Shown one piece after another: positions 1 to 64,000 of a stretch of DNA of 64,000 nucleotides. Below the pieces are notes generated by a model that was not told where the DNA came from, did no database searches, and was given only the letters and a program-made list of their open reading frames with translations. The DNA is from Silvibacterium acidisoli (lineage in GTDB: Bacteria > Acidobacteriota > Terriglobia > Terriglobales > Acidobacteriaceae), in NCBI GenBank assembly GCA_022870745.1, contig CP085323.1, forward strand, positions 3,162,001 through 3,226,000, given 5' to 3'. Made by a program: the position numbers and the translations under genes. Positions within the stretch are counted from its first letter, which is position 1. Every line of letters starts with the position of its first letter.

Positions 1-1270
1 CCTTGGTAACGAACCCGGTAAGGAAATCCTCGTACTCGCCGGTAGCCTTTCCGTCCTTCATGGGGAGGCGGATGACCTCGTATCCGCCACGATTGGCGCG
101 GTTCCAGGAGCCGTGTTCGGCCGCGAAGCCGTCGCCGTCGTAGTCGGAGGGGAACATGGATTTTGTCGTCGGGTAGAAGGTCAGCTCCAGCGAAGCCATG
201 TGAGGCTGCACCAGCACGTCGGGCGTGATGACCTTCGATTTCAGTTCAGGGTGCGCCCCCTGATGACGCGGATCCTGGGTGCCACCCATGTAGTACCACG
301 GCCAGCCGTAGAATCCGCCCTCCTGGATCGAGGTCACGTAGTCGGGGACAAGGTTATTGCCCAGGCCGTCACGCTCGTTGGTCGAGCACCACAGTTTCCC
401 GGTGATGGGATTGATGGCCTCACCCACGCAGTTGCGGATGCCGTAGGCATAAACCTTCTCGAATTTGCCTTCAGGCGTGTATTCGAGCACGTCCGCGCGG
501 TGGAATTCGCTCGGGTGGGTATCCGGATCGTCGACATTGGAGCCGCTGCCGACTGACACCAGCATCTGCTTGTTATCCGGCGAGAAGACCACGTCACGTG
601 TCCAGTGGCCGCCGCCGCGGAGTTGCGCATAGCCGGGAATGTCGGGAATCACGGTCGACGGAGCCGCCGATGCCTTCAGATCGCCGGACTTGTACGGAAA
701 ACGCATGATCGTCGTGGCGTTACCGACGTAAACCCACTGAGGGTTCGGACCCTTCGGGTAGAAGGCGATGCCGAAGGGATGGTCGAGGCCGGTCGCGAAT
801 GTGCTGATCTTCTCCGCTTTACCCTGGGCGTTGACTCCCCGAAGCACGAGGATGGAACCGGCCTGAGAATCCGCAATGAACAGGTCGCCGTTCGGTGCCG
901 TGCGGATGATACGAGGCATTACGAAGGTTCCGGTAACCGGGGCATGCGTTTGCTTGTTGTTTTCCGCCCGCTCCATCGGCGGCGCATCTCCGCCCGCATA
1001 CAGCTGCACCTTGAAGCCGGCCGGTGCAGTAGGCCACACGCCGTCTGGTCGCTTTACAACGTCCGGACCATTGTCGACGGATTCACTGGGGTTGGGGGCG
1101 GGAAGGTCGGCAACGGTAATCTTGCGGCGCACGCCTGGCTTCTGCTGGTCGTAGCCGGCGAAGGCCGCTTTGCCGGTAATGGTTTGCTGAGCGGGAGCGG
1201 CAATGGGCAGCGCGAGAGCAATCGTCAGTGCGGCGAGTTGTTCTTTCGTTGCGATAAATTTCAGCTTCAT
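1..1270 (-). CDS. PQQ-dependent sugar (sorbosone-type) dehydrogenase, 3' end cut by the window edge
   Basis: Reading the minus strand from the ATG at 1270 gives 423 open codons running off the left edge. The start has an AAGGAG ribosome site directly upstream and is followed by a signal peptide (MKLKFIATKEQ..., cleavage near PIAAPAQQ). The body matches the soluble glucose/sorbosone dehydrogenase beta-propeller family: a repeated propeller pattern, the segment SVGSGSNVDDPDTHP, YAYGIRNCVGEAINP, and near the edge DGDGFAAEHGSWNR. That family oxidises aldoses or sorbosone in the periplasm with pyrroloquinoline quinone as cofactor. The real substrate cannot be read from the sequence. It is divergent from the symporter at 1788, so the two may share the 517-bp control region. 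No C-terminal cytochrome domain is visible in the part present. Confidence 0.85.
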   Translation of the reverse strand, partial: MKLKFIATKEQLAALTIALALPIAAPAQQTITGKAAFAGYDQQKPGVRRKITVADLPAPNPSESVDNGPDVVKRPDGVWPTAPAGFKVQLYAGGDAPPMERAENNKQTHAPVTGTFVMPRIIRTAPNGDLFIADSQAGSILVLRGVNAQGKAEKISTFATGLDHPFGIAFYPKGPNPQWVYVGNATTIMRFPYKSGDLKASAAPSTVIPDIPGYAQLRGGGHWTRDVVFSPDNKQMLVSVGSGSNVDDPDTHPSEFHRADVLEYTPEGKFEKVYAYGIRNCVGEAINPITGKLWCSTNERDGLGNNLVPDYVTSIQEGGFYGWPWYYMGGTQDPRHQGAHPELKSKVITPDVLVQPHMASLELTFYPTTKSMFPSDYDGDGFAAEHGSWNRANRGGYEVIRLPMKDGKATGEYEDFLTGFVTK

Positions 1271-1441
1271 ATTTCTCCTTTCGGAACCTTCAGTCCGAAA
1301 TTTTCATCTTGCGTCTGGGCCGCTGACTTCTGTCAGATGCTCAGAAATCGCCATCGAGGACGGTGAGTCTCAAAAGACCAGCCGGCGTTGAGCAGCAGTT
1401 AGGCTATGTTCTGCCGATGCCCGAATCTTTGCGCATGAAAA

Positions 1442-1559
1442 GACCATTCAAATTGGTCAGAAGCTCGAAAGTGTTTTAAAGCAATATCCCAGGAGGATTT
1501 GGCCTCTCTGGTGGCGTAGCCATATTTCTGTTAAGGATCAGAAATCAAATGGTCTGACC
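1442..1559. promoter_or_regulatory. Divergent intergenic control region with two GGTC/GACC inverted repeats
   Basis: The 517 bp between the dehydrogenase start (1270) and the symporter start (1788) contain no convincing gene. Two inverted repeats stand out: GACCA-7 nt-TGGTC at 1442-1458 and GGTC-T-GACC at 1551-1559, the latter inside ATGGTCTGACCG. TGGT(N)ACCA-type cores are typical operators of FadR-subfamily GntR regulators, so control of one or both flanking genes by such a protein is plausible. No GntR gene is in the window. I see no further structure in the rest of this stretch. Confidence 0.4.
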
Positions 1560-1787
1560 GTTGTCTGGAAGTATATCGTCCACGCCAGAGATGGGCATCT
1601 CGCTGGCTGAGACGCCTATCTCCGGGGGACTGGAACGAACCCATTCACGATTGCAGCGACCTCCGTGTCTGTTGCAAATCTGTTACATTGGCGCAATGAT
1701 TCGGCGTTTTGCTGCTTTGCGGCCTGCCTGCTTCATCACCGTAACGATCGCCGGCATGCGGCGTACTACGCTTACGGGTAATGCTGG

Positions 1788-3308
1788 ATGGTGACAACGG
1801 CCTCCGTGACAGCCGCCAGGCTGAGCACGCCCGACCTCGTACTGGTTGCGGTTTACCTGGCAGCGATCACCCTTTTCGGCCTGCGCTTTCGCAAGCAGGA
1901 TCGCTCCCTGAAAAGCTATTTCCTCGCCGATCAGCGCATCCCCTGGTGGGCCATCGCGCTCTCGATCGTTGCAGCGGAGACCAGCACGCTCACGATCATC
2001 AGCGTCCCAGGGCTCGCCTACACCGGCGACTGGGGATTCCTGCAGATCGTTCTTGGCTACCTGGTGGGACGCGTCGTGGTCTGCCTGCTCTTCCTGCCCC
2101 GGTATTTTCGCGGAGAGCTGCTGACCGCCTACCAGGTGATCGGCGAGCGGTTCGGCGCGCGCCTGCACAAGGTCACGGCGTTTCTTTTCCTGTTCCTGCG
2201 TGCGGCGGCCGAGGGTGTCCGTGTGTTCGCGGTTTCGATCGTGGTAGGCATCGCCATCGGCACGCGAGATGTCGTTTCCATCGCTATCATCTGCGCGCTT
2301 ACGCTGATCTACACGCTTGAAGGCGGCATGGCAGCAGTGATCTGGACCGATGCCGTGCAGATGATTCTGTACGTCGTAGGAACGCTGGTTGGCGTGGCGG
2401 TGCTGGGCAAACTGGTGCCCGGTGGATGGGGACACATTCACACCGCTGCCGCGGCGGCGGGTAAGCTGACCATCTTCCACTTCGCGCTGAACCTTACTTC
2501 GACCTACACTTTCTGGGCTGGCCTGATCGGTGGCTGCTTTCTGACCATGGCCAGCCATGGCACCGATCAACTGATGGTGCAGCGGCTGCTGGCTGCGAAG
2601 AACCTGCGGCAGTCCCGCATTGCATTGCTCAGCAGCGGACTGGTGATACTGGTGCAGTTCGTCCTGTTTCTCGCTATTGGTACCGGACTTTATCTTTTCT
2701 ATTCCGGCGTTGCACACGGCAGCGCGCCTGCTTCGGCCGATCGCGTCTTTCCATCGTTCATCGTGCAACAGATGCCGCGCGGTGTTGCCGGGCTGATGGT
2801 TGCCGCGATTCTTGCCGCTGCCATGTCCAACCTGAGCGCGGCGGTCAATTCACTCAGCTCCAGCAGTATTGTCGACTTCTACCTGCAATGGAAGCCCGAT
2901 GCGGATGAAGCAAACCGCGCAAAGCTCTCGCGCATCATGACATTCTTCTGGGCGCTGGTACTCTTCGTGCTGGCGATGATGTCGCGTGGCGGCGGTCATG
3001 TTGTAGAGGTGGGGCTCTCCATCGCTTCGGTTGCGTATGGTGCGCTGCTCGGAGTCTTCCTGCTGGGAACGCTCAGCAGGAGCGCCACGCAGAACGGCGC
3101 GCTGGTAGGAATGATTGGCGGCTTTGCGGCCAACCTGCTGCTCTGGCAGCAGACCCATCCCATCGTGTTGTCGCTGGGTGCATGGCATCCAGTCGTGCCG
3201 AAGATCGCGTGGACCTGGTTTGTCCTGATTGGATCCCTGTTGACCTTTGTGCTGGGCTGGGCTGCGAGCAAGCTGTTACCTGACACCAAACATAGAATTA
3301 CTTCCTGA
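1788..3308 (+). CDS. Sodium:solute symporter (SSS family)
   Basis: The 506-residue protein has about 13 hydrophobic segments and the SSS-family layout. The N-terminal helix (DLVLVAVYLAAITLFG) is followed by the hallmark stretch SYFLADQRIPWWAIALSIVAAE with an STL core helix, and later by the conserved SAAVNSLSSSSIVDFY helix. The family couples Na+ entry to uptake of sugars, sialic acid, myo-inositol or similar solutes across the inner membrane. The gene for the exported AmiE/NamZ fusion starts 5 bp after its stop, so the pair is almost certainly co-transcribed. From this I infer that the cargo is a sugar released from peptidoglycan such as MurNAc, although glucose-type sugars are not excluded. 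ATG at 1788 is chosen because it gives a standard SSS N-terminus. Confidence 0.85.
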   Translation: MVTTASVTAARLSTPDLVLVAVYLAAITLFGLRFRKQDRSLKSYFLADQRIPWWAIALSIVAAETSTLTIISVPGLAYTGDWGFLQIVLGYLVGRVVVCLLFLPRYFRGELLTAYQVIGERFGARLHKVTAFLFLFLRAAAEGVRVFAVSIVVGIAIGTRDVVSIAIICALTLIYTLEGGMAAVIWTDAVQMILYVVGTLVGVAVLGKLVPGGWGHIHTAAAAAGKLTIFHFALNLTSTYTFWAGLIGGCFLTMASHGTDQLMVQRLLAAKNLRQSRIALLSSGLVILVQFVLFLAIGTGLYLFYSGVAHGSAPASADRVFPSFIVQQMPRGVAGLMVAAILAAAMSNLSAAVNSLSSSSIVDFYLQWKPDADEANRAKLSRIMTFFWALVLFVLAMMSRGGGHVVEVGLSIASVAYGALLGVFLLGTLSRSATQNGALVGMIGGFAANLLLWQQTHPIVLSLGAWHPVVPKIAWTWFVLIGSLLTFVLGWAASKLLPDTKHRITS

Positions 3309-3313
3309 CGCTT

Positions 3314-5716
3314 ATGGCATTTCGCAACTATCTCTCGGTCAGCCTCTTCTCACTTTGCGCATTCGTGCCTTCCGCTCTCTTGCATGCGCAGTCGCAGCCA
3401 GATTTCCATTCCATCGATACCATCGTGCAGCAGGGAATCGAGGAGAAAAAGTTTCCCGGAGCGGTCGTCATCGTCGGTCATGGCGGTCAGATCGTCTTCC
3501 ATCGCGCCTACGGATACAAGTCGCACTCGCCTGACGAGCCTATGAGCGAGAACACCGTCTTCGACGTAGCCTCGCTTACCAAGGTGCTGGCGACTGCTCC
3601 TTCGGTCATGCAGCTTTATCAGCAGGGAGCATTCCTGCTGAACGATCCTGTGTCGAAGTATCTTCCGGACTTTGCCGTGAACGGAAAACAGGACATCACC
3701 ATCCGCCAGTTGCTGACGCATTATTCCGGACTGCCTCCGGACGTTGCGTTGGATGATGTCTGGGAGGGTAAGCAGGAGGGCCTTCGCCGTGCGTTTACCT
3801 CGGTTCCGGTAACGGCTGCGGGCGTGCAGTTCCGCTATAGCGATATCAACTTCATCACGCTCGGAGCGCTGGTGGAGAAACTCTCAGGCATGACGCTCGA
3901 CGAGTACTTCGCGAAGAATGTCGCTCAGCCGCTGGGCCTCACCAGTTCGCGCTTTCTGCCGCCTTCCTCATGGCGCCAGCGGATTGCGCCGACACAGTAT
4001 GACCATGGAGTGATGTTGCGCGGAGTTGTGCATGACCCAACTTCGCGGCGCATGGGTGGCGTTGCCGGACACGCGGGCCTCTTCAGCACGGCAGGCGACG
4101 TCGCAATCTATGCGCAGAACCTGCTCGATTGCCTGGCAGGCAGGCCAAACCAGTTTCCCCTGCGAAGATTGACGCTAGAGAAGATGACCATCCCCGAGCA
4201 GCCTGCCAACGCGGTTGCCATGCGCGGGCTGGGCTGGGATATCGACACGCCATTCTCGTCGAACCGCGGCGAGCTGTTTCCGGTGGGATCGTTTGGACAC
4301 ACCGGCTTTACCGGCACGTCCGTTTGGATCGACCCATCGAGCGACACCTACGTGGTGATGATGACGAACGCCGTCTATCCGAACGGGCCGTCGGGCATCA
4401 CTCCGATACGCGCAGCGGTCGCCACGGTGGCAGCGCAGGCGCTCGGCATTGCAGATGATCACGGTGCTCTTGGCGCAAAGCTGACCGGCTACAACGAATC
4501 GCTTGCAGGCATGCGTCATCGGCCCGACCGCAATGGTGCTGTCCTCACAGGCATAGATGTCCTCGAAGCAGATCACTTCTCGCAGCTTGCTGCCATGGCC
4601 GTGAAGCATGGCGGGCACCTGCGCATTGGCCTGCTTACCAATCAGAGTGGCCTCGATGCAAACGGCAAGCGCACCATCGATATTCTGCAGAAAGACGCAA
4701 AGGCAGCCGTGCCGGGATTGGAGCTCAAGACGCTTTTCTCGCCGGAGCACGGTATCAGCGGCACAGAGGACAAAGAAGGAATCAACAACACGGTCGATTC
4801 GGCGAGCGGTATTCCCGTGATCAGCCTCTACGGAAAGACAAAAGAAGAGCGTCGTCCATCGCAGCAGGCATTACGGCAGCTGGATGCTGTACTGATTGAT
4901 ATCCAGGACGCAGGCGTCCGCTTCTATACCTACGACACGGTTGTACGTTACTTTCTCGAAGCCGCGGGACAGAGCGGCACGGAGATCGTGGTCCTCGACC
5001 GTCCTAACCCGATCGGAGGGTCGTTCGTGCAGGGACCGTTATCCGATGTCGGCAAAGAAAGCTACGTAAACTTTGCCCCCGTGCCATCGCGACACGGCAT
5101 GACGATCGGCGAACTCGCGCGATTCATGAACGGCGAGTATCAACTACATGCGCCTCTCAACGTGATTGCGATGCAGGGGTGGCAGCGCGGCGACTGGTTC
5201 GATGCAACCGGGCTTGCGTGGGTCAATCCTTCTCCGAATCTGCGCAGCCTGCAGGCTGAGATTCTGTATCCGGGCACGGGATTGATCGAGACGTCGAACA
5301 TCTCGGTCGGACGCGGCACCGATACGCCGTTTGAATTCGTAGGCGCTCCCTGGATCGACGCCCGCGCACTGGCATATGCGCTGAATGCACGATTCCTGCC
5401 CGGCATTCGTTTTGTGCCGGTAAGTTTCACCCCTCAATCGCCCTATCCTTATGCGAACCAGCTTTGCCACGGAGTGAACCTGGTGGTCACGGATCGTAAT
5501 GTGCTCGATGCGCCGGAACTGGGCCTTGAGATTGCCTGGCAGCTTCACAAGCTCTATCCGAACGATTACCACCTCGACAAGATAGACACGCTGCTTGCCA
5601 ATCAGAGCGTGCTGCACGATCTCGAGGAAGGACGCGATCCGCAGCGCACCGATGAAGACTGGCAGCCATCGCTCCAGGAGTTCCTCACGAAGCGCAAGCC
5701 GTATCTCCTCTACTGA
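3314..5716 (+). CDS. Exported fusion: AmiE-like serine hydrolase + NamZ-like (DUF1343) exo-beta-N-acetylmuramidase
   Basis: This 800-residue protein begins with a signal peptide (MAFRNYLSVSLFSLCAF..., cleavage near LLHAQS). Residues ~30-390 are a class-C beta-lactamase-type serine hydrolase with Ser87-Leu-Thr-Lys90, Tyr175-Ser-Asp and His329-Thr-Gly as the three active-site elements. Residues ~410-800 are a DUF1343 domain with the conserved SPEHG motif (Glu478), the family now called GH171/NamZ. In Bacillus subtilis the separate proteins AmiE (YbbE, an N-acetylmuramyl-L-alanine amidase) and NamZ (YbbC, exo-muramidase) act in sequence with NagZ on peptidoglycan fragments. Here the amidase-like and glycosidase-like parts are one exported polypeptide behind a symporter gene. 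The domain calls are firm; the reaction order and MurNAc release are inferred from the family. Confidence 0.87.
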   Translation: MAFRNYLSVSLFSLCAFVPSALLHAQSQPDFHSIDTIVQQGIEEKKFPGAVVIVGHGGQIVFHRAYGYKSHSPDEPMSENTVFDVASLTKVLATAPSVMQLYQQGAFLLNDPVSKYLPDFAVNGKQDITIRQLLTHYSGLPPDVALDDVWEGKQEGLRRAFTSVPVTAAGVQFRYSDINFITLGALVEKLSGMTLDEYFAKNVAQPLGLTSSRFLPPSSWRQRIAPTQYDHGVMLRGVVHDPTSRRMGGVAGHAGLFSTAGDVAIYAQNLLDCLAGRPNQFPLRRLTLEKMTIPEQPANAVAMRGLGWDIDTPFSSNRGELFPVGSFGHTGFTGTSVWIDPSSDTYVVMMTNAVYPNGPSGITPIRAAVATVAAQALGIADDHGALGAKLTGYNESLAGMRHRPDRNGAVLTGIDVLEADHFSQLAAMAVKHGGHLRIGLLTNQSGLDANGKRTIDILQKDAKAAVPGLELKTLFSPEHGISGTEDKEGINNTVDSASGIPVISLYGKTKEERRPSQQALRQLDAVLIDIQDAGVRFYTYDTVVRYFLEAAGQSGTEIVVLDRPNPIGGSFVQGPLSDVGKESYVNFAPVPSRHGMTIGELARFMNGEYQLHAPLNVIAMQGWQRGDWFDATGLAWVNPSPNLRSLQAEILYPGTGLIETSNISVGRGTDTPFEFVGAPWIDARALAYALNARFLPGIRFVPVSFTPQSPYPYANQLCHGVNLVVTDRNVLDAPELGLEIAWQLHKLYPNDYHLDKIDTLLANQSVLHDLEEGRDPQRTDEDWQPSLQEFLTKRKPYLLY

Positions 5717-5755
5717 AAAGCAGCGCTTAAAATAAGGACAGGAGATTGCGTAGAG

Positions 5756-6706
5756 ATGGAACAGAAGCCCTGCTGTGCGCCGAAGATGATTCACCTTGAG
5801 CCTGCGCCCAGTGCCCAGCATGTGACGGCGGAGCGTGAAAGCTTCGAGGGGATGGTCCGTCTCGAAGGTGGTACTTTTCTGATGGGCACGGACTACGAAC
5901 GAGGCTTTCCTGCAGATGGGGAAGGTCCGGTGCGGCCTGTTACTCTTTCGCCTTTCTGGATTGACGAAGCTCCCGTCACCAATGCGCAGTTTGCCGAGTT
6001 TGTATCCGCAACAAAATATGTAACAGAAGCTGAACACTTTGGCTGGTCGTTTGTTTTCTGGGCTGACATTCCCGAAGAAAAGTTCGAAGAACTTGTGAGT
6101 GACAATGTCCAGAGTGCGCCGTGGTGGTGCAAGGTCGACGGCGCGAAGTGGAACGCTCCGCAGGGGCCGGGATCGAATATCGAATCGATCGCAGATCACC
6201 CCGTGGTGCACGTCTCGTGGAACGATGCAGCCGCATTCGCGAAGTGGAGCGGAAAGCAGCTGCCGACCGAAGCCGAGTGGGAGTTCGCCGCCCGCGGTGG
6301 CCTGGTCCAAAAGCTGTATTGCTGGGGCGACGAATTGACGCCCGAAGGAAAACACCAATGCAATATCTGGCAGGGAACCTTCCCCGGCAAAAACACCTGT
6401 GAGGACGGCTACGCTAACACCTCTCCCGTTCGCGCATTTCCCGCAAATGGCTATGGGCTGTATTCGATGGCCGGAAACGTGTGGGAGTGGATGGCCGACT
6501 GGTTTATCAGCAGCCACTCCGCAGCCGAATCGACTGACCCCGTTGGGCCGCCGTCAGGCGGCACCAAGGTGATGAAGGGCGGCTCCTACCTGTGCCACGC
6601 GTCGTATTGCAATCGCTACCGGGTTGCTGCGCGCACGCAGAACTCTCCCGACTCCTCTACTTCGAATATGGGGTTCCGCTGCGTGCGCCGCGAGCTTACG
6701 AAGTAA
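5756..6706 (+). CDS. Formylglycine-generating enzyme (SUMF1/FGE family), both catalytic cysteines present
   Basis: The 316-residue protein has the FGE-sulfatase fold signatures: GGTFLMGTD near residue 40, HPVVHVSWNDA, LPTEAEWEFAARGG, and NVWEWMADW. The C-terminal segment KGGSYLCHASYCNRYR carries Cys280 and Cys285, matching the copper-binding, catalytic cysteine pair of true FGEs. Many SUMF1 relatives lack this pair, so this copy probably oxidises the CxPxR cysteine of type-I sulfatases to formylglycine. No sulfatase gene is in the window, so its targets lie elsewhere. No signal peptide is visible, which fits cytoplasmic action. Its stop codon overlaps the end of convergent nagB by 11 bp. An AGGAG site lies about 11 nt before the ATG. 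A cysteine pair near the N-terminus (residues 5-6) is unexplained. Confidence 0.9.
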   Translation: MEQKPCCAPKMIHLEPAPSAQHVTAERESFEGMVRLEGGTFLMGTDYERGFPADGEGPVRPVTLSPFWIDEAPVTNAQFAEFVSATKYVTEAEHFGWSFVFWADIPEEKFEELVSDNVQSAPWWCKVDGAKWNAPQGPGSNIESIADHPVVHVSWNDAAAFAKWSGKQLPTEAEWEFAARGGLVQKLYCWGDELTPEGKHQCNIWQGTFPGKNTCEDGYANTSPVRAFPANGYGLYSMAGNVWEWMADWFISSHSAAESTDPVGPPSGGTKVMKGGSYLCHASYCNRYRVAARTQNSPDSSTSNMGFRCVRRELTK

Positions 6707-7493
6707 AGTTCAGGTCAGAGAGTTCTGCTGCGGAGTCGTTGTCGAGATAGAGCGTCGCATTCGGATGCGTGCGCAGAATCGTCGCCGGGCATTGCGTCGT
6801 GATCGGTCCCGTCAAAGTGTGGCGCACGATCGCAGCTTTGCGCGGGCCTGGTACGGAAACGATAAGCCGCGGAACGCGAATCAGAGCGGGGATAGTGATG
6901 GTGATGGCTTCGGATGGCACATCACTGATTGACGCGAACCAGCCCTCTGCCGCCTGCTGCTCTTTGCAGGCATCATCGAGGGGAACTACTTTTACATCTT
7001 CCGGGTCAGAAAAATCCGCCACGCCCGGATCGTTGAAGGCAAGATGTCCGTTTTCGCCGATGCCCATCAGGCACAGTTGTGGCGACGCCGCTTTCAATTC
7101 CGCAGCAAACTCGGCGCAGAAGGCTGCCGGATCGGCTGCGTTACCGTCCACTTCGTCAAATCGTCCGATGGGAACTTTCTGCGTCAGGTTCTCGCGCAGA
7201 TACTTGCGGAAAGAGGCAGGATGCGTCACCGGAAGGCCGATGTACTCATCCATGTGAAAGCCATGCACGTTCTTCCACGGCAGGTCGCTCATGCCGGTCA
7301 GAGCATCGAGAGTGCGAAGCTGCGATGCGCCGGTCGCGAAGATCACGCTGATTGTGTGCTCACGCTGCGCAATCGCAAGCAGGGCCTCGCGTGCTGCGCG
7401 GGCAGCCGCTTTCCCTAGCGATTCAGCATCAGGGTAGATTTCGACGCGAAGGTCTTCAACTTTGAAGGATTGCGTGGGGTTCTCGGCGGACAT
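6696..7493 (-). CDS. nagB: Glucosamine-6-phosphate deaminase
   Basis: At 265 residues it is the usual NagB length. It carries the family motifs in order: phosphate-loop FATGASQ, GFHMDEYIG with the catalytic aspartate, GIGENGHLAFNDP, and the C-terminal SVPGPRKAAIVRHTL segment. It converts glucosamine-6-phosphate into fructose-6-phosphate plus ammonia in the cytoplasm, the last step of amino-sugar catabolism. A GAGG ribosome site precedes the ATG. It is convergent with the FGE gene. The nearby muramidase fusion, NagX-like protein and GH20 hexosaminidase fit a role in using GlcNAc/MurNAc carbon. I see no nagA in the window. Confidence 0.93.
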   Translation of the reverse strand: MSAENPTQSFKVEDLRVEIYPDAESLGKAAARAAREALLAIAQREHTISVIFATGASQLRTLDALTGMSDLPWKNVHGFHMDEYIGLPVTHPASFRKYLRENLTQKVPIGRFDEVDGNAADPAAFCAEFAAELKAASPQLCLMGIGENGHLAFNDPGVADFSDPEDVKVVPLDDACKEQQAAEGWFASISDVPSEAITITIPALIRVPRLIVSVPGPRKAAIVRHTLTGPITTQCPATILRTHPNATLYLDNDSAAELSDLNFTS

Positions 7494-7555
7494 AGTTCGA
7501 GCCTCGCACGAAGAGCGGCGATTCGCAACCGCTCTTCATGCCTTGAAGCGCCCTG

Positions 7556-8482
7556 TCAGGCCTTCAGCAGGGGAAGAATGACTGAGTCGATGGACGCATC
7601 CGTGATGCTATCTAGCTTCACGTTGCGGAAGAGGCTCCAGTCCTCGATAAGTTCCACGGTCTGGCCGGGCTGAACATTGCTGAGCGGCCCGAGTGTCTCG
7701 AGTTCCAGGAACAGGTTGTTGGTGAAGGTCTCGAAGGAGCATCCAAAGTCTGGATAGGTCTTGCTGGCGTCGGCAGTGGTTTGCTTCAGGAACAGTTCTC
7801 CATTCAGCAGGTACGCGCCCCAGGTCTTCTCGTTGAAGTGCCCGATCTTCTGCGCTTCGGCGTTGTTCGGATCCTGCTGTAGCGCGAGGTATTTACGCGT
7901 GAGCGTCCAGCGCTTGTCGGAGAAGTCGGTGTAAGCCCACATCACCAGCGGGTTGCTCGCTTCCAGGTTCTCAGGATGGTGACCGCGTGGAGGAAAGCCG
8001 GTAAGAGCGAGTCCGCCGGGAGCCATCATCGTCAGCGCCCAAGGCGCGAATTGCAGCGCAAAGAGCGACTTGTTGGTGATGCGATGTGCCACGGCAACCT
8101 TACTGCCGGTGGGTCCAAAGCTGATCTCCATTTCCTTTTGCAGGCCGGTTGAGGGCTCGACCGGAGCGCGGGCAATCAGGCCTTTCGGCGTGACGGTGAT
8201 CTCTACGGGAACATTGTCTGGCGCGTAGGTGGCCACTTCGTCTTCCGGAGCCTTCCAGACGCGGTTGCCGCCGCGAATCTGGAACTCTGTTTCACCGCTC
8301 TTGCCTAGCTGCTCCTCAAACTCCTTGAGCAGGTTCTGTCCGCCGGCAAAGCCGAAGCGCATGATGCGCGGGCCCACATCGCCGGTGATGACGAGTTCGA
8401 CTTCTCCGTTGGTGACGCGATAGCAGTTTTGCCATCCCTTGTACTCCGTCTTCTCGACCTTGATTCCTGCCTGCAGGCTCAT
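7556..8482 (-). CDS. DUF4380-type protein of unknown function (aldose-epimerase-like beta-sandwich)
   Basis: I chose the ATG at 8482 (MSLQAGIKVEKTEYKGW), giving 308 residues; an upstream TTG at 8530 would add 16 residues. The sequence resembles DUF4380/aldose-1-epimerase-like proteins: ELVITGDVGPRIMRFGF near the N-terminus, a GGNRVWKAPED segment, and a C-terminal VELIEDWSLF strand. Members are found beside carbohydrate genes, but no reaction is established that I can name. There is no signal peptide. It lies between a secreted alpha-glucosidase and nagB on the same strand, with 161-bp and 62-bp gaps, so it may be read with them or from its own promoter. A sugar-binding or epimerase role is only inferred. 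Confidence 0.65.
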   Translation of the reverse strand: MSLQAGIKVEKTEYKGWQNCYRVTNGEVELVITGDVGPRIMRFGFAGGQNLLKEFEEQLGKSGETEFQIRGGNRVWKAPEDEVATYAPDNVPVEITVTPKGLIARAPVEPSTGLQKEMEISFGPTGSKVAVAHRITNKSLFALQFAPWALTMMAPGGLALTGFPPRGHHPENLEASNPLVMWAYTDFSDKRWTLTRKYLALQQDPNNAEAQKIGHFNEKTWGAYLLNGELFLKQTTADASKTYPDFGCSFETFTNNLFLELETLGPLSNVQPGQTVELIEDWSLFRNVKLDSITDASIDSVILPLLKA

Positions 8483-8643
8483 TTCGACAAATCCAATCCG
8501 TGAGGGGTAATTTTCGCAGCGTTCCGTCAATCGCCGTAATCATACGAGAGATCTGGCGGCAAACTGCTCGACACTACCATGCATCGTCCTGGCACTCGAT
8601 GTCCACCTGACCAAGGGTGGATCGCAGTTCTTTGTTGTTGCAA

Positions 8644-10338
8644 CTATTTTCCGGTCTCGGCGATGTAAACCGCAAAGGGAGCTAGAGTCATGCCCTTCGC
8701 GGATACATTCCTCGCGGCGGACGGAGTCGCAAGCAGCGTGTTGAGGTGCCTCATGCTTTCGCCCTGCTTCGATAGGTCGAGGTCGACCTTTTGCGGTGAG
8801 GCCGACATGTTGAGCGCCACAAGCACTGACTTGCCCTTGTAGCTTCGCAGATAGGCCAGCACATTCGGGTCGCTGTTGTTCAGCGAAGTGAAATCCCCTT
8901 CGATGAGCGCCTCGTTTGTGTGACGCAGTGCAAGCAGGCGCTTGTAGAAATTGAGAATCGAGTTGGGATCTTTCAGCTCTGTTTCAACATTGTGCGTTTT
9001 ATAGCTTGCCGGAACCGGCAGCCATGGCTTGCCCGTGGTGAATCCCGCGTTGGCTGACGTATTCCACTGCATCGGCGTGCGCTCGCCGTCGCGGCCCTTA
9101 TTCTGTGGCCAGTTGTTCTTGCCCAGCGGGTCAAGCACGTCTTCCTTGCGCTTAGGATCGTTGTTTTCCATGCCAAGCTCTTCGCCGTAGTACATGATCG
9201 GCGTGCCGCGCAGTGTCAGGTACATGCCGGCCATCAGCTTTGCGATCTCGTCGTTGTGCTTGCCGTCGCCATAGCGGTTGTAGGAGCGAGTCATGTCGTG
9301 GTTGGTGATGACCCAAACCGGCCACTCGCCCGAGCTCTCCGCCTGATTGATCTGGGTGCGGAACTTCGAAGCAGAAAGCACGTTGATGGTAGTGAAGAGG
9401 AAGTCCATTGGCATCTGGATCTCGTCGTCATGGGGGCCGTAATACTCGTGCAACTGGTTAATGTTCTCCGTCCACGTCTCACCGATCAGCACGGCATTGC
9501 TCTCGTCGGCGACTTTCCGCAGCCTGCGCAGCACCTCGTGGTTCTGCGGCAGCTTGTCGTTGTATTTGTTGATCATCTCCTTCGTGCCGTCGCTGTTGGT
9601 CTTGAAGGGGTTGTCGCGGAGCTGCGGATCTTCAAAGAGCGTGTCTACTGCATCGAGGCGGAAGCCCGAGACGCCGCGCCTGTACCAGAAGCGCGTGGCA
9701 TCGAACATCGCCTTCTCCACCGCGGGGTTGCGCCAGTTCAGGTCAGGCTGTGCCGCTTCGAAATAGTGGTAGTAGTACTGTCCTGTCTTCTGGTCGAATG
9801 TCCACGCGGGGCCGCCGAAGTCCGACTCCCAGTTGTTCGGAGGCTGGCCACCGGGTTTGGCATCATGCCAGACATACCAGTTCCGATATGGCGATGTCTT
9901 CGAAGAACGCGATTCGAGAAACCATTTGTTCTGATCAGAGGTGTGATTGATCACGAAGTCGAGAATGATGCGGATGTGATCCTGCTTCGCCTGCGCCGAA
10001 AGGCGATCGAAGTCGGCAAGTGTGCCATACATCGGATCGATGTTCTGATAGTCGGCGACATCGTAGCCGAAGTCCTTCTGCGGGGAGGGAAAGCATGGGG
10101 TGATCCAGATCGCATCGACGCCGAGCGCTTTCAGATATCCCGTCTTCGATGCAATGCCGTTCAGATCGCCGATGCCATCGTTGTTGCTGTCAGCGAAGCT
10201 GCGCGGATAGACCTCGTAAAAGACCGCATGACGCCACCACGGGTGACCCTCCGCATCAACATTCTTCATGGCGGTTTGAGCAGAAGCGAGCGCCGGAGCG
10301 AGTGCAAGCAGGGCCGCAGCGATTCCGTGTTTCAACAT
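8644..10338 (-). CDS. Secreted GH13 alpha-glucosidase / alpha-amylase family enzyme
   Basis: The 564-residue protein starts with a signal peptide (cleavage near LASAQT) after an AAGGAG site. The GH13 (beta/alpha)8 barrel shows all conserved regions: DFVINHTSD, GFRLDAVD with nucleophile Asp229, LIGETW with acid/base Glu287, and TNHD with Asp348. The YEVYPRSFADSNNDGIGDLNG start and the PMQWNTSANAGF segment are typical of the oligo-1,6-glucosidase/alpha-glucosidase branch, which releases glucose from short alpha-glucans. Export places it in the periplasm or outside the cell. It starts 26 bp after the debranching-enzyme-like gene, so the two form an operon controlled from the 13.0-kb divergent region. 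Confidence 0.92.
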   Translation of the reverse strand: MLKHGIAAALLALAPALASAQTAMKNVDAEGHPWWRHAVFYEVYPRSFADSNNDGIGDLNGIASKTGYLKALGVDAIWITPCFPSPQKDFGYDVADYQNIDPMYGTLADFDRLSAQAKQDHIRIILDFVINHTSDQNKWFLESRSSKTSPYRNWYVWHDAKPGGQPPNNWESDFGGPAWTFDQKTGQYYYHYFEAAQPDLNWRNPAVEKAMFDATRFWYRRGVSGFRLDAVDTLFEDPQLRDNPFKTNSDGTKEMINKYNDKLPQNHEVLRRLRKVADESNAVLIGETWTENINQLHEYYGPHDDEIQMPMDFLFTTINVLSASKFRTQINQAESSGEWPVWVITNHDMTRSYNRYGDGKHNDEIAKLMAGMYLTLRGTPIMYYGEELGMENNDPKRKEDVLDPLGKNNWPQNKGRDGERTPMQWNTSANAGFTTGKPWLPVPASYKTHNVETELKDPNSILNFYKRLLALRHTNEALIEGDFTSLNNSDPNVLAYLRSYKGKSVLVALNMSASPQKVDLDLSKQGESMRHLNTLLATPSAARNVSAKGMTLAPFAVYIAETGK

Positions 10339-10364
10339 GGTTTGCTCCTTCGTAAGTACGAAGC

Positions 10365-12953
10365 TTACTTGAAATGAATGACGATGTCCGCTTCCCCATT
10401 CACGGCCACACTCACTGCGATCTTTCCTTTCGCGTCAGCCTGTTCCACAATGTGTCCGCCGTCGATGGAGTTTATCTGCGCAATATTCCATGCGCCAAGA
10501 TCATATTCCTTACCCGGCGTACCTGCGAGATGGATATGGTATTTGTCGTGCGAAAGCGACCACTCTTCCGACAGAACGCGCAAACCCTGGCTCTGCTGCC
10601 CGATCAGCGGCAGGCTGGCCGGAACCGAGATGCCGAAGTCATCACGCATCTGGATTGTGATCGTCTCATCGTCCCCACGCAGGGAGACCGCAACGTGAAG
10701 GATCTGTCCGTTATCTACAGATTCAAGGTGGAACGGGACCTTATGGCCGTCTAGAAGCACAGCCCGCACCTTTGCTCGAGGACTGAGCAATGGCGCAAGA
10801 TCGAGTCGACAATCAACGCTTCCGCTGCGATGCGCCTTGACTTCAATGTCGGCGGTTGTCTTCGCATAAGACAAGTCAACAGTGGTGTCGCCGAGAGCGA
10901 TGTGGCGTACCGCAAAGTGCGTCCAGTCCGCAGGCACCTGCGGCGCGAAGGTCACTCGATGTTCAGGGACATTCGTTTCGAGTCCCAGCATTCCCAGCAC
11001 CAGAGGACTTGCAACCATCGCCGCAGACCATATTTGGTCGGGCGTACCGGTGGCGAGGGTCTGGTTGTAATCGCCGGAGAGCACCTCGGTCACATGTCCG
11101 AGCGATCCGTCAAAGGTCAGCAGGGCATTCGTGCGCAGGTTTGAGAAGGCCTGCAGGGGATGGTGGTAACGATATTCACCGACCGAAGCCCACCCGGTAA
11201 ATAGCGGCCAGACCGTTCCGTAGTGATAACCGCCCGGATCGTAGATAGGGTTCTTTGCCGACAGGATGCGCATGCCCCAGTCCGCTTGATGCTCCGGCTT
11301 CGCGATCTCGCCGATCATTAGATCCGCTTTGTCGTGATCGAGCAGGTCGAACCACATCGGTACGGTGGAGAGGACGGTAGGCACATCCACCTGGTGATCG
11401 AGAGTGTCGAGCGCGAATGCGTAACGGTGCTTGTCCTCGATCCAGAACGCCCGGTTCAACAGTTTCTGTTTCTCGGCGAAGGTTGCGGTCAGCTGATCCC
11501 GAAGGTCGCTCTTATGTAGCAGCCCCGCGATGGTTGCAAGCGAGCGAATCGCCTCAAACGCCAGGGCGCTCTGGTAAAGCTCGCCCTTCATCGGACGAAG
11601 CGGTCCGCCTTCCACCCATCCATGGCCGATGTTGATGTTCTGCGCCAGCCCCTGCGCGTCATAAGTCGAGACCATGAACTGGTAAGCGCGCCACAGGTTA
11701 TCCCAATGCTCCTCGGCGAATGCCACGTCGCCGCTGTGCAGTACGTAATCGCGCATCGCGATGATCAGCAGCGGCGTCGCGTCGGCCGAGGAGTAGGCAT
11801 AGGGAAGCTTGTCAAACCACGGAACGAAGCTTGCGCCCTGTGCGATCTCATGCGGAACCTTGCCGTCTGCGCGTTGATATTTCGAGAGGAATTCCAAAGC
11901 CTTCTTCGAGGTCGCGAAGTCGCCGGTTGCGTTCAACGCAAATGATGTCCACAGAGCATCCCGGCCGAAGAACCACGCGAAACCGGGGCGCAGATCGTCA
12001 CCGGAGATGTTGTATCCCGCGATCAGGCTGCTGCCGAGGTAAGGATTATCGACCAGCCCCTGGATCATGCTCACCTGCGACCACTTGTAGGCCTGCTCCA
12101 GCGCATGATCGGGGAGATCCAGCTGCACATTGTGATCGAGATAGGCATGGTAATAAGCAGCCGATTCTGCAACCAGCCGGTCATGGTCTGTAAGTACCTG
12201 CTGATAGAGCCTGTCGGCAGGCAGTGGATCGTTGACGTGCGCTGCAATGGCAATGACCTTCGTCCCGGTGCCTTTGACAACAGACCCAAGGCTGAATGCG
12301 TTTTCATTTGAAGACGAGAAGTTCGACTGGTATTCCGAGTGGGTCAGGCTGGCGGTTGGCGATCCCACGATAGCCTGGAGCTTACCCTCGTCTTCCGTCA
12401 GCACAAAGGCGTGCAGGCGCGGATTCCACTCGCAGGAGCTGCCTCCCATGAGAGCCGGCCACTCGAGCTTCATCTCGCGCTCGAAAGCGGCTTCTACCTC
12501 GACCGGCTGAGCTGCATTGACTTCGATCGTGATGATCGCCGCCGGCTGATCGACTGGAACCGTCAGCGTTTCCTTCACCTGGAAGGTGTCGTACGCATAG
12601 ATGAGCGTCGTCGATGCAGGAGTGACGACGATGCTGCGCACCAGCGTGTCGCCGGCAAGCAACTGCCCATCCACGCGAAAGTTCAGATGGAAATTCCGCA
12701 GGATCTTCAGCGGATAGGCCCACGCTTCGAAGTGCCCGTCTTCCTTTCCGAGCAGCCCCGCGCGATGACCCAGCACCGGCATCAACTCCCAGGGACGCAC
12801 CGGCCGCGAGAGCGTCAGGTCTTCGCCTGGAGTCTGCGCTTCGGCGTGGAGCGTGAGGAAGGGCAGCGGCAGGAGCAGAAGCACTCTCAATGAACGGCGG
12901 CGATCAGAAAGGCGTGTTTTCACACAACGAGCAAGGGTACGAAGAGATCTCAA
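10365..12953 (-). CDS. Exported amylo-alpha-1,6-glucosidase-like (six-hairpin) glycoside hydrolase
   Basis: The product has up to 862 residues. The start is uncertain: TTG at 12953 has a GGAG about 10 nt upstream, while GTG at 12923 gives a cleaner signal peptide (MKTRLSDRRRSLRVLLLL..., cut near HAEAQ). An N-terminal beta-sandwich (residues ~60-270) is followed by an (alpha/alpha)6 barrel of the glycogen-debranching type, with FAWFFGRDALWTSFAL, DGKVPHEI, and the YHYGTVWPLFTGW segment near residue 590. The family hydrolyses alpha-1,6 branch points or related glucosidic bonds. Pairing with the GH13 enzyme just downstream suggests degradation of branched alpha-glucan outside the cytoplasm. The exact family and bond specificity are not decidable from sequence reading. 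Confidence 0.8.
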   Translation of the reverse strand: MRSLRTLARCVKTRLSDRRRSLRVLLLLPLPFLTLHAEAQTPGEDLTLSRPVRPWELMPVLGHRAGLLGKEDGHFEAWAYPLKILRNFHLNFRVDGQLLAGDTLVRSIVVTPASTTLIYAYDTFQVKETLTVPVDQPAAIITIEVNAAQPVEVEAAFEREMKLEWPALMGGSSCEWNPRLHAFVLTEDEGKLQAIVGSPTASLTHSEYQSNFSSSNENAFSLGSVVKGTGTKVIAIAAHVNDPLPADRLYQQVLTDHDRLVAESAAYYHAYLDHNVQLDLPDHALEQAYKWSQVSMIQGLVDNPYLGSSLIAGYNISGDDLRPGFAWFFGRDALWTSFALNATGDFATSKKALEFLSKYQRADGKVPHEIAQGASFVPWFDKLPYAYSSADATPLLIIAMRDYVLHSGDVAFAEEHWDNLWRAYQFMVSTYDAQGLAQNINIGHGWVEGGPLRPMKGELYQSALAFEAIRSLATIAGLLHKSDLRDQLTATFAEKQKLLNRAFWIEDKHRYAFALDTLDHQVDVPTVLSTVPMWFDLLDHDKADLMIGEIAKPEHQADWGMRILSAKNPIYDPGGYHYGTVWPLFTGWASVGEYRYHHPLQAFSNLRTNALLTFDGSLGHVTEVLSGDYNQTLATGTPDQIWSAAMVASPLVLGMLGLETNVPEHRVTFAPQVPADWTHFAVRHIALGDTTVDLSYAKTTADIEVKAHRSGSVDCRLDLAPLLSPRAKVRAVLLDGHKVPFHLESVDNGQILHVAVSLRGDDETITIQMRDDFGISVPASLPLIGQQSQGLRVLSEEWSLSHDKYHIHLAGTPGKEYDLGAWNIAQINSIDGGHIVEQADAKGKIAVSVAVNGEADIVIHFK

Positions 12954-13029
12954 AAGTTAAAGGCTCCGGCGCATCTGCAATGGTGACTCGCCCTAAGTAT
13001 CCCTCACTCAGCGTTCGGGAAGCACTGCT

Positions 13030-13045
13030 TTTAAAACGTTTTAAA
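13030..13045. promoter_or_regulatory. Perfect 16-bp palindrome, LacI/GalR-type operator candidate
   Basis: TTTAAAACGTTTTAAA is a perfect palindrome centred on CG, the usual layout of LacI/GalR-family operators. It sits in the 204-bp divergent gap between the debranching-enzyme operon (minus) and the glycosidase operon (plus), 4 bp upstream of a -35-like box for the plus operon. A regulator bound here could control both operons. The regulator gene is not in the window. Confidence 0.6.
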
Positions 13046-13049
13046 TCTA

Positions 13050-13078
13050 TTGGCTTTCTCTTCCCGGAAGGCTAGAAT
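13050..13078 (+). promoter_or_regulatory. Sigma70-type promoter for the clan-A glycosidase / GH31 operon
   Basis: TTGGCT at 13050-13055 and TAGAAT at 13073-13078 are separated by 17 bp, a good match to a housekeeping promoter. It lies just downstream of the palindrome at 13030 and about 80 bp before the start of the first gene. Confidence 0.5.
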
Positions 13079-13157
13079 TACGCTTATTTTCATCGCTTGC
13101 CGGGCAGATCGCAACGCTTAGTTTTAGGCGGCGAAGGACCGGAGAAAGAGCTATGCT

Positions 13158-15350
13158 TTGCGCCGTCCTGGTAAGCTTTCCATCTTGCTCTGCCTTCTTG
13201 CATATGCTGCTGTAAACCATGCGCAGACCGTAACCGTCGACATCACACCCGCCAGCGCACGAAACCGGTTCATCCCCGACGAGACCCTGGGAGCTGGTGT
13301 CGATCGCCTCGCTACTCCAGCTGTTGAGAAGGCGTTGACGAAGGAAAATCTAGCGAAGATCGCTCCGTCGGGATGGCAGCCGATGACCTACCGCCAGAAC
13401 ACCGAGCTCGCCGTCGAGGCCTGGCATTGGAATCCGCAGGGAACGTGGAGTGACGCGCGCGGCCGCGGCTACTTCACCGGATCGAGCAAGCCGGGCGAGC
13501 CGATTCGTCTCTCGTACGGTTACGCTTTGCCGCGCCGCGGCTTCACCCGCAATGACGGCACCGGCAACACCGGCTACTCCCGCCTTACTGATGGCGATAT
13601 GGAGAGCTTCTGGAAAAGCAATCCTTACCTCACGAGTAGCTTCACCGGCGAAGCGGACGATAAGCATCCGCAGTGGATCGTTATCGACCTGAAGCACAAA
13701 GAGATGCTGAACAGCATCCGCATTGCCTGGGGCGCTCCGTTCGCGACGAAGTACGAGGTCCAGTACTGGACCGGCGAAGACCCCATCGGCCAGCAGACGC
13801 GCGGAGTGTGGCAGAGCTTTCCGGATGGTGAAATCGCTGCCGGAAAAGGCGGAACCGAAACCATTCACCTGAGCCAGGAACCGACGCTGGCGCAGTTCGT
13901 CCGCGTGCGCATGACGGACTCATCGAACACCTGCGATGCCGATGGGCCTTCCGACAAGAGGAACTGCGTAGGCTACGCTATCCGCGAGGTTTATCTCGGC
14001 TCAACCACTCCTGACGGCGCCTTTCACGATATGATTCGCCACACGGCGGACCAGGAGCAGACAACCACTTACTGCTCCTCGATCGATCCATGGCACGAGC
14101 CAACAGACTTGCAGAACAAGGAGCAAGTGCAGCTTGGCTTCGACTCCTTCTATACCAGCGGTGTTACGCATGGCCTGCCCGCGATGATTCCCATCGCCAT
14201 GATTTACGCCCAGCCGGAAGATGCTGCCGCGGAGATACAGTATCTCGAAGCCCGGCACTATCCCATCTCCTACGTCGAGATGGGCGAAGAGTCAGACGGG
14301 CAGTACATGGTTCCAGAGGACTATGCTGCGTTGTACCTGCAATTCGCAGCGGCGCTGCATCGCGTCGATCCTTCGCTCAAGCTTGGCGGCCCGGCATTCC
14401 AGGGAGTGAATGACGATATCAACGTCTGGCCTGATGAGCAGGGAAGAACCTCATGGCTTGGCCGCTTCCTCGCTTATCTCAAAGACCACAACCGCATGCA
14501 GGACTTTGCCTTCTTCTCATTCGAGCACTATCCGCTTGAGCCCTGCCATTTTTCGTGGACCGGACTCTACGAGGAGCCGCAGCTGATCAGCCACATCATG
14601 CAGGTATGGAAGAACGACGGATTGCCCGAGAATCTGCCGGTATTCATTACTGAGTCCAACCTGTCCTCTGCCGCGAGCGAAGCATATATGGATAACTTCG
14701 CCGGTCTCTGGCTGGCCGACTACATTGGCTCGTTTCTGACGGCAGGAGGCAACGGAGTCTACTACTTCCACTACCTGCCGCTGCAGGCCGACCGCGGATG
14801 CCTTAACTCTCCCGGAACCTTCGGCATGTTCACCGTCGACAAGGATTACCGGATCAAGCAGCCGCTTGCACAGTTCTTCGCCAGCCAGATGATCAACACC
14901 GAGTGGGTCGAGCCGGGCAAACAGGCGAATACAATTTACCCGGCGAACAGCGTCGTCGATGACGGAGCCGGACATGCAATGGTCACGTCTTATGCCGTTT
15001 CGCGGCCCGATGGTCAATGGGCTGTCATGCTGGTGAATCGCGATCAGGAGGTTGGCCACGCGGTAAAGATTGCCTTCAAAGACGATCGCTCCGGGAAGTC
15101 CGTGGCGTTTACCGGCAAGGTCGACACTGTGATCTTTGGAAAAGAGCAGTACGCCTGGCACCCGGCCCTGGTCTCGCCGATGTCTCATCCAGAGAGCACC
15201 CAGTTCCAGGTCATCCAGACTGGAGAAGGCCACGCCGAGCCTGACGGCCCCCTCAAGCGCGGGCAGGTTCAGGCATCGCCGCAAACAGAGTTCCAAGTGC
15301 CGCCTGCTTCGATTATGGTTATCCGTGGAAAGATCGAGGCCATTCCATAA
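13158..15350 (+). CDS. Secreted clan GH-A-like glycoside hydrolase with an inserted discoidin (F5/8 type C) domain
   Basis: The 730-residue product starts at a TTG (13158), because the nearby ATG at 13153 is out of frame and soon stops. The signal peptide ends near VNHAQT. A discoidin-like carbohydrate-binding module lies between residues ~110 and 280 (DGDMESFWKSNPYLTSS, HPQWIVIDL, FVRVRMTDSSN). A TIM-barrel-like part follows, with candidate acid/base Glu378 in EMGEES and candidate nucleophile Glu499 in FITESN. The 121-residue spacing is normal for clan A, such as GH39. A C-terminal beta domain ends with PPASIMVIRG. I cannot assign a GH family number or substrate. It is followed 38 bp later by the GH31 gene. 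Confidence 0.7.
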   Translation: MRRPGKLSILLCLLAYAAVNHAQTVTVDITPASARNRFIPDETLGAGVDRLATPAVEKALTKENLAKIAPSGWQPMTYRQNTELAVEAWHWNPQGTWSDARGRGYFTGSSKPGEPIRLSYGYALPRRGFTRNDGTGNTGYSRLTDGDMESFWKSNPYLTSSFTGEADDKHPQWIVIDLKHKEMLNSIRIAWGAPFATKYEVQYWTGEDPIGQQTRGVWQSFPDGEIAAGKGGTETIHLSQEPTLAQFVRVRMTDSSNTCDADGPSDKRNCVGYAIREVYLGSTTPDGAFHDMIRHTADQEQTTTYCSSIDPWHEPTDLQNKEQVQLGFDSFYTSGVTHGLPAMIPIAMIYAQPEDAAAEIQYLEARHYPISYVEMGEESDGQYMVPEDYAALYLQFAAALHRVDPSLKLGGPAFQGVNDDINVWPDEQGRTSWLGRFLAYLKDHNRMQDFAFFSFEHYPLEPCHFSWTGLYEEPQLISHIMQVWKNDGLPENLPVFITESNLSSAASEAYMDNFAGLWLADYIGSFLTAGGNGVYYFHYLPLQADRGCLNSPGTFGMFTVDKDYRIKQPLAQFFASQMINTEWVEPGKQANTIYPANSVVDDGAGHAMVTSYAVSRPDGQWAVMLVNRDQEVGHAVKIAFKDDRSGKSVAFTGKVDTVIFGKEQYAWHPALVSPMSHPESTQFQVIQTGEGHAEPDGPLKRGQVQASPQTEFQVPPASIMVIRGKIEAIP

Positions 15351-15388
15351 ACGCCGAAGAAGCGTTAGATGGCGGGCGAAGAGGACTC

Positions 15389-17788
15389 ATGTCGAATCGG
15401 ATCGGATCGGGTTGGAATGGAACTTTCAGCCGTTTGTCTCACTTTGGTATCTGTCTCTTACTGGCTGGCGTGGGAGTTCATGCCTTTTCGCAAACGCTGC
15501 ATCTGCAGCGCGGGAAAGCGACCGTTGTGGTCGAGCCGTACGCGCCCGGCATCGTACATGTGACCGCAAGCCTGTTACCTGATTACGCGAACGCCGCGCC
15601 CGGCTACGGCATCACCGCGAAGCCCATTACAGAGGGCTGGCATGCACAACAGGCAGATGGAGCCGACGTGCTGCGTTCTGCCGAGATGGTCGTTACCGTC
15701 GCCGGTGAAGGGCCGCATCATCCGCCGGCAGGCACCGCCGCGGACATCGCTCAGTTCTTCAATGGATCGGCACCTGGCCTTCACATCAGCTTCGCTACCG
15801 CTGATGGAAAACAGCTCGTCGATCTCAACGGCTGGCAGATGTCCGTCCCCAATCATAAAGACGGCAACGCCGATATCCTTTACGATCGCCGCCCGTCAGA
15901 TCCGCCTTTCTACCAGGTGGGCGCGAGCTTCTCATCGCCGGCGGACGAACATTACTACGGACTTGGACAGAACCAGGAAGGCTTTCTCGATCGCCGGGGT
16001 CATTCACTGCGTTGCGCGCATGATTACAACGCGCCGTCGGGGCAATCTGTATGTGTACCCTTCGTGGTTACAAACAAGGGCTACGGGCTGCTCTGGGATA
16101 ATCCTTCCGGCACAAACGTCGCCTTCGGCTTTAACAACGAGACCCGCTGGACCTCGGACGTCGGCCAGCGCATCAGCTTTTTCGTAATCGCGGGCAAGAG
16201 CTATGACGATATCTATCGCGGTTATCGCCTGCTGACGGGTGACGTTCCCATGCTGCCAAAATCGGCCTACGGATACATCCAGTGCAAGCAGCGCTACAGC
16301 AGCCAGGCCGAGCTGATGGCGGTGGCCAAGGGATATCGTGAACGGCATTACCCCGTCGACGACCTGGTGATCGACTGGTTCCACTACACGAAGATGGGCC
16401 AGATGGACATGCAGCCCGACAAGTGGCCCGATCCCGTCGCCATGAATCGCGAGCTGCACGAGATGCACTTCCACACCATGATCAGCGTGTGGCCGCGCTT
16501 CATCCCCGAAGACCGCTACTACGCGATGCTTCTGAAGAACGGATGGTTCGAGCAGCTCGCCGATGGTACGCCGACAAATGGTCTGCCGTACGATCGTGCC
16601 GGCTCCGACATCGACACGACCAACCCTGACGCGGCGAAGTGGTACTGGAACGCAATCAACGAAAACTATGTCGCAATGGGCTTCGACTCCTTCTGGGCAG
16701 ACGAAACCGAGCCCGACCTGCCTCCGAACGGCAGCTACTTCCACATCGGGCCTGGCACGCAATTTTTCAACGCGTATCCGCTCTTTCATACGGCTGCCTT
16801 CTACAACGGTATGCGTAAGGACATGAAGGAGCGCGCTCTGATCCTCGCCCGCGACAGCTATCTCGGCGCACAGCACAACGGCGCCATCTTCTGGTCTTCG
16901 GACATCGCTCCGACGTGGGACACTCTGCATCGCCAGGTTCCGACCGGCATTAACTTCGTCGCCTCTGGCATGCCCTACTGGTCTACCGACATCGGGGGCT
17001 GGCAGTTTTTGCCGGCGAAGCATGTGCCCGATCATCCACCGCTCATCGATCCGTCCGACGCGCGCGCTGAAGTCGGAGGATACGACGACTATCCCGAGCT
17101 GTACGTTCGCTGGTTCGAGTACGGATCCTTCCAGCCGAACTTCCGCAGTCACGGCAGCCGTCCGGAGAACGAAGTCTGGAGCTACGGCAAGCAGGCCGAG
17201 CCGATCCTGGTGAAGTATCTGCGGCTGCGCTACGAGCTGATGCCCTACATCTATTCGCTCGGGCACATGAGCCACGAGACCGGGGCACCCTTCATGCGCG
17301 GCCTCTTCATGGACTTCGGCAACGATCCGAACGTGGTCAATATCGGTGACGAATACATGTTCGGTCCGGCTCTGCTGATCGCTCCGGTCACGGAACAGGG
17401 ACAGACCCAGCGCTCCGTTTACCTGCCCGCAGGTACCGAATGGTACAACTTCTGGACGAAGGAGAAAGTCCACGGCGGCCAGAGGATCACCGTCCAGGCA
17501 CCCATCGATACGATCCCCGTATTCGTTCGCGCCGGCTCCATCCTGCCTTTGGGCTCGCCAGTCGAAAGCACGGAAGACCACCAGACCATTGCGAAGGTCC
17601 AGGTATACCCCGGTAACGATGGCGACTTCGACGTCTATCAGGATGACGGCAAGACCTACGCCTACGAGCATGGCCAGTTCCAGACCACCCATCTTCACTG
17701 GTCTGACTCGGCCCGCGCACTCAAGCACTCCGGCTCTGAGCTGCCGGGATTCAGCGATCAAAATGTCGAGGTCGTCACCGCCCGGTGA
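15389..17788 (+). CDS. Secreted GH31 alpha-glucosidase / alpha-xylosidase family enzyme
   Basis: The 799-residue protein begins with an N-terminal export signal (hydrophobic GICLLLAGVGVHAFS). It shows the GH31 layout: an N-terminal beta-sandwich (residues ~35-250), YIQCKQRYSSQAELM at the barrel start, the nucleophile motif FWADETEPD with Asp438, the later acid/base region WSSDIAPTWDT, and STDIGGW. A C-terminal beta region contains VFVRAGSILPLG. GH31 enzymes release alpha-linked glucose or xylose from chain ends. The motif around Asp438 does not on its own separate glucosidase from xylosidase. It is the second gene of the operon starting at 13158 and is followed by a strong hairpin at 17795. 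Confidence 0.9.
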   Translation: MSNRIGSGWNGTFSRLSHFGICLLLAGVGVHAFSQTLHLQRGKATVVVEPYAPGIVHVTASLLPDYANAAPGYGITAKPITEGWHAQQADGADVLRSAEMVVTVAGEGPHHPPAGTAADIAQFFNGSAPGLHISFATADGKQLVDLNGWQMSVPNHKDGNADILYDRRPSDPPFYQVGASFSSPADEHYYGLGQNQEGFLDRRGHSLRCAHDYNAPSGQSVCVPFVVTNKGYGLLWDNPSGTNVAFGFNNETRWTSDVGQRISFFVIAGKSYDDIYRGYRLLTGDVPMLPKSAYGYIQCKQRYSSQAELMAVAKGYRERHYPVDDLVIDWFHYTKMGQMDMQPDKWPDPVAMNRELHEMHFHTMISVWPRFIPEDRYYAMLLKNGWFEQLADGTPTNGLPYDRAGSDIDTTNPDAAKWYWNAINENYVAMGFDSFWADETEPDLPPNGSYFHIGPGTQFFNAYPLFHTAAFYNGMRKDMKERALILARDSYLGAQHNGAIFWSSDIAPTWDTLHRQVPTGINFVASGMPYWSTDIGGWQFLPAKHVPDHPPLIDPSDARAEVGGYDDYPELYVRWFEYGSFQPNFRSHGSRPENEVWSYGKQAEPILVKYLRLRYELMPYIYSLGHMSHETGAPFMRGLFMDFGNDPNVVNIGDEYMFGPALLIAPVTEQGQTQRSVYLPAGTEWYNFWTKEKVHGGQRITVQAPIDTIPVFVRAGSILPLGSPVESTEDHQTIAKVQVYPGNDGDFDVYQDDGKTYAYEHGQFQTTHLHWSDSARALKHSGSELPGFSDQNVEVVTAR

Positions 17789-17794
17789 CCGTTG

Positions 17795-17837
17795 GCCACC
17801 CTGCCGTTCCCCTTTAGGGGGAGGACGGCAGGGTGGC
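17795..17837 (+). terminator. Strong hairpin after the GH31 gene
   Basis: GCCACCCTGCCGT at 17795-17807 pairs perfectly with ACGGCAGGGTGGC at 17825-17837, and the loop adds a CCCC/GGGG inner stem. There is no run of T after it, so it may act as an mRNA-stabilising or factor-dependent end instead of a classical intrinsic terminator. Confidence 0.5.
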
Positions 17838-17971
17838 AAATTCGCTGAAAAATATCAGCCATGGTATCGAAATCAGACAAGGCAATCGGATGTCTTCTGA
17901 TTGCTGAGCTATGTGCGAATTCCCCAGTAAAAACGCCCCTTTCGGGACTTGTGCAAGACCTTAAAAAAAGC

Positions 17972-18025
17972 TTGACAGCCTTTCATGCGATTCCTTATTG
18001 TCGTCGGCGGTTCGATAACGATATC
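17972..18025 (+). promoter_or_regulatory. Promoter plus CG-centred operator-like site for the TonB-type receptor
   Basis: TTGACA (17972-17977), a 17-bp spacer and TTATTG (17995-18000) form a promoter. Just downstream, GATAACGATATC (18014-18025) is a near-perfect inverted repeat centred on CG, where a LacI-type repressor would block transcription. The 316 bp between the GH31 stop and the receptor start otherwise hold only the hairpin at 17795. Confidence 0.5.
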
Positions 18026-18104
18026 AAAGCAAATCAAACGCGGATCTGATAAGTCCGTCGTTATCGCGCCCGAAGTGTACGGCTTTTACCGGGAGGATCA
18101 CCGC

Positions 18105-21100
18105 ATGTTTATTTTGAGAGGCATGAAAGACGCAGGAGCAGGTCCCTGCGGAAATACAGCGGGGGCAGTGTCAACAAATCACGCCTTCCAGATCGAAACA
18201 CTCTTCAGAAAATTATGGCTGCTGGCATTACTCGTAGTCCTGCTCTCATCTGCAAGACTCCACGCACAGAGCGGACAGATCAGCGGAACCATCGTCGATC
18301 CATCCGGCGCAGCCATTCCAGGCGCACAGGTTCAGGTCATGAACCAGGCAACCGGCGACCTGACGCGCGAAGTTACCAGCGACAGCTCCGGCACCTTTCG
18401 CGCTCTGAACATTCCTGCGGCGACCTACCGCATCAAGTTCAGCGCCCCGGGTATGAAAGACCTCGTGCGTGAAGGCGTCGTGCTCGATCTCGAGCAGACA
18501 CTGGGTCTCGGCGAAGTGAGGCTCTCACTTGGCTCAGCATCGCAGACGGTCACCGTAAACACAGCGACGCCTCTTATCGACGTAGCAACAACCAGCAACG
18601 CAGCTGTCATCGATCAGCGCCAGGTTGTAGAACAGCCTCTGAACGGACGCGACTTCGAGTCGCTGATGACCACCCAGGCCGGCGTTGTTACAAATAACCA
18701 GTCTCAGTTCCGCCTCGTCTTCAACCAGACCGACGACTTCTACGTCAACGGTATGCGTGGCACCGCCAACAACTTCTTCCTGGATGGTGTGATCAACACC
18801 GACGTAGGTGCGAACGACGGCGAGTACACCAACCTCAGCATCGACGCGGTCGGCGAATTCCGTACTTTGACCGGCAACTTCAATGCCGAGTACGGACGCA
18901 GCCCCGGTGTCATGATCCTGGTGAACACCAAGAGCGGCGGTCAGCAGTTCCATGGAACTGCCTGGGAGTTCAACCGCAACACTGACTACAACGCCAACGA
19001 TTGGTTCAGCAATCATCAGGGGTCCGCACGGCCTGAGCTGAAGTACAACAACTTCGGTGGAAACATCGGCGGCTATATCCCGATTCCGAAGATCTCGCCG
19101 ATGAGCAACAAGAAGGCGTTCTTTTTCTTCAACTACGAAGGCACGCGCGCGAACCGTCCGAACGGCAACACCTACTACACGATGCCGCAGCCTTCCATGC
19201 TGGGTATCAACACGCCGAACGGGGAAGCAGAGCTGGCGCCGCTCTACCGCGCGGGCAACATGTGCACATTCAGCGGCACCACGACTTGCACACCGATTCA
19301 CGACACGGCCGGAAACACTGTACAGAATGGCCAGGTATTCATGCCTGGAACAGTCACGTATAACTCGTTCGGCGAAATCCAGAGCGGCACGCCTTACGCC
19401 AATAACGTGATTCCTGCGTCGCAGTTTAACGGTCAGTATGCATCGATGATCAAGTACTTCACTCCCGGCTATCGCGGAAGCTTCAATCATCCGACTTACA
19501 ACAACGGTTTTGGCGACGAGCAGCAGATCAACTTCCAGGATACGTACCAGTTCTATAAGAACCAGTACGTCCTGCGCGTTGACTACAACTTTGGCCCGAA
19601 GGCGAATGCCTTCTTCCGCTATGTCGACGATCGCCAGCAGGAAAGTGACGGCTACGGCATCTTCTCCGGAAACAGCTTCCCGGTTCTGCCGCAGTATCGC
19701 AAAAAGCCCGGCAAGAGCTATGCATGGAGCCTTGTAAACGTCATCTCGCCGACTCTGACGAATGAAGCGTCAGTAGGATGGCTGCACCTTGACCAGGTCG
19801 TTGACATCGTTCCCGGCACCTCGCCGAGCCTCTACGACAAGACGGCTCTCGGCTTCAACTTCAGCGATATCTACCCCAGCACCAACACCCACAACCTCGC
19901 CCCGAACATCAATACGGGTGACGGTTACATCAACATTTCGCCCTTCCCCTCCGGCTGGACATCGACGGGTAACACGATCGTTGCTACAGACGACGTAACC
20001 AAGATTGCAGGCAACCACGTTATCAAGTTCGGCCTCTTTGCCGATCTGAACGAAAACGGTCAGGAAGGCACCTGGCAGGAAAATCCATCCATCAACTTCG
20101 GTGCCAGCAACCAGAACCCGAGCAACAGCAACTCGGGTATCGGAAACACGCTACTCGGCAACTACACCACCGTCAGCCAGAGCAACATCTACGCGTTCGG
20201 CCACTTCCACTTCTTCCAGTACGAAGGTTATGTGCAGGACACCTGGAAGGTCACACCACGTCTGACTCTTGACTACGGCGCTCGTTACGAGTTCATCGGA
20301 CCCACGTACACCACCTCGCCATACCACGCGTACTACTTCGAGCCGAATGCCTACAATCCAGGACAAGCGGTTTCGATCAACACGGCTTCCAACATCCCTG
20401 GCCAGATTCCGACCCAGAACACCATCATCGCCGGTTCGGGCAACCCCTATAACGGCATGGTGCAGGAAGGCACGAACGGCCTGCCCAAGGGCGGACTGGA
20501 CTTCCGTTGGAACAACATCGGCCCCCGCTTCGGATTCGCAGATGACGTCTTCGGGAACGGTAAAACCGCGGTCCGCGGCGGCGCTGGCATCTTCTTCGAG
20601 CGCTATCAGCAGAATGCCTTTAACTTCGGTGGCCTCAGCAACCCGCCGCTGGTCTACACTCCGACACTGTACGGCGGAAACATCGACAACATCTCGCCGT
20701 CCCTCGTGAACGGTGCGCCTCTCACTCCTTCTGGCGGCGTTCTGTCTTCGGATCGCGCCGGACAGATCCCTACCACCTACGGTTACAACCTGAGTTTGGA
20801 GCAGGAACTGCCCTACAAGCTGGTGTTCAACATCGGTTACGTGGGCAACGTGAGCCGCCACCAGATGTATAACCAGGAACTCGAACAGCTTCCCCTGGGA
20901 TACACCACCAGCACAGACATTCTTTCAACGGTCAACAACGTGACGAACGCGATCCTCCCATATAAGGGATATTCGTCGATTCACTACAACAAGTTCGGCG
21001 CCAGCAGCTCATACAACGGACTGCAGGTTAAGCTCACCCGTCGCTTCAGCAACGTGCTTACCATCAACACCGACTACACCTGGGCGAAGGCCATCGATCT

Positions 21101-21785
21101 TGATGACGTCGACTACGATGCGGACGTATTCCCCGATTACACCCAGTTGAAGCGGTTCTATGCTCCGGCTGGCTTTGATCGCCGCAACGTCTTCAACTTC
21201 CAGTACATTTACAACTTCCCAACCTTCCGCCAGTACAACAAAGCGATCCAGTACTCCATCGGCGGATGGGAATGGTCAGGAACGACCCAGTTCTGGGGCG
21301 GAACGCCTTGCCTGGCAAGCAACAGTCCGACAAGCGATTCCTGCGATCTCATCTCCAGCGGTAATCTTGGCGACGGTGGTTTCGGACATATTCGTCCGGA
21401 CTACATCGGCGGCAAGATCCTCACCTCACACAGCCACAGTCAGCCCGCAGGCCAGAATCCGATGTGGTATAACCCTGCGGTCTTTGCATCTCCCGCAAAC
21501 GGTAGCTTCGGCAACTTCCACCGTAACTCACTCTACGGCCCGGGTGTCGACAACTGGAACATGGCTCTCTACAAGAACTTCGCCTTCACCGAAAGCGTAA
21601 AGGTTCAGCTGAGGTTCGAAGGCTACAACGTCTTCAACCATACGCAGTGGGGTACGGTGAACAACTCTCTGTCCGCGCCAAATCCGGGAACGACCTTCTC
21701 AGGCGCGAACGCCGGTTCTTCGGGCCAGATCACCTCTGCCCGCGATCCTCGCGTCCTGCAGCTTGGCGGCAAGATCTACTTCTAA
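18105..21785 (+). CDS. TonB-dependent receptor-like outer-membrane protein with N-terminal carboxypeptidase-regulatory domain (Oar-like)
   Basis: I chose the ATG at 18105 because GGGAGG lies 8 nt upstream, giving 1,226 residues. An unusually long N-terminal tail of ~35 residues precedes the signal-peptide core (WLLALLVVLLSSARLHAQ, cleavage near residue 54). Residues ~58-140 are a carboxypeptidase-regulatory-like beta-sandwich (GQISGTIVDPSGAAIPGA). A plug domain with PLNGRDFESL and YVNGMRGTANNFFLDG follows, then a long Asn/Tyr-rich beta-barrel ending in an aromatic residue (KIYF). Proteins of this type are numerous in Acidobacteriota and are thought to take up oligosaccharides. Its position after the GH31 operon and before a TPR gene suggests it serves the same glycan system. 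A clear terminator follows. Confidence 0.9.
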   Translation: MFILRGMKDAGAGPCGNTAGAVSTNHAFQIETLFRKLWLLALLVVLLSSARLHAQSGQISGTIVDPSGAAIPGAQVQVMNQATGDLTREVTSDSSGTFRALNIPAATYRIKFSAPGMKDLVREGVVLDLEQTLGLGEVRLSLGSASQTVTVNTATPLIDVATTSNAAVIDQRQVVEQPLNGRDFESLMTTQAGVVTNNQSQFRLVFNQTDDFYVNGMRGTANNFFLDGVINTDVGANDGEYTNLSIDAVGEFRTLTGNFNAEYGRSPGVMILVNTKSGGQQFHGTAWEFNRNTDYNANDWFSNHQGSARPELKYNNFGGNIGGYIPIPKISPMSNKKAFFFFNYEGTRANRPNGNTYYTMPQPSMLGINTPNGEAELAPLYRAGNMCTFSGTTTCTPIHDTAGNTVQNGQVFMPGTVTYNSFGEIQSGTPYANNVIPASQFNGQYASMIKYFTPGYRGSFNHPTYNNGFGDEQQINFQDTYQFYKNQYVLRVDYNFGPKANAFFRYVDDRQQESDGYGIFSGNSFPVLPQYRKKPGKSYAWSLVNVISPTLTNEASVGWLHLDQVVDIVPGTSPSLYDKTALGFNFSDIYPSTNTHNLAPNINTGDGYINISPFPSGWTSTGNTIVATDDVTKIAGNHVIKFGLFADLNENGQEGTWQENPSINFGASNQNPSNSNSGIGNTLLGNYTTVSQSNIYAFGHFHFFQYEGYVQDTWKVTPRLTLDYGARYEFIGPTYTTSPYHAYYFEPNAYNPGQAVSINTASNIPGQIPTQNTIIAGSGNPYNGMVQEGTNGLPKGGLDFRWNNIGPRFGFADDVFGNGKTAVRGGAGIFFERYQQNAFNFGGLSNPPLVYTPTLYGGNIDNISPSLVNGAPLTPSGGVLSSDRAGQIPTTYGYNLSLEQELPYKLVFNIGYVGNVSRHQMYNQELEQLPLGYTTSTDILSTVNNVTNAILPYKGYSSIHYNKFGASSSYNGLQVKLTRRFSNVLTINTDYTWAKAIDLDDVDYDADVFPDYTQLKRFYAPAGFDRRNVFNFQYIYNFPTFRQYNKAIQYSIGGWEWSGTTQFWGGTPCLASNSPTSDSCDLISSGNLGDGGFGHIRPDYIGGKILTSHSHSQPAGQNPMWYNPAVFASPANGSFGNFHRNSLYGPGVDNWNMALYKNFAFTESVKVQLRFEGYNVFNHTQWGTVNNSLSAPNPGTTFSGANAGSSGQITSARDPRVLQLGGKIYF

Positions 21786-21802
21786 GCTTCACGAACAACT
21801 CA

Positions 21803-21838
21803 GAGGCCGGATCCGCAATGGTCCGGCCTCATCTTTTT
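21803..21838 (+). terminator. Rho-independent terminator after the receptor gene
   Basis: GAGGCCGGA (21803-21811) pairs perfectly with TCCGGCCTC (21822-21830) over a 10-nt loop, followed by ATCTTTTT. This is a textbook intrinsic terminator. Confidence 0.85.
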
Positions 21839-21910
21839 GCGCGCAGATCATCCTCGCGCTGCGTGACAATACCAGTAGGCAAAGATTCCCAGGAACTCCG
21901 CGTGACCGGC

Positions 21911-23065
21911 ATGAATTCATCGAAAGCTCTGACCGCAGTGCTTGCATTGGTGCTGGCTGTGGCAGCCTCCGGCCAGAGCGCAAGCAACACCCGTCAGATC
22001 TTCGACGCCTCGATGCAGGCGATGAGCGCCGGAAATTATCCAGAGGCCGAAGCGGGCTTTCATAAGATCCTTAAAGCCGATCCCGGCAATGCCAGCGCGC
22101 TTGCCAACCTTGGAGTGCTCTACTCGAAAACTCATCGTTATACGCAGGCAATCGAGGTCTACCAGCGTGCCTTGAAAGCCGCGCCCAATCAGAAGCAGAT
22201 CGAGCTGAATCTGGGGCTCGCTTATCTCAAGGAAGAGCAGTACGCCGAAGCTCTGCCCTATTTCAAGCACCTTCACGAACAGGACTCCTCCAGTCAGCAG
22301 GCAGTCATGCTGCTGGCAACCTGTTACGTATTCACCGAGCACCCTGCAGATGGCATCGATCTTCTGAAACCACTCGTAGAAGGCACAAGGCAGGACCCGG
22401 CCGCGCTATACCTGCTCGGCATTGCCTACTCGAAGGCTGGACAGGCACAGCAGGCGCAGGAAACCTTCCGGCAATTGTTTTCTTCCGAAGCGACGCCGGC
22501 ACAGTCAAATTTTCTCCTCGGCAAGGCGTATGAAGAAGCCCGAAGCTTCCCCGAGGCGGCAGATGCTTTCAAGTCAGTCCTGCAGACAGAGCCCGGTTTC
22601 CCCGAGGCGCATCTCGAGCTCGGCAAAGTCTATGTAAGCATGCAGCAGAACGAGGATGCGGAGAAGCAGTTGCGCGAAGCCGTCGCGCAGGATGCCCAGG
22701 ACGCGAGCGCGCTCTATTATCTAGGGGCGCTGCTTGTTCAGATGCAGCAGCCCAAAGAAGGCTTGCCCTACCTTGAAAAAGCGCAGAGCCTCAGCCCGGA
22801 CGCATGGGCGACCTATTTCTACCTGGGCAAGGCTCACTTTCAGCTTCATGACACGGAGAAAGCTATTCCACTGCTCCAGCGTGCTTCCGAAATGAATCCG
22901 GACGATTCAGGCTCGCCGTATCTCTTGGCCCGAGCGCTACGCTCCGTAGGCAAGGTTCAGGAGGCAGACGCCGCCATGAAGCGTGTCGCAGAGTTGCATG
23001 TGTCGAGTATCGAGGCTGAGCGTCGCGCCCTTAAGGATGCTCACATCGTGGCCGATTCGCAATAG
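21911..23065 (+). CDS. Exported tetratricopeptide-repeat protein
   Basis: The chosen ATG (21911) gives 384 residues with a signal peptide (MNSSKALTAVLALVLAVAASGQ). A GTG at 21902 with AGGA upstream is an alternative. From residue ~30 onward the protein is an array of TPR helices, for example PGNASALANLGVLYSKTHRY, NLGLAYLKEEQYAEALPYF and YLGKAHFQLHDTEKAIPLL. TPR arrays mediate protein-protein contact and no catalytic motif is visible. In this phylum such proteins often follow large Oar-like receptors, so a periplasmic partner role is possible but unproven. It converges with ggt, the two stops being only 4 bp apart. Confidence 0.8.
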   Translation: MNSSKALTAVLALVLAVAASGQSASNTRQIFDASMQAMSAGNYPEAEAGFHKILKADPGNASALANLGVLYSKTHRYTQAIEVYQRALKAAPNQKQIELNLGLAYLKEEQYAEALPYFKHLHEQDSSSQQAVMLLATCYVFTEHPADGIDLLKPLVEGTRQDPAALYLLGIAYSKAGQAQQAQETFRQLFSSEATPAQSNFLLGKAYEEARSFPEAADAFKSVLQTEPGFPEAHLELGKVYVSMQQNEDAEKQLREAVAQDAQDASALYYLGALLVQMQQPKEGLPYLEKAQSLSPDAWATYFYLGKAHFQLHDTEKAIPLLQRASEMNPDDSGSPYLLARALRSVGKVQEADAAMKRVAELHVSSIEAERRALKDAHIVADSQ

Positions 23066-23069
23066 CAAG

Positions 23070-24770
23070 TTAGAAAGGCATCTGCTCAGGAACAGCTTCG
23101 CCGTCTGCTCTGGGATCGGTCGCTCCGAAGTGCACGGGCGAGCCTTCATCGACTTCCACCGCATTGCCACGACCCATGCTCTGGAAGTAGCGAGGCCATA
23201 CCGTTACCTGATGACCCTGTTTGCGCAAACCCGCGATCACCTGCGCCTGTATGCCGTTCTCCATCCAGACTCCGCAACCTTCAAAGTCGCGTTTGGTAAA
23301 ACGGGCAGCTTCCAGAGCCGCCTGGATATTCATGCCGAAGTCCACGACGTTCGATACGAACTGCGCATGAGCCTGCGCCTGGTTGAAGCCTCCCATGATG
23401 CCGAAGGCGATTCTGCGATCGCCATTTTGCATGAATCCGGGAATGATCGTATGAAGAGGCCGGGTGCGTGGTCGAAGCGTGTTCGGACGATCGGGTTCAA
23501 GCGTAAAGCCGCCGCCGCGATTCTGAAGAGGAAACCCTGTACCGGGAGCGACCAGGCCTCCGCCGAAGGCGCCGGCGTTGCTCTGTATCAGGGAAACTTC
23601 ATTTCCGTAACGATCCACAACGGAGAGGTATGTTGTGTCGCTCGAGAGGCGCGAAAGCTTCTGCCGCACATCGGAAGGTACAACGCTGCAAGCGGCTTTA
23701 TCCGTAATCAACCTGGCGCGTCGCTCGCCGAGTTCTTTTGAGATCAGCTCCTGCGTGGGGATTTCCGTAGCGTGAGGATCACCCACGTAGCGTTGCAGGT
23801 CGGCATAAGCCAGCTTCTTGGCCTCTATCTCAACATGGAGCGCTTTCTGGCTGTTGTGTCCCCACTGCTTGATGGGAAACTGCTCCATCATATTCAACAT
23901 CTGGAGCGCCGCGATGCCCTGGCCGTTGGGAGGCATCTCGTACACCGTCCAGCCATGGTAGGTTGTGCTCACCGGGTCGACCCATTCGGGCTGAAACGCC
24001 TTCAGATCGTCAGCCTGCATGAAGCCATTCAGCTTGCGTTCCAGCTTGAGGATCGCCTCTGCAGTGGGGCCTGAGTAGAAGCCGTTGCGCCCCTGCTGCC
24101 CGATGCGTTCCAGCGTTTGCGACAATTCGGGATTCTTGAAGAGCTGGCCGGCAACCGGAGCGGCGCCTTTTGGCAGGAAAACGCGTGCGAATTCTGGCTC
24201 GTCTTTGAACGGCGTGCCATAGGTCTTCCAGTTGTCGGCGTCTGTCTCTGTAACCGCGATGCCATTCTTTGCGAGCGCTACAGCGGGAGCCATATCCTCT
24301 GCGAAAGAGGTCTTCCCCCATCGCTGATGCAATGCATCCCAGCCGGCGACTGTGCCGGGTACAGTCACCTCGTCGATCGTTCTGAGCTTGTGGAGACCTT
24401 TCGCTCTGAGCGCTTCGACAGTGAGGTTCTTCGGAGCCCATCCGCTTGCGTTCAATCCGTAGAGGTGCTTCGTCTTTGCATCGTAGACGATCGCAAACAG
24501 GTCGCCGCCCACGCCGTTCATCATCGGTTCGATGACGCCGAGTGCGGCATTGGCCGCAATCGCAGCGTCGACAGCGCTACCTCCCTTGGCGAGGATGGCA
24601 GCGCCGGCCTGTGACGCGACGGCCTGGCTTGTAGCAACGATCCCGTATTGAGTCATCACTACCGAGCGGGACTGCTCGCGCGCAGGATCGTCGGCTGCCC
24701 AAGCAGGAGGAGCTGACAATACTGCAATCATCGAAAGGGAGAAAAACCTCGTAACGAATGAGCGCAGCAT
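23070..24770 (-). CDS. ggt: Gamma-glutamyltransferase (gamma-glutamyltranspeptidase)
   Basis: The 566-residue precursor has a signal peptide ending near PPAWAAD. It carries the family hallmarks GGSAVDAAIAANAALGVIEP, GVGGDLFAIVYD, and the self-cleavage site SSDTTYLSVVD, where Thr379 would become the N-terminal nucleophile of the small subunit. The downstream GFPLQNRGGGF and FGIMGGFNQAQAH segments are also typical. It hydrolyses or transfers the gamma-glutamyl group of glutathione and similar peptides in the periplasm. The GNEVSLIQS segment is normal. Its place between a TPR protein and a NagX-like gene does not point to a specific pathway. Confidence 0.93.
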   Translation of the reverse strand: MLRSFVTRFFSLSMIAVLSAPPAWAADDPAREQSRSVVMTQYGIVATSQAVASQAGAAILAKGGSAVDAAIAANAALGVIEPMMNGVGGDLFAIVYDAKTKHLYGLNASGWAPKNLTVEALRAKGLHKLRTIDEVTVPGTVAGWDALHQRWGKTSFAEDMAPAVALAKNGIAVTETDADNWKTYGTPFKDEPEFARVFLPKGAAPVAGQLFKNPELSQTLERIGQQGRNGFYSGPTAEAILKLERKLNGFMQADDLKAFQPEWVDPVSTTYHGWTVYEMPPNGQGIAALQMLNMMEQFPIKQWGHNSQKALHVEIEAKKLAYADLQRYVGDPHATEIPTQELISKELGERRARLITDKAACSVVPSDVRQKLSRLSSDTTYLSVVDRYGNEVSLIQSNAGAFGGGLVAPGTGFPLQNRGGGFTLEPDRPNTLRPRTRPLHTIIPGFMQNGDRRIAFGIMGGFNQAQAHAQFVSNVVDFGMNIQAALEAARFTKRDFEGCGVWMENGIQAQVIAGLRKQGHQVTVWPRYFQSMGRGNAVEVDEGSPVHFGATDPRADGEAVPEQMPF

Positions 24771-24796
24771 ACTGTCAGCTCCTGGATTGCGGTGAC

Positions 24797-25948
24797 TCAG
24801 ACCTTAAGGAAGATCTTCTTACGATAGAGGATCAGGTTGGGAATGAAGCAGATCGCCACGATCGTGAGTGAGTACAGCAGAGACCCGAACGCAAGACTGC
24901 CAATGTGCGAATAGAACACGGTCCAGGACCAGGAAAAGGGACTCATTGCTTTCCCGTTGTACTGGATGTGGAACAGGTCCAGAAACCCGGGAAGCAGTTC
25001 CGACACAATGTAGGCCGTGATGGCGTTCGAGCCGAAGATCAGCCAGGGCTTCGCAAGCTTGCCGCGCCACTGCTTGATGTCCACCAGGTAGTAGCAGATT
25101 GCCATCAGCATGAGAGTGATGCCGGCGGCGAACAGCACGTACGAACTGGTCCAGAGCTTCTTGTTGATCGGAAACCAGATGTTCCAGATCTTACCGGTGA
25201 TCAAGCCGGTAATCGATGCGGCAACGAGGCCCAGCAGCTTCTGCGACGCGGGACGCCCGGTCCGCAGCCAGAGCCCCGCCAGCGCTCCAATGCAGGCAGT
25301 AGCGATCGACGGAATCGTGCTGATCATGCCCTCGGGATCGCGCGTCCCCTCATACAATCTGCCCGGCAGCAATGTGCGGTCCCAGTAGGCGACGAGGTTG
25401 CGGTCCGGATCGAGCAGGGGAATATCGTGGGTGGGAACGCCGAATCCTGGTACCGGCACGAATCTCATCAGGATGTAATACGAAACCAGGCAAACGACGG
25501 CGGTCACAACGAATGTGAGTGCACGCCGGCTAAGCAGATAAAGGGTGCAGACAATCAGGTAGCAGAGAGCGATACGCTGCAGCACGCCGGGAATCCGCAT
25601 CGTCGCGAAGTGGAAGTGGGTAAACGGAAAGCTGTTTACGATCAGGCCGAAGAGGAAAAGTATGAGTGCACGCTTCAAGGTGTGCAGAAAAATCTTCATC
25701 CGGTCTTCGCCGCGCGACAGACGAGATTCGGTAGAGAAAACTGAGGTTACGCCGACCATAAGCAGAAAGGACGGAAAAACCATGTCCGTCGGTGTCCAGC
25801 CGTTCCAGGCCGCATGCTCGAGCGGCCAGTAAGAATGAGCTGTGCCATTGTTGACCAGGATCATGAAGGAAATCACGATGCCGCGCATCACATCGAGCGA
25901 CACGATACGCCCCTGCTTTACTGCAGGTTTCTCTACTGTAGTTGCCAT
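24797..25948 (-). CDS. NagX-like membrane acyltransferase (heparan-alpha-glucosaminide N-acetyltransferase family)
   Basis: The real start is the ATG at 25948 (MATTVEKPAVKQG...), supported by GGAG upstream, giving 383 residues; the longer open frame upstream has no membrane-protein character. About ten hydrophobic segments are present. SLDVMRGIVISFMILVNN and the downstream MVFPSFLLMVGV are the signature of the DUF5009/HGSNAT/NagX family. Human HGSNAT transfers acetyl from acetyl-CoA to terminal glucosamine; bacterial NagX is usually found in GlcNAc-utilisation clusters. The GH20 hexosaminidase upstream on the same strand and nagB fit an amino-sugar role. The exact acceptor is unknown. Confidence 0.85.
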   Translation of the reverse strand: MATTVEKPAVKQGRIVSLDVMRGIVISFMILVNNGTAHSYWPLEHAAWNGWTPTDMVFPSFLLMVGVTSVFSTESRLSRGEDRMKIFLHTLKRALILFLFGLIVNSFPFTHFHFATMRIPGVLQRIALCYLIVCTLYLLSRRALTFVVTAVVCLVSYYILMRFVPVPGFGVPTHDIPLLDPDRNLVAYWDRTLLPGRLYEGTRDPEGMISTIPSIATACIGALAGLWLRTGRPASQKLLGLVAASITGLITGKIWNIWFPINKKLWTSSYVLFAAGITLMLMAICYYLVDIKQWRGKLAKPWLIFGSNAITAYIVSELLPGFLDLFHIQYNGKAMSPFSWSWTVFYSHIGSLAFGSLLYSLTIVAICFIPNLILYRKKIFLKV

Positions 25949-26041
25949 GTCATTCTCCGCCAGAGCCGGGATCCGGTTCTCCAGCCTGATGAGCCGCCAG
26001 CCCATGACCCCATCGCGGCAGCCTGGGCGGCAAACCCAATC

Positions 26042-26053
26042 GTAATCGTTTAC
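26042..26053. promoter_or_regulatory. LacI/GalR-type operator candidate upstream of the NagX-like gene
   Basis: GTAATCGTTTAC is an inverted repeat with four perfect outer base pairs on each side of a CG-containing centre. It lies 94 bp upstream of the ATG at 25948, in the 269-bp gap after the GH20 gene. Its layout resembles the sites at 13030 and 18014. Confidence 0.35.
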
Positions 26054-26186
26054 CGAATCATCTTCGCTAAAAATTCCTGAGTCAAGGCATTTACGACCGG
26101 AGAAGCGAAAACCGGAACTTTGGGAGGGGGCAGAGCATGAAAAATCCCGAAACGATTTAAATCCACGGAAAGATAGGGAAGAGAAA

Positions 26187-26207
26187 GGCAGAGACGTTGT
26201 CCCTGCC
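26187..26207 (-). terminator. Terminator-like hairpin after the GH20 gene
   Basis: In minus-strand RNA, GGCAGGGAC pairs with GUCUCUGCC (one G-U pair) over a 3-nt loop and is followed by a pyrimidine run, UUUCUCUUCCC. It ends 10 bp past the hexosaminidase stop. This would separate that gene from the NagX-like gene, which then needs its own promoter. Confidence 0.55.
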
Positions 26208-26217
26208 TTCCCGGAGT

Positions 26218-28326
26218 TTAGCTTTGGGGTGCGATGCCGACTTCTTCCGGAGGCGGCAGCTTGTGGGTCTGTCGCCACTGCCGGTTCGCGGCCTTCAGGC
26301 GATCGCTGCGCAGAACCCACAATTGCGTCGCCAGGTCATACCGCACCATCACGTTCTGCAGCCAGTAAGGGCGGTTCTCGCTCAGCCACAGCTGTGAGTA
26401 CAGCAGGCGATGGTAGTTGTAGGCATCGCGCATGTCTTCACATAGGCCGTTTGCTCCCGCTATGCCGTACATGGTCTCCGCAATCTCACTCGATTCCGGA
26501 CTGTTCTGCTGCGCATAAACCTCGCGATACAGCGTTGCAATGCGATCGCCAACCTCAAACTTCTGGCCGATGAAATCGAGCTTGCGGGCCCCCATTTCCA
26601 TCGCATCCACCGCTTCGGTTTCACGCAGCGGTCCGGCCGCGCGCGCTTGAGCAATCAATGTGATCGCCCGCTCGGCATGCATGCGGATCTGCGGGATAAT
26701 CGGCCGCATGAGCGCGCCGACTGTCTGTCCTTCCTGGCTCCAGGGATCGAGCCAGTACAGCGCGTCGGTCGATTCGCGGGTTTTCACCTGGTCAAGCATC
26801 TGGTAGATCGCGATCATCTCGCGCTGCGCGTCATTCAGCTTGCCGGTCTTGTCGCCATGAAAGACCACCCCATAAGCGTCCTGGTATTGCGCCAGATCGC
26901 TGGTGCCCGTCTGCCACGCAGCCGCAGCGGAAAAGAGCACGCCATACCAGTCTTCCTGGAAGAGCCCTTCGCCATCGTCGTTCCAGGTAGTGTTCAACAT
27001 GCCAGTCGAGTGTGCTGCCTGGCCATCGCGAACAAATCCCTGAATATTGCGCAGGGCGTAATCGTTGTCAGGGTAGACCCGGTTCCAGTTGTTCACGCCC
27101 GGCGCAACCCAGGTTTCCATGCCTGCGTCGGTATATGGTTTCAGCCAGCGGGCAAAGCCATGAGGCTCGGGATCATAGGTCCACGCCACTGCAATCATGT
27201 CTTTCGGCAGGCGCTTTACCTGGTCCGGATCGTTCATTGCGATATCGCCCCAGAAGAGCAGACGGCGATTCAGCGGGGCCAGTTTGTCATGGATACGAAT
27301 CAGGAAGTCTACATAGGCCGGTCCCAGTCCGCGCGCCTTCACGTCTGCCTGCGTCTGGCCCTTGCCGAGGTCATGGGTCTCATCGGCGCCGATATGCATA
27401 AACGGCGCAGGGAACATCTGCGCGATTTCGTCGAACCATGTGCCGATCAGGTCGATCGATCCAGCCTGCCCCGGAGCGAGCACATTGCCCATCGGTGTCT
27501 CGGCAAGCTGCGAATACATTTCGTATTTCAGAACATGATGCAGATGCCCGAATGCTTCCTGCTCGGGAATGATCATCACGTGATAAGGCTTGGCGTACTC
27601 CACCAGCGCCTGCACATCTTCCTTGCTCATGCTGCCGCCCGGTAATCCCGGCACAGGATTTGAGGCGTACTGCAACGTGTTTTCAAAATAGGGTGAGTAC
27701 ACGTTCATCTTGTATGCAGCCAGCGTGCGAATCTGCCGCTTTTGAAATTCCAGCGTGGGGAATGGTCCGCGCGAAAGATCGTCATCCTGCCCGCGGTACT
27801 TCATCGCCGGCCAGTCACGGATCATCGCTTTGTCGAGCGTGGCGGTTGGTCCGGTGCCGCTGATCAGCTGCTTCACGGTCTGTACGCCATAGAAGACACC
27901 GCTCGCCGTGTCGCCGATTACGGCGAGTCCCTTTTCGGTGGGCACGATCACGTAGCCTTCATCATGCATAGCTGCATCGATCTTTGCGCCCGCGAGCAGC
28001 TTCTCGGCAGAGTGCGAATCCGAGCGCATGAGCTCAATCTCAGACGCCGAGTGTCCGTGCTCCGTCTCAATCTTCAGCTTGCCGATCCAGTCTTCAAGGT
28101 CCTGCGCGGCAAAACGATCCTCGGTGTCAGAATCGCTTGTAACGGAGATGCCATGCTCCAGCACAATCCTGCCTTTCGAAGAATATTCCTGGGGCATGGG
28201 AATCAAGGCAGGCTTGCTTTGAGCAAACGCGGAGAACGCAGCCGACGCTATCGCAAGTGCGAAGAGGGCAGGCACGAACCGCTGAAAAGGCTTCCGCTTT
28301 GCGGAAGGGAAGAGATCTTCTGACAC
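26218..28326 (-). CDS. Secreted GH20 beta-N-acetylhexosaminidase family protein
   Basis: GTG at 28326 is chosen because AAGGAG lies about 7 nt upstream, giving 702 residues and a signal peptide ending near AAFSAFAQS. Residues ~45-165 match the GH20b N-terminal domain (PALIPMPQEYSSKGRI, GVFYGVQTVKQLI). The TIM barrel carries the catalytic Asp-Glu pair in HIGADETHD. GH20 enzymes remove terminal GlcNAc or GalNAc using the substrate acetamido group. A long helical C-terminal extension (last ~230 residues) is present. With the NagX-like gene, nagB and the muramidase fusion it supports an amino-sugar scavenging role. It is separated from the carotenoid operon by 135 bp. Confidence 0.87.
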   Translation of the reverse strand: MSEDLFPSAKRKPFQRFVPALFALAIASAAFSAFAQSKPALIPMPQEYSSKGRIVLEHGISVTSDSDTEDRFAAQDLEDWIGKLKIETEHGHSASEIELMRSDSHSAEKLLAGAKIDAAMHDEGYVIVPTEKGLAVIGDTASGVFYGVQTVKQLISGTGPTATLDKAMIRDWPAMKYRGQDDDLSRGPFPTLEFQKRQIRTLAAYKMNVYSPYFENTLQYASNPVPGLPGGSMSKEDVQALVEYAKPYHVMIIPEQEAFGHLHHVLKYEMYSQLAETPMGNVLAPGQAGSIDLIGTWFDEIAQMFPAPFMHIGADETHDLGKGQTQADVKARGLGPAYVDFLIRIHDKLAPLNRRLLFWGDIAMNDPDQVKRLPKDMIAVAWTYDPEPHGFARWLKPYTDAGMETWVAPGVNNWNRVYPDNDYALRNIQGFVRDGQAAHSTGMLNTTWNDDGEGLFQEDWYGVLFSAAAAWQTGTSDLAQYQDAYGVVFHGDKTGKLNDAQREMIAIYQMLDQVKTRESTDALYWLDPWSQEGQTVGALMRPIIPQIRMHAERAITLIAQARAAGPLRETEAVDAMEMGARKLDFIGQKFEVGDRIATLYREVYAQQNSPESSEIAETMYGIAGANGLCEDMRDAYNYHRLLYSQLWLSENRPYWLQNVMVRYDLATQLWVLRSDRLKAANRQWRQTHKLPPPEEVGIAPQS

Positions 28327-28461
28327 GAATGGTCTCCTTACGATCGAATGATTGGATAGACAACTTGCGGCGGTTGCGCCTGAAATTGGGAGCGCATGCG
28401 CAGAATGTCCGAAACAACTATGGAAGCCAATGTACATGAAACCGCTTCATCACCGGAACAG

Positions 28462-28935
28462 TCATTGTGCGGCAGTGAGCTTTTCGAGAACGCGCAGCAT
28501 CGCGATGCGATTGTGCCGCTGTACCGCAATGCAGGGAAGATTCGCCAGCAGTCCATATGCAGTCATGACCCAGCAGGCCCAGGGCGGATTCCAGAGATAA
28601 AAGATCGGAGTGAAGGCAAGCATGCACCAGTGCGCCATCTCTCCGCGACAAGTCTCCGCGATGAATCGACGAGTATAGGAATCGTCGCGTTTCTCATAAT
28701 GTGCCTTTGCAAAGCCGCCAAGCCAGGGCGCACCATCCGGCATAAGCTGTTTCCAGCGCCGGATTCGCAGGATGTGCGTGTAGAGCCTTCCATCCCTTTC
28801 CCATCTTCGCGGTCTGCAAGCGAAGCTCGTCGGAGAGAAGTTCCTGGAAGGCATCCTGAGGAAAAGTTTCGCGATGCCGATCTGGATGACTGGCCATCCA
28901 AGAAGATTTGCCGTCAGGACGATTGCAGCTTTCAT
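28462..28935 (-). CDS. crtO: Glycosyl-4,4'-diaponeurosporenoate acyltransferase (CrtO family)
   Basis: ATG at 28935 overlaps the crtQ stop as ATGA, so translation is coupled; ATG at 28953 would add six residues. The 157-residue protein matches the short Staphylococcus CrtO family along its length: GWPVIQIGIAKLFLRMP, WERDGRLYTHILRIRRWK, GEMAHW, and AYGLLANLPCIAVQRHNR. It has membrane-spanning segments at both ends. CrtO esterifies the glucose of glycosyl-diaponeurosporenoate with a fatty acid, the last step of staphyloxanthin formation. It is the last gene of a five-gene coupled operon. The acyl group used here is unknown. Confidence 0.85.
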   Translation of the reverse strand: MKAAIVLTANLLGWPVIQIGIAKLFLRMPSRNFSPTSFACRPRRWERDGRLYTHILRIRRWKQLMPDGAPWLGGFAKAHYEKRDDSYTRRFIAETCRGEMAHWCMLAFTPIFYLWNPPWACWVMTAYGLLANLPCIAVQRHNRIAMLRVLEKLTAAQ

Positions 28936-29996
28936 ACCTCGCGACCACGCCATGTAGGCCGCTGCCTGCGAATCCGCCGGGTAAGAGAGATGCTGAAAAG
29001 CGTGAAGTAGAAGACGAGGCCGACTGGGTAAAGCACGCTTGTTAAAAAGCGGTAGCTGCCAAGCTTGCGTCCGAAATGTGCAATCTGCAAGACAAAGCAA
29101 ACATACAAGAGAGCGAAAAGCCAGTGGTGCGTGCCCATCAGTCCAAGAAATGCATCGAGGCCTGCTGACAACCATAGGATCGATAACGCCAGCACCTGAG
29201 GGGAGCATTGCACCGCTCCGGAAGCGAATGCTTTCGTCCAGCTTTCGCGCAACTGCTCGAAGCCCTCGGGAAACATTCGTGTCCAGAGCACGCCGCGGCC
29301 GGCGATGGTGCGGCAACGATATCCGGCCTGGTTGAGACGCTCAGACATCGCGAAGTTCTCAAGAATGTATGAACGAACGCTGTCGTGTCCGCCGCAGGCC
29401 TCATAAGCGTCACGGTTGATAAGCAGCGACTGTCCGAAGAGATGAGGGCGATCAACAGGTCCAAACCCACCTGCCCCCATTGCCACCAGGATATGAAAGA
29501 ACAGAGAGAGTTCTTCATACCACTCTTCAGTCTGGTGATAGGGAAGAATCGAGACAACAATGCGTTTATCATCCATCCCATCGAGAGAGCGCAGAAGTCG
29601 AAGGTATCCTTCTTTCGCAAAACGCGTATCGGCATCGAGGAAGAAGAGAAACTCGTTGCCGGACGCCAGCGCCCCCTGGTGGCATGCCCAGTTCTTTCCT
29701 GTCCAGCCCGCGGGCAGCGGCGGCGGAACGATAACATTAGCGCAGAAACTGCGCGCGAGATCTCCTGTACCGTCAGTCGAAGCATCGTCGACTACCAGGA
29801 CTTCGTGTCGCGACGCCGAGATGTTCCCGAGCGATTGCAGCAAAGCCGGCAGGTTATGAGCTTCGTTTCTCGCAGGGATGATGAAGCTGGTTGGCCTGTC
29901 GATGATTCCCGGAGCCCCATTGCACATCGGGACACGCCACAACAGCAGAAAGCCGGCGGCGAAACCCGTCACGCACAGGGCCGCCAGCAGGATCAC
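28932..29996 (-). CDS. crtQ: Diaponeurosporenoate glycosyltransferase (CrtQ-like, GT2)
   Basis: GTG at 29996 is chosen: it overlaps the crtP stop as GTGA and has AGGA upstream. This gives 354 residues. An N-terminal membrane anchor precedes the GT-A core with SFIIPARNEA, VVDDASTDGT and the DxD-type FLDADT. Later come GHDSVRSYILENFAMSERL and two to three C-terminal membrane helices. In Staphylococcus, CrtQ glucosylates the carboxyl end of 4,4'-diaponeurosporenoate. Its place between crtP and crtO makes that assignment strong, though the sugar donated here could differ. Confidence 0.87.
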   Translation of the reverse strand: MILLAALCVTGFAAGFLLLWRVPMCNGAPGIIDRPTSFIIPARNEAHNLPALLQSLGNISASRHEVLVVDDASTDGTGDLARSFCANVIVPPPLPAGWTGKNWACHQGALASGNEFLFFLDADTRFAKEGYLRLLRSLDGMDDKRIVVSILPYHQTEEWYEELSLFFHILVAMGAGGFGPVDRPHLFGQSLLINRDAYEACGGHDSVRSYILENFAMSERLNQAGYRCRTIAGRGVLWTRMFPEGFEQLRESWTKAFASGAVQCSPQVLALSILWLSAGLDAFLGLMGTHHWLFALLYVCFVLQIAHFGRKLGSYRFLTSVLYPVGLVFYFTLFSISLTRRIRRQRPTWRGREV

Positions 29997-31504
29997 TTTT
30001 CTGCGTCCTGTTCTGTGATGAGCCGCGCCACGTGCTGCCCGCACAGTGTAACCATCGGCATGCCACCGCCGGGATTCACACTTCCCCCTGCGAAAAACAG
30101 ATTGCGATAATCTTTGCTTCTTTTAGGAGCCTTGAAGGCAAAGTTCTTCCACCGATCTGAGACCACCCCGTAGATCGATCCGCGATTCGAGTAGTAACGC
30201 TTCTCGATATCGAACGGAGTCCAGAAGTCTTCCACCACAATATGCTTGCGCAGGTCGGTCAGCCCCATCCGCTCCAGCTTATCGAGGCACAGTCCTTTCA
30301 GCGCAATATAGTCTTCACGCGTATAAGCGTGCTTATCGTTGATGTACGGAATATGCGGCAGGATCTTAATGTTGTCGCATCCGGAAGGCGCTTGCGATGG
30401 GTCTGTTCGCGTTGGCGCAACCAGGTAGATCGTTGGATCGTCGGGAAGCTTCTTCTCGTGAAAGACGCGATCGAAATGCCGGTGCTGATCCTTCGAATAA
30501 AAGAAGTTGTGATGCGCAAGCTGCGGGTAGACGCGATCTGTGCCGAGGTGCAACACGATGCCGGAGCAGGAAGGTTCATACTTGTTTACCCTGCGCATGC
30601 GTGAAGCTGGTTCCTTTAACAGTCGTTGCATCGCGGGAATGACTTCCATGTTGGAGACAATGTAGTCCGCTTCGATGCGGTAGCTCTCTCCATTTGCCGT
30701 GCCCTGCACTGCCGTCACACGATCGCCGGCCTTTTCTATATTCGTGACTTCGTGATGGAGACGAAGCTCAACGCCGGTTTCACCCAGCCGCTTTACAAAC
30801 GCTTCCGCCAGCCGGTACAAGCCGCCGCGCACGTACCAGAGTCCGAACTCCATCTGAATGTTCGGCATCAGGTTCATGAAACCAGGCGCATCGGACGCGG
30901 AAGATCCGACGTACTTGATGAAGTATTCAAGTATGCTGCGCAGGTAGGCGTTGCGAACCCGTTTAAAGATACTTTTCGACATCGTCCCCATGTAATCCAG
31001 GCCACGCGCATCTTGCAGGCCATAGAAACGAACGAAATCGAAAAAGGTATCCAGCCCTTCACGGAAATAGCCCCGCTCTACGATCTCGTATTGCAGCCGC
31101 GAATATTTGAGGAAGTCGACATACTCTTCGTATGCGCCGGGGCCGAAGCGCTCAAGCTCCTTGCGCATCTGTTCGGGCTTCTCGTACAGATCGACGACAG
31201 TGCCATCCTCAAAGAAATTCCGCCACTGGGGATCGATGCGCTCCAACGGCACGTAGTCCTCAAGGGTCTTTCCGCTGTTCTCAAACACGGGCCGAAAAAT
31301 CTGCGGCAGCGTAAATATGGAAGGCCCCAGATCGAAGCGAAATCCCCTTTCTTCGAGCAGGTTCAGCTTGCCCCCGGCATTGCCGTTCTTTTCGAGGATC
31401 GTCACTCGAAAGCCGTTCATCGCCAGCATGATTGCGGCGGACATTCCCCCCAGTCCCGCACCAATCACGACGACATGTTTGTTACGAGTAGAAGGCTCAG
31501 GCAC
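29993..31504 (-). CDS. crtP: 4,4'-diaponeurosporene oxygenase (CrtP, carotenoid desaturase superfamily)
   Basis: The 503-residue flavoprotein has an N-terminal FAD-binding VVIGAGLGGMSAAI and stretches close to Staphylococcus CrtP: FIKYVGSSASDAP, YVRGGLYRLAEAF, QLAHHNFFYS, MGLTDLRKHIVVEDFWTP, and the C-terminal GGSVNPGGGMPMVTL. CrtP oxidises the terminal methyl group of diaponeurosporene to the aldehyde. The 8-bp overlap with the upstream aldehyde dehydrogenase gene and the GTGA overlap with crtQ show a single coupled transcript. The neighbouring dehydrogenase would take the aldehyde to the acid, giving the substrate of CrtQ. Confidence 0.9.
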   Translation of the reverse strand: MPEPSTRNKHVVVIGAGLGGMSAAIMLAMNGFRVTILEKNGNAGGKLNLLEERGFRFDLGPSIFTLPQIFRPVFENSGKTLEDYVPLERIDPQWRNFFEDGTVVDLYEKPEQMRKELERFGPGAYEEYVDFLKYSRLQYEIVERGYFREGLDTFFDFVRFYGLQDARGLDYMGTMSKSIFKRVRNAYLRSILEYFIKYVGSSASDAPGFMNLMPNIQMEFGLWYVRGGLYRLAEAFVKRLGETGVELRLHHEVTNIEKAGDRVTAVQGTANGESYRIEADYIVSNMEVIPAMQRLLKEPASRMRRVNKYEPSCSGIVLHLGTDRVYPQLAHHNFFYSKDQHRHFDRVFHEKKLPDDPTIYLVAPTRTDPSQAPSGCDNIKILPHIPYINDKHAYTREDYIALKGLCLDKLERMGLTDLRKHIVVEDFWTPFDIEKRYYSNRGSIYGVVSDRWKNFAFKAPKRSKDYRNLFFAGGSVNPGGGMPMVTLCGQHVARLITEQDAEK

Positions 31505-33359
31505 CGGTATCCACCAATTTCACTGAAATCGTCTGACGGCTCCCTTTGAGTGCGAAGACGCAATCGCCAAAGCGCGGCGGACCCATTCGCGGAGCCGGGT
31601 TATTCGAAGCTCCTACCGGCTCCTTCGGAATTCCGATCAGGCTCTTATCCAGCTTGCGGTTGCCGTTCGTGTCTTCGTATACGGTGACTGCGTAACTCGC
31701 CGGCGGCAACAACCCTGCGTCGATCATCATCGCGGTTGCGCCACCTCTGACAGCAACAAATCCGCCCTTCAGCGCTTTGGAAGGAGTGTCTGGAAAGCCT
31801 GTCTTCGAGGAGAAGATAAGGTATCCGAGTTCACCATGCGCGGCGGCGGGTAGTTGAACGTTGATGAAGAGATGCGCAGCTGGGGGCGATTCCGAATAAA
31901 GCACCGGCGTCGCCAGCAAAATAAATGCCGCCGGCAGCAGATGACGAAGCCGTTGCATCAGCCCCTGGTTGCGATGACGAAACGAAATCAGCTTGTGCAG
32001 TGCGGCGTAGGTCTTCGCAGTAAAAGGGAACCAATGTATTTCGCGGGGCTTCGTCTCTTGCAGTGTCATGACCGTCTTTGTGCGCGAGAACGTGTATAGC
32101 CCCTGCGGTCCACGATATCTTCCGTATCCACTGTCGTTGTTTCCACCGAATGAGGCGTAAGGATTTCCAATATTTCGAATCACGTCATTGATGGAGATAT
32201 TTGCAGCATGCAGTAAGTTAGCGATCTGTTCAGCGCGCCGGATGTCTTTCGTCCATATGCTGCATGTCAGAGACTGCCTGCTGCTGTTCGCGCCCTTGAT
32301 CGCCTCGGACACATCGCGAAACGGCGCTATGCAAAGGACAGGTCCAAAACAATCTTCAGTAAGCAGCCGTGCGTTCTGCGGAACATCCGAAAGGATAATG
32401 ACATCGTCCGTTTCCGCAGTCAGGCGGACAGCGCCTGCCTGCAGGGCCTCTTCGACTTGAGCATCGAGGCGGATCTTCTGGTCGTTGCCAATGAGGCTTC
32501 CGATATCAGCATCGCGTCCAGTGCCGCTGCGTAACGTCTTCGCTCGCGACGTGAGCGCGTCGAGCATGCGGTCGTATACGCGGTTTTCAACGTATAGCCG
32601 CTTCGTGTTCACACACACCTGGCCGGCATTGGCGAAGGCTCCGTAGAGGATTCCTTCCACCGTGCGATCGAAATCGCAGTCAGAAAAGACGATGGCCGCA
32701 TCTTTCCCCCCGAGTTCCAGCGTGATCGGGATCAGGTACTGCGCTGCACGCGCGGCAATGCTTCGTCCATTCACAGTGCTCCCTGTAAAGAAGATTACGT
32801 CGGGTCGTGCGTCGATCAACGCGGAGGCATCTTCAGGGCGGTCCGCCACCACCTGCATCAGCCCTTCAGGCAAACCTGCCCGCTCACACAACGTCGCAAT
32901 CGCCCGCGCGGTGCGAGGCGTTCTTTCAGAGCACTTCAAGACAACGGCGTTGCCCGCGTACAGCGCAGTCAACGCAGGCAGCAGCGAAAGCTGAAATGGG
33001 TAGTTGTAAGGCGCGAACACCAGCGCTACGCCATGCGGCTCGCGTCGTTCTTCGAAGCACGCACCTGAGTACAGAATTGCGGGCTTGTCTATCTTCCGCG
33101 TTGACAGCAGCCGCGGAGCGCTTGCCTCGTAGTAGCGCATTTGCTCCAGCGTGACCATCAAGTCGCCGGAGAGCGCATCGAGCGCCGGCTTGCCTGTATC
33201 CGCGGAAATGATCTCCACCAGTTCATCCACTTCGGCAGCAATCAAGTGCCTCAGCTTCTTCAGTACTCGACAGCGCTCGCGTACCGGCAGCTTCGCCCAT
33301 GGAGCCTGTACTTTTCGCGCCAGGCGCAGCCGTTCCTCAGCCAGAATGAACTCGGTCAC
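31497..33359 (-). CDS. aldH: Aldehyde dehydrogenase fused to a DUF2141 domain through a membrane segment (carotenal oxidation)
   Basis: Residues 1-~455 are a complete aldehyde dehydrogenase: Asn119 in PYNY, FFTGSTVNGR, Glu215 in LELGGKD, and catalytic Cys249 in NAGQVCVNTKR. The ALDH C-terminus runs straight into a hydrophobic segment (residues ~471-488) and then a DUF2141 domain (~495-620) with its typical YEDTNGNRKLD and IGIPKEP motifs. The internal Met468 (codon 31956-31958) begins what looks like an ordinary signal peptide and has AGGGG a few bases upstream. The domain might therefore also be made separately. In context the enzyme would oxidise 4,4'-diaponeurosporenal to the acid. Its start overlaps the crtN-like stop as ATGA. 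Confidence 0.87.
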   Translation of the reverse strand: MTEFILAEERLRLARKVQAPWAKLPVRERCRVLKKLRHLIAAEVDELVEIISADTGKPALDALSGDLMVTLEQMRYYEASAPRLLSTRKIDKPAILYSGACFEERREPHGVALVFAPYNYPFQLSLLPALTALYAGNAVVLKCSERTPRTARAIATLCERAGLPEGLMQVVADRPEDASALIDARPDVIFFTGSTVNGRSIAARAAQYLIPITLELGGKDAAIVFSDCDFDRTVEGILYGAFANAGQVCVNTKRLYVENRVYDRMLDALTSRAKTLRSGTGRDADIGSLIGNDQKIRLDAQVEEALQAGAVRLTAETDDVIILSDVPQNARLLTEDCFGPVLCIAPFRDVSEAIKGANSSRQSLTCSIWTKDIRRAEQIANLLHAANISINDVIRNIGNPYASFGGNNDSGYGRYRGPQGLYTFSRTKTVMTLQETKPREIHWFPFTAKTYAALHKLISFRHRNQGLMQRLRHLLPAAFILLATPVLYSESPPAAHLFINVQLPAAAHGELGYLIFSSKTGFPDTPSKALKGGFVAVRGGATAMMIDAGLLPPASYAVTVYEDTNGNRKLDKSLIGIPKEPVGASNNPAPRMGPPRFGDCVFALKGSRQTISVKLVDTGA

Positions 33360-34885
33360 GCGATTGCCAATTCTGCGAAGGATTTTGCCCGGGGATATTT
33401 CACTGCATATTCTTCACAGATCAGGTTGGAAGAGATGCGAGCTGATTCAAAGATGGTAGGCAGGCCGCTACCCGGATGCGTGCCGCCGCCTACCAGATAG
33501 CAGTTTGAGAACTCTTCAAAGCGATTGTGCGGACGCAGATAGAGCATCTGCTTCCAGTCATGGCTCATGTTGAATGTCGCGCCAAGATAAACGGAGCGTT
33601 TTTCCCAATCCGCCGGAGTCACGATCATCTCTTCGCGAATATGCTTGCGGAAATCTCTGTAAGGCGTGCGCTCTTCCATCAACTGAAAAATACGTTCGCG
33701 ATAAACGCTCTTCTGCGCTTCCCAGTCGATCCCGCTCGTGTTGTTCGGAACCGGTGCAAGAATGTAGAGCGCTGAGTGACCAGGAGGAGCGACCGAAGGA
33801 TCGGTGACAGCAGCATTCCGAATGTAAACAGAAAGATCTTCCGAGATCACCTTGTTCTTCGTGATGTCCGCGAGGCATTTCTTGTAGTCTTCGGCAAACA
33901 GGATCAGGTGATGTTGCGTATCGAAGGTCCTGTCCAGGCCGAGATAGATCATGAAGGTCGAGCAGGAAAACTTCCGCTTCTGCATATCCTCTTGCGTGTA
34001 CTTGCGAAGATCCTTCTGGTCGAAAAGTGTGCTGACCGCAGTGCCAAAATCGGCGTTGATCACTACGTCGTCACAAAGCACGCGTTCACCATTTTCGAGT
34101 TCCACGCCGCACGCCTTGCGGCCATCCAGCAGAACACGGCGCACACCGCAGGAGGTATGAATCTCAGCACCCTCTTCCTTCGCGACCGCAGCCAGCGCAT
34201 CGCTGATGCGGCAGAGTCCGCCTTGCACGTGATACACACCATGGGCGTGCTCCGTATAGGGGATCATCGCAAACAGCCCAGGACAGTCCCACGGCGACAT
34301 TCCCAGGTATTTCGACTGAAATGTAAACGCGAGCCGCAACTCTTCGGGCCGGAAGTAGTCCGCCAATACCTCATAGAGCGAACGTCCCGCAGCGATATGC
34401 GGCACCGCTGAGAAGAGCGTCGGACTCACCATGCTGGTGATCGTTCCATAGGGCTGCTGCAGACATGGATAGAGCTTGCGGAACCGCTCGCTCTCGCGGG
34501 CCAGAAAACGATCGAGCCCCGCACCTTCACCGGGAAAGGCCTTCTCGATCTCGGCCTTCATATCTTCCGGCTTCGATCGCGCCAGCATGCTCTTGCCCGG
34601 AAAGCTCAACTCGTACATGGGGTCGAGAGGCCTGCAGTCGAGGTAATCGCTGAGCTTGCGGCCACCTTCCTCGAAAAGCTCATCGAGCAGGAACTTCATC
34701 ATAAGAAAGGTTGGTCCAAGATCGAAGCGGTAATCTCCAAGTGTGACCTCGGCATTTCGTCCGCCGGTTACCTTTTCTTTCTCGAAGATCTGGACGCGGA
34801 AACCACGCTGGGAAAGAATCATTGCGGCCGCTAGTCCACCAGGGCCGGCGCCCACAACTGCGATATGTCTTTTATTCATTCCCAT
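33356..34885 (-). CDS. crtN: C30 carotenoid desaturase (CrtN-like phytoene desaturase family)
   Basis: The 509-residue protein shows the dinucleotide-binding VVGAGPGGLAAAMI, GGRNAEVTLGDYRFDLGPTF, a FQSKYLGMSPWDCP segment, YHVQGGLCRISDAL, and the C-terminal signature YLVGGGTHPGSGLPT of carotenoid desaturases. As first gene of an operon encoding CrtP, AldH, CrtQ and CrtO it most likely desaturates a C30 precursor (dehydrosqualene or squalene). Starts at ATG 34885 or 34879 are both possible; neither has a strong ribosome site. No crtM or hpnCDE is present in the window, so the precursor is supplied from elsewhere. The upstream 212 bp carry paired direct repeats. Confidence 0.8.
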   Translation of the reverse strand: MGMNKRHIAVVGAGPGGLAAAMILSQRGFRVQIFEKEKVTGGRNAEVTLGDYRFDLGPTFLMMKFLLDELFEEGGRKLSDYLDCRPLDPMYELSFPGKSMLARSKPEDMKAEIEKAFPGEGAGLDRFLARESERFRKLYPCLQQPYGTITSMVSPTLFSAVPHIAAGRSLYEVLADYFRPEELRLAFTFQSKYLGMSPWDCPGLFAMIPYTEHAHGVYHVQGGLCRISDALAAVAKEEGAEIHTSCGVRRVLLDGRKACGVELENGERVLCDDVVINADFGTAVSTLFDQKDLRKYTQEDMQKRKFSCSTFMIYLGLDRTFDTQHHLILFAEDYKKCLADITKNKVISEDLSVYIRNAAVTDPSVAPPGHSALYILAPVPNNTSGIDWEAQKSVYRERIFQLMEERTPYRDFRKHIREEMIVTPADWEKRSVYLGATFNMSHDWKQMLYLRPHNRFEEFSNCYLVGGGTHPGSGLPTIFESARISSNLICEEYAVKYPRAKSFAELAIA

Positions 34886-34928
34886 TCATTAAATGTCACT
34901 GTGAGAGAACTTTTGAGGATACCGTGCA

Positions 34929-34980
34929 AGCTGGTTTGAACGCATAGAAACAGACTGATAGCTGGTTTGATTCCGTAGAA
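34929..34980. repeat. Pair of ~21-bp imperfect direct repeats in the carotenoid-operon control region
   Basis: AGCTGGTTTGAACGCATAGAA at 34929 recurs as AGCTGGTTTGATTCCGTAGAA at 34960. The 31-bp period is three helical turns, so two regulator subunits could bind the same face. They lie 44-95 bp upstream of the crtN-like start and also upstream of the divergent monooxygenase gene. Confidence 0.5.
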
Positions 34981-35097
34981 CCTGTTCGTGATGTACCCGT
35001 GTCAGGGCCGAGATTCACACTTCCGCTGGCCCTTCACCGGCATTCTCGCGTAACCTTAGTCGCGCCGCATGCGTCCTACTGGCAAATGGAGGAATAC

Positions 35098-35394
35098 GTG
35101 GAATCGATCGGTCTGCTCGCAACCCTGCATGCCAAGCCCGGTAAGGAAGCCGAGCTAGAGGCTTTCCTGAAATCAGCTCTTCCCCTCGCCCAGCAGGAAA
35201 AAGACACCATCCGCTGGTATGCCATCAAAATCAGCTCGACAGTTTTCGGCATCTTCGACACGTTCGCGGCCGAAACGGGGCGCGACGCCCATCTAAATGG
35301 GGAGATCGCAAAGGCCCTGATGAGTAAAGCTGACGAACTGCTGGCGAAGCCCCCGCAAATTGACAAGATTGATCTGCTCGCCGTCAAAGCTTGA
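35098..35394 (+). CDS. Antibiotic-biosynthesis-monooxygenase-fold (YgiN-like) protein
   Basis: GTG at 35098 has GGAGG 5 nt upstream and gives 98 residues, the usual length of this family; ATG at 35086 is an alternative. The sequence (GLLATLHAKPGKEAELEAFL, then IRWYAIKISSTVFGIFDTF) fits the dimeric ferredoxin-like ABM fold, used by small cofactor-free monooxygenases and stress proteins. No substrate can be assigned. Its stop overlaps the start of the exported peptidase gene, so they are co-translated. Confidence 0.75.
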   Translation: MESIGLLATLHAKPGKEAELEAFLKSALPLAQQEKDTIRWYAIKISSTVFGIFDTFAAETGRDAHLNGEIAKALMSKADELLAKPPQIDKIDLLAVKA

Positions 35395-36368
35395 TGGTGA
35401 TCTCTTTGAGATCCGGTTCCCGGATTTTCGGTGTTCTGCTGGCAGCAGTGAGCTTCACCTTACCCTCACTGCCTGCCCAGCAGGGCAGCCCGGCGGCAAA
35501 CCACCCGGTTCGCACAGAACGCAGTCTTGCCGTAGGTAGCGCACAGTTGCAGGTTAAGCTGGCCGAAGGCCATCTGGACGCCGGCGATAGCGCCATCTTC
35601 GAATGGGTCCAGAGAGCAGCGAAGGCCGTTTCGCTCTACTACGGATCCTTTCCTCTGAAACAGGCGCAGATTCTGGTAGTTCCAGGCGAAGGCCGTAGCG
35701 GAGTCTCTCACGGAACCACCTGGGGAGACATGCAGGGAGCGCCGGGATTCACCCGCATCTCGGTGGGCGAACATACCACCTCGCAGGAGCTTGCCGCGGA
35801 CTGGATGATGACCCACGAGCTCACCCACATGGCCTTCCCAAGCCTTACCCGGGACCATCACTGGATGGAAGAAGGCATGGCCACTTACATCGAGCCGGTC
35901 GCTCGCATGCAGGCGGGGCAGCTCTCGCGCGAAGAGTTCTGGAAAGAAACCATTGCAGGCATGCCGAATGGCGAGCCTGCTTCCGGCGATGAAGGGCTCG
36001 ACCGCACCCATACCTGGGGTAGAACCTACTGGGGCGGAGCGCTGTTCTATCTTGTGGCCGACATCAGCATCCGCCAGCAGACCGGCAACCGCAAAGGCGT
36101 TGAGGATGCTTTCCGGGGTATTGTTGCCGCCGGTGGAACCATCGATCACGACTGGCCGGTAGAGAAAGTTCTCGAAGCAGGAGATCGGGCCACCGGCACG
36201 CCGGTTCTCACCAGGCTCTATCGCAAATGGAGCCAGTCGCCGGAGACGGTTGATCTCGATGCGCTATGGAAGGATCTGGGCGTCCAATCCATACAGGGAG
36301 AGATTCATTTCAACGAATCGGCAAAGCTGGCCGCCGTTCGCCGCATGATGGAGCAGCCCTCCCGCTAA
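35394..36368 (+). CDS. Exported HExxH metallopeptidase-like protein
   Basis: ATG at 35394 overlaps the preceding stop codon (TGATG). The 324-residue protein has a signal peptide (SRIFGVLLAAVSFTLPSLPAQQ). It carries the zinc-binding helix HELTH at residues 141-145, followed by WMEEGMATYIE, where the glutamate near residue 160 would be the third ligand, as in gluzincin peptidases such as M1/M61-type enzymes. The length is short and no PDZ or beta-barrel domain is present. The substrate is unknown. It converges with the anti-sigma gene, overlapping its end by 4 bp. Confidence 0.75.
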   Translation: MVISLRSGSRIFGVLLAAVSFTLPSLPAQQGSPAANHPVRTERSLAVGSAQLQVKLAEGHLDAGDSAIFEWVQRAAKAVSLYYGSFPLKQAQILVVPGEGRSGVSHGTTWGDMQGAPGFTRISVGEHTTSQELAADWMMTHELTHMAFPSLTRDHHWMEEGMATYIEPVARMQAGQLSREEFWKETIAGMPNGEPASGDEGLDRTHTWGRTYWGGALFYLVADISIRQQTGNRKGVEDAFRGIVAAGGTIDHDWPVEKVLEAGDRATGTPVLTRLYRKWSQSPETVDLDALWKDLGVQSIQGEIHFNESAKLAAVRRMMEQPSR

Positions 36369-36616
36369 TTCTCAGGCGGTTCTTCGCGCATCGCCTCGTC
36401 GAGCCTCGCATGCAGCCGCTCGCTGAAGCCGACCGGCAGCTCGAACACGCGATCGTCTGCCGTCAGAATGAGAATATTCCGCGTTGAGTCGAGAACGGCG
36501 GAGCAGATCTCGCAGGTCTCCAGATGCCGCTGCACCATCTCCCGTACGGCAGGGTCTAGCGTGCCGTCAATGAACCCGGAGATGTGTTCCCAAACATGTT
36601 TACAGTCTATGACCAT
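36365..36616 (-). CDS. Zinc-finger anti-sigma factor (ZAS type)
   Basis: The ATG at 36616 has an excellent AAGGAGGTG site and gives 83 residues. His31-x3-Cys35-x2-Cys38 is the zinc-binding anti-sigma motif, with Cys5/His7 as likely further ligands. There is no membrane helix, so it would be a soluble, perhaps redox-sensing, partner of the ECF sigma factor encoded just upstream, whose end it overlaps by 10 bp. Such proteins hold their sigma factor inactive until zinc is lost or a signal arrives. The specific signal is unknown. Confidence 0.85.
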   Translation of the reverse strand: MVIDCKHVWEHISGFIDGTLDPAVREMVQRHLETCEICSAVLDSTRNILILTADDRVFELPVGFSERLHARLDEAMREEPPEN

Positions 36617-37233
36617 GAGAACCACCTCCTTCTGGCCGGAGTCATGCTCTTCAGTACCGGGGCCAGTGCTTTCTGCAGCATCATACGTGCACGATGCAGT
36701 CTCACCTTGACCGCTACTTCGCTGATCTTCAGCGCTTCCGCCGCTTCGCTGACGCTGAACCCTTCTACATCACGAAGCAGGAAGACCTGGCGATAAATCT
36801 CCGGGAGCGCCTTTACCGCGTTCTCGAGAAGTGAGCGAACCTCTGCCCGCTCCAGCGTCTCCGACGGAATTTCGCGCCAGTCCACCAGCACAGCGGGAGA
36901 TACAGATCCTGTCTCCGGGTCCGTGTCGTCGAGCGATTCTGTTTTGGCTGTACTGCTGCGGCGAAGCCGGTTGCGCGCCTCGTTCAGCATGATCGTGATC
37001 AGCCAGGTGCTGAACTTTGCATCCGCGCGAAAACCCGCCAGGTTTCTGAAGGCTTTCAGAAAAGCTTCCTGTGCAACATCCTCCGCGTCTGCCTCGTTCT
37101 TCATCATGGAGAAGGCCATAACGTAGACGCTGCGTTCATACGGACGAATCAGCTCGTGAAAAAGCTGGGAATCGCCTGCAACGATTGCGGCAATCATCCC
37201 GGCCTCGTCTCGTGCCTCTGCTGCAATCGCCAT
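36607..37233 (-). CDS. ECF RNA polymerase sigma factor (RpoE-like)
   Basis: The 208-residue protein has region 2 (ELIRPYERSVYVMAFSMMKNEADAEDVAQEAFLKAFRNL), a non-conserved linker, and region 4 (ALPEIYRQVFLLRDVEGFSVSEAAEALKISEVAVKVRLHRAR) with its helix-turn-helix. It would direct RNA polymerase to a small stress regulon. Its ATG overlaps the DoxX stop and the anti-sigma gene overlaps its own end, so the three genes are one coupled unit. I found no autoregulated promoter that I can name. Confidence 0.92.
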   Translation of the reverse strand: MAIAAEARDEAGMIAAIVAGDSQLFHELIRPYERSVYVMAFSMMKNEADAEDVAQEAFLKAFRNLAGFRADAKFSTWLITIMLNEARNRLRRSSTAKTESLDDTDPETGSVSPAVLVDWREIPSETLERAEVRSLLENAVKALPEIYRQVFLLRDVEGFSVSEAAEALKISEVAVKVRLHRARMMLQKALAPVLKSMTPARRRWFSWS

Positions 37234-37703
37234 CAGCCTGCTTTCCGCTCCATCCAGCGCGTGGCGATCACCTTATCCAGTGAGAAGAATCCGGCGCCAA
37301 AGATCAGGATGATCAGCGAGACGAAGAGGAAGGTAAACGGATCGGCGGCATAAAACTTGCCGGGATCAGAGAAGAACGAGGTCAGCGCCTCGTGATCGGC
37401 TGTCCAGTAGGCGACAAGCATATTCACGCACATCAACAGGCTCACGATCCGCGAACCGAGCCCGATCATCAGCAGGATGCCGCCAAAAAATTCCAGTCCG
37501 GCAACAAAGTGCGCATTGAACCCAGGCAGGGGAATATTCAGGCTCTGGAAAAACGACGTGATCTTGTCCAGGTGGCGGAGCTTGCCCAGCCCGGTCTGCA
37601 TCAGCTGGTAACCCCAGTAGAGCCGGACAGCAAGCAGAAAGGGCGATTGCAGCGCCGAGACTGCCGACACAAACTTTGCATAGATATCCGCCAGCGATTT
37701 CAT
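37233..37703 (-). CDS. DoxX-family membrane protein
   Basis: The 156-residue protein has four hydrophobic helices and the DoxX signatures LYWGYQLMQTGLGKLRHL and FVAGLEFFGGILLMIGLGSR. DoxX-like proteins act in quinone/redox-linked processes at the inner membrane; some take part in thiol stress systems. A GGAG site precedes the ATG. Its stop overlaps the sigma-factor start, which suggests that the membrane protein belongs to the stress response governed by that sigma factor. Confidence 0.87.
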   Translation of the reverse strand: MKSLADIYAKFVSAVSALQSPFLLAVRLYWGYQLMQTGLGKLRHLDKITSFFQSLNIPLPGFNAHFVAGLEFFGGILLMIGLGSRIVSLLMCVNMLVAYWTADHEALTSFFSDPGKFYAADPFTFLFVSLIILIFGAGFFSLDKVIATRWMERKAG

Positions 37704-37751
37704 CGTTCTTCTCCCGTCCTCAAAGCCTTAGAGCCCAACCAGGACGAAAAG

Positions 37752-38201
37752 TTACAGGTGGTGATGAAAGTGCAAGTGCAGGCTTTCTTCGATGCCGACG
37801 AGGACAAATGTCAGCACCGCGAGCCATATCTGTAGCCGTTCCATGCGCGCGGCATGAGCACTCAAAGGCTGACGGCGCCACTGGGACGAAGGGCGATTAC
37901 GCAGATAGCGCACATGGGCCAGGATAGCCAGGTTCAGCACCGACCCGGCAACCGCCAGCACGATCATGGGGATGCGGATCCAGTCGACGTGAAAGCGGAC
38001 CAGCGTTCCCATCGCACCCGAGCTCAGTACTACCGCTCCGAGCCCGATAGCCAGCCGCAGGCCGTTTACCGCCACCACGGCGCTGCAAATGCTCTGCAGC
38101 AGCGCCAGCAGGAAGCTCGTCAAGGCGATTCTGCCCTTGTTCCGGTCGAGAATACCCTCTCCGGCCGCCGGGTCATCCGCTTTCCATGGCGCTGAAGACA
38201 T
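37752..38201 (-). CDS. Small membrane protein of unknown function
   Basis: The 149-residue protein has four predicted membrane segments (IALTSFLLALLQSICSAVVAV; LAIGLGAVVLSSGAMGTLV; IPMIVLAVAGSVLNLAILA; LQIWLAVLTFVLVGIEESL) and a histidine-rich tail, HLHFHHH, that could bind metal. An AGGAG site supports the ATG at 38201. I do not recognise the family. It is upstream of the DoxX/sigma/anti-sigma unit on the same strand with a 48-bp gap, so it may belong to that transcript. Confidence 0.65.
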   Translation of the reverse strand: MSSAPWKADDPAAGEGILDRNKGRIALTSFLLALLQSICSAVVAVNGLRLAIGLGAVVLSSGAMGTLVRFHVDWIRIPMIVLAVAGSVLNLAILAHVRYLRNRPSSQWRRQPLSAHAARMERLQIWLAVLTFVLVGIEESLHLHFHHHL

Positions 38202-38267
38202 CGCTTTCTCCTCTGTTACCGCATTCTATCCAGTCCCCGCGACGCTGATAAACTTATAGAGACCACC

Positions 38268-39647
38268 ATGTTTGAGAATCTTTCAGAGAAACTACAGCGG
38301 GCCTTCAAAAATCTTCGCGGCCAGGGCACCATCACCGAGGAGAACATGCAGGAGGCGCTGCGCGAAATTCGCGTCGCCCTGCTCGAGGCCGACGTCAACC
38401 TGAACGTCGTCAAGGAACTCATCGAGCACATCCGCGAAAAGGCGCTCGGCCAGGAAGTCCTGACCGCCCTTTCGCCGACCGAGCAGGTCGTGAAGATCGT
38501 GCATGACGAGCTGGTTGCGCTTCTGGGTAAGGACACCGCCCGCTTCAACTTCGCCCCCCGTCCGCCGACAGTGATCCTGATGGCCGGTCTGCAGGGTTCC
38601 GGTAAGACCACCACCACCGGCAAGCTCGCAGCGTGGCTGCAGAAGGGCGGCCGTCGCCCCATGCTGGTTTCGGTTGACGTTTATCGCCCTGCCGCCCGTG
38701 AGCAGCTGAAGGTTGTTGCCAACAGCATCAAGGCCAAGATTTATGAAGGCGACACCAAGGGCGAGCCCGCCGGCACGCCGCTGGTCGAGCGCCTGGCGAA
38801 GGAAGCCCGCCGTGAAGCCGTCAACAGCGGCTGCGACACCCTCATCGTCGATACTGCAGGCCGCCTCCACGTAGACGGCGAGCTGATGGACGAGATGGCG
38901 AAGCTCAAGACGCTGCTCGCCCCGCAGGAGATCCTCTTCGTCGCTGACGCCATGACCGGTCAGGACGCAGTGCGTTCCGCCGACGAGTTCCACAAGCGCC
39001 TGGCGCTTACCGGCGTCGTTCTTACCAAGATGGATGGCGATGCCCGCGGCGGTGCCGCGCTCTCGATCCGCCACGTTACCGGCCAGCCCATCAAGTTCAT
39101 CGGCACCGGCGAAAAGCCGGACGCCTTCGAGGCCTTCCACCCCGACCGCATCGTGAGCCGCATCCTCGGGATGGGCGACATCATGACGCTCATCGAGAAG
39201 GCCGAAGAGACCCTAGACAAGAAGAAATCGGAAGAGTTCGCCCGTAAGGCGCTCAGCGGCGACGGCTTCTCGCTCGAAGACTTCCGCGACCAGCTCCGCC
39301 AGATCCGGAAACTCGGCTCGCTGCAGAACATCATGAAGATGCTGCCCTCCGTCGGACCTTTTCAAGGTATGCAACAGATGGCCGATCAGGTCGATGAAGG
39401 CCAGTTCTCGCGCGTCGAGGCCATCATTAACTCGATGACGCCGAAGGAGCGCAATAACCACGAGATCATCTCCGGCAGCCGCCGCAAACGCATCGCCAAC
39501 GGCTCAGGAACCAGCGTTCAGGAAGTCAACCAGCTGCTCCGCCAGTACGCGCAGATGCGCAAGATGTTTAAGGGAGTCGGCAAGGGAGGCATGCTCCAGC
39601 GCCGCGCCATGGGCATGCTCAGCGGAATGAAGGGAATGGGACGCTAG
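38268..39647 (+). CDS. ffh: Signal recognition particle GTPase
   Basis: The 459-residue protein contains the N domain, then the G domain with GLQGSGKTTTTGKLA (G1), DVYRPAAREQL, DTAGRLHVDGE (G3) and TKMDGDARGGAAL, and the methionine-rich M domain ending in MLSGMKGMGR. Ffh binds 4.5S RNA and signal sequences of nascent membrane proteins and delivers ribosomes to FtsY. The length is standard. It is divergent from the small membrane protein gene at 38201. Confidence 0.97.
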   Translation: MFENLSEKLQRAFKNLRGQGTITEENMQEALREIRVALLEADVNLNVVKELIEHIREKALGQEVLTALSPTEQVVKIVHDELVALLGKDTARFNFAPRPPTVILMAGLQGSGKTTTTGKLAAWLQKGGRRPMLVSVDVYRPAAREQLKVVANSIKAKIYEGDTKGEPAGTPLVERLAKEARREAVNSGCDTLIVDTAGRLHVDGELMDEMAKLKTLLAPQEILFVADAMTGQDAVRSADEFHKRLALTGVVLTKMDGDARGGAALSIRHVTGQPIKFIGTGEKPDAFEAFHPDRIVSRILGMGDIMTLIEKAEETLDKKKSEEFARKALSGDGFSLEDFRDQLRQIRKLGSLQNIMKMLPSVGPFQGMQQMADQVDEGQFSRVEAIINSMTPKERNNHEIISGSRRKRIANGSGTSVQEVNQLLRQYAQMRKMFKGVGKGGMLQRRAMGMLSGMKGMGR

Positions 39648-39650
39648 GCG

Positions 39651-39670
39651 TATAATCTAGCTTAAGCTAG
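39651..39670 (+). promoter_or_regulatory. Promoter -10 box and operator palindrome of the toxin-antitoxin operon
   Basis: A consensus TATAAT (39651-39656) abuts the perfect 14-bp palindrome CTAGCTTAAGCTAG (39657-39670). Further CTAG-containing repeats follow up to 39685. The antitoxin ATG is at 39700. This is the expected layout for autorepression by an antitoxin or toxin-antitoxin complex. The matching -35 position falls inside the end of ffh and is weak. Confidence 0.65.
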
Positions 39671-39699
39671 CTTAGATAGGCTAGCGTGTCGAGGTACAA

Positions 39700-39951
39700 A
39701 TGCTGGAAGTCGGAGCTTTTGAAGCCAAAAATACGTTAGGTTCTTTGCTGGATCGCGTTGAGCGGGGTGAAGAGGTTGTCATCACCCGGCACGGAAAGCC
39801 TGTAGCGCGGCTGGTTCCGAGCCTTGGGCGGATCGACTCGGCGCAGGCCCTTGCCGCGTTTGAGCGTATCCGCCAGCGCGCACAGAAGCTGAAGGCCGGC
39901 GAATTTCATTGGGAAGATTTTAAGGCCGACCGCGACGCTGGCCGTCCATGA
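39700..39951 (+). CDS. Type II antitoxin, Phd/YefM family
   Basis: This 83-residue protein has the Phd/YefM N-terminal DNA-binding domain (VGAFEAKNTLGSLLDRVERGEEVVITRHGKPVARLVP) and a short charged C-terminal tail (KAGEFHWEDFKADRDAGR) that would wrap the toxin. Its stop overlaps the toxin start as ATGA, so the two are translated together. It should both neutralise the PIN toxin and repress the operon at the palindrome just upstream. Confidence 0.9.
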   Translation: MLEVGAFEAKNTLGSLLDRVERGEEVVITRHGKPVARLVPSLGRIDSAQALAAFERIRQRAQKLKAGEFHWEDFKADRDAGRP

Positions 39952-40361
39952 GCCTCGTACTTGACAGCTCTGTTTCCCTGGCATGGTTCTATGCCGAAGA
40001 AGCTACAGAGAAGACCGACGAGGTAGCCAAGTTGCTGGCCCAGTCCGGTGCATGGGTTCCGCCTCTCTGGAAGCTCGAAATCGCCAACATCCTCGAATCA
40101 GGCATCCGGCGTGGCCGGAATGACATAAGCTTTCGCGATCAGGCACTAACGGATTTGGCTCTGATGCCGATCAATATCGATGCAGAAACCGCAGTACACG
40201 CCTGGTCCCGAACACTCGCACTAGCGCACCAACATAAGCTCACGGTGTATGACGCAGCATACCTGGAGTTGGCGTTGCGGCGTAGTCTTCCATTAGCTAC
40301 GCTGGATAAAGATCTTCGCAAGGCAGCGCACAAAGAGAAAGTGATCCTTCTCGGGCAGTGA
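39948..40361 (+). CDS. vapC: PIN-domain ribonuclease toxin (VapC family)
   Basis: The 137-residue protein is a complete PIN domain with the four acidic residues expected for Mg2+ binding: Asp6, Glu44, Asp102 and Asp120. VapC toxins cut specific RNAs, often tRNAs, and slow growth when the antitoxin is degraded. All acidic positions are intact, so the toxin is likely active. It is partnered with a Phd-type antitoxin in place of the classical AbrB-type VapB. Confidence 0.9.
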   Translation: MSLVLDSSVSLAWFYAEEATEKTDEVAKLLAQSGAWVPPLWKLEIANILESGIRRGRNDISFRDQALTDLALMPINIDAETAVHAWSRTLALAHQHKLTVYDAAYLELALRRSLPLATLDKDLRKAAHKEKVILLGQ

Positions 40362-40401
40362 GCCGCACCAACCTTTCATTAAAATAGGTCAGTAGCCAGT
40401 T

Positions 40402-41055
40402 ATGCCGCGTCTTCAGGACCAACTCGACGAGATCACCGCTCACACCCGTACCCTCGTGCAGCCCGAGCGGCTTGCCGTCAACGAGCGGGCGGTAGAAGAT
40501 CTCTTTGCCACCGGCATCGAGCAGAACATTCTCCCGGTTGGCGCCAAGATTCCCGAGTTCTCGCTTCCGGATTCAACTGGCCGCACCGTGAAGTCGTCAG
40601 ACCTGCTGGCGCTCGGCCCGGTCGTGTTGAGCTTCTTCCGTGGCCGCTGGTGTCCCTACTGCGTCACCGAACTCGAAGAGTGGCGAGATCTTTATCCGCT
40701 CGTTCGCGAGCGCGGAGCGTTGTTCGTAGGCATCTCACCGCAGACCGTTCGTCAAAGTGATTTCACGGTCGAGCAGCATTCAATCCCGTTTCCGATCCTC
40801 CACGACAGCGGCTGCGAGGTCGCAGGCCAGTTCGGCCTCGCCTACACCATTCCACCCTTCCATCAACAGCATTACCGCAGCGTCCTGGTGAACATTCCCT
40901 TCGTCAACGGAGATCAGAGCTGGCGCCTCTTGCTGCCTGCGACTTACGTGATCTCTCCCGACGGAACCGTCCTCTTTGCCGAGGCCCACGCCGACTTCCG
41001 TGTCCGACCCGAACCGGAAGATGTTCTCGCAGCCTTGCCAACGGTGGAACGATAG
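40402..41055 (+). CDS. Peroxiredoxin-like protein (AhpC/TSA superfamily) with a WCPYC motif
   Basis: The 217-residue protein has a ~45-residue helical N-terminus, then a thioredoxin-fold peroxiredoxin-like domain (GAKIPEFSLPDSTGR, VVLSFFRGRWCPYC with Cys84 and Cys87). It belongs to the peroxiredoxin-like group in which a CxxC replaces the single peroxidatic cysteine, and probably reduces peroxides or disulfides in the cytoplasm. No signal peptide is present. It lies 40 bp after the toxin gene, and a small membrane-protein gene starts 2 bp after its stop. Confidence 0.85.
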   Translation: MPRLQDQLDEITAHTRTLVQPERLAVNERAVEDLFATGIEQNILPVGAKIPEFSLPDSTGRTVKSSDLLALGPVVLSFFRGRWCPYCVTELEEWRDLYPLVRERGALFVGISPQTVRQSDFTVEQHSIPFPILHDSGCEVAGQFGLAYTIPPFHQQHYRSVLVNIPFVNGDQSWRLLLPATYVISPDGTVLFAEAHADFRVRPEPEDVLAALPTVER

Positions 41056-41057
41056 GA

Positions 41058-41330
41058 ATGAAGATCTCCCTTCGCGTCGTCATCCGCGTCCTGCTGATTC
41101 TCATCATCGTGGTGTATGCAGTGGATTGGACGGTGCTGCGGGTGAAGATCGCGCACGGAACCGGCTACAGCACCGTGCAGGTAAAGCATTTCCTCTCGAC
41201 GGACCTGAAAGGGAACAAGGCCGAGTACGACTACCTCGGTTCCTCGCCGCAAATCTGCGAGCGTTCGCTGTTGCCGCACGGAGTGGCCCCCTGCTGGTGG
41301 CTCGCCCGCCACGGCAGCAAGTGGGAATAG
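41058..41330 (+). CDS. Small single-membrane-span protein of unknown function
   Basis: The 90-residue protein has one N-terminal hydrophobic helix (VVIRVLLILIIVVYAVDW) and a small polar C-terminal part with two cysteines (residues ~67 and ~79) that could pair outside the cytoplasm. I do not recognise the family. It starts 2 bp after the peroxiredoxin-like gene and is surely co-transcribed with it. It is followed by two GC hairpins. Confidence 0.65.
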   Translation: MKISLRVVIRVLLILIIVVYAVDWTVLRVKIAHGTGYSTVQVKHFLSTDLKGNKAEYDYLGSSPQICERSLLPHGVAPCWWLARHGSKWE

Positions 41331-41362
41331 CAGTCCACTGTACGAAAGCGAAGAACAGGCAG

Positions 41363-41415
41363 GCGCGGGCTTTAGCCCGCGCATTCATACGTGGCATATA
41401 CGGGCCTTTAGGCCC
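41363..41415. terminator. Two GC-rich hairpins between convergent genes
   Basis: GCGCGGGCT-TT-AGCCCGCGC (41363-41382, perfect 9-bp arms) and GGGCCT-TT-AGGCCC (41402-41415) sit between genes that converge at 41330 and 41422. Both share a xCT-TT-AGx loop. They may be bidirectional terminators or copies of a dispersed palindromic repeat. Confidence 0.5.
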
Positions 41416-41421
41416 TGAGGC

Positions 41422-43005
41422 TCAGTCCTTCTTCTCTTCGTGATATTCCTGCTCGGTGTTGATCTGCCAGAGCGAATCCTTGCTCAGATTGCCCGCGGCA
41501 ATATTCTCGACGGCTGCCATGGCTGTCAGCATGGAATGATCCTGGTTGTTGTACTTGTGCATGCCATTGCGGCCTACCAGGAAAAGGTTCTCGTAGCGAT
41601 CCATGTAGCGGATCACTTCATCGAACCGATCGTAAGTTCCAAAGTAAGCCGGATAGGTCTTGGGAACGCGCACGACATGCGCATCCAGCACATCGGCGGA
41701 TTTCAGAATGCCGATCTTCTCGACCTCGGCAATCGCAAACTTCGCAATCTCATCATTCGGCCTGTTCCAGAGCTCGTCCGTGTCGTAGCAGAAGTATTCA
41801 AGCCCGATCCAGATCTTCGATGGATCCGCCACCATGTACGGGCTCCAGTTATTGAAGATCTGCAGCCGCCCCACCAGCACATCCGGTTCCTGGATATAGA
41901 TCCAGGTGTCCTTGAGCGCTGAACCGTCCGGTTCCGTCACCGTAAGCTTATTCACCAGCAGACCGACCGTGATGAAGTCGCGATAAACCAGCCCCTCAGT
42001 GATCTGTCGAATCTCCTCTGGCACCGGAATATCGAGGCTGCGGACCAGTTCGCGCACCGGCATCGTCGAAAAGACATAGTCTGCAGCAATGGTTTCGCGC
42101 TTACCAGCAACATTCACGGTTTCCACCGAGACGATGCGGTTTCCCTCGACGTGGAGTTTGTCCACCCTCGTCTGCATGCGGACTTCGCCGCCCTTTTCCT
42201 GGACCAGCGAAGCAACGTGCTCCCAGAGCTGCCCAGGGCCAAGCTTCGGGTAAAGAAACTTCTCGATCAGCGAAGTCTCCGTACCCTTCTGCGTGATGTC
42301 TCCCGAACTCTTCTTGCCAAAAGTCTTTTTCAGGAAATGAGCGATGGCGGTACGGAGCGAAAGGCCCTTGATGCGCTGAGCGCCCCATTCCGCGCTGATC
42401 TGGTCGCAAGGCACTCCCCACACCTTTTCCGTGTAGGACTTGAAGAAGGTCAGGTAAAGTTCCGTACCAAAACGATTGATCAGGAAATCTTCCAGCGTCT
42501 TCTCGTTCTTGCGCGGAAACACCTTGGCGCGGAGATAGCCGAGGCCAATCTTCAGCATGCGCCACGGTCCAAGATTTTTAATCGTCTGGCCGTTCAGGGC
42601 GATGGGGTAGTCGAAGAAGCTGCGCAGGAAGTAGATACGGCTGCGGCGCGGACGCACCAGCATCACCAGGTCATCGTCCTCGGAGGCTCTGCCTGCCGCA
42701 ACCTGCCGTGACTTGTTCTGGTAACGGATCGACGCGGTCGACTCACCTTCGCCGGCAATCGGCATCAGGTCAGTCCACCATTCCATGACGCGGTCATTCT
42801 TCGAGAAGAAGCGGTGACCGCCGATGTCCATGCGGTTGCCCTTGTACTCGATCGTGCATGAAATTCCGCCGATGCGATGCGTGGCTTCAATGACGACAGG
42901 GCGAATATCTGTCTGCCGAAGGAATTCAAGAGCTGCCGTGAGTCCCGCCGGACCAGCGCCGATAATCAGCGCAGTCTTACCCGCCGTCAACGCTGGACCC
43001 CGCAA
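41422..43005 (-). CDS. FAD-dependent oxidoreductase (UDP-galactopyranose-mutase / protoporphyrinogen-oxidase-like)
   Basis: The product has up to 527 residues from a TTG at 43005; TTG at 42990 with a purine-rich GGGG stretch before it is an alternative. An N-terminal [18 protein letters not shown] site is followed by [44 protein letters not shown], and a C-terminal [23 protein letters not shown]. This is the set seen in a family of flavin enzymes encoded in polysaccharide clusters. The chemistry is not established. Its place beside a GT2 gene and the heptose operon points to envelope glycan or lipid-sugar modification. Confidence 0.75.
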
Positions 43006-43139
43006 ACAAACACGGAGTTGGACGGGAGAAAGACAACAGGTACGGAAACAGTCTGCGGCGTCGGCTGTGCGCCGCTTGAAACTTCACGAAAAGTCATACA
43101 CTTCCATGTTCGAGCTTCAGGCGGGATACAGCAAGCAAT

Positions 43140-44360
43140 CTATAGGGCTGCGTTCATGTGAACGACCTTGCCGTCGCGGTCCCGCTGAAGAATTTTTCCG
43201 CCGCGTACGAGCTCAAATCGGCCATCGCGCCAGCGCATGTTGCTGTTAAGGTAGCTCGCCACCCAGACCGCGAATCCAAGCAGATCGCGAACCGGATAGA
43301 GCCAGGGCTGTGTGAGGCAGCGGCGATCCCGGGTAATACCCCAGCCGATCACAAGTGACTCGATCATTCTATTGACGACAGACCAGGCCAACATGGCTAC
43401 ACCAACACGCGGATGATGCAGAAAAAGTCCACTGACAAATCCAAGCAGCCCATAAGGGACGGCATAAACCAGCCCCGTACCAAAATGGCCCTGCGGACGC
43501 GAGCGGCGTGTGCCCGCCGCCCAACGCACCTGGCGCTGCCACATCTTGCGGAAGCTCATCGGCGGTACAACGTGCGAGATGATGTGCCGCGAAAGCACGA
43601 CCGTGTATCCCGCATCGGCGATCATATTGCCAATTACAAAGTCATTTGAGAAGTAGTCGCCCAGCGAGGCATACCCGCCGATGGCTTTGAGCGCATCGCG
43701 CCGCACCACGATGGTGGGGCCAAGTCCGAACTTCATGCCCTCCATCATGTTCGCAATCACCACGCCGGCGGTCATCTCGACGCTCATGCCGATGGAATCC
43801 ATTTCAGACCAGAAGCCACCCGTATTCAGGCCGCGATACACGCAAGTCAGCATGCCCGTGTTCTCTTCCATCAGCGGAGGCACGATGGTGCGCAGGTAGT
43901 CGCGATCCACGATCACATCGCTGTCACTCGTTACCAGGATGTCGTGCGCCGCAACTTTCTCAATACGCGAGAAACAGTAAGCAGGAGGATTCGGCCACAA
44001 AGGCTCGCCTGTGATCAGTACCTTCGACGGAACATGCGGATACTTCGCGCAAAGCGCCCGCGCAATGGGCAGCGCGGCATCGTCCTCGGTGTCGACGGCA
44101 AGCAGAATTTCGTAGTTCGGATAGTCCTGCTGGAAGAAGCTCTCGATGTTCTTATCGAGTTGCGGCTCCCATCCATGCAGGGGTTTCAAAAGAGAAACAG
44201 GAGGAAGCTGGTCGTCCGAAATGCGGCTGGCTGCTGTAACCTGCTCCGCCGCCTGGCGATGAAACTTGCGGGCGCCAAAAATGGCGAGAAACAGAAATAC
44301 TGTCGAAGAGACCGTGCCGATGCACGCGATCGAAAACAAGAGAGTTGCAGTGAGAGTCAT
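43140..44360 (-). CDS. Membrane glycosyltransferase, ceramide-glucosyltransferase/HpnI-like (GT2/GT21)
   Basis: The 406-residue protein has an N-terminal membrane helix, then a GT-A domain with PPVSLLKPLHGWEP, ILLAVDTEDDAAL, DSDVIVD, and the RQVRW motif (Q/RxxRW) near residue 280. Two to three C-terminal helices follow. This arrangement is that of ceramide glucosyltransferases and of HpnI, which adds N-acetylglucosamine to bacteriohopanetetrol. The lipid acceptor here is therefore a sphingolipid-like or hopanoid lipid, and I cannot choose between them. The neighbouring genes are envelope glycan genes on the same strand. Confidence 0.8.
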   Translation of the reverse strand: MTLTATLLFSIACIGTVSSTVFLFLAIFGARKFHRQAAEQVTAASRISDDQLPPVSLLKPLHGWEPQLDKNIESFFQQDYPNYEILLAVDTEDDAALPIARALCAKYPHVPSKVLITGEPLWPNPPAYCFSRIEKVAAHDILVTSDSDVIVDRDYLRTIVPPLMEENTGMLTCVYRGLNTGGFWSEMDSIGMSVEMTAGVVIANMMEGMKFGLGPTIVVRRDALKAIGGYASLGDYFSNDFVIGNMIADAGYTVVLSRHIISHVVPPMSFRKMWQRQVRWAAGTRRSRPQGHFGTGLVYAVPYGLLGFVSGLFLHHPRVGVAMLAWSVVNRMIESLVIGWGITRDRRCLTQPWLYPVRDLLGFAVWVASYLNSNMRWRDGRFELVRGGKILQRDRDGKVVHMNAAL

Positions 44361-44447
44361 AGTGGAAATCGCTCAGCCGTAGCTCGCGGTTCGAAAAACA
44401 TCCAGTTTCTATTTTACAGAACGGTCAACTGCTGGTCACACATTAAC

Positions 44448-45749
44448 TTAGGGGCGATTTGCAAGGTATTTCGCTGCCGTCAAAAGATCTGGAAAATAAA
44501 GATCTGCTGTCACTTCGTGTCGCCCGTCCTTGCCGCCAAACCCTGTCTCCAGCAATATCGACCGGATCCCCGCATTCCTTGCTGTTTGCACATCTACGGT
44601 CGAATCGCCGATAAACCAGCTGTTCTCGAGATCGGAGTTCAAAGCCAGCGCCGCCGCCTTCACCATGCCAATTTCGGGCTTGCGGCAGTCGCAATCGATC
44701 TTCAGCTCCGGTACCTCGCCCGGATAGCCCTTATGCGGATGATGCGGGCAGGCATAAATTGCATCGACAAAGGCTCCGCCATGCCCCAGCTCCATCTCCA
44801 TCCGGTGGTGAATGCGGGTCAGGTCGTCGATTGTGCACTCCCCGCGAGCGACCACCGGCTGGTTCGTAATAACGGCGATGCGAAATCCTGCTCCCCGCAG
44901 GATTCGCAGTGCCTCGGCCACGCCGGGCAAGAGCCGTAATTCGCCGGGAGTGCGAATATACGAGGCTTCCTCGTTGATGGTGCCGTCCCGGTCGAGAAAG
45001 ATCGTCCCGCGTGGTTGCTGCAGGCCGCTACGGGCTACCAGCCCCGAGGCGACATCGGCGCTCACTTTATCCAGTCTCTCCGGGGTGCCCGCGTCCTTGA
45101 TGTATTCAGGGCTGCGATAGCCCTGCAGGGCAATGCCCGCTGCCAGCATCTCCGGGAATACATGCTTGCCGAAATCGAGTGGCTTCTCGGTCAGGGTGAC
45201 GCCATCGAGCGCTGATGCCTTCAGAATGTAGAGAGCCGCATTCACCTGGTTGGGCAGGCAGGCATCTCCAGCATGCGGGTAGGGATGGAACTGCAGGATC
45301 CGCCCGCGTTCATCTGTCTCTACAAGATCCGAATCCTGGGGATGATCGTTGGGATGGAGAAACAGTGTCGCGGCTGCTCCGCTCGCGGCGTGAGCCTCCT
45401 GCATCCGCAGCAGGTCGACGTCCAGCATCGTGTCCCCGTAGAGCACGAAGAACTCTTCCGGCAGATGAGGCAAGGCGAAGATAACCGCCCCGGCAGTTCC
45501 CAGAGGACGCGGCTCGTCATAGCAGGCAATCTCCAGTCCCCAGTGAGAGCCATCTCCACAGAATTCGCGAATGGCGCCGGCGCCGTATCCGCAGAGTAGC
45601 GCGACTTTCTTAAAGCCATGCCGGGCCAGCAATTCCAGTTGATACGCCAGCAGAGGCTTCCCATTCACCGGAACCAGGGGCTTGGGGAATCCGCCGGTCC
45701 GTTCCGCAAGGCGCGTACCCTTGCCACCGGCGATAATTACTGCGAACAT
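44448..45749 (-). CDS. Fusion: heptose-1-phosphate guanylyltransferase (HddC) + heptose-1,7-bisphosphate phosphatase (GmhB)
   Basis: ATG at 45749 with an AAGGA site gives 433 residues. Residues 1-~235 are a nucleotidyltransferase: VIIAGGKGTRLAERTGGFPKPLVP, YGDTMLD, and NQVNAALYILK. Residues ~247-430 are a HAD phosphatase with FLDRDGTINEE (Asp253, Asp255), ITNQPVVARGE, and the GmhB zinc ligands CPHH (Cys334) and CDCRKP (Cys353, Cys355). The two steps, removal of the 7-phosphate and activation with GTP, are consecutive in GDP-D-glycero-alpha-D-manno-heptose synthesis, so the fusion makes metabolic sense. It overlaps the epimerase gene by 13 bp. Confidence 0.9.
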   Translation of the reverse strand: MFAVIIAGGKGTRLAERTGGFPKPLVPVNGKPLLAYQLELLARHGFKKVALLCGYGAGAIREFCGDGSHWGLEIACYDEPRPLGTAGAVIFALPHLPEEFFVLYGDTMLDVDLLRMQEAHAASGAAATLFLHPNDHPQDSDLVETDERGRILQFHPYPHAGDACLPNQVNAALYILKASALDGVTLTEKPLDFGKHVFPEMLAAGIALQGYRSPEYIKDAGTPERLDKVSADVASGLVARSGLQQPRGTIFLDRDGTINEEASYIRTPGELRLLPGVAEALRILRGAGFRIAVITNQPVVARGECTIDDLTRIHHRMEMELGHGGAFVDAIYACPHHPHKGYPGEVPELKIDCDCRKPEIGMVKAAALALNSDLENSWFIGDSTVDVQTARNAGIRSILLETGFGGKDGRHEVTADLYFPDLLTAAKYLANRP

Positions 45750-46738
45750 CGGGAATCCTTCCAGTTTTGTGCCAGTTCCATGCAGGCGGTACCAACGGCC
45801 TCCGCGGACTTCTCTTGCGCACGCCATCCCAGGGACCTGAGGCGGCCGGTTCGATAGCGATAGTGCGGCACATCGCCGACCCATCCCCGATCGGCGCCCC
45901 CGTAGTGCACCTCCGGCGAAAGCCCGAGAGTACCGGTCAGCAGGGACACTATATCCCGCACCGTGATTTCATCTTCCGGACCGATATTGAAGCGGCCAAA
46001 GCCTGCTGGAGCTCGATCCTCCAGAAAAAGCAGCGCTTCCACGATCCGGCGAACATGCATATAGGGCTTGCGCTGGTATCCGTCGCCCAGCACTTCAAGG
46101 CGTTCCGGATCCTTAGCCAGCCGCTTCGGCAGGTCGAAGAGTACCCCATGCGTGCATCGGCTTCCGACAACATTGGGAAGCCGCATAGCCACGCCACGCT
46201 GCAGCCATGAGCCGCAGGCGGCAGACAGCGCCGCTTCGCTGGCAAGTTTCATCGCGCCGTAGTTCGAGATCGGGCAGAGCGGACCGGAGTCTTCATCCAG
46301 TTCCCGGTCGCTTTCTCCGTAGACGGCTGAACTTGAAGTGAACAGCACGGAACCGATCTGGAACTCGCGGGCTATCCGTAATGCGCTTATCGTCGTCAGA
46401 AAAGTCTGCCGCAGGTCCACATCGGAATCCGCGACGCCGGCCGCCACATCGGAGTTCGCTGCCAGGTGCCAAAGCGAGTGCACCATCTCCTCTTCAAGAA
46501 GGGAAGTCAGCGGCCCTCGCCATCCCTCTTCGCTCGACAGGTCTGCCTCAATCAGGTGAAACCTTTCGCAGCCAGACAGGTGCGCAAGATTCTCACGTTG
46601 TCCGCGCACGAAGTTGTCGACCCCGATCACCCGGTCGCCCCGATCCAGCAGCGCATCGACCAGGTGGCTGCCGATAAAGCCCGCTGCGCCCGTCACCAGG
46701 GACGTCGCAGCGTGATCGGGATGGGAGACAGGATGCAA
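45737..46738 (-). CDS. NAD-dependent sugar epimerase/dehydratase (extended SDR)
   Basis: I chose TTG at 46738, which lies 1 bp after the hddA stop and has GAGG 7 nt upstream, giving 333 residues; in-frame starts upstream lie inside hddA. The Rossmann motif VTGAAGFIGSHLVDALL, the catalytic Tyr-x3-Lys in SNYGAMKLASE with SSSAVYG before it, and RKPYMHVRRIVEAL are those of extended SDR enzymes acting on nucleotide sugars. Between hddA and the hddC-gmhB fusion it most likely modifies GDP-heptose, for example by dehydration or epimerisation. The exact product is unknown. Confidence 0.82.
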   Translation of the reverse strand: MHPVSHPDHAATSLVTGAAGFIGSHLVDALLDRGDRVIGVDNFVRGQRENLAHLSGCERFHLIEADLSSEEGWRGPLTSLLEEEMVHSLWHLAANSDVAAGVADSDVDLRQTFLTTISALRIAREFQIGSVLFTSSSAVYGESDRELDEDSGPLCPISNYGAMKLASEAALSAACGSWLQRGVAMRLPNVVGSRCTHGVLFDLPKRLAKDPERLEVLGDGYQRKPYMHVRRIVEALLFLEDRAPAGFGRFNIGPEDEITVRDIVSLLTGTLGLSPEVHYGGADRGWVGDVPHYRYRTGRLRSLGWRAQEKSAEAVGTACMELAQNWKDSRCSQ

Positions 46739-46739
46739 A

Positions 46740-47768
46740 TCAGATCCTCGATGCAGGAAATCCGGAGCCATCCACATCCAGCTCCGTTGGCTGATAAAAG
46801 ATGATCTTGCTGCCTTCGCGCTCAAAGCGAATGGGCACGCGCCGCAATTCGCTCAACGCCGTCGCGATATCGCAATGCCGCTCCTGCGGAGCATACAGCA
46901 GCAGGAATCCTCCTCCACCCGCACCCAGGATCTTGCCGCCAACCGCACCGCCCGCGATGGCACGGTTGTACCAGTCGTCGATCTGCCCGCTGGTGATGCC
47001 CTCTGAGAGCGAGCGCTTGCGCATCCAGCCCTCATGCAGGATCTCGCCCAGCGAATCGGGCCGGTTGTTCTCGATCTCATAGCGAAGGGCGTGCGCCTGC
47101 TCCACCATCGCGCGCATCGCTTCGATCGTTTTTCCATTCGAACCCAGCGCCTGCGTCTGCTTCTCCAGGATCTCGCTCGCCGAACGGGTAATGCCCGTGT
47201 AGAAGAGGATCAGGTTGTCCTGCAGCTTCTGCAGTGTCGCGGGCGAGCAGATGATTGGAGAGTTAGCGACCGACCCATCGGAGAGGAAGCGATACATCCG
47301 TAGATCGCCGTAGGCAGCGGCGTATTGATCCTGCTTGCCGATCGGCTGCCCGCACAATTCAATCTCAATCTCCGAAGCCAGCTGCGCCAGCTTTTCCGGA
47401 GAAGCATGCGAGCCGATGAACGCAAAAAGGCTGTTCAGCAGGCCCACCGTAAATGAGCTTGAAGACCCGAGACCCGAACCGCGCGATGGAATATCCGCGA
47501 TCGAGGTGATCTCGATACCGCCCGCCGGACGCAGCATCTTCAGGCACTCGCGCACCAGCGGATGCTGCACATCGTTAACCGTGTCCACTTCCTCGGTCTT
47601 CGAGTAGCTCACGCGCACGCGGTGATCGAACTTGTTGTTGATGTTGACGTAGATGTACTTATTGATGGCCACGCTGACCACCGCGCCCTCGTACTCGCGA
47701 TAAAAGGACGCAATGTCACTGCCCCCGCCCGCAAAGCTGATACGGCAGGGAGTCTTGCTGATGATCAT
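46740..47768 (-). CDS. hddA: D-glycero-alpha-D-manno-heptose-7-phosphate kinase
   Basis: The 342-residue GHMP kinase has MIISKTPCRISFAGGGSD at its N-terminus, the ATP-binding loop SRGSGLGSSSSFTVGLLN and the C-terminal GGKILGAGGGGFLLLY. This is the pattern of HddA, which phosphorylates C1 of heptose-7-phosphate in the GDP-heptose route. Gene order gmhA-hddA-SDR-hddC/gmhB supports this over galactokinase or fucokinase alternatives. It starts 16 bp after gmhA. Confidence 0.88.
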   Translation of the reverse strand: MIISKTPCRISFAGGGSDIASFYREYEGAVVSVAINKYIYVNINNKFDHRVRVSYSKTEEVDTVNDVQHPLVRECLKMLRPAGGIEITSIADIPSRGSGLGSSSSFTVGLLNSLFAFIGSHASPEKLAQLASEIEIELCGQPIGKQDQYAAAYGDLRMYRFLSDGSVANSPIICSPATLQKLQDNLILFYTGITRSASEILEKQTQALGSNGKTIEAMRAMVEQAHALRYEIENNRPDSLGEILHEGWMRKRSLSEGITSGQIDDWYNRAIAGGAVGGKILGAGGGGFLLLYAPQERHCDIATALSELRRVPIRFEREGSKIIFYQPTELDVDGSGFPASRI

Positions 47769-47784
47769 TCCAGGACCTCTGGGG

Positions 47785-48384
47785 TTAGACGAGGCTCTTC
47801 GCTGCAGCGTTAAGAACGCCCGCGCACTTCAGGTCGACGATTGCATGCGCCAGTGCCGTATGAGCAACCTCGACCATTCCATACTGATGATTGCCGACGT
47901 AGAAATTCACGTCGCCCATCGCGCGCAGCGGATTGTCTGCGTCGAATCCGCTGAAGGTGATGACCTTGCAGCTCATCGAACGCGCCGTTGCGACGGCATT
48001 CAGAATGTTCGGAGACTTGCCGGAGCTGGAAATCGCCACCAGCACATCGCCGCGCCGCGCATGGAACTCGATCTGGCGCGAGAAGACTTCCTCGTAGCCA
48101 TAATCGTTCGCGAGACAGGTTAGCGCCGCACCGTCGTTGAAGGCCATGGCGGGCATTTTGCCGTTCTTGGAAAAATCGATCGCCATGTGGCTGGCAATGC
48201 CGGCCGATCCGCCGTTACCGATAAACATGAGCCGGTTGCCGGCTGTAATCGCATCGTCGGCCAGTCGCAGCGCTGCTTCGTAGGCGTCGCCGCGATCGAT
48301 GACCGCACCAGTGTGGTCCGTGTAGATCGTCGAATTAATCGCGTCATACAGCGAATCGAAGTATGACCCAACGCTGTTCTTCAA
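47785..48384 (-). CDS. gmhA: Sedoheptulose-7-phosphate isomerase (phosphoheptose isomerase)
   Basis: No ATG is available. TTG at 48384 (LKNSVGSYFDSLYDAIN) gives 199 residues, the normal GmhA length. The SIS domain shows MFIGNGGSAGIASHMAIDFSKN, AISSSGKSPNILNAV, and VEVAHTALAHAIVDLK. GmhA converts sedoheptulose-7-phosphate to D-glycero-D-manno-heptose-7-phosphate, the first step of heptose synthesis. It is the first gene of the heptose operon. A TATAAT box reads toward it at 48443-48448 on the minus strand. Confidence 0.88.
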   Translation of the reverse strand: MKNSVGSYFDSLYDAINSTIYTDHTGAVIDRGDAYEAALRLADDAITAGNRLMFIGNGGSAGIASHMAIDFSKNGKMPAMAFNDGAALTCLANDYGYEEVFSRQIEFHARRGDVLVAISSSGKSPNILNAVATARSMSCKVITFSGFDADNPLRAMGDVNFYVGNHQYGMVEVAHTALAHAIVDLKCAGVLNAAAKSLV

Positions 48385-48442
48385 TAAAACCGTCCCATCC
48401 AGCCAGGCTTGCTCGCAGCAAATTCTGTGAAATCTTCTCCCG

Positions 48443-48474
48443 ATTATAGAGGAAACGCCGGCTCTCCGAGCCGG
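48443..48474 (-). promoter_or_regulatory. -10 box and small hairpin upstream of the heptose operon
   Basis: On the minus strand TATAAT occupies 48448-48443, about 60 bp before the gmhA start. The matching -35 region is weak. The perfect 7-bp hairpin CCGGCTC-TCC-GAGCCGG (48458-48474) overlaps the spacer and -35 region. It could be an operator or the end of the oppositely placed TetR transcript. Confidence 0.35.
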
Positions 48475-48604
48475 AAGCTCACGGTGAGGCGGGAAGCTGG
48501 AGAATACGGCAGCCTTTTGCAAAACTCTTCGCGCAGCCGCACTTGCCGGCACTGCGGAGAGAAGCCAAAGCCGGATCGGAGCGGGATCGAGCCCACATTG
48601 TCTC

Positions 48605-49219
48605 CTAATGCTTTGAGCCCTTCCGCTTTCCCTTTACCGTCGTCACGTTGGATGAGGAGAGCTCACGGGCTTCCTCGAAGGCTCTGACGATATGCTCCCC
48701 CAGGTCGATCGAGTCGTCGTTGAACCATGCCGCCACTCCATGGCTCAAAGTCGCCATGCCCATCTGTGCTGCCAGGTTTGCCTGTGGAGCCGTCAGACCG
48801 CGTTTGCATAACGCCGATGCCACGGCAGCGATCAGCGATCTGGTCTTTGCCGCAGCGCGCTCCTGCAACGCCGGATCGCTCGCAATCACATGTCGACGGG
48901 GTTCCGTGAACGGCCGGTTCTCAACAAAGACATGCTTCACCCGGTTGAAAGCGAAATGCAGCGTATCCCACGGCCCAAGTTCTTCAGGCGCATTGTGTAT
49001 CGCGATCATCAGGGCTTCGCTGAACGCCGCTTCGCCATCGAAGAGTACCTCCCGTTTGTCCGGGAAGTGGCGAAAGAATGTCCGCTCTGTGACGCCCGCC
49101 TTCGCCGCAATTTCAGCCGCTGTCGTCTGCTCGTATCCTCGTTCGCGAAACAGCTCCAGCGCCGCCCATTGAAGACGCTTCCTGACTTCCTCCCCGTTTC
49201 TTGGCATAAATCTCCGCAT
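48605..49219 (-). CDS. TetR-family transcriptional repressor
   Basis: The 204-residue protein has the TetR N-terminal helix-turn-helix (ALELFRERGYEQTTAAEIAAKAGVTERTFFRHFPDKREVL) and a helical ligand-binding C-terminal half. It is divergent from the alcohol-dehydrogenase-type gene at 49376, and the gap holds three related palindromes starting 4 bp upstream of its start codon. It very likely represses itself and the oxidoreductase and releases on binding a small molecule that the oxidoreductase acts on. The ligand cannot be read from sequence. Confidence 0.92.
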   Translation of the reverse strand: MRRFMPRNGEEVRKRLQWAALELFRERGYEQTTAAEIAAKAGVTERTFFRHFPDKREVLFDGEAAFSEALMIAIHNAPEELGPWDTLHFAFNRVKHVFVENRPFTEPRRHVIASDPALQERAAAKTRSLIAAVASALCKRGLTAPQANLAAQMGMATLSHGVAAWFNDDSIDLGEHIVRAFEEARELSSSNVTTVKGKRKGSKH

Positions 49220-49222
49220 ATT

Positions 49223-49285
49223 GTCAGTAACTGACGATACGTGTACTATCTGTCAGTAACTGACGTTATTGTGTCAGTCCCTGAC
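49223..49285. promoter_or_regulatory. Triple GTCAGT-type operator between the TetR gene and the oxidoreductase
   Basis: GTCAGTAACTGAC occurs at 49223-49235 and again at 49252-49264 (perfect 6-bp arms around one base), and GTCAGTCCCTGAC at 49273-49285 (5-bp arms). Centre-to-centre distances are 29 and 21 bp. Placement in the divergent promoter makes this the TetR protein's binding region. Confidence 0.8.
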
Positions 49286-49375
49286 AATTCTAGCTCAATG
49301 CCGGGATTGTAACGACCGCATAGTCCTCGTGCGTCGCATTGCGATCTGGTGGGCTTCACTAAACGGAGAACCTGT

Positions 49376-50350
49376 ATGACGAATCTCAAGCCGGCCACAA
49401 TGAAGGCTCTTTATCTTGAAACGTATGGCAAGCCGCTCGAAGTACTGCGTATAGGCGAGGTAGCTATCCCCGCTCCTGGTGCTGGACAAGTCCGTGTGCG
49501 CGTTCACGCCTGCGCGCTTAACCCGGCGGACTGGGCCGTCTGCGAAGGCTTTCTGCCCGCTCCTCCTCCAAGAGGGATTGGGTTCGATGTTTCTGGAACG
49601 GTCGATGCTCTGGGCGATGGCGTCGCGGACGTCGGCCTCGGCGATCTCGTCTTCGGTGTCCCTGACTACATGGGCTATTTCACCTCCGGCGCTGCCGAGT
49701 ACGCGGTTCTCAAAGTCTTTCTGCCTGTTCCGGAGGGATTGGACCTCAAGGAGGCTGCAGCGCTGCCCATGGCTGTCGAGACTGCGGCTCGCAGCGTCGA
49801 TCTCCTCGGCCTGACCGCTGGCCAGACGCTGATGGTCAACGGCGGTGGGACCATGACGGGATTCGCCGCCGTTCAAATCGCATTGCTTCGCGGTGTGCAT
49901 GTCATAGCCTCTGCTGGAGAGACCTTTGCCGATCGCCTGCGTGAGCTCGGAGCAAAGGTGACACCGTATGGAGAGGGAATGGTCGAGCGCGTTCGTGAAC
50001 TCGCAGACGGAGCGCCAGATTTTGCGCTACATACTGCTCAGGTGAAGGGTGCTCTGCCCGATCTGGTCAGGATCGTCGATGGCGACCCCAGGCGCGTCTT
50101 CAGTTTTGCGGATCGTGACGAAGAAGGCATCGGCGTGCGCACCGCGTGGAAGGAACGAAGCGCAAACGGCCTGCGGTATGACGTGCTTGGGCACTACGCA
50201 CAGCTTGCAGCTGAAGGGCGCTTCTTCATCCCGATCGCTCGAGCGTTTGCCCTGAAAGATTGGCGTGAGGCAGCAGAGGTCAGCATGAATAGGAGGGCTC
50301 ACGGCAAGCTCGTGCTCCTGCCTGGCGGCGAAGCAGGTGAAAGCTTGTAG
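49376..50350 (+). CDS. Zinc-independent quinone-reductase-type NADP-dependent oxidoreductase (MDR superfamily)
   Basis: The ATG at 49376 follows GGAG and gives 324 residues. The medium-chain dehydrogenase fold is clear: MKALYLETYGKPLEVLRIGEV, CALNPADWAVCEG, GFDVSGTVDALG, and the cofactor-binding AGQTLMVNGGGTMTGFAAVQIALLRG. The structural-zinc cysteines of true alcohol dehydrogenases are absent. Such enzymes reduce quinones or enones with NADPH and are often controlled by a divergent TetR repressor, as here. The natural substrate is unknown. Confidence 0.87.
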   Translation: MTNLKPATMKALYLETYGKPLEVLRIGEVAIPAPGAGQVRVRVHACALNPADWAVCEGFLPAPPPRGIGFDVSGTVDALGDGVADVGLGDLVFGVPDYMGYFTSGAAEYAVLKVFLPVPEGLDLKEAAALPMAVETAARSVDLLGLTAGQTLMVNGGGTMTGFAAVQIALLRGVHVIASAGETFADRLRELGAKVTPYGEGMVERVRELADGAPDFALHTAQVKGALPDLVRIVDGDPRRVFSFADRDEEGIGVRTAWKERSANGLRYDVLGHYAQLAAEGRFFIPIARAFALKDWREAAEVSMNRRAHGKLVLLPGGEAGESL

Positions 50351-50447
50351 CGAGCTCCCGACCCATGCATCGGCGACGGAAACACGCATAACGCAGGCTG
50401 CCGATCGCTGATGAAACATTGAGAAAACGAGGTGAAGAGCGCGGGGG

Positions 50448-50837
50448 CTATCGCCTGGATTGGGGGATACGCCCCAGCCGCGAGTCGCGGCGGAGGATGA
50501 GATCGCAGGCATGCAGCGCCAGCCGCTCAAAGTCGGCATCGTCGCTCGGAAGCAGTAACCAGTGGCTGATCTTGCTGCGCAACAGCTCGATGCGCCGGAT
50601 CGGTGGAAAGTCCCTGCGTAGGCTTTCGTCCGCCGGATCGGTGTCTTCCGACAAAACCAGCCAGATGCCGTTATCCTGCGGTGATTTGACGTGTTGCCTG
50701 AGCATCATGAGCAGGCGATCGCTACTGTAGACCGCGAACCCGGAGAACATCCGCTGCACTTCGGGATGCAGCGGGGCGAGAGCTTCCAGAACAAAGGAGT
50801 GCGGAACGCTGACTCTCGGCTTGGACGCTCGGACCAT
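50448..50837 (-). CDS. TfoX-N-like small protein
   Basis: ATG at 50837 gives 129 residues; an upstream TTG at 50876 is possible. The middle of the protein (EVQRMFSGFAVYSSDRLLMMLRQ) resembles the TfoX/Sxy N-terminal domain, whose core is MFGGYGxY. The C-terminal part contains SHWLLLPSDDADFERLALHACDLILRRD. No enzymatic motif is visible. It follows hspR on the same strand with a 56-bp gap. Function is unknown; a competence role should not be assumed from the weak similarity. Confidence 0.55.
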   Translation of the reverse strand: MVRASKPRVSVPHSFVLEALAPLHPEVQRMFSGFAVYSSDRLLMMLRQHVKSPQDNGIWLVLSEDTDPADESLRRDFPPIRRIELLRSKISHWLLLPSDDADFERLALHACDLILRRDSRLGRIPQSRR

Positions 50838-50893
50838 GTTGACCAGAATGATGCCGAAACAACTCTGAGTTGGCAATCCTTGCAGGTCAGCTT

Positions 50894-51352
50894 CTAGCGC
50901 TTCCGCTCGCCATTTCCCGAGCGGCCGGCTTGCGCGCGCGCCGTTTTCAGATCCTGCTTCACCGCTGCGGAAGGAACGACAGGCACCGGGCGACGCAGCG
51001 GAACCATCATGGCTTCCTTCGCCATGGGAGCACTCTGCATGCGGCTCAGCATCTCGCTGCGGACGTAGTCGACAAAGCCCTGCATCTGGCGATTCATCTC
51101 CTCCATGCGTTCCCGCATCTGCAGGATGATCGCAATGCCGGCGATGTTCACGCCCAGCTCGCGGGCCAGGTTCAGAATGAACTCCAGCCGTTCAAGGTCT
51201 TCGTCGGTGTAAAGGCGGGTGTTGCCTTCCGTGCGCGAAGGCTTCAGCAGACCTTCGCGCTCGTAGAGGCGAAGCGTCTGCGGATGGATTTCGTACATCT
51301 CGGCCACTGCCGAGATCATGTAAGCGCCCTTGGATTTTCGTTTCGTTGGCAT
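50894..51352 (-). CDS. hspR: MerR-family heat-shock repressor HspR
   Basis: The 152-residue protein begins with a MerR helix-turn-helix (YMISAVAEMYEIHPQTLRLYEREGLLKPSRTEGNTRLYTDEDLERL) and the HspR-typical continuation LNLARELGVNIAGIAIILQMRERMEEM. The last ~60 residues are variable and basic. HspR binds the inverted repeat HAIR (CTTGAGT-N7-ACTCAAG) and represses dnaK-type operons, using DnaK as co-repressor. It is part of the dnaK-dnaJ cluster here, and a HAIR-like site lies upstream of dnaK. Confidence 0.88.
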   Translation of the reverse strand: MPTKRKSKGAYMISAVAEMYEIHPQTLRLYEREGLLKPSRTEGNTRLYTDEDLERLEFILNLARELGVNIAGIAIILQMRERMEEMNRQMQGFVDYVRSEMLSRMQSAPMAKEAMMVPLRRPVPVVPSAAVKQDLKTARAQAGRSGNGERKR

Positions 51353-51480
51353 CGATTTACTTGCTACCCGTTACTCAACCGCTGAGTCTGCTTTATTCCC
51401 TGCAGTGTAAGGACACAGCTCCAGCCGTGCCGTAAAGTCTCCCCATCTCGCGCGCTTTAGCACTGAGGAAACGCTAATCG

Positions 51481-51942
51481 CTACTGCGCAAACAACTGCG
51501 CCGATCCCTCCTGCAACTTCAAAGCCCCAAAACGAACCACCCGGGGAAAGAATCCCCAGAACTGCCCGCCCGTAATCCTGTAAGGCACGAACGCCTTTAC
51601 CGCGTAACCGCTCTTGTGCTCGAGCTCGACCATGACGGCATCCGCATAGCCCTCATCCGAAGGCTTGTTCAGGGCGACATTCGTCGCAGTCGAAGCCGCC
51701 TGCAGCGATCCACGGCGCGCCCGCTCCACAATCTGGCGATGCAGCAGTTCGAGCAGCATCGCCGGATCGGCCGGCATATCCTGCTGGCTCACCGGCTCCA
51801 GCCGCACATCGCCATCGTTATCCATGATGTAGCCGAAGGGACCGAACTGGCCGTAACGGCGCAGCATGGTCTTGGCGTAGTTCAGCCCTGCATTCAGCAG
51901 CTCGTTTGCATCCTCGCGGACCTGCTCATCTGTCAGGGCCAT
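51481..51942 (-). CDS. Conserved-looking protein of unknown function in the chaperone cluster
   Basis: The 153-residue protein has no signal peptide, membrane helix or catalytic motif. It has helical N-terminal (TDEQVREDANELLNAGLNYAKTMLRRY) and beta-rich C-terminal halves (VMVELEHKSGYAVKAFVPYRI). The start lies 3 bp after the dnaJ stop, so it is co-transcribed with dnaJ and probably hspR. I do not recognise the family; a role linked to protein quality control is suggested only by position. Confidence 0.65.
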   Translation of the reverse strand: MALTDEQVREDANELLNAGLNYAKTMLRRYGQFGPFGYIMDNDGDVRLEPVSQQDMPADPAMLLELLHRQIVERARRGSLQAASTATNVALNKPSDEGYADAVMVELEHKSGYAVKAFVPYRITGGQFWGFFPRVVRFGALKLQEGSAQLFAQ

Positions 51943-51945
51943 GGC

Positions 51946-53172
51946 TTAGACCTTCGCCCACATGGAATCCCGGGGATCTTCGGGATTCAGCTTGGCCAGC
52001 TCACGCAGAATCTCCTTGGAGCGCTCGTCCTGCACCTTGGGCACGACAATCTCGACCTCCACAATCTGGTCGCCCGTCTTGCCCGGAGTCGCCGCCGAAG
52101 GCACGCCCCGTTCCCGCATGCGCAGTTTCTGCCCGCTCTGCGTGCCTGGCGGAATCTTCAGCTGCGTACGCCCATCGATGGTCGGAACCTCGATCTTCGA
52201 TCCCAGCGCCGCTTCCGCCACCGTGACCGGAATCTTGACATAGATATCGTCTCCACTGCGCGTAAAGACCGGATGAGTTCCCGCCTTGATGATCAGGTAG
52301 AGATCGCCCTGCTGTCCGCCGTTCGCGCCCGCGTTGCCCTTGCCGGCAAGGCGAATCCGCTGTCCATCGCGCGTTCCCGGCTTGATGCGGAACTCGATCT
52401 GCTCCGTGCGCGTGACGACACCAGCTCCATGGCAGGTTCCACAGGCATTCTGCACTTTGCCGGAGCCGCCGCAGTTCGGGCACTGGATGTTGAACTTCAT
52501 CCGTCCGCCCATCTGCGTCACCTGTCCGGTGCCGTTGCACTCGGGGCAGGTGTGCGCGCCGCCGGTCGAGGCGCGTCCCTTGCAGGTCGGGCAGATCTCC
52601 TGCCGCTGCACCTGCAGGCGTGTCGTTCCGCCGCGGATCGCTGTCCAGAAGTCCACGTTCACCTGGTACTCAAGGTCCGAGCCATTCTGCGGCCCCTGCT
52701 GCGGAGCGCGTCCGCCACCCTGATTGAAGATCCCGGAGAAGATGTCGCGGAAGCCGCCCCAGCTCGAAGATCCTGCGCCCTCGGGTTGAGGCCGTGCACC
52801 ACCGCCGCCCTGCGCAAAGTCGGAAAAGTCGAAGCCGCCGAAATCGAACGGCACTTCCTGCTGCGTGCGCGGCCCGCCGCCAGCCGGACCATAGCCGTAG
52901 CCGCCACGCGCCGCGGCCTCGGCAGCTGCCGGGTCGATCTGGTCGGAGTAAAAGCCGAACTGGTCGTAAACCTTGCGCTTCTTCTCATCCGAGAGGATAT
53001 CGTTCGCCTCGGAAAGCTCCTTGAACTTCTCTTCGGCCTTCTTATCGCCGGGGTTCACGTCCGGGTGATACTTGCGCGCAAGCTTCCGAAACGCCTTGCG
53101 GATATCGTCCGCCGAAGCCGTTTTCTTTACGCCGAGAATTCCGTAATAATCTTTGCTCTGAGGTGCTGGCAT
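51946..53172 (-). CDS. dnaJ: Chaperone DnaJ (type I Hsp40)
   Basis: ATG at 53172 ([15 protein letters not shown]) gives 408 residues. The J domain carries YHPDVN with its HPD motif. A Gly/Phe-rich linker follows ([14 protein letters not shown]), then four zinc-finger repeats ([32 protein letters not shown]), then the substrate-binding C-terminal domains. The zinc repeats make it a type I Hsp40. It stimulates DnaK ATPase and hands over substrates. It starts 8 bp after the DNA glycosylase gene and is downstream of dnaK on the same strand. Confidence 0.95.
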
Positions 53173-53180
53173 CGTTTCTC

Positions 53181-53975
53181 TTAACTCTTCTGGCAATCGG
53201 GACACCAGTACACCGTGCGTCCACCCATTGCCTCTCTCTTGATTGTCGCACCGCATACGAAGCACGGCTTGCCGTGCCGGCGGTACACATAATGCACTTC
53301 ATCGTCCTCTGCCGTGCCGCGCTTGTGCGGGCGATCCTTCGGCAGCGTCGTTACGATTCGCCGGTCTTCCATCGCCGCCGGCATCAGCTTCTTCGCATCC
53401 TTCCAGATGCCTTCCATCTCTTTCCGCGAAACGTCCTTGCCCGGCCGCTCGGGATGAATCCGCGCCCGGTACAAAAGCTCGGCGCGAAAGATGTTCCCAA
53501 CTCCAGCAAAGATTGTCTGATCCATCAGCAGCAGCCCAATCGGCGTCTTGCGCTTGGCAATAATCTCAAACGCCGGTGCCGGGTCTGCGTCTCCACGCAG
53601 GGGATCGGCTCCCAGCCTCGCCAGCAGCGCCTGCCACTTCGCTTCGTCGAAGATCGAGCAGTCCGTCGCCCCGCGCAGCTCCATCCAGTCCGTCTTTGTC
53701 CACATCCGCCAGCGCAGCGCGCCCTTCTCAGGAGGCAGCGGCATCTCGCCCTCCCAGAAGTCGCCATACATGCCCAGGTGAACGTGAACGATCAGATCCT
53801 TTCCAAACCGGTAACCAAGATGCTTGCCCACTGCTTCGACAGACTTCAGTGTCCGTCCGTCGAGAATCTCCGCGTCGGGAAATGCGCCGTTCGGCGAGTC
53901 CACATGGACCCGCTTCCCGGCAAAAGCCGCAGCATGTCGCTCGGCAAAGCGATGGATCTCATTTCCCTCGGGCAT
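53181..53975 (-). CDS. Fpg/Nei-family DNA glycosylase/AP lyase (Nei-like)
   Basis: The 264-residue protein begins [11 protein letters not shown], the Nei-type start in which Pro2 is the nucleophile and Glu3 assists, instead of the PELPE of Fpg. The helix-two-turn-helix region has [21 protein letters not shown] with the conserved Asn, and the C-terminal zinc finger has CFVC and CPDC. It removes oxidised pyrimidines and nicks the abasic site. Its position inside the dnaK-dnaJ cluster, 3 bp after a small gene, couples DNA oxidation repair to heat-shock control. Confidence 0.9.
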
Positions 53976-53978
53976 CGT

Positions 53979-54149
53979 TTAGTTCCAGACCATCCGTGCT
54001 TCAATGGCTTCCATCTGCCACGGCAGGTCCGGTTCCACTTCGCGCATCTTGGAAACAAACTCCTCCGCTTCCTTGCGCGTATTGAACATCACCTTGTTAT
54101 AGACCTGGCCCGCGCGTAGCTGTTCACACTTCCACAATGTATCGGTCAT
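53979..54149 (-). CDS. 56-residue protein of unknown function between dnaK and the DNA glycosylase gene
   Basis: ATG at 54149 has GGGGAG about 10 nt upstream. The product (MTDTLWKCEQLRAGQVYNKV...) is compact, has regular codon use, and ends 3 bp before the glycosylase start. It contains an alternating hydrophobic pattern (VYNKVMFNTRKEAEEFVSKM) that suggests a small alpha/beta fold. I do not recognise a named family. The tight spacing argues that it is a real gene read with the glycosylase and dnaJ. Confidence 0.65.
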   Translation of the reverse strand: MTDTLWKCEQLRAGQVYNKVMFNTRKEAEEFVSKMREVEPDLPWQMEAIEARMVWN

Positions 54150-54171
54150 TCCTCGAACTCCCCTCACCGCT

Positions 54172-54206
54172 AAAAACTGAGGGGCACCCCATGCGAGACG
54201 CCCCTC
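54172..54206 (-). terminator. Rho-independent terminator after dnaK
   Basis: On the minus strand GAGGGGC (54206-54200) pairs with GCCCCTC (54185-54179) over a 14-nt loop and is followed by AGTTTTTAG. It sits 25 bp past the dnaK stop, so dnaK is at least partly uncoupled from the downstream cluster. Confidence 0.7.
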
Positions 54207-54230
54207 GAGCTACAGCCGTACTGTCCCGGC

Positions 54231-56147
54231 TTACTTCTTATCGTCGACGTCCACATACTCCGCGTCGATAACACCTTCGTCCTTCTTCGCCTCTTCGGTG
54301 TTAGCTGAAGAGGTTGCGTCGGCTGGTGCGCCCGGTTGAGCAGCGCTGGCCTTGTACATCGCTTCGGCCAGCTTGTGCGAAGCAGCCGTCAGCTTTTCCT
54401 TCGCTGCGTTCATCTCGGCAGGGCTCGGCTGACCCTCAAGGGTCTTCTTAGCGTCCGCCAGGGCCGACTCAACATCGCTCTTCTCAGCACCGGAGACCTT
54501 GTCGCCGTTCTCCTTGAGCATCTTCTCGATGTTGTAGACCAGGCCGTCCAGGCCGTTGCGGGCCTCGATCTCCTCACGCTTGGCCTTGTCTTCGTCCGAG
54601 TGTGCCTCGGCTTCCTTGGCCATGCGCTCGACCTCTTCCTTGCTCAGACCCGAAGACGAGGTAATCGTCACCTTCTGATCCTTGCCCGTGGCGTTGTCCT
54701 TCGCCGTCACGTTCAGGATGCCGTTCGCGTCGATGTCGAAGGTCACTTCGACCTGCGGTACACCACGCGGCGCCGGGGGGATGCCGCTCAGCTTGAACTT
54801 CGCCAGGGTGCGGTTCTGTCCTGCCATCGGGCGCTCGCCCTGCAGAACGTGAACCTCGACCTCAGTCTGGTTATCGGCTGCCGTCGAGAAGGTTTCAGTC
54901 TTCTTCGTCGGAATGGTGGTGTTGCGCGGAATCATCGGCGTTGCAACAGAACCCAGCGTCTCGATCGCCAGCGTAAGCGGGGTCACGTCGAGCAGAAGCA
55001 GGTCCTTCACTTCGCCGGCCAGGACACCTGCCTGTACCGCTGCGCCGATCGCAACCACTTCGTCAGGATTCACGCCGCGGTGCGGCTCCTTGCCGAAGAG
55101 ATCCTTCACGATCTGCTGAATGCGCGGCATACGGGTCTGTCCGCCAACCAGCACAACCTCATCGATCTTGCTGATATCCACGCCGGCATCGGCCATAGCC
55201 TTCTTGCAAGGCTCGATCGAGCGCTGCAGGATCGACTCGACCAGCGATTCCAGCTTGGCGCGGGTCAGCTTCTTCACAAGGTGCTTCGGACCGCTTGCAT
55301 CGGCGGTGACGAATGGCAGGTTGATCTCCGTCTCCATCGCTGTCGACAGCTCGATCTTCGCGCGCTCGGCTGCGTCCTTCAGGCGCTGCAGGGCCATTTC
55401 ATTGCCCTTGGAGCCCAGGTCGAGACCCTCGTCCTTCTTGAACTCGTCGATCAGCCAGTCAACGATCGCCTGGTCGATGTTGTCGCCGCCCAGGTGGGTG
55501 TCGCCATTGGTCGACTTCACTTCGATAACGCCTTCGCCCACTTCAAGGATCGACACGTCGAAGGTGCCGCCGCCGAAGTCATACACGGCGATGGTCTCTT
55601 CCTTCTTCTTATCGAGTCCGTAGGCCAGTGCGGCAGCTGTCGGCTCGTTGACGATACGCTTCACGTCAAGGCCGGCGATCCTGCCCGCATCCTTGGTCGC
55701 CTGGCGCTGTGCGTCGTTGAAGTACGCCGGAACGGTGATCACGGCTTCGGTGACGGTCGTACCGAGATAGTCTTCGGCCGCCTTCTTCAGCTTCTGAAGG
55801 ATCATGGCCGAGATCTCGGGCGGGGTGTAGTCCTTGCCCTGCGCCTCAACGACGATGTGGTCACCCTGCTGCTTCACCTTGTAGGGAACCATCTTCATTT
55901 CGTCGGTTACTTCGTCATAGCGGCGTCCCATGAAGCGCTTGATCGAATAAATCGTGTTCTGCGGATTGGTGATCGCCTGACGCTTGGCCACCTGGCCCAC
56001 AAGGCGCTCGCCACTCTTGGTAAACGCGACCACCGACGGGGTCGTACGTCCACCCTCTTCATTGGCGATGACCTTGGGCTCGCCGCCCTCCATCACCGCG
56101 ACGACCGAGTTGGTCGTTCCTAAATCGATTCCGATAATCTTTGCCAT
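54231..56147 (-). CDS. dnaK: Chaperone DnaK (Hsp70)
   Basis: The 638-residue protein is a full-length Dna[21 protein letters not shown], the conserved [36 protein letters not shown] and [13 protein letters not shown] in the ATPase domain. A substrate-binding domain ([17 protein letters not shown]) and a helical lid ending in the acidic [14 protein letters not shown] tail follow. A CAGGAG site precedes the ATG. It folds nascent and heat-damaged proteins with DnaJ and GrpE. No grpE is in the window. A HAIR-like operator lies ~55 bp upstream. Confidence 0.98.
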
Positions 56148-56201
56148 TGCTGCTCCTGAATGTCTGGCGTTCTGCGCTCGACTTCGAGCCTCAGTTTCGC
56201 A

Positions 56202-56222
56202 CTTGAGTGACTTACTGTCAAC
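56202..56222 (-). promoter_or_regulatory. HAIR-like HspR operator overlapping a -35 box of dnaK
   Basis: CTTGAGT (56202-56208), exactly 7 nt, then TGTCAAC (56216-56222) matches the HAIR layout CTTGAGT-N7-ACTCAAG with one perfect and one degenerate arm. On the minus strand the degenerate arm contains TTGACA, a consensus -35 box facing dnaK, so binding would block the promoter. A clear -10 box is not visible. Confidence 0.55.
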
Positions 56223-56278
56223 CTATCTGATGTAGGGGATTCAGGGTTGGATGCAAAACTCTAAGCCTATAGATCTGA

Positions 56279-56363
56279 TGCGCTTCGGCGCAGATCGGGA
56301 TCCCCGGCAGAAAAAATCCTCTTTTCGGCATCCGGGGACAGTTGTCGTGTATCCAATACGACA
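56279..56363 (+). promoter_or_regulatory. Leader region of the exporter gene: UUCG hairpin, long inverted repeat and palindrome
   Basis: Between dnaK and the MFS exporter (294 bp without a gene) lie TGCGC-TTCG-GCGCA (56279-56292), TCCCCGG (56301-56307) pairing with CCGGGGA (56332-56338), and TGTCGT-9 nt-ACGACA (56343-56363). The last resembles a TetR/MarR-type operator in front of an efflux gene. No regulator gene is adjacent, so this remains tentative. Confidence 0.35.
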
Positions 56364-56441
56364 TAAGTTCTTTGTTCTCTATCTACTTCCGTTCCCTGAA
56401 AACGGCCGGCACCGGCCCCGAACGTCTAAGAATCTTCCCTC

Positions 56442-58016
56442 ATGGCCGATGCAAGTCCACAGCAGGCGCAAAACGCAGGGGTAAATCCCTGGCTCATCGC
56501 CATTTCGGTGATGCTCGCTACCTTTATGGAGGTGCTGGATACCGCCATTGCCTCGGTAGCCCTGCCTTATATAGCCGGATCGCTTTCGGCCTCGAACGAC
56601 GAGGCGACATGGGTGCTGACCAGCTATCTGGTTGCCAATGCTGTCATCCTGCCCGCGAGTAACTGGTTCTCCCTGCGCTTTGGCCGTAAGCGCTTCCTGC
56701 TGACCTGCGTCGTCATCTTCACCGTTTCGTCGTTCTTCTGCGGAGCGGCCCCGTCATTGGCCCTGATGTTGCTGGCCCGCGTGGTGCAGGGAGCAGGTGG
56801 CGGCGCGCTGCAGCCCCTCTCGCAGGCGATCCTGCTTGAGAGCTTCCCACCGCAGAAGCGTGGCATCGCCATGACTGTCTTTGCCTTTGGAGTGGTCGTG
56901 GCCCCGGTTCTTGGCCCGACGCTCGGCGGCTGGCTGACCGATACCTACAGCTGGCGTTACGCCTTCTATATCAATATTCCGGTGGGTGCACTGGCGGTCT
57001 TCATGATCAGCCGGTTCGTCCACGATCCGCCGTACATCAAGAACGCCAAGGTCGGAAAGTTCGACAATCTCGGCTTCGGGCTGCTCGCGGTCTGGACCGG
57101 CTGCCTGCAGGTGGTGCTCGATAAGGGCCAGGAGGACGACTGGTTTGGGGCTATCTGGATTCGCTGGGCCGTATTCTTCTTCGTCACGGCTCTGATCTGG
57201 TTCATCGTCCACTCATGGCGCAGCAAGGAGCCGCTGGTCAACCTGAAGACGCTGAAGAACTGGAACTTCGCCATCGGCTGCCTGCTCATCGCGATGTTTG
57301 GCGTCTGTATCTACTCCATGATCACGGTTCTGCCGCTCTTCTACCAGGATCTGCTTGGATACACGGCATTTACCGCCGGTCTGGTCGTCGGTCCCCGAGG
57401 CATAGGTTCCATTCTGGGTATGCCCGTTATCGGATATCTGGGCAGCCGCGTCGATGCCCGCTACCTGTTGAGCTTCGGCTTCATCGTCTTCGGCGTCATG
57501 TCCCTGTTCTTCGGCAACCTGACACTCGGAGTCGGCCCGACCACGCTGCTGCTGCCAATCGTGGTGACTGGTTTTGCGCTGAGTTTCGTCTTCGTGCCGA
57601 TTACGACCCAGGCATACGGTACCCTGCGCAACGAGCAGATCGGCAGCGCCAGCGGCATCTTCAACCTGCTGCGCAACGTAGGCGGCTCGATCGGTATCTC
57701 GATCGCGCAGACTCTGCTGACCCGGCGGAGCGACTACCACCAGAACGACATTGCCAACTACGTCCCGCGCTCGGGCTACTGGTTTGAGCAGCGGCTGAAT
57801 CAGCTGTCGACATTTCTGGATACGCGAACGAACCCGGCCAATGCCATGGCGGGAGCACGGGCGCAGCTGTACCAGCAGCTCGGCAGCCAGGCCCTGCTCT
57901 GGTCTTTCGTCGATGTCTTTCGCTGGATGGCAGCGCTCTGCTTCGGATGCGTGGCGCTGGTATGGCTCTTCCGCAAGGTTTCGCCCGGCAAGAAGGCACC
58001 GGCCGGCGCCCACTAA
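56442..58016 (+). CDS. DHA2-family MFS drug exporter (EmrB/QacA type)
   Basis: The 524-residue protein has about 14 membrane segments. MLATFMEVLDTAIASVALPYIAGSL in helix 1 and GGWLTDTYSWRYAFYINIPVG in the helix 5-6 region (motif C-like PVLGPTLGG just before) are DHA2 signatures. Such proton-driven exporters often pair with an EmrA adaptor in Gram-negatives, but no adaptor gene is adjacent. It may form an operon with the sugar porter 45 bp downstream and the ATP-grasp-like gene. The exported compound is unknown. Confidence 0.88.
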   Translation: MADASPQQAQNAGVNPWLIAISVMLATFMEVLDTAIASVALPYIAGSLSASNDEATWVLTSYLVANAVILPASNWFSLRFGRKRFLLTCVVIFTVSSFFCGAAPSLALMLLARVVQGAGGGALQPLSQAILLESFPPQKRGIAMTVFAFGVVVAPVLGPTLGGWLTDTYSWRYAFYINIPVGALAVFMISRFVHDPPYIKNAKVGKFDNLGFGLLAVWTGCLQVVLDKGQEDDWFGAIWIRWAVFFFVTALIWFIVHSWRSKEPLVNLKTLKNWNFAIGCLLIAMFGVCIYSMITVLPLFYQDLLGYTAFTAGLVVGPRGIGSILGMPVIGYLGSRVDARYLLSFGFIVFGVMSLFFGNLTLGVGPTTLLLPIVVTGFALSFVFVPITTQAYGTLRNEQIGSASGIFNLLRNVGGSIGISIAQTLLTRRSDYHQNDIANYVPRSGYWFEQRLNQLSTFLDTRTNPANAMAGARAQLYQQLGSQALLWSFVDVFRWMAALCFGCVALVWLFRKVSPGKKAPAGAH

Positions 58017-58061
58017 AATCCTCTTTGTCAGGCAGTTGCGATCAGCGACAATGCCGTTCAT

Positions 58062-59837
58062 ATGGCAGAGAACCGGCTCCGTCGTTATCGCACCTTTCTT
58101 CTTCTCGTTGCAGGCCTCGGCGGCCTTCTCTACGGCGTAGACGTCGGCATCATCGGCGGAGCGCTGCCTTATCTCGAAGCCACCTCCGGGCTGACCGCCG
58201 GACAGCTTTCGGTCATCGTCGCCGCCGTGTTGCTGGGCTCAGTCTTTTCGACTCTCTTTGCCGGACTCTTCGCCGACTGGATGGGCCGGAAGCCGCTGAT
58301 GGCCCTGAGCGGCGCGACCTTCGTGCTCAGCATTCCCATCATCGCGCTCTCGCACGGATACGCTCCGCTCTTCCTCGGCCGTCTTCTGCAGGGCATGAGC
58401 GCCGGGTTCATCGGGGTAGTCGTCCCTCTGTATCTTGCCGAATGCCTGCCGGCCAGCAATCGCGGCAAGGGAACCGGCATCTTCCAGTTGCTCCTGGTGC
58501 TGGGCATCGTCTCAGCCGCGCTGATCGGCGTCTACTACGGCTACCGGGTGGATGCCGTCGCAAAGCTCGGCGATCCGGCCGCGCTTTTCGCATTCAAAGA
58601 CAGCGCATGGCGGCAGATCTTCTGGGTTTCGCTGCCGCCGGGCCTGCTATTCACCATCGGAGCTCTGATCGTCTCCGAGTCGCCGCGCTGGCTTCTGCGC
58701 CGCAATCGTCGCGATGCGGCACTGGCCGCGCTTTTCCGCTCGCGCAGCCAGGCAGAAGCCAGCCATGAGCTCGAAGAGATGGAGCGGAACTTTGAGGAAG
58801 AGCGCAGCAAATCGTCCTCGGCTGTAAAAGAGTCGCTGCTCAAGCGCAAGTACATTCTGCCTTTCCTGCTCTCCTGCATCGTGCTTTCGTTGCACCAGAC
58901 CACCGGTGTCGATTCGGTGATCGCGTACAACACCGGCATCCTGCTACAGAGCGGGCTGAGCGATCTGTGGGCGCATTGGGGATACCTCGTCTACACCATC
59001 GTGCACTTCGGCGCGACGCTGATCGGCGTGGCGCTGGTCGACAGAAAAGGCCGCAAGTTTCTCTTCAGCATCGGAACCGGTGGCATCGTGCTGGCGCTGG
59101 CCATGATCGGCCTGCTTTTCTCGCGAGCCGAGAAGCACAGCACCGATGCGCATGAGGCGATCCAGCAACAGATGAGTGCCGATGGCACTCTGAGCCTGCG
59201 CTTCACGCCGCAAATGGCTTCGGCGCTCGGCGCGGAGGCTGCGGGCATCGATGCGAAGCGAGCCGCGCTCTCCGTCATTTACTCCTGCGGCGATTACACA
59301 GCCGCTGCCAACACCGTTCGCTCCGACGATCCGGCAGCGAAGCCGGTGACCATCTCGCAATCTGCGTGCCTCCCGGCGAACAAGACAGAAGCTTTCTTCA
59401 AAGACCCCTTCGCTCATCTCGACCGTTCACGGCAGGCTCCGCTGCGCATCGTGCGCGCCACGGTTGCGGCTGTTCCTACTTCAACAAACGGCTGGCTGAC
59501 GGCGATCGGTCTCTATATCTACACCGCCTTCTATTCCATCGGCCCCGGAATCTGCGTCTGGCTGGCGCTCTCGGAGCTGATGCCCACCCGCATCCGCTCG
59601 AATGGCATGAGCATCGCTCTCCTGATGAACCGTATCGTCTCAACCACCGTCGCCGGAGTTTTTTTGCCAGTGGTGGCGCGCTACGGCTATTCGCGCATGT
59701 TCTTTACTTTCGCTGCTTTCACCGTCATGTATTTCCTGGTGACGACGTTTCTTCTGCCGGAAACCAAGGGCAGGACGCTCGAAGAGATCGAATCCTACTT
59801 TGAAGGCACAGCCACGGCGGCAGAAAAAGTATTTTGA
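58062..59837 (+). CDS. Sugar porter-family MFS transporter with an extra ~120-residue external loop
   Basis: The 591-residue protein has the sugar-porter signatures GLLYGVDVGIIGGALPYL, ADWMGRKPL, SPRWLLRRNRRDAAL, LSLHQTTGVDSVIAYN, and the C-terminal PETKGRTLEEIE. It is ~100 residues longer than usual because of an insertion at about residues 355-475 between helices 9 and 10, a loop that faces outward in this family. The insertion contains Cys409 and Cys436, which could form a disulfide. Hexose:H+ symport is the family role; the insertion may be a substrate-binding or partner-binding domain. Confidence 0.88.
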   Translation: MAENRLRRYRTFLLLVAGLGGLLYGVDVGIIGGALPYLEATSGLTAGQLSVIVAAVLLGSVFSTLFAGLFADWMGRKPLMALSGATFVLSIPIIALSHGYAPLFLGRLLQGMSAGFIGVVVPLYLAECLPASNRGKGTGIFQLLLVLGIVSAALIGVYYGYRVDAVAKLGDPAALFAFKDSAWRQIFWVSLPPGLLFTIGALIVSESPRWLLRRNRRDAALAALFRSRSQAEASHELEEMERNFEEERSKSSSAVKESLLKRKYILPFLLSCIVLSLHQTTGVDSVIAYNTGILLQSGLSDLWAHWGYLVYTIVHFGATLIGVALVDRKGRKFLFSIGTGGIVLALAMIGLLFSRAEKHSTDAHEAIQQQMSADGTLSLRFTPQMASALGAEAAGIDAKRAALSVIYSCGDYTAAANTVRSDDPAAKPVTISQSACLPANKTEAFFKDPFAHLDRSRQAPLRIVRATVAAVPTSTNGWLTAIGLYIYTAFYSIGPGICVWLALSELMPTRIRSNGMSIALLMNRIVSTTVAGVFLPVVARYGYSRMFFTFAAFTVMYFLVTTFLLPETKGRTLEEIESYFEGTATAAEKVF

Positions 59838-59858
59838 TCTCACCACTCTAACGCTTTC

Positions 59859-61139
59859 GTGGGGGTGCTTAGGCAGCTACCGGGGTATACCCTTGAAGGC
59901 GTGATTGCCTCCTTGCGGCATGACTTCAATGCGCGTTATCGGCCGGAGACCTACCGGCACCTGCTCCATAGCCTGGATGCATGCATGCGCACGCATGTGA
60001 GCTTTCGAGTCTCTGAGACCCCTGTTTTTCTGCCTCGTCCACTCATCGAAGAGATGGCGCAGATAGGGGCCGACCTTACTCACAGGCTGGTTGACGACGC
60101 GGAATATCTCAGCAAGTCGACTCAGGCGATTCCGGAAATGTATCGAGCCGCCGATGAGACGGCGCATCCGCATTTCATGACCGTCGACTTCGGGCTGGTG
60201 CGTGAAGCCGATGGCAGGCTATCGCCGCGCCTGGTGGAGCTGCAGGCCTTCCCATCGGTTTATGGCTTCCAGTCGATACTGGCCGAAAATTATCGCTCCG
60301 CTTATGGCATCGATCCGTCGCTTGGAATTTTTCTAGGCGGCCTTGATGAGGCTCGCTTTTGGAAGCTCTTGAAGAAGGTGATCGTCGGCGGTCACGATCC
60401 GGAAAACGTCGTCCTGACCGAGATCGACCCGATGCATCAGAAGACGCTGCCGGATTTCCTGGTGACTGCGGAGCGACTGGGCATACGTGTGGTGGATATC
60501 ACGGAACTGGTGCCGGAAGATCGCCCAGGCAAACGTCCGAGATTATGCTATCGGGATGCCAAGCGCCTGGTGCCGATCCATCGGATCTATAACCGCGCGA
60601 TCGTAGACGAACTGATCCAGAAACAGATTCGTCTTCCCTTCGATTATCGAGAATCCTTCGATGTCGAATGGGCGGGACACCCAAACTGGTACTTCCATCT
60701 CAGCAAGTACTCGATCCCTTTTCTGAATCATCCGAATGTGCCACCTGCGGTCTTTCTAGACCAATGGATGCAGGGCAAGGGACGCGATCGCCTGCCTGAG
60801 AATCCCCAGGAATGGATACTGAAGCCTCTGTTTTCCTTTGCCGGCAAGGGCATCGAGTTTGCTCCAACGGAAGATAGGCTGCGACTAATTCCCGTTTTGG
60901 AACAACGTAACTACTTGTTACAGCAGCGAGTTAAGTTTGAGCCCGTAATCGAAAGCCCCTTTGGGCTCACTCAGCCGGAAGTCCGCATTCTGTATGTATG
61001 GCCAGATGGGGGCAAGTTACAGCCGGTGTTGCCGCTGGTGCGGCTGGGCAGGGGCAAGATGATGGGAGTGGATCATAACCGGGATATGGAATGGGTAGGA
61101 GCAAGCGCCGCATTTATGCAAGAAGCGAAAGTAATGTAA
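59859..61139 (+). CDS. ATP-grasp-like protein of unknown function
   Basis: The 426-residue product starts at GTG 59859, 21 bp after the sugar-porter stop. The C-terminal half has features of an ATP-grasp ligase: EWILKPLFSFAGKGIEFAP resembles the glycine-rich ATP lid with its lysine, NYLLQQRVKFEPVI the adenine-contact strand, and QPEVRILYVW a metal-binding strand. The N-terminal half contains MTVDFGLVREADGRLSPRLVELQAF. ATP-grasp enzymes join a carboxylate to an amine or thiol through an acyl-phosphate. I cannot name the substrate or subfamily, and the fold call itself is an inference from motifs. Confidence 0.6.
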   Translation: MGVLRQLPGYTLEGVIASLRHDFNARYRPETYRHLLHSLDACMRTHVSFRVSETPVFLPRPLIEEMAQIGADLTHRLVDDAEYLSKSTQAIPEMYRAADETAHPHFMTVDFGLVREADGRLSPRLVELQAFPSVYGFQSILAENYRSAYGIDPSLGIFLGGLDEARFWKLLKKVIVGGHDPENVVLTEIDPMHQKTLPDFLVTAERLGIRVVDITELVPEDRPGKRPRLCYRDAKRLVPIHRIYNRAIVDELIQKQIRLPFDYRESFDVEWAGHPNWYFHLSKYSIPFLNHPNVPPAVFLDQWMQGKGRDRLPENPQEWILKPLFSFAGKGIEFAPTEDRLRLIPVLEQRNYLLQQRVKFEPVIESPFGLTQPEVRILYVWPDGGKLQPVLPLVRLGRGKMMGVDHNRDMEWVGASAAFMQEAKVM

Positions 61140-61227
61140 GACGACATCTTTTCGCTGTATTACTGTATGGCTGCGGTGTAAACTTTGGTAATTCCAACAG
61201 CTCGGGGATTCTGGGGTACCGTAATGG

Positions 61228-61246
61228 GAAACCCCCTAGGGGTTTC
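61228..61246. terminator. Perfect hairpin in the leader of the PilZ gene
   Basis: GAAACCCC-CTA-GGGGTTTC is a perfect 8-bp stem without a strong T run. It may end the upstream transcript or be part of a structured leader; the 154-bp gap to the PilZ start holds no gene. Confidence 0.45.
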
Positions 61247-61293
61247 AAGCCCTCGAAAGAGAAATCAGTTCGAGAAATTAAATTCCGATCTGC

Positions 61294-61653
61294 GTGGAGT
61301 TTGCATTGCATACAGAACTAGTACCACTTGAATTTGAACGGCTTCTTGCGGAGGGGCCGACCGGTTTGCGATCCTCCGTCCGTTTCCCGCTCTCGCTTCC
61401 GATTCACGTTCTGGCAGCGGGAGGTCAATTCGCTGCGGTGACAGACAATATCTCGGCCCATGGTGTGTTGATGCACATGGATGAGCTGTTGCCACCGGGC
61501 ACGGAGATCGATTTCCTGATTGAGTTTCCCCCGGGCCTGATTTCACCGGACGAGTCAGCTGCGGTGCATTGCAGCGGCAAGATTGTCCGTTCGTTTCGCA
61601 ATCAGTCGACCGCTTATGCGGCGGCAGTAATTTACGAATATAGCTTTCAATAA
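61294..61653 (+). CDS. PilZ-domain protein (c-di-GMP-binding motifs intact)
   Basis: The 119-residue product starts at GTG 61294. Arg26-x3-Arg30 followed by Asn52-x-Ser54-x2-Gly57 are the two PilZ motifs that bind cyclic di-GMP. The domain takes up the whole protein, so any output must come through a partner. The response-regulator gene starts 22 bp downstream and is the obvious candidate partner. I see no flagellar or pilus gene nearby. Confidence 0.85.
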   Translation: MEFALHTELVPLEFERLLAEGPTGLRSSVRFPLSLPIHVLAAGGQFAAVTDNISAHGVLMHMDELLPPGTEIDFLIEFPPGLISPDESAAVHCSGKIVRSFRNQSTAYAAAVIYEYSFQ

Positions 61654-61675
61654 TCGCAGGCGGTTGATAGTCGGT

Positions 61676-62455
61676 ATGGCAGACATTATTTCAGGACGCA
61701 GTGAAGAAGCGGTTCCGCAGGAGGTTACTCCCGCAACCGATCGCGCAGCTATACGCATTCTGCTCGCGGATTCCCAGGCGATCTATCGTGTGGGTATGCG
61801 CAAGGTTTTCGCCGTGGAGGATGACCTGCGCGTGGTCGCGCAGGTGGATCGCGTGGAAAACCTCTATTCCGCTCTCGAGCGTCATCCGGCAGATGTGCTG
61901 CTGCTTGAGAGCAATCTCATCATCGGCGTGACCAACGCGATTCCTGAGATCATGCGTCGCGCGCCGGAGATTAAGATCATCGTTCAGACGGTCGCATCGG
62001 ACGAGGCGAATACGGTCGAGATGTATCGTCGCGGCGTGCGCGGCATTATTCCCCGGTCCATTTCACCGGATCTGCTGGTCAAGTGCGTGCGCAAGATCGG
62101 CGCCGGCGAGACATGGATCGACAACCAGTCGGTCACCTGGGTGATTGAGGCATACCGCTCTCAGGCATCGTCGATCACGAATCCGAAGTCGCAGCCGCGT
62201 CTTTCGCCGAAGGAACTCGCGATCATCTCCTGCATTACGCAGGGCAAGCGCAACAAGGAGATCGCATTCCAGCTGGGTACGACCGAACAGGTGATCAAGA
62301 ATTACCTGCGCAAGATTTACGACAAGCTGGGCGTTTCGGACCGACTTGAGCTCGCGCTCTATTGCCTGCATCACCAGATTCATAAGAAAGACGGCAAGGA
62401 AGTCGACGGCGCGTTGGATAAGCCGATGGCAAACGGCGCACCGGCGCAGGAGTAA
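61676..62455 (+). CDS. LuxR/NarL-type response regulator with a degenerate receiver
   Basis: ATG at 61676 gives 259 residues with a ~25-residue N-terminal extension, a receiver (residues ~27-145) and a LuxR helix-turn-helix (LSPKELAIISCITQGKRNKEIAFQLGTTEQVIKNYLRKIYDKLGV). Aligned by eye to NarL, the phospho-acceptor aspartate is Glu78 (DVLLLESN), the conserved lysine is Arg127, and only one acidic residue (Asp32) remains of the metal pair; Thr105 is kept. Phosphorylation is thus unlikely, and Glu may mimic the active state. No histidine kinase is adjacent. Neighbouring PilZ suggests a c-di-GMP connection. Confidence 0.87.
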   Translation: MADIISGRSEEAVPQEVTPATDRAAIRILLADSQAIYRVGMRKVFAVEDDLRVVAQVDRVENLYSALERHPADVLLLESNLIIGVTNAIPEIMRRAPEIKIIVQTVASDEANTVEMYRRGVRGIIPRSISPDLLVKCVRKIGAGETWIDNQSVTWVIEAYRSQASSITNPKSQPRLSPKELAIISCITQGKRNKEIAFQLGTTEQVIKNYLRKIYDKLGVSDRLELALYCLHHQIHKKDGKEVDGALDKPMANGAPAQE

Positions 62456-62477
62456 AGAGTCCGGCAGTAAAGAAAGC

Positions 62478-62507
62478 GGCGCGCCTGCGGGCGCGCCCTT
62501 CTGTTAA
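62478..62507 (+). terminator. Terminator-like hairpin after the response-regulator gene
   Basis: GGCGCGCC-TGCG-GGCGCGCC (62478-62497) is a perfect 8-bp stem with a 4-nt loop, followed by CTTCTGTT. It ends the PilZ/response-regulator unit. Confidence 0.65.
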
Positions 62508-62545
62508 GCTCATCCCCGGGGCCGAAGCAGGCTCATCATACATTC

Positions 62546-63796
62546 ATGCTGAGCCGATTCCGGAGTCTCTCCCCGCAGCAACGACATGCCTTTACCGCCT
62601 GTTTTCTGGGTTGGTCGCTCGACGCCTTCGACTTCTTCCTCCTGGTATTTTGTGTCTCGGCTATCGCCGCGGATTTCCATGCAAAAGCCTCGGCAGTGGC
62701 CGAGGCTTTGTTCCTTACGCTGGCGTTCCGTCCGATCGGCGCGCTGCTCTTCGGCTGGCTTGCGGACAAGTTCGGAAGACGTCCGGCCCTGATGCTCAAT
62801 ATCGCCTGCTATTCGGTCTTTGAGCTGGCCTGTGCCTTTGCGACGTCTCTGCATGGCCTGCTATGGCTTCGCGCACTCTTCGGCATCGCCATGGGCGGCG
62901 AGTGGGGCGTCGGCGCGGCGTTGGCATTTGAGTCACTGCCGACAGAGGGCCGAGGGTTCTTTTCCGGCGTGCTTCAGGAAGGGTATTCCATAGGTTACCT
63001 TGTTGCGGCTGCGGCCTATGGCGGGTTGTTTCCTGTCTTCTCGCACATGACCTGGCATGGTTACGTGGTGGGGTGGCGCGGGCTCTTCGTTGTGGGAGCC
63101 TTGCCGGCTCTGCTGGTCTTCTACATCGGCTGGAAGGTGGAAGAGTCTCCTGTCTGGAAGGAGCGGCAGCGAAAAGTTCTGCCACCCGAGGACAGAATCG
63201 GCTGGATGGAAGGCATTCGCCGCTTCGCGCCGATGTTCATCTTCCTGATCGTGTTGATGACCTGCCTGAATGCGCTTTCGCACGGCACGCAGGACCTCTA
63301 CCCCACCTTCCTGCAGAAAGATCATCATTTTTCGGCGGCGCTGACCGGTGGCGTGGGCATTGTCTACAACATCGGAGCACTGCTGGGTGGGCTCTTCTTC
63401 GGCTCTATGTCCGAAAGGTACGGACGCAAGCGGGCAATCATTGCTGCGGCGCTGTTATCCGTGCCGATGATTCCGCTCTACGCGTTCTCGCATTCGCTTT
63501 ACACGCTGGCTGCGGGAGCCTTCCTGATGCAGTTCATGGTGCAGGGCGCCTGGGGATCGATCCCGGCATACCTGGCCGAGCTCTCGCCCGGTCCGGTGCG
63601 CGCGACCTTTCCCGGACTCACCTACCAGCTCGGCAACCTGATCACCTCGCGCAACTCGGTGCTGCAGGCCAGGGCCGCGGAGCGGCTCGGCGGCTATGGA
63701 AAGGTGCTGGCGGTAACGGTGCTGATCTTTGCGCTGCTGCTGGCGCTGGTCACATCCTTCGGGCGGGAGTCCCGAGGCACGGAGATGACGGTCTAG
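62546..63796 (+). CDS. MFS transporter of the sialate/aromatic-acid symporter type
   Basis: The 416-residue protein has 12 membrane segments. FLGWSLDAFDFFLLVF in helix 1 (with paired aspartates), LFGWLADKFGRRPALM, and RALFGIAMGGEWGVGAALAFESLP are typical of the NanT/aromatic acid:H+ symporter branch that imports organic acids. The substrate may be sialic acid, an aromatic acid or another carboxylate; sequence alone does not decide. It has its own upstream gap after a terminator, and its stop overlaps the convergent kdsB end by a few bases. Confidence 0.85.
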   Translation: MLSRFRSLSPQQRHAFTACFLGWSLDAFDFFLLVFCVSAIAADFHAKASAVAEALFLTLAFRPIGALLFGWLADKFGRRPALMLNIACYSVFELACAFATSLHGLLWLRALFGIAMGGEWGVGAALAFESLPTEGRGFFSGVLQEGYSIGYLVAAAAYGGLFPVFSHMTWHGYVVGWRGLFVVGALPALLVFYIGWKVEESPVWKERQRKVLPPEDRIGWMEGIRRFAPMFIFLIVLMTCLNALSHGTQDLYPTFLQKDHHFSAALTGGVGIVYNIGALLGGLFFGSMSERYGRKRAIIAAALLSVPMIPLYAFSHSLYTLAAGAFLMQFMVQGAWGSIPAYLAELSPGPVRATFPGLTYQLGNLITSRNSVLQARAAERLGGYGKVLAVTVLIFALLLALVTSFGRESRGTEMTV

Positions 63797-64000
63797 CTCT
63801 TCGCTTTCAAAATAGTCTCCGCCAGCGCCAGATCCTCTTCCGTATCCACACCAATCGTGTCGTGCGCGGATTCGCTTACGTACACGTCGATTCCATTCTC
63901 AAGAAAGCGCAGCTGCTCGAGTTTTTCTATCGCTTCGAGGCGGCTCGGCGGCAGGGACGGGAAGCGCTCTAAGATCTCGCGGCGATAGGCGTAAATGCCG
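63793..64000 (-). CDS. kdsB: 3-deoxy-manno-octulosonate cytidylyltransferase, C-terminal part (gene continues past the window)
   Basis: The minus strand from the right edge encodes the last ~68 residues before a TAG at 63795-63793. GIYAYRREILERFPSLP, RLEAIEKLEQLRFLENG and the final GVDTEEDLALAETIL match the C-terminus of KdsB, which makes CMP-Kdo for the lipopolysaccharide inner core. This supports an outer membrane with LPS, in line with the heptose genes at 44-48 kb. The start is outside the window. Confidence 0.9.
   Translation of the reverse strand, partial: GIYAYRREILERFPSLPPSRLEAIEKLEQLRFLENGIDVYVSESAHDTIGVDTEEDLALAETILKAKS

Follow-up and report, generated by a model that had tools for sequence, protein, structure and literature searches.

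A conserved in-frame fusion of an aldehyde dehydrogenase to DUF2141 in a carotenoid operon of Acidobacteriaceae

Within the 64,000-nt stretch of Silvibacterium acidisoli DNA analyzed here (the window), a single reading frame encodes a complete aldehyde dehydrogenase (ALDH) that continues through a hydrophobic segment into a DUF2141 domain (Table 1). This architecture had been read from the sequence in an original prediction and is confirmed: the frame is open, both Pfam domains are present, and Glu215, Cys249 and Met468 are positioned as had been proposed. The Aldedh match (E 6e-111) reaches 371.7 bits vs a curated cut-off of 23, while the DUF2141 match (E 5.4e-25), which contains the EDTNGNRKLD motif at residues 562-571, reaches 87.9 bits vs a gathering cut-off of 24.4. 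The ORF overlaps its upstream neighbor by 4 nt and its downstream neighbor by 8 nt, and the gene order CrtP-[ALDH-DUF2141]-CrtN-GT2-CrtO is of the C30-carotenoid type, supporting the view that the fusion lies inside a carotenoid operon. The C30 chain length is suggested by the CrtO family and by the genome's two SQS_PSY genes.

Separately, these two SQS_PSY genes look HpnCD-type, and the true start of CrtO possibly lies further in than that of the frame in Table 1.

Table 1. Features of the fused ORF and of the surrounding operon (window positions).
Feature	Coordinates	Strand	Support or remark
Whole fused ORF	31497..33359	(-)	620 aa; GTG start; internal stops absent
ALDH domain, residues 9-430, including Glu215 and Cys249	32070..33335	(-)	Pfam PF00171
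Tail after the ALDH domain, WFPF (residue 443) up to the last residue before Met468	31959..32033	(-)	
Met468 ATG, AGGGG 3 nt upstream, not conserved	31956..31958	(-)	
Hydrophobic segment LLPAAFILLATPVLYS, residues 474-489, signal-anchor or signal-peptide-like	31893..31940	(-)	
DUF2141 domain, residues 501-611	31527..31859	(-)	Pfam PF09912
CrtP-like (crtI family) gene, upstream	33356..34885	(-)	TIGR02734 E 1.6e-130; orthologues
CrtN-like (crtI family) gene, downstream	29993..31504	(-)	TIGR02734 E 4.7e-109; synteny
GT2 glycosyltransferase	28932..30044	(-)	PF00535
CrtO, glycosyl-4,4'-diaponeurosporenoate acyltransferase family	28462..29316	(-)	PF18927 E 1.7e-26, residues 168-279

The comparison of fused and split forms that the original prediction had called for was made by surveying 398 genomes of the family, which yielded 30 orthologous operons. 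The fusion is found in 20 of these, in six genera and at 48-54% identity; the others carry the ALDH only (5), DUF2141 only (3) or neither (1), or are cut by a contig end (1). Because one frame spans both domains and is open in 20 genomes, the fusion is real and conserved and is neither chance nor error; the stop codon or frameshift between the domains that had been named as counter-evidence was not encountered. The genomes with the five ALDH-only operons lack a DUF2141 match anywhere. The three DUF2141-only operons retain the hydrophobic segment and DUF2141 behind a short leader that, read by eye, appears to be a remnant of the ALDH start. In a tree of CrtP and CrtN, fused forms occur in every main branch with the ALDH-only and DUF2141-only forms nested among them, and a minimum of five changes is required. 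Both halves are under purifying selection, with dN/dS values of 0.08-0.14 for the ALDH, 0.04-0.25 for DUF2141 and 0.33-0.51 for the linker across six close pairs, which are all drawn from six genomes and so are not independent; in five of the six, DUF2141 is under somewhat weaker selection than the ALDH.

The Pfam score and the catalytic Cys and Glu place the N-terminal half in the aldehyde dehydrogenase superfamily, and all 27 aligned ALDHs (20 fused, 5 unfused orthologues and those of Gluconobacter and Azospirillum) share the Glu, the Cys and the YNYPF Asn without exception. Scored against NCBIfam equivalog ALDHs, such as those for succinic semialdehyde and betaine aldehyde, the protein stays below the curated cut-off of every family among the 25 listed of 44 matched, the best listed score being 351 bits vs a cut-off of 521. 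In C30 (staphyloxanthin-type) pathways, AldH is described as making the terminal acid, and its genes as often unclustered (PMC10448405). Like the staphyloxanthin-type AldH, the fused ALDH has complete catalytic residues and adjoins CrtP-, CrtN-, GT2- and CrtO-type genes, a C30 carotenoid cluster; unlike it, the ALDH is joined to a membrane segment and DUF2141, and unlike the often unclustered genes it resides within an operon. The fused ALDH is probably a C30 carotenal dehydrogenase that finishes the carotenoid pigment, with a diapocarotenal as its putative substrate. The WFP-containing tail that follows the domain is also present in the five unfused orthologues, and membrane anchoring is not essential, since four of these five lack the hydrophobic segment.

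The linker is variable, yet in all 20 fusions it preserves the frame, is hydrophobic and carries positive charge towards its N-terminus. In the window's fusion the net charge is +5 in the 20 residues preceding the hydrophobic segment and -1 after it; the means over the 20 fusions are +4.2 and 0, with the charge before exceeding that after in every case. By charge count, all 20 show the pattern of type II (N-in, C-out) membrane proteins, one hydrophobic segment flanked by positive charge on its N-terminal side, from which the ALDH is predicted to be cytoplasmic and DUF2141 periplasmic. Membrane anchoring with DUF2141 outside, one of two outcomes originally envisaged, is further supported by the signal-peptide-like N-terminal segments seen by eye on 25 standalone DUF2141 frames, and DUF2141 is probably an exported small protein. 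A eukaryotic fatty aldehyde dehydrogenase (ALDH3A2) is likewise held at the membrane by a C-terminal hydrophobic segment and acts on a lipid aldehyde; in ALDH3A2 no domain follows the segment.

The preferred reading, to which we give an even chance, is that of a type II membrane carotenal dehydrogenase with an optional periplasmic DUF2141 accessory domain for the finished pigment. A single polypeptide would be made from the fused ORF, and its lone hydrophobic segment, preceded by positive charges, would anchor the ALDH N-in/C-out in the inner membrane, on the cytoplasmic side, and carry DUF2141 to the periplasm. The CrtP-like oxidase would make a terminal aldehyde on the C30 carotenoid, the ALDH would oxidize this to the acid, and the carotenoid acid would then be glycosylated by GT2 and acylated by CrtO. 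DUF2141 would serve as an optional accessory of carotenoid pathways and would most likely hold, shield or pass on the polar carotenoid, once finished, at the membrane's outer face; signal peptidase may split the halves after insertion.

If such a cut, placed where the hydrophobic segment ends, were the rule, the working products would be an ALDH anchored by its C-terminus and a DUF2141 free in the periplasm, and the fusion would ensure only equal dosage and co-delivery. This variant of the preferred reading is a reasonable possibility, short of an even chance. The segment is short (13-23 residues among the 20 fusions), and in 11 of 20 it is followed by an 'AQ' that falls in the same columns of the alignment though the rest of the segment diverges, which is only suggestive of a signal-peptidase site; the signal-peptide-like starts seen by eye on the 25 standalone DUF2141 frames point the same way. 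However, the window's own segment lacks the Ala at this place (VLYSES). Cleavage of the fusion is possible.

Under the preferred reading, DUF2141 belongs to carotenoid pathways, and the original prediction had likewise tied it to pigment handling. A link to carotenoid genes is indeed seen in other bacteria. A separate DUF2141 gene lies within the C30 clusters of Gluconobacter (order GT2-DUF2141-ALDH), Azospirillum brasilense and Palleronia and, in a fourth alphaproteobacterial genus, Microvirga, ~6 kb away from the cluster's GT2 gene. These clusters resemble the acidobacterial operon in having two crtI-family genes, an acyltransferase and a GT2 gene with DUF2141 and an ALDH nearby, but their genes are split and the position of DUF2141 varies; the Gluconobacter and Azospirillum ALDHs share only 30-32% identity, and their acyltransferase is of the lysophospholipid type. 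Elsewhere DUF2141 is linked to a crtG-like gene and to carotenoid oxygenases. In Sphingomonadales, the same family adjoins the late carotenoid gene crtG (PMC5989583, PMC9241875), although there the pathway is C40, the gene is separate and the partner is a hydroxylase rather than an ALDH. This neighborhood is the published carotenoid clue; no function for DUF2141 was found in the literature, and PMC5989583 states its role as unknown. The pattern that had been set against the original prediction, with DUF2141 invariably a separate gene away from carotenoid operons, is thus not observed. A single-sequence structure model of the domain was poor (mean pLDDT 48.4).

It is also conceivable, but unlikely, that DUF2141 has no carotenoid role and serves the envelope in general, perhaps as a metal-binding or structural module, and that its fusion and operon positions are accidents kept as the membrane segment helps the ALDH. 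In favor of this, all 25 standalone acidobacterial DUF2141 loci viewed fall outside carotenoid operons, and the five ALDH-only operons manage without the domain. Both findings also weigh against the preferred reading, as do two further counts: a carotenoid operon is absent at 7 of 14 plasmid DUF2141 loci viewed, much of the family thus lying elsewhere, and 5 of 11 alphaproteobacterial plasmid C30 clusters have no DUF2141 within ~9 kb, which is therefore not needed everywhere. Against the general-envelope explanation, purifying selection on DUF2141 nearly matches that on the ALDH, three operons have lost the ALDH and kept DUF2141, and the domain is linked to the C30, crtG-like and oxygenase genes described above.

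To our knowledge, the placement of polar carotenoids in the bacterial envelope is poorly understood. The conserved fusion, the natural loss of either half and the separate copies in C30 clusters lead to the concrete hypothesis that DUF2141 handles polar carotenoids in the periplasm, a molecular role that would include pigment binding or placement. More tentatively, carotenoid pathways may have recruited DUF2141 on more than one occasion as a periplasmic module for handling the pigment, and the acidobacterial fusion may act as a transmembrane hand-over device, with carboxylation of the carotenal on the cytoplasmic side and, across the membrane, a tethered DUF2141 domain that receives, shields or passes the polar pigment towards the outer envelope. 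Because separate genes for DUF2141 also occur in pigment clusters of unrelated bacteria, a role in pigment handling becomes testable by simple gene removals.

The second outcome originally envisaged, in which one mRNA gives both the full-length fusion and a DUF2141 protein whose translation begins at Met468 and which bears an ordinary signal peptide, is improbable. The ATG and its upstream AGGGG are present in the window as described, at a spacing of only 3 nt, but they are not general: an internal start is unlikely because neither is conserved, and just one of the 20 fused genes has the ATG at this position. Three of the 20 linkers contain no in-frame ATG, GTG or TTG, and eight contain no ATG. 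No such start in the 20 linkers is preceded by an exact AGGAGG match of at least 4 nt at a spacing of 4-12 nt, which counts weakly against the proposal since, by the same rule, a site near the start is seen in no more than 8 of the window's 23 long open frames (vs 2 of 23 interior stretches). Finally, an assembly error or frameshift joining two neighboring genes, in favor of which nothing was found, is refuted, as the same fusion is open in 20 genomes of six genera.

The original prediction of an aldehyde dehydrogenase (ALDH) fused to DUF2141 (PF09912) is borne out by a single open frame running through both domains in 20 genomes from six genera. With the whole fused protein as query against the 398 Acidobacteriaceae genomes of the family sample (G, genomes; g, genera; L, loci viewed), relatives at E <= 1e-90 were found in 26 genomes, and 20 of these, the window genome included, match through DUF2141. 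The fused forms fall in g9 (10), g35 (5), g3 (2) and g1, g18 and g65 (1 each), the other 19 proteins being 48-54% identical to the window fusion. A second query, the neighboring CrtP, brought in four more operons, all without ALDH, for a total of 30 orthologous operons: 20 fused, 5 with ALDH only, 3 with DUF2141 only, 1 with neither, and 1 cut by a contig end. ALDH and DUF2141 are separate neighbors in none of the 29 readable operons. At the same cut-offs the operon was found in 0/8 other sampled genomes of the window's own genus, and the five ALDH-only genomes gave no DUF2141 match anywhere. The CrtP match is missing at the locus in two fused operons (G122 and G393; L039 and L083), and both genomes carry a CrtP-like gene (54% identity) on a contig other than that of the fused gene. 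The ALDH, the DUF and the operon type are known, and their arrangement is the new part; no ALDH-DUF2141 fusion or DUF2141 in C30 clusters was reported in the literature searched, and domain-architecture databases may list the fusion.

Features and loci discussed in the text
Feature	Source	Position	Strand	Details
Fused ALDH-DUF2141 ORF	window	33359..31497	(-)	GTG start, 620 codons
Aldedh domain of fused ORF	window	residues 9-430		Pfam
DUF2141 domain of fused ORF	window	residues 501-611		Pfam
ECF-type sigma factor-like ORF (by reading) and zf-HC2 protein (Pfam)	window	36365-37233	(-)	same strand as operon, ~1.5 kb upstream
ALDH-only operons	G235, G265, G095, G140, G251
ALDH with hydrophobic C-terminal end	G140, L090	near 8831-8930		DUF2141 absent
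DUF2141-only operons	G116, G290, G305
Operon without either domain	G226
Operon cut by contig end	G234
DUF2141	A. brasilense, plasmid			inside C30 cluster, after GT2, 4-nt overlap
DUF2141	Gluconobacter, plasmid			inside C30 cluster, after GT2, 4-nt overlap
DUF2141	Palleronia, plasmid			inside C30 cluster, before crtI, 4-nt overlap
DUF2141, then ABC ATPase, then ABC-2 type permease	Microvirga ossetica, L197	17022-19629		convergent with adjoining C30 cluster
DUF2141, then carotenoid oxygenase	Alisedimentitalea, L157	6935-8865		immediately ahead of carotenoid oxygenase, RPE65 family
DUF2141, then carotenoid oxygenase	Variovorax, L194 (unannotated)	7010-8825		immediately ahead of carotenoid oxygenase, the latter a 36% tblastn match
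DUF2141	Sphingomonas, plasmid			overlaps fatty-acid-hydroxylase-family gene, here termed crtG-like
Sulfotransferase gene after GT2	Azospirillum, L198	12508-13650
Sulfotransferase gene after GT2	Azospirillum, L199	12452-13564
Sulfotransferase gene after GT2	Azospirillum, L201	12510-13628

The start of the fused ORF overlaps the end of the CrtP-like gene by 4 nt, and its end reaches 8 nt into the start of the CrtN-like gene; beyond that come GT2 and a CrtO-family acyltransferase. No synthase gene was found among the operon genes scanned, and the genome's only two SQS_PSY genes lie side by side about 2.15 Mb away. According to a passage in PMC10448405, the squalene (HpnCDE) route leads to C30 carotenoids; we infer this route here, which the location of the SQS_PSY pair fits. 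A second, distant CrtP-ALDH-CrtN operon type occurs in the same family (L136, L137, L138, L139, L141), and its ALDH is unfused, 28-31% identical, and has its own tail past the ALDH domain; none of these five ALDH-bearing loci, as viewed, showed DUF2141. Judging from its place in two kinds of operon and from the ALDH genes beside alphaproteobacterial C30 clusters, the ALDH most likely converts the terminal aldehyde produced by CrtP to the acid, after which GT2 and CrtO would complete the pigment. The sigma factor-like/zf-HC2 pair is a possible regulator of the operon.

The linker between the domains, which includes the hydrophobic segment, has kept its frame and hydrophobicity despite a mean pairwise identity of 24% (ALDH 58%, DUF2141 55%). 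Across six close, non-independent pairs among G277, G256, G249, G319, G330 and G245, dN/dS was 0.08-0.14 for ALDH, 0.04-0.25 for DUF2141 and 0.33-0.51 for the linker, with constraint on DUF2141 slightly below that on ALDH in five pairs. All 20 linkers contain a charge-free stretch of 13-23 residues. Charge is higher before this stretch than after it in every protein, summing over the 20 to a net +83 in the 20 preceding residues and 0 following; by the positive-inside rule, DUF2141 should therefore lie outside the membrane, the anchored topology originally proposed. Of 30 DUF2141 loci displayed from the family, 3 gave no motif match and 2 are fused; the other 25 frames, all standalone, begin with segments that, judged by eye, look like signal peptides. 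ALDH-only proteins retain a WFP-containing tail but stop short of the hydrophobic segment or lack it, G140 excepted; its ALDH frame stops just ahead of the CrtN-like gene.

Signal peptidase may cut the fusion after the hydrophobic segment: AQ occupies the same alignment columns past the segment in 11/20 proteins, but the window protein lacks it. Two products from an internal start at Met468, the other arrangement first suggested, fare worse. ATG occurs there in 1/20 fused genes, 8/20 linkers have no ATG and 3/20 no in-frame ATG, GTG or TTG, so a conserved second start is unlikely. The AGGGG in the window lies 3 nt from the Met468 ATG, and no linker has an exact Shine-Dalgarno match of at least 4 nt at 4-12 nt from such a codon. 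This absence is light evidence, since in the window only 8/23 long open frames showed a site within 42 codons of the first possible start, versus 2/23 interior stretches; the missing start codons weigh more.

A tree of CrtP+CrtN, with three distant operons as its root (quick method, 8/30 inner branches open), has fused rows in each main branch and ALDH-only rows at three places. The DUF2141-only rows join G226 in a single clade (SH-aLRT 99), which together with fused G298 and G355 makes up a group of six rows (SH-aLRT 95). The fewest state changes are five, and the simplest reading is that the operon acquired the fusion long ago and that it was later broken by losing one half or the other. DUF2141-only operons keep in frame a short leader followed by the hydrophobic segment and DUF2141; by eye, the leader looks like the beginning of the ALDH ORF, and the stretch ahead of the segment in G116 like the fused linker. 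As DUF2141 can be lost or persist without ALDH, the two activities are separable, and the fusion would provide co-delivery as opposed to shared catalysis. The anchor would hold ALDH at the membrane, the site of its lipid substrate, and DUF2141, on the outer side, would most plausibly handle the finished polar pigment. The arrangement makes DUF2141 testable.

The proposed tie of DUF2141 to carotenoids stands only in part. Outside Acidobacteriota, 7 of 14 plasmid loci viewed are linked to carotenoid genes (hand-picked from 12 and 37 records for genus spread, which leaves the fraction without statistical meaning; a further A. brasilense record with the same cluster was not counted). Conversely, 6 of 11 plasmid C30 clusters hold DUF2141 (three A. 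brasilense, Gluconobacter, Palleronia, Microvirga), and in Sphingomonadales DUF2141 adjoins crtG, according to PMC5989583 and PMC9241875. Against this, seven loci are unlinked (Comamonas, two Hymenobacter, Roseomonas, Pseudoalteromonas, a second A. brasilense copy, A. lipoferum), and five clusters, those of A. ramasamyi, A. oryzae, A. lipoferum, Limimaricola and Indioceanicola, lack DUF2141 within ~9 kb. In addition, 25/25 standalone acidobacterial loci viewed, a part of all such matches, had no crtI family, ALDH, GT2, CrtO, acyltransferase, crtG-like or carotenoid oxygenase gene nearby (mostly +-7 kb, some shorter), the sole exception-like signal being a weak partial crtI-family match (42 bits) in L180. 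The fused ORF is the only DUF2141 match in the window genome, and operon copies in Acidobacteriota form one clade. With linked and unlinked loci and this single clade, DUF2141 is thus a wider envelope family, some members of which entered carotenoid pathways, a single time in Acidobacteriota and perhaps independently in Alphaproteobacteria.

A correlation table in a marine metagenome study includes DUF2141, apparently under amino-acid metabolism (PMC3597751). The Microvirga ossetica DUF2141 and ABC genes may form an export set, and a sterol desaturase family gene lies ~3 kb from the Roseomonas locus. Three Azospirillum species have a sulfotransferase gene at the position that DUF2141 occupies in A. 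brasilense, and the Palleronia cluster has both.
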